Below are positions 1-32,111 of a DNA stretch of 32,111 bases, in pieces. A model generated the notes under the pieces. The model was not told where the DNA came from. It saw only the letters and a program-made list of their open reading frames with translations, and made no database searches. The stretch is from Actinomycetota bacterium (GTDB taxonomy: Bacteria > Actinomycetota > Acidimicrobiia > Acidimicrobiales > Ilumatobacteraceae). The position numbers and the translations under genes were made by a program. The stretch is taken from NCBI GenBank assembly GCA_009920715.1, contig RFZO01000005.1, positions 1 to 32,111 on the forward strand, read 5' to 3'. Positions within the stretch are counted from its first letter, which is position 1. Each line of letters begins with the position of its first letter.

Positions 1-285
1 CCGCAGGTCGACCTGCGGGAGGGCGATGCATTCGCATCCCTCGCCGGTCTCGACGAGCCGATAGGTCTGCTGTTCCTTGACGGATGGAAGGGCCTCTATC
101 TGCCACTCCTGCGGATGCTCCAGGACAACCTGGTCCCGGGGGCCCTCGTGATCGCTGACGACACGACACTGCTGCCGGACCTGTGCGCCGACTACCTCGC
201 CCATGTGAGGGGCAATCCCGGGTTGTTCGTGTCGGCACCGCTTCCGGTGGATGACGGACTGGAAGTGAGCGTGGTCCTCCGATGA
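1..285 (+). CDS. SAM-dependent O-methyltransferase, C-terminal part
   Basis: The reading frame is open from the first base and ends at TGA 283-285, giving the last 94 residues of a protein whose start lies outside the window. It reads like the C-terminal half of a class I O-methyltransferase of the Methyltransf_24 or caffeoyl-CoA type. The segment LLFLDGWKGLYLPLL is the usual beta-strand/acidic-residue motif (D-x-x) of these enzymes, and ALVIADDTTL follows as the next strand. The substrate cannot be read from this fragment. The stop codon overlaps the ATG of the next gene (ATGA, 282-285), so the two are probably translationally coupled. The family assignment is fairly good; the function in the cell is unknown. 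Confidence 0.75.
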   Translation, partial: PQVDLREGDAFASLAGLDEPIGLLFLDGWKGLYLPLLRMLQDNLVPGALVIADDTTLLPDLCADYLAHVRGNPGLFVSAPLPVDDGLEVSVVLR

Positions 286-674
286 ACGCGCGGACCGAAC
301 GCACGATCGCGGACGTCGCCCTGGTTGCAACCTTCGTCGCTTCTTTCCTGACCCACGAGGAAGGGCCGCTTCTGCACTCGGTGGTGTCCCTTGTCTTCAC
401 GGTCGTGCTCCTGCATCATGTGAAGCACAACTGGACTGCGTACAGGCGACCGAGGTTCCGATCGAAGCTTGTCGCCAATCACACCGTGGCTGCGCTGATG
501 GTGGCCGCCACGGTGTCCGGGCTGGTCTTCTGGGTCGGGGGTGACGGATACGCGCTCGCCCACGGCCCCCTCTCTGTCGCGGCCGCGGTCGCGGTGGTTC
601 CGCACGTGTGGGTCCACAGGCGGTCGCTGCTCCGTCTCGTGAAGAGGCCGTCGCGTGCGGCACACGCCTCGTAG
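282..674 (+). CDS. Small four-helix membrane protein, DUF4405-like
   Basis: A 130-residue protein with four predicted membrane helices at about residues 9-23, 30-50, 64-85 and 93-110. Histidines lie at helix ends and in loops (LLHHVKHNW after helix 2, NHTVAAL before helix 3, VVPHVWVHRR after helix 4). This layout resembles the DUF4405/cytochrome b-like family, in which helix histidines bind haem, so a small haem-binding or quinone-linked membrane protein is possible. That function is inference. Its ATG overlaps the stop of the methyltransferase upstream by four bases, which points to co-translation. It ends 28 bp before the most likely LysR start, so it may be the head of an operon including the regulator and the PPOX protein. 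Confidence 0.65.
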   Translation: MNARTERTIADVALVATFVASFLTHEEGPLLHSVVSLVFTVVLLHHVKHNWTAYRRPRFRSKLVANHTVAALMVAATVSGLVFWVGGDGYALAHGPLSVAAAVAVVPHVWVHRRSLLRLVKRPSRAAHAS

Positions 675-702
675 GTACGGGATTCGTGGGAGGATGGTTC
701 AG

Positions 703-1671
703 GTGACCGACGCTGAGATCGACCTCAATCTGTTGCGCGTCCTCGATGCGCTCCTCGAGCACGGCTCGGTGGCCGGTGCGGCAGAGGCCCTCCATCTCTC
801 GTCGCCGGCCGTGTCCCGGTCCCTCGGTCGCCTCCGCCTCGTCGTGGGAGATCCGCTGTTCGTCCGTGCGGGTCGGTCGCTGGTCCCCACCGACGTCGCC
901 GTCGGCCTCCGCGAACCAGTTCGCCGTGCACTCGACGCTGCCGTGGCGGTACTCAAACCCAGCCTGTCCGCCGACCCGGGGGACATCGAAAGACGATTCG
1001 TGATCTGTGCCGACGATGCCATCGTCGCCGCCCTGGCGCTCCCGCTCGTGACGCGATTGCGCGAACGGGCCCCGGGAGTCGACATCAATTTCGTCTCGGA
1101 CGTGAAGGATGTCATCGGCGGGTTCCGGGCCGCCACCCTCGATCTCCGGATCGATGCCCACGTTGAGACGCATCACGACGTGGTGTCGGAGGTCATTCTC
1201 ACCGATCGGTTCGTTGCGGCGGTCAGGGACGACCATCCGCTCCTGTCCGGGCGGATGACACCTCAGCGGTATGCCTCGGCACGCCACGTGACGGTGTCCC
1301 CCAAGGGGAAGAGGCACGGCCCGATCGATGCCGCCCTCGCGGAACTGGGTCTCGAGAGGGAACACGTGACCACGATCACCAGCTTCGTGGTCGCCGCGCA
1401 CCTCGTCTCCGCAACGGACCTCGTGGGGTCCCTTCCGTCAACTGTCGTCTCGGTGATGGCGCGAACGTTGCCCATTCGGGCGCTGGAGGTTCCGCTCTCT
1501 GTGCCGACATTCGACCTGAACCTCATCTGGCATGTCCGTGATGACCTGGATGCCGCTCACATGTGGCTCCGTGAACAGGTTCTCGAGGTCTTCGGGGAAC
1601 TTCGGTTGAGGAGCGGGCATCCCGCGGACACGTCTCAAACGACAAACACGAGAGGGAGAAACAAACGGTGA
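703..1671 (+). CDS. LysR-family transcriptional regulator
   Basis: A typical LysR regulator of 322 residues. The N-terminal winged helix-turn-helix is at about residues 7-60, with IDLNLLRVLDALLEHGSV followed by AAEALHLSSPAVSRSLGRLR and the wing segment GDPLFVRAGRSL. The remainder is the two-lobed effector-binding domain (about residues 85-300), with strand segments such as RRFVICADDA and VDINFVSDV. The N-terminus most resembles the NodD/PnbR subgroup. The GTG start at 703 is preferred because GGGAGG (688-693) sits 9 bases upstream; the in-frame ATG at 694 is too close to that site, and an in-frame GTG at 655 would run into the previous gene. Its TGA overlaps the GTG of the PPOX gene (GTGA, 1668-1671), making that gene the likely co-expressed target. 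The effector is unknown. Confidence 0.85.
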   Translation: MTDAEIDLNLLRVLDALLEHGSVAGAAEALHLSSPAVSRSLGRLRLVVGDPLFVRAGRSLVPTDVAVGLREPVRRALDAAVAVLKPSLSADPGDIERRFVICADDAIVAALALPLVTRLRERAPGVDINFVSDVKDVIGGFRAATLDLRIDAHVETHHDVVSEVILTDRFVAAVRDDHPLLSGRMTPQRYASARHVTVSPKGKRHGPIDAALAELGLEREHVTTITSFVVAAHLVSATDLVGSLPSTVVSVMARTLPIRALEVPLSVPTFDLNLIWHVRDDLDAAHMWLREQVLEVFGELRLRSGHPADTSQTTNTRGRNKR

Positions 1672-2045
1672 ACAGCAAGGAATACGCCATCTCGGCGGTG
1701 GCACAGGCACGGTGCATCTCGGTGACGACGTTCAAGCGGGACGGCACACCGGTCGCAACGGCCGTCTGGTTCAACATCATCGACGGCAGGATCCTCTTCA
1801 CGACGGAGGCGGGTGCCTGGAAGGTGAGGAGAATCCGGAACAATCCCAATGTCCAGTTCGCGGTGTGCACCCAGCGGGGCAAGGTGACCGGTCCCGTCTT
1901 CACGGGGACAGCCCGGGTCCTGCCGAAGGACGAGCTCGGCCCGGTGATGGCCGCGAAGAAGAAGCGCTACTTCCTCGCCCGGCTAGTGACCGCGTTGCCG
2001 GGAAAGAAGGACCAGGTGGCCGTCGAGATCAGCCCCGACAACTAG
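1668..2045 (+). CDS. PPOX-class F420-dependent protein (Rv2061-like)
   Basis: A 125-residue split-barrel flavin/deazaflavin-binding protein of the pyridoxamine-phosphate-oxidase-like superfamily. The segments SVTTFKRDGTPVATAVWF, ILFTTEAGAWKVRRIRNNP and RGKVTGPVFTGTARVL follow the order seen in the Rv2061c group of predicted F420-dependent enzymes. These proteins bind F420 and are thought to reduce or sequester small substrates; the actual substrate is not known. The GTG start overlaps the LysR stop by four bases, and a purine-rich AGAGGGAG lies about 10 bases upstream. Length is normal for the family. Presence of this gene and the luciferase-like enzymes nearby implies that the cell makes F420. 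Confidence 0.85.
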   Translation: MNSKEYAISAVAQARCISVTTFKRDGTPVATAVWFNIIDGRILFTTEAGAWKVRRIRNNPNVQFAVCTQRGKVTGPVFTGTARVLPKDELGPVMAAKKKRYFLARLVTALPGKKDQVAVEISPDN

Positions 2046-2069
2046 GGCAGCACAGCGCTCCCGCCGTGC

Positions 2070-2333
2070 TCACCGCGGGTGGGTGACGCTGGATTCCTCG
2101 ATGTGACGGTTCGCGATGCGCAACCGAGCCACGCCCGTCGCGCCGTCCCTGGCACGGGTGACGTTCGCGAGGTGGGTCCAGCCCTCCGGGTGGTCAGAGG
2201 CATCATGGGTGATCCGGATGACCGTGTAGCTGGTGTAGGTCTCGCCGGCGCCCGACACGTCGGCGAACACGGCGTCCTCGAGGAAATCCTCTACACGGGT
2301 GAGCTCCGACAGGAGCCTGAAGTAGTCGTCCAT
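2070..2333 (-). CDS. Small protein of unknown function
   Basis: An 87-residue reading frame read from ATG 2333 to TGA 2070. I do not recognise the family. The N-terminal third is acidic (MDDYFRLLSELTRVEDFLEDAVF) and probably helical; the rest alternates polar and aliphatic residues like a beta-rich domain (TYTSYTVIRITHD, GVARLRIANRHIEE). No signal peptide or membrane helix is visible. A longer in-frame extension to 2507 exists but would run antisense-free through the end of the upstream regulator in another frame with atypical Arg/Ser/Pro-rich composition, so the short form is preferred. It starts 28 bases after the stop of the LuxR-type regulator on the same strand and is probably in its transcript. 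It converges on the PPOX gene, with only 24 bases between the stops. Confidence 0.5.
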   Translation of the reverse strand: MDDYFRLLSELTRVEDFLEDAVFADVSGAGETYTSYTVIRITHDASDHPEGWTHLANVTRARDGATGVARLRIANRHIEESSVTHPR

Positions 2334-2361
2334 TGGGGGACCGTTCCGCCGTGAGGCAGGC

Positions 2362-2994
2362 TCAGGCGAAGTCCGGGATCTTCCAGCTGACGATCTGCAG
2401 GATGGCCAGCTGCGTGCGGTGGGAGAGTTCGTTGGACGTGAGAAGGGCCTCCACCCTGTTGCGCACGGTCTGCAGCGGGAGGGAGAGCGTCTCGGCGATG
2501 TCCGCATCCGTCAGGCCGCTCGCGATGAGGTCGGCGACATCGGCGTCGACTGCGGTGGGGTAGGAGAGCTCCCGTGCCAGGAGACCCGGCTCGAGATCGA
2601 GGCTGGCGAGGGACGGGTGGTCGTACAGCGACACATCGCCGGCCGCGACCGCCGCCAGATGGGTGGACACCGCGTCGGCGTGCTGGTCCACCGCGACGAC
2701 ACCGTCGTACCCGTACTGGAGCGCCCGGACAACGTGCACACGGGAGGGTGCGGGTGCGGCGACCACGTAGGAGGGCTCTGCCGACCCGTCGATGCAGGAA
2801 CGGATCATCCGGGCGAGATTGAACCAGTCCACGGGGAACATGAAGACGTCCACAGCGGATGACCTGAGAGCGTCGATCGACTCCCGTCCGGTCGTGGCAA
2901 CCCCGACGATCTCCACCGCGGGGGACACCGCAAGCTGCTCCACCGTGCTGTCAAGGACCGACCCCGGGCCGTTGCCCACCACTATCCGCAGCAT
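2362..2994 (-). CDS. LuxR-type regulator with degenerate receiver domain
   Basis: A 210-residue protein built like a NarL/FixJ response regulator: receiver-like domain at about residues 1-120 and a LuxR-type helix-turn-helix at about 145-205 (IASGLTDADIAETLSL, then PLQTVRNRVEALL). The receiver lacks the phosphorylation site. The loop-1 acidic pair is replaced by N8-G9, the phosphoacceptor position aligns with P54 in VDVFMFPVDWF, and the conserved lysine near GYDGVVAVDQ is valine. It is therefore probably not controlled by a histidine kinase but by ligand or protein contact (inference). The start at 2994 is fixed by GGAGG five bases upstream; longer upstream ORF sequence has shadow-like composition. 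No sensor kinase gene is adjacent. It is divergent from the F420 oxidoreductase at 3126. Confidence 0.8.
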   Translation of the reverse strand: MLRIVVGNGPGSVLDSTVEQLAVSPAVEIVGVATTGRESIDALRSSAVDVFMFPVDWFNLARMIRSCIDGSAEPSYVVAAPAPSRVHVVRALQYGYDGVVAVDQHADAVSTHLAAVAAGDVSLYDHPSLASLDLEPGLLARELSYPTAVDADVADLIASGLTDADIAETLSLPLQTVRNRVEALLTSNELSHRTQLAILQIVSWKIPDFA

Positions 2995-3068
2995 TGTTCC
3001 TCCGTCGGGTCTGGTGCGACCCCTCGAGGCGCAGTTGTCGGTGCTCGACGAACAGTACCCACGCGCCG

Positions 3069-3080
3069 CTCCGCGCGGAG
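3069..3080. repeat. 12-bp perfect palindrome between divergent genes
   Basis: CTCCGC followed directly by GCGGAG forms a perfect palindrome midway between the LuxR-type regulator (start 2994) and the F420 oxidoreductase (start 3126). It lies upstream of a possible -10 box, TACTGT (3052-3057, minus strand), for the regulator. It could be an operator, but GC-rich palindromes of this size also occur by chance. Confidence 0.3.
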
Positions 3081-3113
3081 TGACCGCCCCGCTGGCGGTA
3101 CTGAGGTCCCGAC

Positions 3114-3119
3114 TAGGTT
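3114..3119 (+). promoter_or_regulatory. -10 box of a leaderless promoter (TAGGTT)
   Basis: TAGGTT lies six bases before ATG 3126, so transcription would begin at or next to the start codon. No ribosome-binding site is visible between them. No clear -35 box is seen. Confidence 0.55.
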
Positions 3120-3125
3120 TGCGCC

Positions 3126-4064
3126 ATGGCAGTTCAGTTCGGTGTGCATCTCGGTCCCCAGAATGCGTCGGTGGCGGACCTGCGTTCGCTGTGGAAGTGG
3201 TTTGACTCCGCGGGAATGGACTGGATCTCCCTGTGGGACCACATCTACGAGGCCCCGCCCGCAGGCGGCACCCAGGCGCACTTCGAGGCGTTCTCGATGC
3301 TCGGGGCACTGGCGGCCGACACTGTGCATGCGCGTCTCGGCTGTCTCGTGTTCTGCTCGCAGTACCGCAACATCGGCGTCCTCGCGAAGGGCGTCATCTC
3401 CGTCGACCACATCTCGGGGGGACGCTTCGAGATGGGGCTCGGCAGCGGCTGGCACGACCAGGAGGCCAGGGCCTTCGGCCTTGACTGGCCGTCACAGGGC
3501 GGCCGGTTCAAGGTCATGGAGTCCCAGCTGCAGGCGCTCGAGAAGTGGCGCCGGGGCGAGCGGGTCACGCAGTCATCGCCCGGCGTGGAGCTTTCCGACG
3601 CGGCCATGGTGCCGGGGCCGATGGGTGCGATGCCGATATGGATCGGCGGTGTGGGACGGGAGAAGACGCTCCGCATGGCCGGCCGCTACGCGGACGGCTG
3701 GAACGCCGCCTACGTCCCGCCCGCCGAGTACCGAGAACTGAACGGCATCCTCGACGACTGGTGCGCGAAGGCCGGGCGCGAACCGTCGCAGGTGGAGCGC
3801 AGCATCAACCTGTCGTACGGCCTCAGCAAGGACGACGTGTCGGTGGTGAAGGACCACCTGCGCACCCAGTGGGGCGCCGGCGCTGACCGGATCATCCAGG
3901 GGTCGCTCCTCGGCCGGCCGGCGGACGTGATGGAACAGGTTGCTGCGTTCGTCGACTCGGGCGCCCAGCTCGTGAACATCGCCATCCGCCCCCCGTGGGA
4001 TCTCGACGTCCTGACCGAGTACGTGGAGCAGGTCGTGCCGGCCATGCGGAGGGAATGGTCGTAG
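3126..4064 (+). CDS. LLM-class F420-dependent oxidoreductase (paralogue A)
   Basis: A 312-residue bacterial luciferase-like (TIM-barrel) enzyme of the F420-dependent oxidoreductase type. Family landmarks are MAVQFGVHLGPQ at the first strand, the SLWDHIYE loop, HARLGCLVFCSQYRN, DHISGGRFEMGLGSGWH (the usual GR-x-x-GxGxGW cofactor region) and PIWIGGVGREKTLRMAGRYADGWNAAY. Such enzymes use reduced or oxidised F420 for hydride transfer on alcohols, CoA-derivatives or xenobiotics; the substrate here cannot be told. It is followed by a shorter paralogue at 4075, whose -10 box begins in the stop codon of this gene. No ribosome-binding site precedes the ATG, which fits leaderless translation. Confidence 0.85.
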   Translation: MAVQFGVHLGPQNASVADLRSLWKWFDSAGMDWISLWDHIYEAPPAGGTQAHFEAFSMLGALAADTVHARLGCLVFCSQYRNIGVLAKGVISVDHISGGRFEMGLGSGWHDQEARAFGLDWPSQGGRFKVMESQLQALEKWRRGERVTQSSPGVELSDAAMVPGPMGAMPIWIGGVGREKTLRMAGRYADGWNAAYVPPAEYRELNGILDDWCAKAGREPSQVERSINLSYGLSKDDVSVVKDHLRTQWGAGADRIIQGSLLGRPADVMEQVAAFVDSGAQLVNIAIRPPWDLDVLTEYVEQVVPAMRREWS

Positions 4065-4067
4065 GCT
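4062..4067 (+). promoter_or_regulatory. -10 box sharing the TAG stop codon (TAGGCT)
   Basis: TAGGCT starts with the TAG stop (4062-4064) of the preceding oxidoreductase and ends seven bases before ATG 4075. There is no ribosome-binding site in between, so a leaderless transcript is likely. Confidence 0.5.
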
Positions 4068-4074
4068 CGCCGTC

Positions 4075-4824
4075 ATGAAAATCGGCGTACAGCTACACCC
4101 CCAGGCAACATCACTCAACGACATCCGCGCCGCGTGGCGTGCCGCAGACGCCATGGGTGTCGACTCCATCTGGGTGTGGGACCACTTCTACCCGCTCTAC
4201 GGCGACCCTGATGCCGCCCATTTCGAGGCGTACACGCTGCTCGCGGCAATGGCGGCGGACACCTGCCACGCCCGCATCGGCGCGCTCGTCACCTGCTACT
4301 CGTACCGCAACGCCCATCTGCTCGCCGACATGTCGCGCACCATCGACCACATCTCGAACGGTCGGTTCGTTCTCGGCATCGGCTCCGGGTGGTTCGAGCG
4401 CGACTACAACGAATACGGCTACGAGTTCGGCACGGCCCCCGGGCGCCTGAAGTTGCTGGGGGAGGGAATCCCCGTCATCAAGGAACGGCTCGCGAAGCTG
4501 AACCCCGGCCCCGTGAACGGATCGATCCCGCTGATGATCGGGGGCAGCGGCGAGAAGGTCACGCTGCGTCTCACCGCCCAGCATGCGGACATGCACAACA
4601 CCTTCGGCCCCCTCGACCACTTCCGGGGAAAGATGGAGGTGCTCGACAGATGGTGCGCCGAGCTCGGGCGTGACCCGCGGGCCATCGAGCGCACGGTTGC
4701 CCTGTCGCCGGCCGACCTGGGGGACATCAATGCCTACGAGGACGCAGGTGCCGACCACGTCATCGTCATGACCGGGCATCCCTACGACCTCTCCGCCGTG
4801 GAGAAGGTGCTCGGCTCGCCCTGA
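4075..4824 (+). CDS. LLM-class F420-dependent oxidoreductase (paralogue B, short)
   Basis: A 249-residue luciferase-like F420 oxidoreductase clearly related to its upstream neighbour. Both share the pattern L-x-PQ-x2-S-x2-D-x-R near the start, WDHFYPLYG/WDHIYEAPP, FEAYTLLAAMAADTCHARIG, a DHIS(N/G)GRF stretch and GIGSGW. It is about 60 residues shorter, having lost sequence between the GxGSGW region and PLMIGGSGEKVTLRL and near the C-terminus, so the substrate pocket probably differs. The reading frame is intact, with no internal stop. The ATG at 4075 directly follows a -10 box. It probably arose by tandem duplication of the gene at 3126 or an ancestor. The substrate is unknown. Confidence 0.82.
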   Translation: MKIGVQLHPQATSLNDIRAAWRAADAMGVDSIWVWDHFYPLYGDPDAAHFEAYTLLAAMAADTCHARIGALVTCYSYRNAHLLADMSRTIDHISNGRFVLGIGSGWFERDYNEYGYEFGTAPGRLKLLGEGIPVIKERLAKLNPGPVNGSIPLMIGGSGEKVTLRLTAQHADMHNTFGPLDHFRGKMEVLDRWCAELGRDPRAIERTVALSPADLGDINAYEDAGADHVIVMTGHPYDLSAVEKVLGSP

Positions 4825-4911
4825 CACCCCACGGGCCGCGTCGCGGGCCCGGCGCAGCATCCGGTGACTCGTTCTGCCCGTTCGGCACGGCCGCCGCGCG
4901 GCGCGCTCGGC

Positions 4912-4917
4912 TACGGT
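4912..4917 (+). promoter_or_regulatory. -10 box with short leader (TACGGT)
   Basis: TACGGT lies 24 bases before ATG 4942. Initiation about seven bases downstream would give a leader of some 17 bases that includes the GGGGGA ribosome-binding site. Confidence 0.4.
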
Positions 4918-4941
4918 GCGGGCACGAGCGATGGGGGAAGC

Positions 4942-5757
4942 ATGAAACTCGAGACCGTTCTGTACGAGGTGGCGGACGGCATCGCCACGGTCACGCTCAA
5001 CAGGCCGGAGGCCATGAACGCGTGGACGCCGCAGTTGAGCGACGAGCTGACCATGGCGCTCGGTGCCGCCGACACCGACGACTCAGTCAGGGTCATCGTC
5101 ATCACCGGCGCGGGCAAGGCGTTCTGCGCCGGTGCCGACCTGAGCGGCGGTGAGGACGGCTTCCGCGGCGGTGAGGCAAGCACGTACGACGGACCGCGCC
5201 GCTGGCCCCACCACACGTCGAAGCCCGTCATCGCCGCGATCAACGGCCATGCTGTGGGCGTGGGCATCACGTACCCGATGCTGGCTGACATCCGCGTCGC
5301 GAGCGAGACGGCAAAGATCCAGTACGCCATGGTGCGCCGCGGGATCCTCCCGGAGCTGGGGTCCCACGTGATTCTCCCGCGCATCCTCGGGTTCTCGCGT
5401 GCCGCCGAGCTGCTCCTCACCGGCCGGATGCTCTCGGGGGCCGAGGCCGCGGATCTCGGGCTCGTCTCCCGGGCTGTGCCCGCCGACCAGGTGCTGCCCG
5501 TGGCCATGGAGATCGCCCGTGACATCGCCACCAACACCGCGCCGGTGTCGGTGGCGCTCGTGAAGCGCATGCTGTGGGAGGGGCTGAACACCGGCATCGA
5601 CGAGATGATTGCGGCGGAGGGCCGCATCATCAACAAGCTCGCGTCCTCGCCCGATTCGGTGGAGGGCGTGCGCGCGTTCTTCGAGAAGCGCACGCCGCAG
5701 TGGGCTATGTCGGTGAACGACGATGCCCCCGTCTACCGAGCACTCGGCAGGGGCTAG
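4942..5757 (+). CDS. Crotonase-family enzyme (enoyl-CoA hydratase/isomerase)
   Basis: A 271-residue crotonase-fold acyl-CoA enzyme. The oxyanion-hole segments are FCAGADLSGG (61-70) and INGHAVGVGI (100-109), and LLLTGRMLSGAEAADLGLV is the usual helix near residue 155-175. The two glutamates of classical enoyl-CoA hydratase align with T110 and R132, whereas a glutamate is present at E138 in GILPELGS, the place used by delta3,delta2-enoyl-CoA isomerases (compare GLITEGG in yeast Eci1, from memory). An isomerase or related reaction is therefore at least as likely as hydration. The start at 4942 is set by GGGGGA a few bases upstream; the GTG at 4864 would add an Arg/Pro-rich tail. The gene sits in a fatty-acid-type block with a hydrolase and an acyl-CoA dehydrogenase. 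Confidence 0.85.
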   Translation: MKLETVLYEVADGIATVTLNRPEAMNAWTPQLSDELTMALGAADTDDSVRVIVITGAGKAFCAGADLSGGEDGFRGGEASTYDGPRRWPHHTSKPVIAAINGHAVGVGITYPMLADIRVASETAKIQYAMVRRGILPELGSHVILPRILGFSRAAELLLTGRMLSGAEAADLGLVSRAVPADQVLPVAMEIARDIATNTAPVSVALVKRMLWEGLNTGIDEMIAAEGRIINKLASSPDSVEGVRAFFEKRTPQWAMSVNDDAPVYRALGRG

Positions 5758-5760
5758 GGT
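5755..5760 (+). promoter_or_regulatory. -10 box sharing the TAG stop codon (TAGGGT)
   Basis: TAGGGT begins with the TAG stop of the crotonase gene (5755-5757) and ends six bases before ATG 5767 of the hydrolase. No ribosome-binding site intervenes, as expected for a leaderless transcript. Confidence 0.5.
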
Positions 5761-5766
5761 GCGACC

Positions 5767-6543
5767 ATGCTGACTGCGAACCTGAACGGCACGACCATCG
5801 CGTACGAGGACACCGGGGGCAAGGGGCCCGTTGTCATCCTCAGTCACGGATTCCTCATGGACCACTCCATGTTCGACGCCCAGGTGGCGGCGTTGCGCGG
5901 CACCCACAGGGTCATCACCTGGGACGAGCGCGGCTTCGGCGGCACCCACGCGCCCGGTGACTTCACCTACTGGGACTCGGCGAACGACGTGCTCGCGCTC
6001 ATGGACCATCTCGGCATCGAGCGCGCGGTGGTCGGCGGCATGTCGCAGGGTGGGTTCCTGTCGCTGCGGGTGGCTCTCACGGCACCCCACCGCGTGGAGG
6101 CGTTGATTCTCCTCGACACGCAGGCGGGCACCGAGGATCCGTCCACCATCGAGCCGTACAACCAGCTGCACGCCGCGTGGGTGGAGCACGGTTCCGCAGC
6201 GGTGCAGGACGTCATCGCCGGCATCATCCTCGGTCCGGGTGAGTGGTCGGATTGGTTCGCCAAATGGGCGGCCCTCCACCCCGAGCAGTTCACCCGTGCG
6301 TTCGGCTGTCTCATGCACCGCGACGACATCACCGGTCGTCTGGGGGAGATCACCTGTCCGGCCCTCATCGTGCACGGAACCGCCGACGTCGCCATCCCCA
6401 TGGAGAAGGCGGAGGTCCTGCGGGACGGCATCGCCGGCCCCACCACGCTCGTTCCGGTGGAGGGCGGGCCCCATGCGGCCAACATGACCCACTCCGAGCA
6501 GGTCAACAACGCGATCGTCCGGTTCTTGTCCGCGCTCTCCTGA
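5767..6543 (+). CDS. Alpha/beta hydrolase
   Basis: A 258-residue alpha/beta-hydrolase-fold enzyme with a complete catalytic triad visible: S93 in the nucleophile elbow GGMSQGGF, D207 in HGTADVAIP and H236 in EGGPHAANM. The oxyanion strand is LSHGFLMD (25-32). The overall pattern (SHGFLMDHSMFDAQV, ITWDERGFGGTHAP) is that of the 3-oxoadipate enol-lactonase/haloperoxidase-like branch, but the true substrate cannot be assigned. No signal peptide is seen, so it acts in the cytoplasm. It lies between a crotonase and an acyl-CoA dehydrogenase, so a role in breaking down a lipid or ring-cleavage intermediate is plausible (inference). Confidence 0.85.
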   Translation: MLTANLNGTTIAYEDTGGKGPVVILSHGFLMDHSMFDAQVAALRGTHRVITWDERGFGGTHAPGDFTYWDSANDVLALMDHLGIERAVVGGMSQGGFLSLRVALTAPHRVEALILLDTQAGTEDPSTIEPYNQLHAAWVEHGSAAVQDVIAGIILGPGEWSDWFAKWAALHPEQFTRAFGCLMHRDDITGRLGEITCPALIVHGTADVAIPMEKAEVLRDGIAGPTTLVPVEGGPHAANMTHSEQVNNAIVRFLSALS

Positions 6544-6589
6544 CTGCGAAAATGGCCCCCGCGCCGCCGTGGCGCGACTGGGGGACACC

Positions 6590-7801
6590 ATGCCGTTGGA
6601 ACTTGATTTCGGACCCGCCGCCGAGGCCTTCCGCACCGAGGTGCGCGCCTGGCTGGAGGCGAACAAGCCCGCCGAGCTCGTCGGTGTGAATGCCGACGAG
6701 GCACAGCGCGGCCAGCACCCCGCACTCAGCGCGTGGGCGAAGAAGCTGACCGAAGCCGGCTACATGTGCGTCGGATGGCCGAAGGAGTACGGCGGCCGCG
6801 GTCTCACCGGCGTGGAGGTGGCGGTGCTGAACGAGGAGTTCGCCCGCGCGAATGTCCCGCGCATCACGCGGGGCATGGGGGAGTGGCTCGTGGGCCCGTC
6901 CATCATCGTGTGGGGCACCGAGGAACAGAAGCGTCGCTTCCTGCCGCGCATCGTCGACGGCACCGACCGGTACTGCCAGGGCTTCTCGGAACCCGACGCG
7001 GGATCCGACCTCGCGTCGCTGAAGACGCGCGGCGTCATCGACGGTGACGAGGTGGTCATCACCGGCCAGAAGGTGTGGACCTCTGGTGCCACGGAGGCGA
7101 ACATGATGTTCTGCCTGTGCCGCACTGACCAGGACGCCCCGAAGCACGCCGGCATCTCCTACGTGCTGCTCCCGATGTTCAAGGAGGACAAGTCGACGAA
7201 CGGCATCGAGCTGCGCCCGATCCGTCAGCCGCACGGGGCGTCGCACTTCACCGAGACATTCCTCACCGAGTCGCGGGCACCCGTCGACAACATCATCGGC
7301 GGCATGAACAACGGCTGGCGCGTCACCATGACCACCCTCGGCAACGAGCGCGGCGGGAACGCCACCACCCAGCACGTCGAGTTCACCAAGCAGTTCTGGG
7401 CCGCCGTGAAGATGCTGCAGGCCTCCGGCAAGGCGAAGGACCCGTTGATCCGCCAAGAGCTGGCCTGGGCCTACAGCCACGTGGAGATCATGCGGTTCAA
7501 CGGCCTGAAGGTGCTGTCCGAGGTGATCGCACGCAAGGAGCCGGGTCCCGGCGCGTCGGTGAACAAGATGTTCTGGTCGGAGTACGCCCAGAAGTTCTCG
7601 GAGCGCATGATGAACGCCCGCGGCGCCGACGCGATGCTGGCGGCCAACGAGCCCGGCCAGCCCTTCGCGGTGGACCGCTGGACGTCGATGTTCTTCCAGC
7701 ACCGTTCCTCCACGATCTGGGGCGGCACCGCGCAGGTGCAGCGCAACATCGTGGGCGAGAGGGTGCTGGGGCTCCCGAAGGAGCCGGGCCAGAAAGGCTG
7801 A
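6590..7801 (+). CDS. Acyl-CoA dehydrogenase
   Basis: A 403-residue FAD-dependent acyl-CoA dehydrogenase. The FAD/substrate segment YCQGFSEPDAGSDLASLKTR is followed by GDEVVITGQKVWTSGA (about residues 125-170), and the C-terminal adenine-binding segment is TIWGGTAQVQRNIVGERVLG. In medium-chain enzymes the catalytic Glu lies in the equivalent of YEGTAQ; here that position is G in IWGGTAQ, as in many actinobacterial FadE proteins, so the base must come from elsewhere, for example helix G. ATG 6590 is chosen because GGGGGA lies five bases before it; an in-frame GTG at 6569 lacks such a site. It ends 19 bases from the convergent vWA gene. Confidence 0.9.
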   Translation: MPLELDFGPAAEAFRTEVRAWLEANKPAELVGVNADEAQRGQHPALSAWAKKLTEAGYMCVGWPKEYGGRGLTGVEVAVLNEEFARANVPRITRGMGEWLVGPSIIVWGTEEQKRRFLPRIVDGTDRYCQGFSEPDAGSDLASLKTRGVIDGDEVVITGQKVWTSGATEANMMFCLCRTDQDAPKHAGISYVLLPMFKEDKSTNGIELRPIRQPHGASHFTETFLTESRAPVDNIIGGMNNGWRVTMTTLGNERGGNATTQHVEFTKQFWAAVKMLQASGKAKDPLIRQELAWAYSHVEIMRFNGLKVLSEVIARKEPGPGASVNKMFWSEYAQKFSERMMNARGADAMLAANEPGQPFAVDRWTSMFFQHRSSTIWGGTAQVQRNIVGERVLGLPKEPGQKG

Positions 7802-7823
7802 CCCGGCCCCTCCGCGGGGGTCA
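7799..7823. terminator. Possible bidirectional hairpin between convergent genes
   Basis: TGACCC (7799-7804) and GGGTCA (7818-7823) are inverted repeats whose ends are the stop codons of the acyl-CoA dehydrogenase (+) and the vWA gene (-). The 13-base loop is itself GC-rich. There is no T-run, so intrinsic termination is uncertain. Confidence 0.3.
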
Positions 7824-8507
7824 CATCTCCTCTTCGGCGTCCTTGCCGGTCTCGAAGAAGTCCTTCGCGTCGGTCTGCATGCCCATGCGCTTCTTGTCAC
7901 GGAAGTTCATGGTGGCGCGTGACATCGACCGCATCGCCGCGCGTGAGTTCATGGCGTCGGCCTTCCACGCAGACGTGGCGCCCTGGTCGTAGCCGAAGCG
8001 GGCGGCGTCGGCGTACGCATCCAGTCCGGCAGAGAGGAACACGAACTGCCATCCGTCGGCCGTGCGCTCCGCGATCAGGTTGCGCACCTGCTCGAGGTTG
8101 TATTCGTGGGACTGGTTCTCCTCACCGTCGGTGATGGTGACGAAGATGATGTCGTCCTTCGGCCGGCCGGTGGCCACGCGCGCCTGCTGGTCGACCATGA
8201 CCCGCCCGATCGCGAGTCCGGTGGCGTCCAGCAGGGGAGTGCCGCCCCGCGGAACGTACGAGTGGCGGTCGAGAGAGACCGCCTCCGAGATGGGTGCCCC
8301 CCAGACGACCACCTCCTGGGGATCCTGCGAGTCGAACAGGATGATCGAGATGCGGGCGTCAGAGCCGTTCTGCTGCTGCTCGGTGAGGAAGGTGTTGAAC
8401 CCGCCGATCACGTCGTTGACGATTGACGACATCGACCCCGACCGGTCCAGGAGGACCGCGATGTGGGTGCCGTTCGCTGCGGGCTGGTGGTTGGTGTTCT
8501 GTGTCAT
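7821..8507 (-). CDS. Single-domain von Willebrand factor A (vWA) protein
   Basis: A 228-residue cytoplasmic vWA protein. The metal-ion-dependent adhesion site is complete: DRSGS at residues 21-25, the threonine in PRGGTPLLDA and the aspartate in TITDGEEN. Such domains bind a partner through a divalent metal; no second domain, signal peptide or membrane helix is seen. The C-terminus is basic and then acidic (FRDKKRMGMQTD to DAEEEM). ATG 8507 is fixed by AGGAGA (8513-8518) five bases upstream. The gene follows nrtR on the same strand but has its own promoter, overlapped by a palindrome shared with the divergent ADP-ribosylglycohydrolase promoter, so NrtR control is likely (inference). A partnership with the CbbX-like AAA+ ATPase at 10987 would parallel known AAA/vWA pairs but is not shown. 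Confidence 0.85.
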   Translation of the reverse strand: MTQNTNHQPAANGTHIAVLLDRSGSMSSIVNDVIGGFNTFLTEQQQNGSDARISIILFDSQDPQEVVVWGAPISEAVSLDRHSYVPRGGTPLLDATGLAIGRVMVDQQARVATGRPKDDIIFVTITDGEENQSHEYNLEQVRNLIAERTADGWQFVFLSAGLDAYADAARFGYDQGATSAWKADAMNSRAAMRSMSRATMNFRDKKRMGMQTDAKDFFETGKDAEEEM

Positions 8508-8526
8508 GAGTGTCTCCTTGTCTCTC

Positions 8527-8545
8527 AACCCCGACCGTCGGGGTT
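8527..8545 (-). repeat. Stem-loop in the leader of the vWA gene
   Basis: AACCCCGA and TCGGGGTT form a perfect 8-bp stem with a 3-base loop. If transcription starts just after the TATAGT box (8558-8563), this hairpin lies in the mRNA leader nine bases before the ribosome-binding site. It also overlaps the edge of the putative NrtR operator. It could affect translation or be a second operator half-site. No T-run follows, so a terminator for nrtR is less likely. Confidence 0.45.
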
Positions 8546-8565
8546 TGAGTAAAGGACACTATAAC
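8543..8565 (-). promoter_or_regulatory. Putative NrtR operator 1 over the vWA promoter
   Basis: On the minus strand this 23-bp site reads GTTATAGTG, five bases, TACTCAAAC: an imperfect palindrome of the form GTT-N3-GT-N7-AC-N3-AAC. It contains the -10-like TATAGT (8558-8563). The same arrangement, with an identical GTTATAGTG half and an upstream TTsACACAC six bases away (8572-8580), occurs at 9419-9456 before the divergent gene. The GT-N7-AC core matches what I recall for NrtR operators. Binding to the Nudix regulator encoded next door is inference. Confidence 0.6.
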
Positions 8566-8576
8566 CAGAACGTGTG

Positions 8577-9317
8577 TCAATCCTTCCGGGGTGACGACCG
8601 GAACCGGATGGGGGGTGTGATCTCCTTGGCTCTGCCCGCCCGGTACAGCATGGGGGGCCGGCCGGGTGTGGGCTGGTCGGAGGACATCACCCCGAGGGGC
8701 TGGACGAAGTTCTTGGTGAGCTCGACCTTGCGCCGGAAGTTGGCCGCGTCGACCTCGTCCTGGAGGAAGGCCTCATAGACCATCCTCAGGTCCGACATGG
8801 TGAACTTGGGCTGGCAGAAGCTGACGGCAATGGGGGTGTCCTCCAGCATGGAGAATGCCCGTGCCCTGGCATCAGCGATGATGCGGTGGTGGTCGAACTC
8901 CAGCACCCTTGAGGCCTGAAGCTGCCGGTAGGGCATGAACCGGGCCTCGACGGAGTGCTTGATGGGTGCGATCTCGCCGGGGTGGGGCAGCAGGGCCAGA
9001 TAGGCGATGGAGAAGGCCCTCCAGCGACTGTCCCGCCCGGGGTCGCCGTAGGCACCCACCTGGTGGAGGTCCTTGTGACGCAGGCTTATGCCAGTCTCCT
9101 CGTGCACTTTCCGCAGGGCGGTGTCCTCCAGGGGTTCCCCCTCCTTGACGGCGCCGCCGGGGAGCGCCCACCTGTTGGAGGAGGCATCAGGTCGGCGCAT
9201 CACCAGCACCTCGAGGCGGTCCTTCGGGGCGATCTCGCGGTCCGGGTTCACGGTCAGCACGACCGTGTCGACATAGACGTAGAAGTCCATCTGGATTTTT
9301 CTCTCGTGCTTCGGCAT
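8577..9317 (-). CDS. nrtR: NrtR-type Nudix transcriptional regulator
   Basis: A 246-residue protein with an N-terminal Nudix domain and a C-terminal winged helix, the architecture of NrtR. The Nudix box is at 55-77 (G55-x5-E61-x7-R69, then KVHEETGI); the glutamate normally after the arginine is K70, so hydrolysis may be weak or absent. The C-terminal domain shows FTMSDLRMVYEAFL and NFRRKVELTKNFVQPLG followed by GRPPMLYR, characteristic of the NrtR DNA-binding part. NrtR proteins are repressors of NAD metabolism released by ADP-ribose. Here the neighbours are instead an ADP-ribosylglycohydrolase fusion (divergent) and a vWA gene (downstream), both with the same palindrome in the promoter. ATG 9317 is chosen; a GTG at 9323 and an ATG at 9290 are alternatives. 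Confidence 0.82.
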   Translation of the reverse strand: MPKHERKIQMDFYVYVDTVVLTVNPDREIAPKDRLEVLVMRRPDASSNRWALPGGAVKEGEPLEDTALRKVHEETGISLRHKDLHQVGAYGDPGRDSRWRAFSIAYLALLPHPGEIAPIKHSVEARFMPYRQLQASRVLEFDHHRIIADARARAFSMLEDTPIAVSFCQPKFTMSDLRMVYEAFLQDEVDAANFRRKVELTKNFVQPLGVMSSDQPTPGRPPMLYRAGRAKEITPPIRFRSSPRKD

Positions 9318-9433
9318 GCCCACAGTGTGCCACCCCCGGGTGTCATGTTTGGGTCAAAGGCTCCCTTTTCGACGTTCGGGTGGCCGGAGACGCGGGAATA
9401 ACACGGATACGGGCCTTGTTCACACACCCCTCC

Positions 9434-9456
9434 GTTATAGTGCGGAGTACCTAAAC
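9434..9456 (+). promoter_or_regulatory. Putative NrtR operator 2 over the ARH-phosphatase promoter
   Basis: GTTATAGTG, five bases, TACCTAAAC: the same GTT-N3-GT-N7-AC-N3-AAC palindrome as at 8543-8565, again containing TATAGT (9436-9441) and again preceded six bases upstream by TTCACACAC (9419-9427). The identity continues on the other side as AAACCCC. It lies 38 bases before ATG 9495. A repressor bound here would cover the -10 box and could also act on the divergent nrtR. Confidence 0.6.
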
Positions 9457-9494
9457 CCCCGGCCCCGGCCGGACCGATTGCCCACAGGAGCCCA

Positions 9495-10982
9495 ATGACC
9501 ACTGATTCCACCCGTTCCCCCCTCAGCCCGCACCGCGCCTCGTACACCCAGCAATTCCGGGCGGTCGGAGCACTCCTCGGGGCCGCAATCGGCGACGCCC
9601 TCGGTGCCCCCTTCGAGTTCAAGGCGGGAGGACTGTTCAGCGCCAGGTTCCCCGAACCCGTCATCGGCGGTGTGGGCGAGATGATCGGCGGTGGCGGATT
9701 CGGATGGGCCCCCGGTGAGTTCACCGACGACACCCAGATGGCCATGGCACTCGCGGAATCACTCATCAGGAACGACGGGCTGGACCTTGACGACTTGTGG
9801 GAGCGTTTCCGTGCGTGGGCCCAGTCGGCCAAGGACGTGGGCATCGTCACCAGCATCGTGTTGTCCCGCGATTCCCGCCACGGCGCGGCCGAGCACGGGC
9901 ACGAGGCCACCAACGGTCGCAGCGCCAGCAACGGGTGCGTGATGCGCGTGGCGCCCGTCGGCATCATCGGGGCGCGCCTGGGCTCGGACAGCACAATTGC
10001 GCTGGCTGCCGAACAGGCCCGCCTGACCCACTTCGACCCCGCCGCCGCCGTCGGGGCTGCGCTCGTGGCCGAGCTGATCCGGCACATCATCGTCACCGGC
10101 GAGTTCCGGGGGGTCGCCGAGGCCGTTCTCGACAGGTTCGCCGCGGAGGGTCATTTCGACGCTGCCGTCGTGGACGGGTACAGACCATTCGTGGCCGGGT
10201 CGTTCGACCCGCTCGCGCCGGGACTGCCCGGCAACGGTTCCGTGTGGACCACGGTCGGCCAGGCGCTGTGGGCCGTGCGCACCACGTCCACGTTCGAGCA
10301 GGCGATGCGCACCGTGATCGATCTTGGCGGCGACACTGACACGGTTGCAGCTGTCACCGGCAGCATCGCGGGCGCTCTCCACGGCGTGCAGCGCATTCCC
10401 GTGCGCTGGACCACCTACGTGCACGGGTATCTCCGCATGCCCGACGGCAGCCAGAAGGAGTACCGCATGCAGGACCTGATCGACGTCGCACGGATGCTCG
10501 TCGGCAAGGAGACATCGCGCATGTCGTACGTGGAGCCGCCCGTCGGGCCCCTGAAGGTGCACCCTGACGGCGTCCACGCGGCGAACCTCGACGGTGCGGC
10601 TCGCGCACCGCGCGACCACGCGGTGGTCACGCTGTGCATGCCCGAGGACAGGTTCCTCCAGCACGTCAACCGGCGCCAGATCTTCATCCGTGACAAGGAG
10701 AACCCCGCCAACGAGGACCTCCTGTTCGTCGTCCGCGACGCGGTGGAGGCGATCGATGCGTTCCTCGCCGAGGGCCGCGAGGTCGTCGTGCACTGCCACG
10801 GCGGCCGCAGCCGCACCGGGCTGGTGCTGAAGGCCTGGTACATGTCGCGTCACGGTGCGAGCCACGACGAGGCGCACGCATGGCTGCGCGGCAGGTGGGA
10901 GCACTACGAGACGTGGACCCAGTCCTTCTGGGATTTCCTGGAGGACGAGTGGACCGCGCACGTTGCGGGGAAGAGGGCCTGA
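9495..10982 (+). CDS. ADP-ribosylglycohydrolase fused to a Cys-phosphatase domain
   Basis: A 495-residue two-domain protein. Residues about 18-325 form a DraG/ARH-type ADP-ribosylglycohydrolase: LGAAIGDALGAPFEF, the metal-binding EFTDDTQMAMAL and DLGGDTDTVAAVTG are all present, so the di-metal site looks intact. Such enzymes remove ADP-ribose from proteins or small molecules. Residues about 365-490 form a dual-specificity/tyrosine phosphatase-like domain with the CX5R loop HCHGGRSRTG (C434, R440) and a possible general-acid Asp in FIRDKENPAN. The fused enzyme might act on phosphorylated and ADP-ribosylated substrates or on an ADP-ribose phosphate (inference). AGGAG five bases upstream supports ATG 9495. 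It starts an operon with the AAA+ gene four bases downstream and is likely under NrtR. Confidence 0.88.
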   Translation: MTTDSTRSPLSPHRASYTQQFRAVGALLGAAIGDALGAPFEFKAGGLFSARFPEPVIGGVGEMIGGGGFGWAPGEFTDDTQMAMALAESLIRNDGLDLDDLWERFRAWAQSAKDVGIVTSIVLSRDSRHGAAEHGHEATNGRSASNGCVMRVAPVGIIGARLGSDSTIALAAEQARLTHFDPAAAVGAALVAELIRHIIVTGEFRGVAEAVLDRFAAEGHFDAAVVDGYRPFVAGSFDPLAPGLPGNGSVWTTVGQALWAVRTTSTFEQAMRTVIDLGGDTDTVAAVTGSIAGALHGVQRIPVRWTTYVHGYLRMPDGSQKEYRMQDLIDVARMLVGKETSRMSYVEPPVGPLKVHPDGVHAANLDGAARAPRDHAVVTLCMPEDRFLQHVNRRQIFIRDKENPANEDLLFVVRDAVEAIDAFLAEGREVVVHCHGGRSRTGLVLKAWYMSRHGASHDEAHAWLRGRWEHYETWTQSFWDFLEDEWTAHVAGKRA

Positions 10983-10986
10983 CACC

Positions 10987-12420
10987 GTGATCGACATCAT
11001 GGAGGCCGAGGAGGCGGTGCTGTCCTACCTCGACAAGATCGCCTGCATCGACACCGACATCGACGAGTTCGGCGAGGAGTCCGAGCCGTCCTTCCCGTTG
11101 CGCTTCATCACGCACGAGAACGCAGTCACCTGCACGGCCACTCTCTACACGCGCTTCAACGGTGCGGTGGTGCTGCGGATCGATGCCGACGTGGCGGAGA
11201 CCGACGACAGCGCGTCGATCCGCCAGTGGGCCCTCGACGCTCCCGGTCAGTTGCCCTACGTGCAGATCCGCTACGAGCGCGATTCCGGGGCGGGCAGGGC
11301 CAGGCTCACGGCGACCCACTCACTGTCCGTCGACCATCTCTCGCGGTTCGTGCTGGAGCAGGTGGTGTCCTCGTTCGACTTCATCGTGCCCCAGTGGGTC
11401 ACGAAGGCCGGGCAGGTGGAGGCAGTGGCGGAGATGAACGCCCAGCGCCAGCGCCAGCGCATCGAGGACGCCGCCCGGGCCGGCGCGGAGGAGGACCACA
11501 GCGACGACTCCGAGGACCCGTTCGGCCTCGACGAGGACGCACCCACCACCGCGACAACCGTGCACGAGGCGAAGGGAATCGACGCTGTCCTGTCCGAACT
11601 GGCGGCGCTCATCGGTCTCGAACCCGTGAAGAGGCTGGTGCGCGATCTCGCCCACGTGCAGCAGGTCGCCTCCCTGCGCGAGCGGGCCGGGCTGAGGCCG
11701 TTGCGTCCGTCGCCGCACCTGGTGTTCACGGGCAACCCCGGCACGGGGAAGACCACCGTGGCGCGTCTCATCGGGCGTCTCTACAAGGAGATGGGACTTC
11801 TCCGCCGGGGGCACGTGGTGGAGACCGGCCGGCAGGGATTGATCGGCGGCTACGTGGGGCAGACGGCCATCAAGACCGCCGAGGTGCTGAAGTCGGCGGA
11901 GGGCGGTGTGCTGTTCATCGACGAGGCGTACTCCCTCGCGGTCGGACACCATCTCGACTACGGCAAGGAGGCCATCGAGACGATCCTCGCCCACATGGAG
12001 AACCACCGCGGCGAGATCGCGGTGGTGGTGGCGGGATACCCGGACAAGATGAAGGACTTCCTCGCCATGAACCCGGGCCTCGCCAGCCGCTTCGACCACA
12101 CGCTCCAGTTTCCCGACTTCTCGAACGAGGAGCTCGTGGAGGTGTTCGAGCTGTTCGCGTCCGCGCACGATTACGTCGTCACCCCCGCCGCCCGACAGCA
12201 CCTCGCCGCACTCGTGCGCAGGTGGCCCCGGTCGGCCACGTTCGCGAACGCACGCGAGGTGCGCAAGCTCTTCAACGACGTGGTGATGCTGCACTCGGCT
12301 GCAGTGGTGGAGGGCGGCATGAGCCTCGGCACGGGGCTCGTCGAGATTCATCCCTGTCACTTCCCCGAGGAGAACGGGTTGGTGGGGGCGGGTTCGTCCC
12401 GCCGTTTCGGCTACGTCTGA
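10987..12420 (+). CDS. CbbX/SpoVK-like AAA+ ATPase with YbjN-like N-terminus
   Basis: A 477-residue protein. Residues 1-145 resemble the YbjN/type III chaperone-like fold (PLRFITHENAVTCTATLYTRF, then VVLRIDADV). An acidic, low-complexity linker follows at about 160-190. The AAA+ module of the CbbX/CfxQ type starts near 195: Walker A GNPGTGKT at 249-256, the pore-region segment GLIGGYVGQTAIKT, Walker B GVLFIDEA at 307-314, and the sensor region PGLASRFDHTLQF with the Arg finger. Such ATPases remodel protein complexes; YbjN-like domains may select the partner. GTG 10987 follows the previous stop by four bases; ATG 10999 is an alternative. Co-transcription with the ADP-ribosylglycohydrolase fusion is likely. 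Its client is unknown. Confidence 0.85.
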   Translation: MIDIMEAEEAVLSYLDKIACIDTDIDEFGEESEPSFPLRFITHENAVTCTATLYTRFNGAVVLRIDADVAETDDSASIRQWALDAPGQLPYVQIRYERDSGAGRARLTATHSLSVDHLSRFVLEQVVSSFDFIVPQWVTKAGQVEAVAEMNAQRQRQRIEDAARAGAEEDHSDDSEDPFGLDEDAPTTATTVHEAKGIDAVLSELAALIGLEPVKRLVRDLAHVQQVASLRERAGLRPLRPSPHLVFTGNPGTGKTTVARLIGRLYKEMGLLRRGHVVETGRQGLIGGYVGQTAIKTAEVLKSAEGGVLFIDEAYSLAVGHHLDYGKEAIETILAHMENHRGEIAVVVAGYPDKMKDFLAMNPGLASRFDHTLQFPDFSNEELVEVFELFASAHDYVVTPAARQHLAALVRRWPRSATFANAREVRKLFNDVVMLHSAAVVEGGMSLGTGLVEIHPCHFPEENGLVGAGSSRRFGYV

Positions 12421-12479
12421 CCCGGCGGGCACGGCCCCGTCCGCAGACCGCATGGCGCGGCGCAGCACGGGCCCGAAAC

Positions 12480-12485
12480 TAGGGT
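12480..12485 (+). promoter_or_regulatory. -10 box of a leaderless promoter (TAGGGT)
   Basis: TAGGGT ends six bases before GTG 12492, the start of the glycan block. No ribosome-binding site is seen. Confidence 0.55.
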
Positions 12486-12491
12486 CGCATC

Positions 12492-14249
12492 GTGCGAACC
12501 GGTGCGATCAGGCGGCTTGACGAACGTCTGCATCCCCGCGGGGATGCTGTCGCCGGCACCGCATCAGGAGCACTACAGCGAAGAGTTGTCCTCGCGGCGG
12601 CCGCCGTGGCCGGGTTGGTGTCCCTCATGGTGGCACTGCGTCAGCACGGACCCACGGTGCACCCTGACGAGTGGGGTTTCCTGCTGAACGGTCGGGTGAT
12701 CATGGGGCATTCCGAGGCCCAGATCCCCACCGGCAGCTTCTACCCGGCCGGGTTCGGCTTGGTCACGGGTCCGCTCGCCGAGATCACCGGCTCGCTGGCC
12801 GGCGCCTACAGGGGGACACTGATCGTGAACTTCCTGCTGTGCGTGCTGGTGGGGGTGACCGCTCACCGTGTGGCGCGCCGGGTGTTCGGGGCGGGGGAGA
12901 CCACGGCCACGGTTGCAGGGGCACTCGCGTTCGTCGTGCCCGGCACCATCGTGACGAGCCTGTTCGCATGGCCCGAGACGGCCGCCCGTCTCGCGTTCCT
13001 GCTGTTCGTGCTCGGCTTCCATTCAGTCGCGCGCGACAGGCGGCCCGCCAGGATGATCGTCCTCGGTTTCGCGGTGGGGCTCATGCCGGCACTGCACGGC
13101 AGGTTCACGCTGGTGCTGCCGGTTGTCTGCCTGGTGTTTTTGGCGTGGGGGCTGAGACGGGATGTGTCCCGCGTCGCGGCGGTCACCGCGTGCGCGGCGA
13201 CAACCGCGGGATACGTGCTCAGTTACCTGCTGAACAGGTTCGTGAAAGGGGCGCTGTACGGGGCCTCCTACGACCAGGAGAACAGGTTGCTGCGCAGGCT
13301 GGTCGACCCGTCGCTGTGGCCCGCCCTCCTGCGCACGATGACCGGCCAGAGCTGGTACCTGGTGGCAACCTCGGGCGGTCTCGTGGCCGTGTCCGCGGCG
13401 TGGATGGTGTCGCGGGTGCGCGCCGAAGGCGGCCTGCGCACGGTCCGCACCGATGCGGCACGGTTGACGTGCCTCGTGGTGGTGGCGAACACGCTGCTCC
13501 TCGTGTTCACCGGCGGACTGCAGCTGCTCTTCGGCAACCGCGGTGACCACCTCATCTACGGGCGGTACGTGGAGATACTCGTGCCCGTGCTCATCGTCGC
13601 CGGGTGCGCGGCTCTCGAGCATTCGAGGCTGCTCTCGTTGAGGGCGTGGCTGGCGGGCTCAGTTGCCATCGTGGGTGTGGCCCTTCTGTACGTGCTCATC
13701 GACATGGGTGACGGTGTGAAAGGGGGATGGTCCCGCAACGACATCGTCTTCCCGAACATCGTCGGCACCGACGCGATGCGCTACCTCGTCACCCCCGGGC
13801 TGGTCACCTTCGGCATCGCGTTCGCGCTCGCGGGCGCGGTGCTGTGGTGGGTGTTCCGGAGGGGCGGCATGTGGGCACCCGTGCTGATGGTCGTGCTCCT
13901 CGCCGCGGGGTCGTCGTGGTCCGCGCAGCGCAGCATCTTCAGCCGAACCGACGACCTGCGCGCGACCAAGGCCACGGTGGAGTTTGTGCGGCAGTCAGGA
14001 GGCACGCTGATCGGGTTCGACGAGGGGGTCCGTAACGACCGCTCGTACTACTACCTGCGCTACAAACTGCACCCGGTGGCCCTCGTCAGGTTCGACATCT
14101 CGGGACCCGACGCCGTCATCCCGGCTGAGTACTCGTGCGTGTACGGCTTCCCGAACAAGCCCCCGTCGGACGGGGAGTGGCGCATCGTCGCCGATGAGAT
14201 ACCCCTCAAACGGGTACTGTGGCAACGGACCGGCACCGACCGTTGTTGA
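12492..14249 (+). CDS. Polytopic GT-C-like glycosyltransferase
   Basis: A 585-residue integral membrane protein with about ten to twelve predicted helices (first at about residues 32-49). The loop after helix 1 carries HPDEWGFLLNGR (57-68), matching the Asp-Glu motif found in the first periplasmic loop of GT-C glycosyltransferases such as ArnT/PMT types, which use lipid-linked sugars outside the membrane. A soluble C-terminal tail of about 100 residues (from ATKATVEFVRQSGG) ends the protein. It heads a run of glycan genes and is followed 19 bases later by a GT2 enzyme that could make the lipid-linked donor. The GTG start is preferred because a -10 box sits six bases upstream. The acceptor is unknown. 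Confidence 0.7.
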   Translation: MRTGAIRRLDERLHPRGDAVAGTASGALQRRVVLAAAAVAGLVSLMVALRQHGPTVHPDEWGFLLNGRVIMGHSEAQIPTGSFYPAGFGLVTGPLAEITGSLAGAYRGTLIVNFLLCVLVGVTAHRVARRVFGAGETTATVAGALAFVVPGTIVTSLFAWPETAARLAFLLFVLGFHSVARDRRPARMIVLGFAVGLMPALHGRFTLVLPVVCLVFLAWGLRRDVSRVAAVTACAATTAGYVLSYLLNRFVKGALYGASYDQENRLLRRLVDPSLWPALLRTMTGQSWYLVATSGGLVAVSAAWMVSRVRAEGGLRTVRTDAARLTCLVVVANTLLLVFTGGLQLLFGNRGDHLIYGRYVEILVPVLIVAGCAALEHSRLLSLRAWLAGSVAIVGVALLYVLIDMGDGVKGGWSRNDIVFPNIVGTDAMRYLVTPGLVTFGIAFALAGAVLWWVFRRGGMWAPVLMVVLLAAGSSWSAQRSIFSRTDDLRATKATVEFVRQSGGTLIGFDEGVRNDRSYYYLRYKLHPVALVRFDISGPDAVIPAEYSCVYGFPNKPPSDGEWRIVADEIPLKRVLWQRTGTDRC

Positions 14250-14268
14250 CGAAGAAGGCGAACGAGCA

Positions 14269-15174
14269 ATGACCACCTACGCCCCCGACGAATGCGACGT
14301 CAGCGTCGTGCTGCCCATCTACAACGAGAAGGGTCACCTGCGCGCAGAGATCGACCGCATCAGGGCGGCGCTCGAGAAGTCCAGGTATTCGTTCGAGTTG
14401 ATCGTGGTGGACGACGGCTCGAACGACGGCTCGGAGGCCGAGCTCTCCCGCATCGAGGGCATCACGCTCATCACCCACCGCCGCAACCAGGGCTCGGGTG
14501 CGGCACGCCGCACGGGCACCACCGCGGCGCGCGGCCGCGTGGTCGTGTGGACCGACGTCGACATGACCTACCCGAACGACCTCATCCCCGAACTGGTCGA
14601 CTCCATGGAGGGCCTCGACCACGTGGTCGGGTGGCGCCAGACGGAGGAGGGCACGCACAAGCTGCTCCGCACGCCCGCCAAGTGGGTCATCCGGAAGCTC
14701 GCCAGCTTCCTGTCCGAGACCGACATCAAGGACCTCAACTCCGGCCTGCGGGCGTTCCGCCGCGACGTGGCCATGCAGTACGTGCACGAACTCCCGAAGG
14801 GCTTCTCGTGCGTGACCACGCTGACAATGTCCTTCCTGGGCAACGGGTACAGCATCGGCTTCTTCCCGATCGAGTACTTCCCCCGCGCCGGCCGCAGCAA
14901 GTTCCACTGGCTTCGCGACACCCGCCGCTACATCCTGCAGGTCATACGGATGACCCTCTCGTACAACCCGCTGAAGGTGTTCCTGCCCGTGGGCCTGGTG
15001 CTGCTCGCCATCGGTTTCGTGAAGCTCGGTTTCGACTGGGCCGAGCGGGACTTCAGGCTGGCGGCCAACACGCTGCTCATCTTCTTTGCCGCGCTCCAGG
15101 TCATCACCGTGGGGTTGCTCGCCGACCTCGTCGTGCGGGCGACGAAGTCCCCGAACTCTGTCCCGCCGGCCTGA
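14269..15174 (+). CDS. GT2-family glycosyltransferase (DPM1/GtrB-like)
   Basis: A 301-residue membrane-anchored family 2 glycosyltransferase. The nucleotide-binding segment is VSVVLPIYNEKGHL (11-24) and FELIVVDDGSNDGS (42-55); the DXD motif is D96-V97-D98 in WTDVDMTYP. Two C-terminal helices follow (about 242-260 and 275-295), as in dolichyl/polyprenyl-phosphate sugar synthases of the GtrB type, which load a sugar onto a lipid carrier at the inner membrane face. AAGAAGG lies about eight bases before ATG 14269. It probably supplies a lipid-linked sugar to the GT-C-like protein encoded just upstream (inference from family pairing). The next gene starts three bases after its stop. Confidence 0.85.
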   Translation: MTTYAPDECDVSVVLPIYNEKGHLRAEIDRIRAALEKSRYSFELIVVDDGSNDGSEAELSRIEGITLITHRRNQGSGAARRTGTTAARGRVVVWTDVDMTYPNDLIPELVDSMEGLDHVVGWRQTEEGTHKLLRTPAKWVIRKLASFLSETDIKDLNSGLRAFRRDVAMQYVHELPKGFSCVTTLTMSFLGNGYSIGFFPIEYFPRAGRSKFHWLRDTRRYILQVIRMTLSYNPLKVFLPVGLVLLAIGFVKLGFDWAERDFRLAANTLLIFFAALQVITVGLLADLVVRATKSPNSVPPA

Positions 15175-15177
15175 TCC

Positions 15178-16410
15178 ATGCGCATCGCGATCGTCGGCGC
15201 CGCGCTGTCGGCGAACAAGGGTGCCGCGGCGATGCTCGAGTCGGTGATGGCGCGCCAGCCCGACGTGTCCGGGCCGTGCACGTTCGACATTCTCACCACG
15301 TACCCCGGCGCCGACGCGCCGCTGGTTCCGGCAGGTGCACACGCCCGCATCGTGGGGCTTCAGCCCCTTCGGCTGGCGCTGGTGGAGATCCCCGTGGCGT
15401 TGCTCGCCCGGCTCGCGCGGCTGCTCCGCCTGCCGCTCGGGTGGGTGCGTACCCGGGCGTGCCGGGCAATCCTCGATGCGGACGTGGTCGTCGACGTCGC
15501 GGGCATCAGCTTCGCCGACGGGCGCGGCATCCCCATCACCGTCTACAACGCGCTGATGACGGGACTGCCCTTGCTGCTCGGGACACCCACGGTGAAGGCG
15601 GCGCAGGCTCTCGGTCCCTTCGCGAACCCCGTGAACAGGGTGCTCGCGCGACTGGTGCTGCCCCGGCTCGCCGCGGTCTGTGCGCGCGGTGCCCGCACCA
15701 GGGAGCATCTCGATTCTCTCGGCCTCCGCAACGTCACGGACGTGGCGGACCTTGCGTTCTCGCTGGACGAGGCCGCGGCCCTGCCCCCGGAAGCCTCGGC
15801 CGGGGTTGCGGGGGCAGTCGCGGGCACCGGCGGCCAGTACGTCGTGGTGATGCCGAGTTCGGTGGTGAGGAAGCTGTTCGAGGCCACGGGCGGCGACTAT
15901 GTCGGGGCCGTCGTGGATGTCGTCCGCGGAATCAGGGAACGCACGGGCCTCGCCGTCGTGATCGCGCCCCACAGCTACCGCGACGGCCAACCGGAGGGAC
16001 GCATGAACGACGGCCCGGTGTGCAGGGAGGTCGCCGGGCGTCTCTCCGGTGACGCCGGCACCGCGGGCATCGACATGGCCCTCACGGCGGGTGAGCTGCG
16101 CAGGCTGGTCTCCGGATCGCGCGTGCTCGTGACCAGCCGTTTCCACGCGATGATCTCGGGTCTGGCCACGTGCACACCGACCGTCGTGGTGGGGTGGAGC
16201 CACAAGTACCGCGAGGTGCTCGACGATTTCGGCCTCGCCGACATGGGAATGGATTCCTCGGCCCTCTCGGACCCCGCGAAAGTGGTGGATGCGGTGGTCG
16301 ACTGCGCCGGTCGTCGCGACGCGATCTCCGCGCGGATCGCGGCCGGCCTGCCCGCCGTGAGGGAGAAGTCGCTGCGGAACTTCGACGTCATCGCGGGGGC
16401 AGTCAGGTGA
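15178..16410 (+). CDS. Polysaccharide pyruvyl transferase family protein
   Basis: A 410-residue protein of the polysaccharide pyruvyl transferase (CsaB/WcaK) family. Its GT-B-like fold is suggested by the N-terminal strand MRIAIVGAALSANKGAAAM, the central VVVMPSSVVRK and the C-terminal signature VTSRFHAMISGLATCTPTVVVGWSHKY, which closely matches the family. These enzymes transfer pyruvate from phosphoenolpyruvate onto sugars of exopolysaccharide or cell-wall polymers, giving them negative charge. The gene starts three bases after the GT2 stop and overlaps the next gene by four (GTGA), so the three are almost certainly one operon. Confidence 0.85.
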   Translation: MRIAIVGAALSANKGAAAMLESVMARQPDVSGPCTFDILTTYPGADAPLVPAGAHARIVGLQPLRLALVEIPVALLARLARLLRLPLGWVRTRACRAILDADVVVDVAGISFADGRGIPITVYNALMTGLPLLLGTPTVKAAQALGPFANPVNRVLARLVLPRLAAVCARGARTREHLDSLGLRNVTDVADLAFSLDEAAALPPEASAGVAGAVAGTGGQYVVVMPSSVVRKLFEATGGDYVGAVVDVVRGIRERTGLAVVIAPHSYRDGQPEGRMNDGPVCREVAGRLSGDAGTAGIDMALTAGELRRLVSGSRVLVTSRFHAMISGLATCTPTVVVGWSHKYREVLDDFGLADMGMDSSALSDPAKVVDAVVDCAGRRDAISARIAAGLPAVREKSLRNFDVIAGAVR

Positions 16411-17762
16411 ACGTGACCGCGGACCTCAGCGGGGTGATCTCGTCCGGCATGTGCATCGGGTGCGGCGCGTGCGAGATGGCCGACGGGTCGGTGAAGGTGC
16501 AGTTGAACCCGCGCAGCCTCATCTACGAACCGTCGTCGGCGGGCGGGGCGGCGGCCGCGGCGGTCTGTCCCGCGGTGTCCGTGGACTACCGCGGGCTCCA
16601 GGAGTACCTCTTCCCCGGTGCCGAGGCCGGTCCCTACGGTGTGGTGCGTTCGGTGCACCTGGCCCAGAGCACCGACACGGAACGCAACGTGAAGGCGAGC
16701 TCGGGTGGGCTCATCAAGGAGATTCTCCGGTCGCTGCTCTCCTCGGGGGACATTGACGGTGTGATTGCACTTGACCACGTCGACGGAATCGAGTTCGCGG
16801 CGCGTCTGGTGACCGACCCTGACGACGTCGACAACCTGCCCGGCAGCATCTACCACAACCTCTTGCAGACACCCGCCCTGAAGTTGCTGAGGGACACGCC
16901 GGGGAGGCTGGCTGTCGTGGCCATCCCGTGCCAGCTGGAGGGCCTGTACTCGTGGGTCCGCGCCAACGCACCCGAACTGCGGGAAAAGATCGTGATGACC
17001 ATCGGGCTGCTGTGCGGGTGGCAGTACTCGCACCACAGCATCAACGCGATGGGTGAGTACCTCGGGTACGACCCCGCCGACATCGCCGACATCTCGTACC
17101 GCGGCGGCGGGCCGGTGGGCAAGCTCACCGTGCGCACCCGCGACGGGTCGGAGTACTCCGCCAGCAGACGGGTCGACTTCGGGTACCAGGTGGCGTTCGA
17201 CCGGCATTTCAACACCACCAGGTGCCACGTGTGCGTGAACCACGGCAACTTCCTCGCCGACCTGGTCGTGGGGGACGCGTGGCTTCCCAGCACCGTGTTC
17301 ACGAAGACGGGCATCAGCCTGGTGGTGTGCCGCACGCCGTTCTCCGAGTCCGTTCTCTCGCGTCTGGTGTCATCGGGTGCGTGCATCGCGACTCGTGTGA
17401 CCGACGAGGAGATCCGCGAGTCGCAGACCGACCGGGTGGTGTTCGGCGAGTTCGCGTACGCCTATGCCGAGCACCTGCGCCGTCTCGGGGGCCACGTGCC
17501 CGAGCTGCGCGGCCCGAACGAGGGCCACGGCACGCCGAAGCCGCGCCGTCAGGTCGCAAAGTTCCACCGCGAGCTCGTGCGCAAGCAGGCCCTCATGGCC
17601 GCCAGGCGTTACCGCTACATGAAACTACGCAAGGCCACGCTCGAGCTGCGCGGCTACGTGATGCGGTACGTGCGCTGGTTCCTGGTGCGCATCCTGCGGG
17701 TCAAGAGCCTCAGCGGTCGCCGCAGGGAGATCCCCCGCGAGCAGCTGTCCGGGTTCCGCTGA
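16407..17762 (+). CDS. FrhB-like F420 hydrogenase/dehydrogenase beta subunit protein
   Basis: A 451-residue protein of the coenzyme F420 hydrogenase/dehydrogenase beta-subunit family. The N-terminus has an iron-sulfur motif C16-x2-C19-x2-C22 (CIGCGAC) with a C54-P55 partner, and the C-terminal domain shows the family's TTRCHVCVNHGNFLADLVVGDAW segment. The domain binds FAD, F420 and Fe-S clusters in known relatives. Standalone members are often found beside polysaccharide pyruvyl transferases in exopolysaccharide clusters, where their redox role is unclear. The start GTG 16407 overlaps the previous stop. The last 60 residues are strongly basic (RYRYMKLRKATLELRG and onward), suggesting membrane or polymer association. 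Confidence 0.82.
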   Translation: MNVTADLSGVISSGMCIGCGACEMADGSVKVQLNPRSLIYEPSSAGGAAAAAVCPAVSVDYRGLQEYLFPGAEAGPYGVVRSVHLAQSTDTERNVKASSGGLIKEILRSLLSSGDIDGVIALDHVDGIEFAARLVTDPDDVDNLPGSIYHNLLQTPALKLLRDTPGRLAVVAIPCQLEGLYSWVRANAPELREKIVMTIGLLCGWQYSHHSINAMGEYLGYDPADIADISYRGGGPVGKLTVRTRDGSEYSASRRVDFGYQVAFDRHFNTTRCHVCVNHGNFLADLVVGDAWLPSTVFTKTGISLVVCRTPFSESVLSRLVSSGACIATRVTDEEIRESQTDRVVFGEFAYAYAEHLRRLGGHVPELRGPNEGHGTPKPRRQVAKFHRELVRKQALMAARRYRYMKLRKATLELRGYVMRYVRWFLVRILRVKSLSGRRREIPREQLSGFR

Positions 17763-17770
17763 CGGTCAGC
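17758..17770. repeat. Inverted repeat across two convergent stop codons
   Basis: GCTGAC, one base, GTCAGC is a perfect inverted repeat. It contains the TGA (17760-17762) of the FrhB-like gene and the TCA (17766-17768) that is the stop of the flippase-like gene on the other strand. It might form a small hairpin in both transcripts; no T-run is present. Confidence 0.35.
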
Positions 17771-18695
17771 GCCCAGGCGCCCCGGACGACGAACGCGCGA
17801 CGATCGTCGACGCGGCCGCGCCTGCGAGGTCGACGCAGATGAAGACCACGCGGCTGACGAGAGCGAGGGAGACCGCCAGCGGTGCACCCACGGTTGCGCC
17901 CGCGAGCGCGGTGAACACCGACTCGCGGACACCGATCCCGCCGGGGACGCCGGGCACGAGGAAGCCGACGAGCCACGACGCGGATGTCACGAAGAGCATC
18001 TCGACGATTCCGATCCGCGCGCCGAACGCGGAAGCGGTGACCGACGTGCTGAGGGACATGAGCACCCACGCGGGGACGTGCACGGCCGTGAGCCGCACGA
18101 AGTCCGTCCGTCCGGGCAGGGACAGTTCGCGGCCGGTGACCCTTCCGGCGACGGAAGCGACCCGCTGCGTGACGGCGCGCGAGCCGAGAACGAAGGTGCC
18201 CGCCGCGAGGGCGACGAGGGCGAGGAAGCCGATCACGGGCCGCGACCAGGAAAGAAGCGAGCCGGCTGCCACGGCGACGACAGCGGCCGAGTAGGTGGTG
18301 ACCAGGGAGAGGCCGGTGGCGCGGTACGCGGCCCCGCGCTCCACGCCGCCGCGGACGGCCAGTTCGGCACGGCCCACGATGGGCCAGATGCCGCCCGGAA
18401 CGTACTTGCCCAGTTGTCCGACGAAGTACCAGGACATCGCCCTCCGTGCGGGTGCCTCGTGGCCTCGGGTCCGCAGCATCCATGTCCAGAGCGCGCCGAT
18501 GGACGTCATGGCGGCGAGGCCAAGCAGGAGGCTGAGGATGAGCCGGGTGGTGTCAAGGCCCGACAGGGCGTCGGCCACTTCGTCCCGCCGGGTGAAGAGC
18601 GTGCGGGCCACGAACACGACCCCTGCGATGCCCACGAGGGTGCCGAGCAGGGGGAGAAGGCGCCGGCGCATGAACTGTCGCGCTGTCGGGCCCAC
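17766..18695 (-). CDS. Lysylphosphatidylglycerol synthase TM / flippase-like membrane protein
   Basis: A 309-residue membrane protein of the UPF0104/AglD family (lysylphosphatidylglycerol synthetase membrane region, also called flippase-like). About eight helices are predicted. The hallmark is YFVGQLGKYVPGGIWPI near residue 90, and a later LVGFLVPGVPGGIGVRES carries the second conserved Gly/Pro loop. Such proteins are found in glycan and lipid clusters and are suspected of moving lipid-linked intermediates; the catalytic domain of true MprF is absent. The GTG start is chosen since TAACCT lies six bases upstream. It converges on the FrhB-like gene with only three bases between the stops. Confidence 0.8.
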   Translation of the reverse strand: MGPTARQFMRRRLLPLLGTLVGIAGVVFVARTLFTRRDEVADALSGLDTTRLILSLLLGLAAMTSIGALWTWMLRTRGHEAPARRAMSWYFVGQLGKYVPGGIWPIVGRAELAVRGGVERGAAYRATGLSLVTTYSAAVVAVAAGSLLSWSRPVIGFLALVALAAGTFVLGSRAVTQRVASVAGRVTGRELSLPGRTDFVRLTAVHVPAWVLMSLSTSVTASAFGARIGIVEMLFVTSASWLVGFLVPGVPGGIGVRESVFTALAGATVGAPLAVSLALVSRVVFICVDLAGAAASTIVARSSSGAPGR

Positions 18696-18701
18696 GGGGC
18701 A

Positions 18702-18707
18702 AGGTTA
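18702..18707 (-). promoter_or_regulatory. -10 box of a leaderless promoter (TAACCT)
   Basis: On the minus strand TAACCT lies six bases before GTG 18695, with no ribosome-binding site between. Confidence 0.5.
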
Positions 18708-18773
18708 CGCCCGCGGGGTTGGAACGGGCCGACTTCCCTCGGCAAGGATGGAAGGGACGCAAAGGGGGAGTCA

Positions 18774-20021
18774 ATGTCAATGACAGCCGACCAGGCAGCA
18801 GCGGTCTTCTACACACCGGAGGCGTACGCGGACGAGGATCTCTTCGAGAGGGCGTGTGCCTTCCTCCGCGAGAACTCTCCCGTGCACCTCGTGGAACATC
18901 CCGACGGCGAGGTGAACCCGTTCTGGGTCATAACGAGGCACGCCGACGTCCTCGAGATCGAGCTGCACAACAACATCTTCCTCAACGAGCCGCGGCCGGT
19001 CCTCGGGCCCGCAGAGAGCGACAGGCGGAACGCGGAGAACGGGCACATGCTGCGGACGCTCATCCACGTGGACGACCCGGAGCACCGGGAACTGCGCGGC
19101 GTGACGAGCGAGTGGTTCCTCCCGAAGAACATGGCCCGGCTGGACGACAGGCTTGCGTCGCTCGCGGTCCAGTACGTGGACAAGCTTGCGTCGCTCGGCG
19201 GGCGGTGCGACTTCGCGACCGACATCGCCATGCACTACCCGCTGAACGTGATCCTGCACATCCTCGGCCTGCCCGAGTCCGACTATCCGCGCATGCTGAA
19301 ACTGACGCAGGAACTGTTCGGGGCGGCCGACGAGGACCTGCGGCGAGACGACGACCCCGAGGCGATCATCAAGGTCATCGAGGACTTCTTCGCGTACTTC
19401 ACGCGCATCACAGAGGAGCGGCGGGCGAACCCCACCGACGACCTCGCATCGGCGGTGGCGAACGGCCGGATCAACGGCGAGGAGCTGAACCTCATGCAGA
19501 CCATCAGCTACTACGTCATCACGGCCACCGCGGGTCACGACACGACCGCGTCGGCGATGGCCGGCGGGGTGCTGGCGTTCATCCAGCACCCGGACCAGTG
19601 GGAGAGACTCAAGAAGGACCCGTCCCTCGTGGGCACGGCGGCCGACGAGATCATCCGCTGGGTGACGCCGGTGAAGCACTTCATGCGCACCGCGAACGAG
19701 GACTACACGCTGGCGAGCGGCCACACCATCCGCAAGGGGGAGAGCGTGCTGCTCTCGTACCCGTCGGCAAACCGTGACAGCGCGGTGTTCGCCGACCCGT
19801 TCACGTTCGACATCGGCAGGTCGCCGAACAAGCACCTGTCGTTCGGATTCGGGGTGCACTATTGCCTGGGCGCGATGCTCGCCCGCATGGAGATCAAGGC
19901 CATGCTCGCCGAGATGGTGAAGCGGGTGGAGAAGTTCGAGCTCGCCGGCGAGCCGGCGCTCATGAAGACCACCTTCGTCGGGGGTCTGAAGCGCCTCCCG
20001 GTGTCGTACTCGATGGTCTGA
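18774..20021 (+). CDS. Cytochrome P450
   Basis: A 415-residue soluble bacterial P450. The I-helix oxygen-binding motif is AGHDTT (253-258), the ExxR pair is E292-R295, and the haem loop FGFGVHYCLG contains the thiolate C364. The EIIRWVTPVKHFMRTA segment resembles actinobacterial CYP125/CYP142-type enzymes that oxidise sterol side chains, but this is a family resemblance and not a substrate call. No ferredoxin gene is adjacent, so electrons must come from elsewhere. GGGGGAG (18764-18770) lies just upstream; ATG 18774 and ATG 18780 are both possible. The amidase gene begins ten bases after its stop and is likely co-transcribed. Confidence 0.9.
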   Translation: MSMTADQAAAVFYTPEAYADEDLFERACAFLRENSPVHLVEHPDGEVNPFWVITRHADVLEIELHNNIFLNEPRPVLGPAESDRRNAENGHMLRTLIHVDDPEHRELRGVTSEWFLPKNMARLDDRLASLAVQYVDKLASLGGRCDFATDIAMHYPLNVILHILGLPESDYPRMLKLTQELFGAADEDLRRDDDPEAIIKVIEDFFAYFTRITEERRANPTDDLASAVANGRINGEELNLMQTISYYVITATAGHDTTASAMAGGVLAFIQHPDQWERLKKDPSLVGTAADEIIRWVTPVKHFMRTANEDYTLASGHTIRKGESVLLSYPSANRDSAVFADPFTFDIGRSPNKHLSFGFGVHYCLGAMLARMEIKAMLAEMVKRVEKFELAGEPALMKTTFVGGLKRLPVSYSMV

Positions 20022-20031
20022 GGAGCGGTCG

Positions 20032-21435
20032 ATGGGCAACGAGATCTGGCGCAGGAGCGCGCTCCAGCTGGCCTCCGACATCAAGTCGGGGCGGACGACG
20101 AGCAGGGAGGTCGTGCAGGCCCATCTGGACCGCATCGCCGAGGTGAACGGGCACGTCAATGCGGTCGTGAAAGTTCTCGCGGACTCTGCTCTCGCGGCCG
20201 CCGATGACGCAGACCGTGCTGTCCGCGACGGTGCGCCCCTCGGGGTCTTCCACGGGGTCCCCCTGACCATCAAGGAGAACATCGACGTGGCCGGGCAGCC
20301 GACGACGAGCGGTGTCCCCGTGCTCGCCGGGGCGATCGCACCGGACACCGCCCCTGCGGTGGAGCGGATGCTGGCGGCAGGGGCCATCCCGATCGGGCGC
20401 ACGAACCTGCCGGACATGGGGCTGCGCATCCACACCGACTCCACCCTGTACGGACGCACCAAGAACCCGTGGGACCCGGAACGTACCGCGGGCGGCTCGA
20501 GCGGGGGCGAGGCGGCCGCACTCGCCACGGGGATGTCGCCGATCGGACTCGGGAACGACATCGGCGGTTCGTTGCGCAACCCGGCGCATGCCTGCGGCGT
20601 GGCATCCATCAAGCCGTCGCGCGGCGTGGTGCCCGACACCCAGGCGTACCCCACCCCCGACAGGTCGCTCTCGTCGCAGGTGATGCTGAACCAGGGCGTC
20701 ATGGCGCGGACCGTCGCGGACGTGCGGGCAGGACTCGAGACAATCGCAGGTCACGACCCGCGGGACCCCGTGAGCGTCCCTGCACGTTTGACGGACCTCG
20801 CACCGGGCGAGCGGCTCCGCGTGGCGGTGCTCGCCGAACCCCCGGGAGGCTCCACGCATCCCGGTGTCGCGGCCGCGGTCCGTGCCGCCGCCGACGCGCT
20901 CTCCGACGCCGGGCACGACGTGGTGGAGGCCACGCCCCCGGACTACGAGCTGTCGTTCCTGCTGTGGGCGGCGATGCTGTTCACCGAGCTGCACGACATC
21001 CGTGACCAGATCGACGCGGTCATGGGTGAGGGCGGCAGGAAGCTGATCGCGAACGCGCTCGACATGTTCCCGAAAATGTCGTCACTCGAGTACTACGTGG
21101 TTCACTCGCAGCGTGACGGGGTGGCGCGGCGCTGGGGGACTTGGTTCGTCGATCATCCCGTCCTCCTCTCACCCACGTGGTCGCAACCTGCGTTCGTCGC
21201 CGACTGGGACATCTCCGGCGAGGCCGGGTCGCTCGGCACCCTCGAGCTGATGAGGCCGGTCCTGCCCGGCAATCTCCTCGGGCTTCCCTGTGCGGTGGTC
21301 CCGGGCGGGATGGCGGACGGCCTGCCGGTGGGCGTGCAGGTGATCGGTGACAGGTACACCGACCTGCGGGTGCTGTCCGTGGCCCAGCAGATCGAGGACG
21401 CGCGGGGCATCATCACCCCGATCGACCCGCGCTGA
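20032..21435 (+). CDS. Amidase signature family enzyme
   Basis: A 467-residue amidase-signature hydrolase. The Ser-cisSer-Lys triad is visible: K81 in VPLTIKENID, the cis-serine in AGGSSGGEAA (156-157) and the nucleophile S180 in GNDIGGSLRNPA. Such enzymes hydrolyse carboxamides or related ester/amide bonds in the cytoplasm; the signature does not reveal the substrate. The segment PTWSQPAF near residue 380 and GLPVGVQVIG near the C-terminus are typical. GAGGAG lies at the end of the P450 gene, just before ATG 20032, so coupled translation is likely. It converges on the omega-amidase gene with seven bases between stops. Confidence 0.9.
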   Translation: MGNEIWRRSALQLASDIKSGRTTSREVVQAHLDRIAEVNGHVNAVVKVLADSALAAADDADRAVRDGAPLGVFHGVPLTIKENIDVAGQPTTSGVPVLAGAIAPDTAPAVERMLAAGAIPIGRTNLPDMGLRIHTDSTLYGRTKNPWDPERTAGGSSGGEAAALATGMSPIGLGNDIGGSLRNPAHACGVASIKPSRGVVPDTQAYPTPDRSLSSQVMLNQGVMARTVADVRAGLETIAGHDPRDPVSVPARLTDLAPGERLRVAVLAEPPGGSTHPGVAAAVRAAADALSDAGHDVVEATPPDYELSFLLWAAMLFTELHDIRDQIDAVMGEGGRKLIANALDMFPKMSSLEYYVVHSQRDGVARRWGTWFVDHPVLLSPTWSQPAFVADWDISGEAGSLGTLELMRPVLPGNLLGLPCAVVPGGMADGLPVGVQVIGDRYTDLRVLSVAQQIEDARGIITPIDPR

Positions 21436-21442
21436 CCGCTCC

Positions 21443-22201
21443 TCAGGATCTCCTGTCCTGGAGGAACGGGAACCGCGCCCTCACCTCGGCAACATTTTGC
21501 GGGGACACCTCTGCGCACGCGATGGATTCCCCGTCGGCGGCCACCGTCTCGTTGCCGAGCGGGTCGATGATGCGCGAGTCGCCGCAGTAGGCGAGTCCGC
21601 CGCCATCACCGACCCTGTTCACGCCCACCACGTACGCCTGGTTCTCGATGGCGCGGGCGCGCAGGAGCGACACCCAGTGCGTCCGTCGGCTCTCGGGCCA
21701 GTTCGCCGGCACGACGTACAGATCGGTGTCCCGGGCGAGGCCCCAGAACTCGTCAGCGAAGCGGAGGTCGTAGCAGACGAACAGCGAGGTCCGTGTGCCC
21801 TCGATGTCCACGGTGACGTGCTTGCTCCCGGGGCGGAAGTGCCTGTCCTCCCCGCCGTAGGTGAACGGGTGAATTTTCGAGTAGCGGTGCTGCGTGCCGT
21901 CGGGGGAGGCGACCACGAGGGAGTTGTACGGCCGGGGGTCGTCGGGTGCGGTCTCCGGACAGCTTCCCGCCACCCAGATCCCGTGCCGAGCAGCCATGTC
22001 CGACAGGAAGGAACTGGAGGGCCCGCCGGTCGGCTCGCCGATGTCGTCGCGGTCCACGACGAACCCGGTGGAGAACATCTCGGTGAGGACCGCCAGGCGT
22101 GCACCCTCGTCCGCGGCGCGCGAGATGAGCGGGGCGAGTCGGGCGAAGTTGGCCTCACGGTCTGCCCAGACGATGTCGTGCTGCACCGCTGCGACCCGCA
22201 T
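21443..22201 (-). CDS. Nitrilase-superfamily omega-amidase
   Basis: A 252-residue carbon-nitrogen hydrolase with the Glu-Lys-Cys triad: E41 in LTEMFSTGF, K109 in YSKIHPF and C143 in FVCYDLRF. These motifs and the C-terminal RFPFLQDRR resemble the Nit2/YafV omega-amidase group, which hydrolyses 2-oxoglutaramate to 2-oxoglutarate and ammonia. It begins 12 bases after the stop of an aminotransferase on the same strand. That pairing matches the glutamine-transaminase/omega-amidase route, in which amide hydrolysis pulls the transamination forward. The family call is strong; the specific substrate rests on context. Confidence 0.82.
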   Translation of the reverse strand: MRVAAVQHDIVWADREANFARLAPLISRAADEGARLAVLTEMFSTGFVVDRDDIGEPTGGPSSSFLSDMAARHGIWVAGSCPETAPDDPRPYNSLVVASPDGTQHRYSKIHPFTYGGEDRHFRPGSKHVTVDIEGTRTSLFVCYDLRFADEFWGLARDTDLYVVPANWPESRRTHWVSLLRARAIENQAYVVGVNRVGDGGGLAYCGDSRIIDPLGNETVAADGESIACAEVSPQNVAEVRARFPFLQDRRS

Positions 22202-22213
22202 GCCGTCAGTCTC

Positions 22214-23395
22214 TCACTTCCAGGCGGCGAGCCTGCGCGCCGCCTCCTCGATTGTGGGCATCTGCTTGCAGAAGGCGAACCGCACGATGTGCCGGCCCTC
22301 CGCGGCGTTGGCGGGTGAGTACAGGACGCCGGCGGGGATGGCCACGACGCCGCAGCCTGCGGGCATCTGACGGCAGAACTCCGTGCCGTCGCCGTCGGCG
22401 CGCCTGCCGCGGACGTCGGCGGTGACGAAGTACGTGCCCGACGATGCGTAGGGACGCAGTCCCGCGTGCGCGAGCGCATCCCGCAGCACGTCACGCTTGG
22501 CCTGCAGGTCCGCAGCGAGAGAGGAGAAGTAGGAATCGGGGAGGCGCAACCCCGCGGCGATCGCCGGCTGGAACGGGGTGCCGCCCGCGAAGGTGAAGAG
22601 TTGCTTGGCCATGCGCACGGCGTTCACCAGCGGGGCAGGCCCGCAGGCCCAGCCGATCTTCCAGCCGGTCGTGTTGAACGACTTCCCACCGGAGGAGACG
22701 GTGACGGTGCGCCCGGCCATGCCGTCGAGGGTCGCGATGGGTGTGTGCGCGAGCCCGTCGAATGTGAGGTGCTCGTAGACCTCGTCCGAGACGACGATGA
22801 GGTCGTGCTCCACCGCGGTGTCCGCCACGGCCTGCAGTTCCCCGGGCGTGAACACCGTGCCGGTGGGGTTGTGGGGAGAGTTCAGCAGGATCATCCGCGT
22901 GCGCGGCGTGACAGCGCGGCGCAGGTCAGCGGGGTCGAAGCAGAATCTGCCGGCCGCGTCCGGCCGGAGCGTGACGGGCACGAGCACGGCACCGGCGAGG
23001 GACACGCACGCCGCGTAGGTGTCGAACAAGGGCTCGAAGACGATCACCTCGTCGCCCGCATCGAGGATCCCGAGGAGTGCACCGGCAATCGCCTCGGTTG
23101 CCCCCATTGTGACGAGAACGTCGGTGTCGGGGTCGAGGTCCATGCCCCAGAATCTCTTCTGGTGCTCGCAGATTGCGGCGCGCAGGTCCGGCTGCCCCGT
23201 GCCTGGCGGATACTGGTTGGCTCCCGCCGCAATCTGCTCCTGTGCGATGCGCAGCACCTCGGCCGGTCCGTCGTAGTCGGGGAAGCCCTGGCCGAGGTTG
23301 ACGGAGCCCGTGGACACCGCGAGCGCTGTCATCTCGGCGAAGATCGACGCGCCGAAGCCCCGGAGACGGGAGGCGAGCACGGGCCTGGTCGTCAC
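22214..23395 (-). CDS. Class I/II aminotransferase (glutamine transaminase-like)
   Basis: A 393-residue fold-type I PLP aminotransferase. Visible are VNLGQGFPDYDGP, the NQYPPGTGQPDLR substrate loop, LLNSPHNPTGTVF, the Asp-x-x-Tyr pair VVSDEVYEHL, and the PLP lysine near residue 238 in SSGGKSFNTTGWKIGW. The pattern is closest to YbdL/kynurenine aminotransferase/glutamine transaminase K enzymes, which transfer amino groups from glutamine or methionine to 2-oxo acids. GTG 23395 is preferred over GTG 23404 because TACTGT lies seven bases upstream of it and overlaps the other. Together with the omega-amidase downstream it probably salvages methionine or other 2-oxo acids. Confidence 0.85.
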   Translation of the reverse strand: MTTRPVLASRLRGFGASIFAEMTALAVSTGSVNLGQGFPDYDGPAEVLRIAQEQIAAGANQYPPGTGQPDLRAAICEHQKRFWGMDLDPDTDVLVTMGATEAIAGALLGILDAGDEVIVFEPLFDTYAACVSLAGAVLVPVTLRPDAAGRFCFDPADLRRAVTPRTRMILLNSPHNPTGTVFTPGELQAVADTAVEHDLIVVSDEVYEHLTFDGLAHTPIATLDGMAGRTVTVSSGGKSFNTTGWKIGWACGPAPLVNAVRMAKQLFTFAGGTPFQPAIAAGLRLPDSYFSSLAADLQAKRDVLRDALAHAGLRPYASSGTYFVTADVRGRRADGDGTEFCRQMPAGCGVVAIPAGVLYSPANAAEGRHIVRFAFCKQMPTIEEAARRLAAWK

Positions 23396-23402
23396 GCCGC
23401 CC

Positions 23403-23408
23403 ACAGTA
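23403..23408 (-). promoter_or_regulatory. -10 box of a leaderless promoter (TACTGT)
   Basis: TACTGT on the minus strand lies seven bases before GTG 23395 and overlaps the alternative GTG 23404, which argues for the downstream start. Confidence 0.45.
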
Positions 23409-23426
23409 CGTGAGCGGGTGCCGGGG

Positions 23427-24428
23427 TCAGGCAGTCCAGCCCGAGAACGCGTCGATCATCGCCTTCACGTCGCCGAGCGGGTAGAGGATGGGGCACGTGG
23501 CCCCGTCCGCCATGTACTCGCGCACTTTCGCGCGGGCGTCCTCGGGTGTGCCCGAGGCAGTGAGCATCTGGACGATCTCGTCGGGGACCAGCTTCGACGC
23601 CGCGACCACCTGCTCGTGCGTGGCCGGCCACGTGAGCACCTCGCCCACCTTGTCCAGCAGCGACTGGGGAACGCCCGACGCCTTCATGATGTGCGGCTGC
23701 TGGCCGAGGTACTGGGTGACCATGAGCCGGGCCATGTCGAGTGCGGTCTTGCGGTCCTCGTGCACGCTGCACACCACCAACTGCGGACGGTCGATGTCCT
23801 CCCACCGCCGGCCCTTCTTCTCGGCGCCGCGGGCCAGTGCCTCGATGGCGGTCTTGTTGTAGTCGGGGGAGACCAGGTAGTTCAGCACCACGCCGTCGGC
23901 GATCTCGCCCGCGAGTTCCATCATCTGGAGCCCGGTTGCGCCGAGGTAGATCGGCACGTCCTTCGGCCTGCGCTCCTGGTACACGTAGTCGAGCTCGACA
24001 CCGTCGAGGTGCACGAACTCGCCCTGGAACGTGACGGTCTCGTTGTGCAGCAGGGCGCGCACGGAGGTGATGATCTCGCGCATCGCGCGCAGGGGCTTGG
24101 CCCGGCTCACCCCCACCTTTGCCGCAAGGGGGTCCCACCACGCGCCGATGCCGAGGATGACCCGGCCGGGGGCGAGGTCGTCGAGCGTGGAGAAGGTTGC
24201 TGCGAGACGTGCCGGGTTGCGGGTCCAGCAGTCGACCACGCCGGAGCCGATCTTGATGGTGTCGGTGACAGCGGCGAACGCGGACATCGGAACGATGGCG
24301 TCCCTCACGAGGCGGCTGTCCGCCTGCCACACGGCCTCGAAGCCCTTCGACTCGGCGTAGCGGACGTAGTCCATGCCCTCGTTGATCGGGTGTGCGTCCT
24401 GCAGGTAGAGGGCGGCGGGGCTTGTCAT
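23427..24428 (-). CDS. LLM-class F420-dependent oxidoreductase (Mer-like)
   Basis: A 333-residue luciferase-like enzyme, distant from the pair at 3126 and 4075. It shows [53 protein letters not shown] and [22 protein letters not shown], in the order of methylene-H4MPT reductase-like (Mer) F420 enzymes. The substrate is unknown. The gene starts 16 bases after the stop of the molybdopterin hydroxylase on the same strand, so the two are probably co-transcribed and may act on the same compound. Confidence 0.85.
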
Positions 24429-24444
24429 CGGGTCTCTCTTCTCG

Positions 24445-27036
24445 TCAGTCGTCGTTGTCGGAGTTCTTGGGCTTCATCGGGAGGGTGGTGCGCCACACGC
24501 CGTCCGCGGCGCGGAGAGCGGCGGCGACCGCGGGGGCGGTGGGCACGAGACCGATCTCGCCGACTCCCTTGATGCCGTAGGGGCTTCGCGGCTGCGGGCA
24601 CTCCACGATGGTCACGTCGATCGGCGGGACATCCTTTGCGCGCAGGATGCCGAGCGAACGCAGGGTCATGTTGGTGGGGAAGCCGCGCTCGTCGCTCGGG
24701 AAGTCCTCCGTGAGCGCGTACCCGAGGCCCATGTGGACGGCTCCCTCGATCTGGCCCTCGCACAGGGTGGGGTTCACCGCACGGCCGACGTCGTGGACGG
24801 CGACGACTCTCTCGATCGCCTGTGTCTCCCTGTCCATCACGACCATCTGCGCCGCGTACCCGAACGCCGAGTGGATCGTGGGGTTCGGGTGGTCGGGGTC
24901 GCCGAGGTGCTGGGTCCAGTCAACGACGTACTCGCCCGTGTAGTCGACGCCGGGTGCACATCCTGCTGCCTTTGCCTCCGCGCATGCGGCCTGCACGCTG
25001 GCAGCGGCCATGAGCGTGCCGCGGCTGCCCGTGGTCTGCCCGAAACCGAGCTGGCGCGTTGTGTCGACGATGACGCGGATGCGTGCGGGGTCCAGGCCGA
25101 GTTCCTCGACGGCCACCTGCAGGGCGACGGTGTGCACCCCCTGGCCCATCTCCGTCCATCCGTGACGCACCTCGACGGTGCCGTCCTCCTCGAACCGCAC
25201 GACCGCGCGCGTGACCTCGCGGAAGCCGTTGCCGAGTCCCGAGTTCTTGAGACCGAGACCGAGACCGACCGCCGCGCCGGACGCGATGGCCGCGTCGTAC
25301 TGCGGCTTGATGGCGTCGAGGCACGCCTCGGCTCCCGCGCATCCCTCGTCCATGATCTGCCCGGGGCCCCACACCTCGCCAGGGTGGATGACGTTGCGCT
25401 TGCGGATCTCCCATCCGCTGATGCCGACCTTCTCCGCGAGCCGGTCGAGGCATCCCTCCATGGCGAACTGGGCCTGGTTCGCGCCGAACCCGCGGAAGGC
25501 GCCGCACACCGGGTTGTTGGTGCGCACGGCCACGCTCTGCACGTCGACTGCGGGGGTGTGGTACGGGCCGGTCGCGTGGCCCGCCGCCCGCTCGAGGACC
25601 TTCATGCCGACCGATGCGTATGCGCCGGAGTCGCCGACCATCCGCGCCTTCACTGCGGTCAACTTGCCCTCGGCGTCGCAACCGGCCCAGTACTCCATGC
25701 GGATGGGGTGGCGCTTGGCGTGGATGAGGAGGCTCTCCTCGCGGGAGAGGGTGCACTTCACCGGCCGCCCGAGCAGCCACGCCGCGAGGGCGGTCTGGCC
25801 CTGGTTGGACATGTCCTCCTTGCCGCCGAACGCGCCCCCGTTGGAGACCAGTTCGACGGTGACCCTGTCGGTGGCAACCCCGAGAATGGCGCAGATCTGG
25901 TCGCGGTCGTCCCACACTCCCTGCCCGCCCGAATAGACGTGCATGGTGCCGGCGGCGGTGTCGGGCACCGCGAGCGTGCTCTCGGGCTCGAGGAATGCGT
26001 GCTCGATGCGCTGCGTCCGGAACGTCTCGTGCACGACGTGGGTGCTGGCAGCGAGTGCGGCGTCCGCGTCACCGCGCGCGTACTCGCTGCGCGACAGCAC
26101 GTTCGAGTCGGTGCCCCACACCGCGATCTCCGGGTCGTCGATGGCAGCTTCGGCGTCCACGATCGGGCGCAGCACCGAGTACTCCACCCTCACCAGCGTC
26201 GCGGCGGCGCGGGCCTGCTGGCGGGTGCCCGCCACCACGATCGCCAGAACGTCGCCCGCGTACGAGGTGCGCTCTCCCTCGCCGATGAAGACGGGCCAGT
26301 CCTTGTGGATGATGCCCACCATGTTCGTGCCGGGCACGTCACGGCGCGTGAACACGGCGACAACACCCTCGGCAGCCTCCGCCGCGGAGGTGTCGATGCG
26401 CAGGATGTCGGCGCGGGTGTGCTCGGTGAGGTGAAGCGCCGCATGCAGCATGCCGTCCACCCTCATGTCATCGACGTAGCCGCGGTCACCGAGCGCGAGG
26501 TCGTGGGCCTCGTACTTGAGACCGCGGGACCCGACACCGCCGGGAAGCGAGACATCCACCGGTGTGCCCTTGGCAACGGCCTCGATGGCGTCCAGCACCT
26601 TCACGTACCCGGTGCAGCGGCACAGGTGCGCACCGAGGTGGCGCGCCATGTCCTCTCGCTTCAGGTCGGCGCCCTTCTTGTCCACCTGCGACTTCGCCCG
26701 CATCACGATGCCGGGGATGCAGAAGCCGCACTGCAGGCCCCCGCACGCCGCGAAGGCATCGGAGTACTTCTTCCGTTCGGTCTCGTCGACGCCCTCGAGG
26801 GTGGTGACGGTGCGACCCTCCGCACGGGTCACGGGGTACTGGCAGCTGACCTGGGCCTTTCCGTCGATCATCACGGTGCAGCAACCGCACTGGCCCGACG
26901 GTGAGCAGCCGTCCTTCGGGGACGTGATGCCCAGTTCCTCCCGCAGAGCGGCGAGGAGGTGGGGGTGACCGGCGCGCACCGACACCGGGGTGCCGTTCAC
27001 CACGAACGAGACGGTCTGCTGGGCGGTGTCGGTCAT
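24445..27036 (-). CDS. Fused [2Fe-2S]/molybdopterin hydroxylase (xanthine dehydrogenase family)
   Basis: An 863-residue enzyme that joins the small iron-sulfur and large molybdopterin subunits of the xanthine oxidase family, without an FAD domain. Cluster one is bound by C44, C50, C53 and C65 ([11 protein letters not shown] then SC); cluster two by C103, C106, C139 and C141. The Moco domain begins near 170 and carries [39 protein letters not shown] and the catalytic glutamate E827 in GVGEIGLVP. The layout matches D. gigas aldehyde oxidoreductase and the selenium-dependent xanthine dehydrogenase group; [20 protein letters not shown] recalls the latter. No FAD subunit gene is nearby, so electrons pass to an unknown acceptor. 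No in-frame TGA is seen. It is followed by an F420 oxidoreductase. Confidence 0.88.
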
Positions 27037-27042
27037 GGGGCA

Positions 27043-27048
27043 ACTTTA
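27043..27048 (-). promoter_or_regulatory. -10 box of a leaderless promoter (TAAAGT)
   Basis: TAAAGT on the minus strand lies six bases before ATG 27036. A nearby TTGACA (27054-27059) is only five bases further up, too close to serve as its -35. Confidence 0.5.
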
Positions 27049-27109
27049 CAAAATGTCAAGCTGGATTGCCCGTGTCACAAGGGTTCCCGACGGGACTGCG
27101 GGGCTGGCA

Positions 27110-27115
27110 TAGTCT
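27110..27115 (+). promoter_or_regulatory. -10 box of a leaderless promoter (TAGTCT)
   Basis: TAGTCT lies six bases before GTG 27122 with no ribosome-binding site between. Confidence 0.5.
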
Positions 27116-27121
27116 CACCGC

Positions 27122-27967
27122 GTGGGGAAGGCATGGCTGCGGCGCACCGTGACCATCACGGTCCTTGGGCTCATCGACCTTCTCGTCACGGTCCTCCTGC
27201 CCGTCTGGGCTGTCGCTTTCCTCCTGTATGACCTGGTGCGGGGCAAGTGGCGCCTGCCGACCCTGCGCCTCATGACGTTCGGGCTGCTGTGGGCCTGGAT
27301 CGAGACAGCGGGAGTGTTCCTCATGTTCCTGCTGTGGCTGACCGGCCAGGCCCGGAACCACGGCGCCCACTACCGGACACAGCGGTGGTGGTGCGGCCGG
27401 ATCATCGCGGCGCTCAGGGTGACCGTGGGGCTCAGGGTCACCATCATCGGGGCTGAGCACGTGGGGAAGGGCCCGTACGTGGTGTTCTGCCGACACGCCA
27501 GCCTCGCCGACTCGATCATCAGCTGCTTCATCGTGAACAACACGCTCGGTCTCCAGCCGAGATACGTGCTGAAGAGTGACCTCGAGATGGTGCCGTGCCT
27601 CGACCTGCTGGGTCACCGCACGCCCAACTGTTTCGTGCGCCGCGGGTCGTCCGATGTCGCCGCCGAGCTTGCCGCGCTGCAGGGGATGATGGAGGGGCTG
27701 GGCGAGGGCCAGGCCGCAGTCATCTTTCCCGAGGGCAGCCGCGCGAACCCCGACAAGCGGGAGAGAGAGCTCGGCCGCCTGTCGGAGCGCCACCCCGAGC
27801 GTCACGTGCGACTCGCGGGACTCCAGCGGTTGATCCCCCCGAAGCCGGCCGGGGCAAAGGCGATGCTGGATGCGGCACCGCAGGCCGATGTTGTGACCAT
27901 CTGGCACGAGGGAGCGAAGGGTCGGGGCACACGTCGTGGTCACGGTGCACCCCCGCCACGAGGTTGA
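27122..27967 (+). CDS. plsC: PlsC-like 1-acylglycerol-3-phosphate acyltransferase, frameshifted near the C-terminus
   Basis: A 281-residue reading frame encoding a membrane acyltransferase. Two hydrophobic helices lie at about 9-37 and 53-75. The HX4D motif is HASLAD in FCRHASLADS, and the second motif is FPEGSR; together they mark the acyl-CoA/ACP glycerolphosphate acyltransferase family that makes phosphatidic acid. After WHEGAK the protein runs into a Gly/Arg/Pro-rich tail (RGTRRGHGAPPPRG) that looks unnatural. Removing one G from the GGG run at about 27919-27921 would restore a sensible tail to TAG 28058, giving about 311 residues. The core motifs are upstream of the shift, so activity may survive. 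A real mutation or a sequence error are both possible. Confidence 0.78.
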   Translation: MGKAWLRRTVTITVLGLIDLLVTVLLPVWAVAFLLYDLVRGKWRLPTLRLMTFGLLWAWIETAGVFLMFLLWLTGQARNHGAHYRTQRWWCGRIIAALRVTVGLRVTIIGAEHVGKGPYVVFCRHASLADSIISCFIVNNTLGLQPRYVLKSDLEMVPCLDLLGHRTPNCFVRRGSSDVAAELAALQGMMEGLGEGQAAVIFPEGSRANPDKRERELGRLSERHPERHVRLAGLQRLIPPKPAGAKAMLDAAPQADVVTIWHEGAKGRGTRRGHGAPPPRG

Positions 27968-28058
27968 TGCGGCCCCTGATTTCACGGAATGGATCGATAC
28001 CCGTTGGGTTGAAATGGACGAGGCCGTCGCCCGGTTCACCCAGGTGGCGGGAATCTAG
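27922..28058 (+). pseudogene. Orphaned C-terminal tail of the PlsC-like protein
   Basis: In the frame one base off from the main ORF, this segment reads VGAHVVVTVHPRHEVD, then FTEWIDTRWVEMDEAV and a stop at TAG 28056-28058. It has no start codon or ribosome-binding site of its own and looks like the natural end of the acyltransferase. The DUF1295 gene follows 13 bases later. Confidence 0.65.
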
Positions 28059-28071
28059 GGAAGGAAGCGAC

Positions 28072-28848
28072 ATGGGAACCGCAATGCTCGCTGCGGCACT
28101 CGCGATCGTCACGGTCATGCTGACGACGTGGGTCATCAGCGTGCTCATCAAGAACGCGTCCATCGTGGACATCACGTGGGGCCTCGGTTTCGTGGTCGTC
28201 GCGTGGACCGTGCGCCTCACCGTGGAGGGTGACGCGGCGCGCCAGAACCTCCTCGTCGCACTGGTCACACTGTGGGGCCTGCGTCTCGCGCTGTATCTCG
28301 CCAAGCGGAACCTCGGTCACGGAGAAGACTTCCGTTACGTGCTGATGCGCCGCAAGCACGGCGAGAAGTTCCCGTGGGTCAGCCTGTACACGGTGTTCGG
28401 TCTGCAGGGGGCGCTCATGTGGGCCGTGTCGCTCCCCGTCCAGCTGGGGCAGGCCGACGACGGCGTGTCTGTCGGTCCGGTCGCCGTCATCGGTGTCGTG
28501 CTGTGGGTCATCGGGTTCGTGTTCGAGACGGTGGGCGACGCCCAGCTGGCTCGTTTCAAGAAGGACCCCGCCAATGCGGGCAAGGTGATGGACCGCGGTC
28601 TGTGGAGTCTCACCCGGCACCCCAACTATTTCGGCGACGCAGTGCAGTGGTGGGGCATCGGACTCATCGCCGCCGAGGCGGGCACCGCGGCCATCGGTCT
28701 CATCGGACCGGTGGTGATGACCGTGTTGTTGACGCGGGTCTCCGGCGTGCCGATGCTCGAGCACTCCATGGCGAAACGCCGACCGGGGTATGCCGAGTAC
28801 GTCGCGCGCACCAGCGCGTTCGTGCCACGTCCCCCGAAGAAGGCCTGA
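28072..28848 (+). CDS. DUF1295 membrane protein (steroid 5-alpha-reductase-like fold)
   Basis: A 258-residue membrane protein with about six to seven helices. The C-terminal signature LWSLTRHPNYFGDAVQWWGIG followed by GYAEYVARTSAFVP is that of the DUF1295 branch of the steroid 5-alpha-reductase/ICMT superfamily, whose members are NADPH-dependent reductases or methyltransferases of membrane lipids. The N-terminal NASIVDITWGLGF and WGLRLALYLAKRN also fit. The exact reaction is unknown. AAGGAAG lies five bases before ATG 28072. It follows the acyltransferase by 13 bases, so a lipid-related operon is likely. Its TGA directly abuts the stop of the convergent gene. Confidence 0.85.
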   Translation: MGTAMLAAALAIVTVMLTTWVISVLIKNASIVDITWGLGFVVVAWTVRLTVEGDAARQNLLVALVTLWGLRLALYLAKRNLGHGEDFRYVLMRRKHGEKFPWVSLYTVFGLQGALMWAVSLPVQLGQADDGVSVGPVAVIGVVLWVIGFVFETVGDAQLARFKKDPANAGKVMDRGLWSLTRHPNYFGDAVQWWGIGLIAAEAGTAAIGLIGPVVMTVLLTRVSGVPMLEHSMAKRRPGYAEYVARTSAFVPRPPKKA

Positions 28849-30009
28849 TCAGCCGAGGGTGTCGAGTGCCGATGCGATGTCGGCAAGCAGATCGTCGGGG
28901 TGCTCAAGCCCCACGGAGATCCTCAGCAGCCCCTCGGTGACGTCCATCGCGGCGAGTTCCTCGGGGGAGAGGCCGGCGTGCGTGCTGGTGGCGGGGTGGC
29001 ACACGAGGGTCTCCGGGCCGCCGAAACTTGTCGCCGGCCTCACCAGGCGCAGGGAGTCGATCACGCGGCGGCAGGCCTCGGTGCCGCCGTCGATCTCCAC
29101 CGCTATCACCGTGCCGCCCATCCGCATCTGGGCACGGGCGAGTGAGTGCTGCGGGTGCGACTCGAGGAAGGGATGCGACACCGAGGTGACCCGCGGGTGC
29201 GCCTCGAGTCCCCGCGCGAGGTGGAGTGCCGTCGCGTGCTGGCGCTCCGTGCGGACGGCGAGCGTGCGGATGCCGCGCAGTCCGTTCAGTGCGTCATGGG
29301 GCGAGGCGACCGCACCGTGCATGACCGAGTACCCCCAGATCGCGTCGATGAGGTCGCGCTCACCTGCCACCACGCCGAGGAGGGCGTCGTTGTGCCCGCC
29401 GATGCCCTTGGTGGCGGAGTGCAGCACGAGGTCCACCCCGAAGTCCAGCGGTCGCTGCCCGAGCGGGGTGGCCATCGTGGAGTCGACGAGCGTGAACGGG
29501 CCCTTGATGGTCCCGAGCTCTGACAGGTCGGTGAGGGCGAGCCGCGGGTTGGACGGCGTCTCTGCGATCACGAGAACGGTGCGGCCCGGTTGCACCGCCG
29601 CGGCGAACGAACCCGGCACCCGGCCGTCGACGAACGTGGTCTCGATGCCGAACCTCCTGCACGGCCCCTGCAGGAACGAGAGCGTCGCCCCGTACACGTT
29701 GTTCTGGGCGACCACGTGCGACCCGGTGCCGCACAGCGCGAGCACGACGGATGCGATTGCGCCCATGCCGGACGCGAATGCCAGCGCGGACTCCGCACCC
29801 TCCAGCTCGGCAACTGCGGCCTCGAACTGGGCGACGGTGGGGTTCGAGTAGCGGCTGTACAACCCCGACAACCGCGCCCCCGTGGCGCGTCGTGCGGTGT
29901 CGTCCAGTCCACCTGTCTGCCAGACAGTGGAGGTCGACAGCCCCGGGGCGAGCGACCCCGACCCGTCGCGGCCCGAGGTGATTGCGGTGGTCTCGGGCCT
30001 TTGTGTCAC
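28849..30009 (-). CDS. Cys/Met-metabolism PLP enzyme (cystathionine gamma-lyase/synthase type)
   Basis: A 386-residue trans-sulfuration-family enzyme. The phosphate-binding tyrosine/arginine segment YSRYSNPT (51-58), ALAFASGMGAI (76-85), VIAETPSNP (147-155), VDSTMATP (175-182) and the PLP lysine K201 in LHSATKGIGGHND are all in place, as is the late ATSTHAGLSPEE. The family includes cystathionine gamma-synthase, gamma-lyase, methionine gamma-lyase and O-acetylhomoserine sulfhydrylase; the sequence alone does not separate them. The GTG start has TAGCCT six bases upstream. Its stop abuts that of the DUF1295 gene with no spacer. A link with the aminotransferase/omega-amidase pair in methionine metabolism is possible but not shown. 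Confidence 0.87.
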   Translation of the reverse strand: MTQRPETTAITSGRDGSGSLAPGLSTSTVWQTGGLDDTARRATGARLSGLYSRYSNPTVAQFEAAVAELEGAESALAFASGMGAIASVVLALCGTGSHVVAQNNVYGATLSFLQGPCRRFGIETTFVDGRVPGSFAAAVQPGRTVLVIAETPSNPRLALTDLSELGTIKGPFTLVDSTMATPLGQRPLDFGVDLVLHSATKGIGGHNDALLGVVAGERDLIDAIWGYSVMHGAVASPHDALNGLRGIRTLAVRTERQHATALHLARGLEAHPRVTSVSHPFLESHPQHSLARAQMRMGGTVIAVEIDGGTEACRRVIDSLRLVRPATSFGGPETLVCHPATSTHAGLSPEELAAMDVTEGLLRISVGLEHPDDLLADIASALDTLG

Positions 30010-30015
30010 GGCGCA

Positions 30016-30021
30016 AGGCTA
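30016..30021 (-). promoter_or_regulatory. -10 box of a leaderless promoter (TAGCCT)
   Basis: TAGCCT on the minus strand lies six bases before GTG 30009. No ribosome-binding site is present. Confidence 0.5.
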
Positions 30022-30095
30022 ATGACATACCCGCCGCGAGCGTCCCCGAATTGCCCGGCAGGGCGTGCTTCCCCGTCCTCCGTGATGCGCTCGGG

Positions 30096-30101
30096 TAGGG
30101 T
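30096..30101 (+). promoter_or_regulatory. -10 box of a leaderless promoter (TAGGGT)
   Basis: TAGGGT lies seven bases before ATG 30109. An earlier out-of-frame ATG at 30105 is not used in this reading. Confidence 0.5.
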
Positions 30102-30108
30102 GACATGC

Positions 30109-30288
30109 ATGATTTCGTACCTTGACGCCGGCACCGGCTCCATGATCGTGACCGCCATCGCCGGTGGTGTCGCCGGCATCGGCGTGGCCTTCAAGATGGG
30201 CTTGGCCCGTCTCAAGTCGAAGGTCACCGGCAAGCCGATGCCCGAGCAGGATTCGGACGAATCCGAGCCCGGCTCCGCCCACGACTGA
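30109..30288 (+). CDS. Small membrane protein with YLDxGTGS motif
   Basis: A 59-residue protein: MISYLDAGTGSM, one hydrophobic helix (about residues 10-28), a short basic stretch (ARLKSKVTGK) and an acidic tail (EQDSDESEPGS). The N-terminal YLDAGTGS resembles the YxDPGTGS motif of a widespread family of tiny bacterial membrane proteins often found beside surface-glycan or methyltransferase genes; the usual Pro is Ala here. Their function is unknown. The protein is probably an inner-membrane anchor or small subunit (inference). A -10 box seven bases upstream defines the start. The methyltransferase gene begins four bases after its stop, so the pair is one operon. Confidence 0.7.
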   Translation: MISYLDAGTGSMIVTAIAGGVAGIGVAFKMGLARLKSKVTGKPMPEQDSDESEPGSAHD

Positions 30289-30292
30289 GCCG

Positions 30293-31693
30293 ATGCCCCC
30301 TGTCCACCAAGACCCGGGTTCCTTCCGGGACCCCCTGAGCCGGGTCTTCGTCGGCCCCGACACGGTGGTGCGGGCCTTCACCGCCGAGGGCAAGTCCGAT
30401 CTGGACGCCGTGTGGTCACGCCGGTCCATCTCCGGTGCGCTCGCCGCGGGGGACCTGATCGAGTCGACGTTGGTCGATCCCGCCTCCGTTGGGCTCGGTG
30501 CGCCGTGGGTGGCGGCCATGACCCACCCACGGGTGCCGTTCATCTCGTACCCCTACGAGTGGACCTTCTCGATGCTGAAGGATGCCGCACTCCTGCAGTT
30601 GCACCTGACCCGCGAGACGCTCGCGGACGGGGTGGGCCTGAAGGACGCAACCCCGTACAACGTCCAGTTCATCGGCTCACGTCCCCAGTTCATCGATGCC
30701 GGGTCGTTCGAGGTCCGCCGCAAGTCCGACCCGTGGTACGGCTACCGCCAGTTCTGCGAGTTGTTCCTCTATCCCCTCATGATGCAGGCGTACCTGGGGG
30801 TGGGGTTCCAGCCGTTCCTCCGGGGTGCGGTGAACGGGATCTCCCCTGACACCATGCGCAAGCTCCTGCCGGCGAGCATCCGTCGCCCGCGCAAGGGTCG
30901 GTTCACGCACGTGGTCCTCCATGCAGCCGCGCAGAACCGCTTCGCCGACACCGAGGTCGAGGTGAAGAAAGAGGCCGCCAAGGCCGGCATGAGCGCCGCC
31001 GTGCTCGATGCCACGCTGCGCAAGCTGGAGAAACTGGTCGGCTCGCTCGAGCTCGGCGACAAGAAGTCCACGTGGTCCGAATACACGGAACGCGGCCACT
31101 ACATCGAGGACAGCCTCGACGAAAAGGAGCGTTTCGTGCGTGACGCGGTTGCGTCGCGTCCGCGGAGGCTCGTCACCGACATCGGCTGCAACGACGGCAA
31201 GTTCAGCCGCATCGCCGCGTCCCACAGTGACCACGTGGTCGCGATGGACGCCGACCCGCTCGTGGTCGACAGGCTGTACAACTCACTGAAGTCGGAGGGC
31301 AACGAGAAGATCCTGCCGCTGTACGTGGACATGTCCGACTCGGGTGGCGGCATCGGGTGGCGCGGCAAGGAGCGGCCCGGCGTGTTCGACCGCGGGACCC
31401 CGGACATCGTGCTGTACCTCGCAGTGATCCACCACGTCGCGATCACGTTCAACATCCCGGTCGCGGCCCAGCTGGACATGCTGGCCGATCTCACGCCCGA
31501 GATCGTCATCGAGATGCCGCATGCGGATGACCCCATGGTGCGCAAGCTGCTCGTCAACAAGCGGGCAGGGATCCACGATGATTTCAACCTGGCCGAGTTC
31601 GAGCGACTCCTCGGCGAGCGCTTCGACGTGAGGACGAAGTTGCTCCTCTCCAGCGGCACCCGCACCATCTTCCACGCTGTGCGTCGCTCCTGA
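30293..31693 (+). CDS. Two-domain class I methyltransferase (NoeA-like)
   Basis: A 466-residue protein. The N-terminal half (about 1-190) has VGLKDATPYNVQFIGSRPQFIDAGSFE, which resembles the catalytic loop and metal-binding FID of aminoglycoside-kinase-like folds. The C-terminal half (about 280-466) is a class I SAM methyltransferase with VTDIGCNDGKFSRIA (motif I), VVAMDADP (motif II) and PDIVLYLAVIHHV (motif IV). The pairing matches proteins annotated as NoeA-related, associated with surface oligosaccharide modification; the substrate is not known. ATG 30293 is four bases after the small membrane protein gene. The CDS ends 61 bases before tRNA-Cys. Confidence 0.75.
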   Translation: MPPVHQDPGSFRDPLSRVFVGPDTVVRAFTAEGKSDLDAVWSRRSISGALAAGDLIESTLVDPASVGLGAPWVAAMTHPRVPFISYPYEWTFSMLKDAALLQLHLTRETLADGVGLKDATPYNVQFIGSRPQFIDAGSFEVRRKSDPWYGYRQFCELFLYPLMMQAYLGVGFQPFLRGAVNGISPDTMRKLLPASIRRPRKGRFTHVVLHAAAQNRFADTEVEVKKEAAKAGMSAAVLDATLRKLEKLVGSLELGDKKSTWSEYTERGHYIEDSLDEKERFVRDAVASRPRRLVTDIGCNDGKFSRIAASHSDHVVAMDADPLVVDRLYNSLKSEGNEKILPLYVDMSDSGGGIGWRGKERPGVFDRGTPDIVLYLAVIHHVAITFNIPVAAQLDMLADLTPEIVIEMPHADDPMVRKLLVNKRAGIHDDFNLAEFERLLGERFDVRTKLLLSSGTRTIFHAVRRS

Positions 31694-31704
31694 CGGAGGG
31701 AGCG
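31685..31704 (+). terminator. Weak hairpin at the end of the methyltransferase gene
   Basis: CGCTCC and GGAGCG pair around an 8-base loop that contains the TGA stop. There is no T-run after it, so termination is uncertain. Confidence 0.25.
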
Positions 31705-31719
31705 GTCCCCCTGCCCCGA

Positions 31720-31725
31720 TAGCAT
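31720..31725 (+). promoter_or_regulatory. Possible -10 box for tRNA-Cys (TAGCAT)
   Basis: TAGCAT lies 29 bases before the mature tRNA 5' end, which would leave a processed leader of about 23 bases. No convincing -35 box is seen. Confidence 0.3.
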
Positions 31726-31754
31726 CCACTCAGTGCTCCGCTCGCGGTGCACTT

Positions 31755-31826
31755 GGCGACGTGGCGGAATGGTTTACGCAGCGGCCTGCAAAGCCGTTTA
31801 TCCGAGTTCGATTCTCGGCGTCGCCT
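31755..31826 (+). tRNA. tRNA-Cys (GCA)
   Basis: A complete cloverleaf can be folded. The acceptor stem pairs GGCGACG (31755-31761) with CGTCGCC (31819-31825). A three-pair D stem GCG/CGC follows, then a five-pair anticodon stem around the loop CTGCAAA, giving anticodon GCA (cysteine), a four-base variable loop, and the T arm CCGAG-TTCGATT-CTCGG. The discriminator base is T (31826), as expected for tRNA-Cys. The 3' CCA is not encoded. Confidence 0.95.
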
Positions 31827-31863
31827 CGACTGGCCGTCCGTCCGGGACGATTCGCGACCGAAT

Positions 31864-31869
31864 TAGTGT
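31864..31869 (+). promoter_or_regulatory. -10 box of a leaderless promoter (TAGTGT)
   Basis: TAGTGT lies eight bases before GTG 31878. An ATG at 31873 runs straight into a stop after two codons and cannot be the start. Confidence 0.4.
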
Positions 31870-31877
31870 GTGATGCC

Positions 31878-32111
31878 GTGACTGGTCAGACCTCTTCCAC
31901 CGCTTCCGTACTGTTCGACCGATTCCGGTTGCTGTTCTCCTCGGCACCGGTCGTTGCCGTCGTGCTGCTCGTCCGGTACCTCGTGCAGGAGGTGTGGGAC
32001 ATCGGCGAGGTCGCCACGTTCGGGGAGATCGGCTCCGTCATCACGGGCGTCACCCTCATCCTCGGTTTCATGCTGGGTGGTGTGCTCGCCGATTACAAGG
32101 AATCCGAACGA
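31878..32111 (+). CDS. N-terminal part of a membrane protein, family uncertain
   Basis: The frame is open from GTG 31878 to the end of the window (78 codons). Two hydrophobic segments are visible: residues about 19-34 (SSAPVVAVVLLVRYLV) and about 52-70 (GSVITGVTLILGFMLGGVL). The second is followed by ADYKESER, which recalls bestrophin-like/DUF4239 membrane proteins; this is a weak memory-based resemblance. An in-frame GTG at 31866 is an alternative start but overlaps the -10 box. The rest of the gene lies outside the window. Confidence 0.5.
   Translation, partial: MTGQTSSTASVLFDRFRLLFSSAPVVAVVLLVRYLVQEVWDIGEVATFGEIGSVITGVTLILGFMLGGVLADYKESER

Follow-up and report, generated by a model that had tools for sequence, protein, structure and literature searches.

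An ADP-ribosylglycohydrolase–phosphatase fusion in a predicted ARG-centric gene cluster of a freshwater actinobacterium

A freshwater actinobacterium encodes an ADP-ribosylglycohydrolase (ARG) and a dual-specificity-type phosphatase (DSP) in one polypeptide, which raises the question of what such a chain might act upon and in which cellular system it would work. The gene lies in the window analysed here, a whole stretch of DNA of 32 111 nucleotides. Fusions of this kind have been known since 2022 from section 3.8 of a study that predicted a widespread ARG-centric bacterial system computationally (PMC9503650; Viruses 2022, 14:1977). As described there, the system comprises an ARG, a fused or adjacent domain of the rhodanese-phosphatase (R-P) superfamily, a Nudix or WYL regulator and vWA/TY-type chaperones, with HD, nuclease and helicase genes and the hallmark ARPP as accessory components, and it was proposed to undo ADP-ribosylation imposed by phage enzymes. 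Our preferred reading, to which we give a probability of roughly 0.6, is that the fusion serves as the eraser in an inducible cluster for ADP-ribose reversal, of this predicted kind.

The fusion protein and its active sites

The gene and its features are as follows, with coordinates in the window.

9495..10982, + strand: ARG-DSP fusion gene, 495 aa (ORF and translation, Pfam, AlphaFold2 pLDDT 94.6 and pTM 0.94)
9567..10403, + strand: ADP-ribosylglycohydrolase domain, residues 25-303 (PF03747, ADP_ribosyl_GH, 8.8e-64; Foldseek)
9723..9734, + strand: TDDT metal-ligand motif, residues 77-80, invariant in 51 sequences
10326..10343, + strand: GGDTDT metal-ligand motif, residues 278-283; D280, D282 and T283 invariant; aligns with GGDADT of DraG
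10662..10901, + strand: dual-specificity-type phosphatase domain, residues 390-469 by Pfam (PF00782, DSPc, 2.1e-10; PF22785, Tc-R-P, 3e-8)
10791..10817, + strand: phosphatase loop HCHGGRSRT with C434 and R440, residues 433-441; H433, C434, S439, R440 and T441 invariant

The ORF opens with ATG at 9495 and closes with TGA at 10980-10982, the exact bounds at which the first-pass annotation had placed an ADP-ribosylglycohydrolase fused to a dual-specificity-type phosphatase. The Pfam search that it proposed as a check returned ADP_ribosyl_GH and DSPc, both above the curated cut-offs. The fusion is real and is no assembly error, because it recurs in 80 other loci. In Foldseek searches the ARG domain matched 2cwc best, followed by DraG (2woe, 2woc and 3g9d) and the Tri1 immunity protein (6dre), with TM scores by target length of 0.67-0.82, and ARH3 was also among the matches; the phosphatase domain matched dual-specificity phosphatase structures in the Foldseek viral library. 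The fusion shares its fold and catalytic residues with DraG and Tri1, but these have no fused phosphatase and are paired with a dedicated transferase, and in NCBIfam the fusion stays far below either equivalog cut-off, with 128.8 of 337 bits for DraG and 127.4 of 490 for Tri1.

That both active sites are intact had been read from the DDT/GGDTDT ligands and the HCHGGRSRTG loop, and the residue numbering given for C434 and R440 was correct. Conservation across 51 homologues of 42-55 % identity and a confident structure model both support this reading. In the glycohydrolase domain E41, T77, D78, D79, T80, T178-H179, D280, D282 and T283 were invariant, and D114 of the two-metal site was conserved in at least 90 % of homologues, so that the fusion carries the two-metal residue set of the ADP-ribosylglycohydrolase superfamily. 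Aligned with DraG, E41 pairs with the Glu of the V-E-F motif and D114 with Asp97, the latter assignment resting on the D97N entry 2woe, which shows N there in the only column that differs from 2woc. The phosphatase domain has the HCX5R(S/T) loop that defines the DSP/PTP superfamily, and D400, which is invariant along with the five loop residues listed above, is a candidate for the upstream general acid. AlphaFold2 folded both domains in the model, and neither appeared to lack a formed active site, the outcome that had been named as grounds for abandoning the proposal.

It could be argued that two unrelated activities were fused for co-expression only and serve separate targets, as DSP-type phosphatases are often separate genes adjoining the ARG (PMC9503650, section 3.8), an arrangement also suggested by the ORF at 7601-8251 of a congener's locus, L121. 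We regard this as very unlikely, given that the fusion has been kept over about 42-56 % identity with both sites invariant and that the pTM of 0.94 argues for a fixed domain arrangement in the predicted structure.

The gene cluster, its regulator and a shared promoter-proximal element

The first-pass annotation considered neither the surrounding genes nor the 2022 precedent. The fusion is flanked by the following features.

7821..8507, - strand: vWA-domain protein with the MIDAS motif DRSGSM (PF00092, 0.0014, under the Pfam cut-off)
8540..8580, - strand: 41-bp element upstream of the vWA gene, core at 8541-8563, 27/41 identity to the ARG-DSP element
8577..9323, - strand: NrtR-like regulator, Nudix plus winged helix (PF00293, 4.2e-16; PF21906, NrtR_WHD, 8.3e-13)
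9421..9461, + strand: 41-bp element upstream of ARG-DSP, core TATAGTGN5TACYYAAACCC at 9436-9458
10987..12420, + strand: TY-chaperone::AAA+ ATPase gene (AAA, 2.8e-13; AAA_lid_6; Walker motifs; N-terminal domain from a structure model)

Judged by its gene content, the locus belongs to the predicted ARG-centric system, whose core components the window holds. Among the window genes scanned, no ADP-ribosyltransferase or sirtuin gene was coupled to the ARG; an R-P superfamily phosphatase is fused to it (DSPc and Tc-R-P); the divergent neighbour is a Nudix-HTH regulator; and peptide-binding chaperones (the vWA, SseB and TY-Chap types in the published set) are represented by the vWA protein, with its weak score and intact DRSGSM, and by a TY-type fold. 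The ARPP and nuclease modules were found in relatives, where PF20208 confirmed ARPP at two loci (L060 and L067) and HD_4 and NERD/UvrD neighbours occurred near the fusions. The window differs from the published system in that its TY-chaperone is fused to an AAA+ domain, a type of ATPase absent from the main text of PMC9503650, and in the shared promoter-proximal element found at this locus.

The AAA+ gene begins with GTG 4 bp past the ARG-DSP stop codon (an alternative ATG lies at 10999), and its Walker A (GNPGTGKTT) and Walker B (VLFIDEA) motifs are conserved. Its N-terminal 165 residues had no Pfam match; the AlphaFold2 model of this domain (pLDDT 91) has a fold matching YbjN, AmyR and type III secretion chaperones such as SycH, with a probability of 1.00 yet E-values of 1e-3 at best. 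The regulator gene is also divergent from the fusion in L002-L007 and in the congener locus L102, and vWA orthologues of 60-63 % identity occupy the same position in L002 and L005-L007. L102, enlarged as L121, has the same order of regulator, fusion and AAA+ genes as the window. Within 1.5 kb of the fusion, the 81 loci had an NrtR-like regulator in 26 cases, ARPP in 12, an HD phosphatase in 8, AAA+ in 6 and vWA in 5; none of the tested partners was close by in 52/81, partly because some loci are short.

Several further observations were made around these genes. The vWA gene of the congener (G361; L121, about 7090-7400, + strand) is interrupted by in-frame stop codons and seems to have lost an internal segment. 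The adjoining ORF at 7601-8251 (+ strand) stands alone, had no Pfam match and has, by eye, a C-X5-R loop (CWMGVNRGPS); the DNA upstream of it resembles the ARG promoter element, again by eye. Relatives of the TY-chaperone::AAA+ protein occur in L084 and L086, from two genomes (G487 and G392) that have no strong fusion match. Downstream in the window, 12492-17762 holds a glycosyltransferase-type run with a weak PMT_2 match, a family 2 glycosyltransferase, a polysaccharide pyruvyl transferase and an FrhB/FdhB-like gene.

The similarity between the 41-bp elements upstream of the fusion and of the vWA gene, the latter overlapping the regulator gene at its upstream end by reaching the final codon, was equalled in only 1/1000 Markov resamples; three comparison lengths were tried, so this significance is suggestive only, and the 23-bp comparison alone was not significant (186/1000). 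The core occurred at only these two sites in the 2.48 Mb assembly with up to 3 mismatches; since it was written from its own two sites, this uniqueness is informative and the match is not independent. With six bases in the spacer the pattern matched only unrelated sites at 3 mismatches, and this form was rejected, five being the correct spacing. Comparable pairs were found in L005 (5/1000) and L006 (0/1000), the pair in L002 was not significant (78/1000), and the ARG promoters of relatives aligned poorly in a multiple alignment. The simplest reading of the sequences is that the shared element is a putative common operator/promoter for the NrtR-like repressor. A palindrome, AACCCCGACCGTCGGGGTT, also lies at 8528-8547, between the vWA start and the vWA promoter element.

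The regulator shares the Nudix and NrtR_WHD winged-helix domains with NrtR, but it scored 67.4 bits against the 400-bit cut-off of the NCBIfam NrtR equivalog, which makes it 'NrtR-like' only. Unlike NrtR, it adjoins an ADP-ribose eraser, and its Nudix box reads RK instead of the catalytic RE, as do those of seven close relatives. The more distant regulators of L015, L017, L019, L020 and L029 keep RE. The change from RE to RK therefore favours an ADP-ribose sensor, rather than a hydrolase, in the clade of the window regulator, and a divide between sensors and enzymes inside one Nudix regulator family is possible. The first-pass annotation had suggested that one domain of the fusion might itself act as a sensor, a suggestion we do not favour because neither active site has lost its residues and the neighbouring regulator is the more likely sensor.

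Distribution of the fusion

Among the 80 other loci, which were fetched by similarity, 78 encode the fusion as a single ORF; the exceptions are an in-frame stop (L010) and a gene cut by a contig end (L069). Hosts include Acidimicrobiia, Geodermatophilaceae and Kineococcus, among others, and some matching records (L031, L032 and L039) are, by label only, proteobacterial or planctomycete bins. In evenly drawn samples, near-full-length matches, defined as reaching residue 446 or beyond and counted by reading the tables, occurred in 9/297 genomes of the phylum and 17/296 of the class. Two of three congeners have the fusion and the third, at 93 % completeness, does not. The distribution is thus patchy.

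A phage origin of the fusion was considered and rejected, as no phage record in INPHARED carries glycohydrolase and phosphatase together. None of the 28 matches in that set covers 80 % of the query, and those listed end by residue 324; ARGs of Streptomyces and Erwinia phages are ~30 % identical to the ARG domain and, unlike the fusion, have no phosphatase domain. PADLOC had no model for the ARG-DSP fusion, and no biochemical test of an ARG-phosphatase fusion was found in the literature searched.

Substrate, role and significance

Two complete active sites in one chain had led to the suggestion that the protein acts on ADP-ribose 1''-phosphate or on phospho-ADP-ribosylated targets. The known route to ADP-ribose 1''-phosphate starts with KptA/Tpt1 (PF01885). 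KptA was not found in 17 genomes, namely the organism's own (89.7 % complete) and 16 others, ten with an ARG gene, and the first suggestion is weakened for this reason, another source of the compound being conceivable. Phospho-ADP-ribosylated targets are a possible substrate.

It is rather unlikely that the fusion instead salvages soluble ADP-ribose derivatives (O-acetyl-ADP-ribose and ADP-ribose phosphates) in NAD turnover, with the NrtR-like protein as a metabolic sensor. NrtR regulators govern NAD metabolism genes in other bacteria (refs 163-164 of PMC9503650), and the title of the top ARG structural match, 2cwc, names no macromolecular partner. Against this, the window genes scanned included none recognizable as acting in NAD biosynthesis or salvage, the 17 genomes yielded no KptA, the distribution is unlike that of a core pathway, and the AAA+ and chaperone partners suggest protein targets.

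Another alternative is a housekeeping switch of reversible ADP-ribosylation, as in DraG/DraT, in which an endogenous target would be modified by a transferase encoded elsewhere in the same genome. Among the closest solved relatives are indeed DraG and Tri1, an ADP-ribosylarginine hydrolase. The genome-wide enzyme searches covered DarT and KptA, and other transferases were judged from the scanned window genes; there was no match for DarT in the organism's own genome, no transferase was recognized among those window genes, and no recurrent transferase partner was noticed among the scanned neighbour families of relatives, which together make such a switch improbable. DarT was also rejected as a partner of the fusion, as only one of the 17 genomes (G016) has it. 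The lack of a DarT match in the genome and of a recognized transferase among the scanned window genes is as the published ARG-centric template expects.

For the eraser of a predicted ARG-centric cluster, we infer the following course of events. The DraG-like two-metal glycohydrolase would detach ADP-ribose from the macromolecules that carry it, most likely where it is arginine-linked on proteins, and the fused cysteine phosphatase would take a phosphate either off the same target or off a breakdown product, namely ribose-5-phosphate or AMP. The NrtR-like repressor may keep both the fusion/AAA+ operon and the vWA gene silent via the shared promoter element and let go of it on binding ADP-ribose, while the TY-chaperone::AAA+ and vWA proteins would bind and remodel modified proteins. 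A more specific version, in which the TY-chaperone::AAA+ protein presents ADP-ribosylated, possibly misfolded proteins, the fusion strips ADP-ribose and phosphate from one target and the ADP-ribose-gated repressor acts through one operator, is a tentative proposal that we consider doubtful.

In summary, our study adds to the published description the shared element, the Glu-to-Lys change in the Nudix box of the window clade and the chaperone-AAA+ fusion, the last of which is absent from the main text of PMC9503650. The ARG-centric system has so far been predicted only. The window locus is a compact version of it, and its layout, in which a single fused enzyme is accompanied by a coupled chaperone-ATPase, a repressor of the sensor type and a candidate operator, is unusually clear, so that both the chemistry of the enzyme and the regulation can be tested directly. 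With a conserved, well-formed fusion, the locus lends itself well to such tests, and if the prediction is true the system would defend bacteria by repairing a protein modification imposed by phages rather than by killing the cell.
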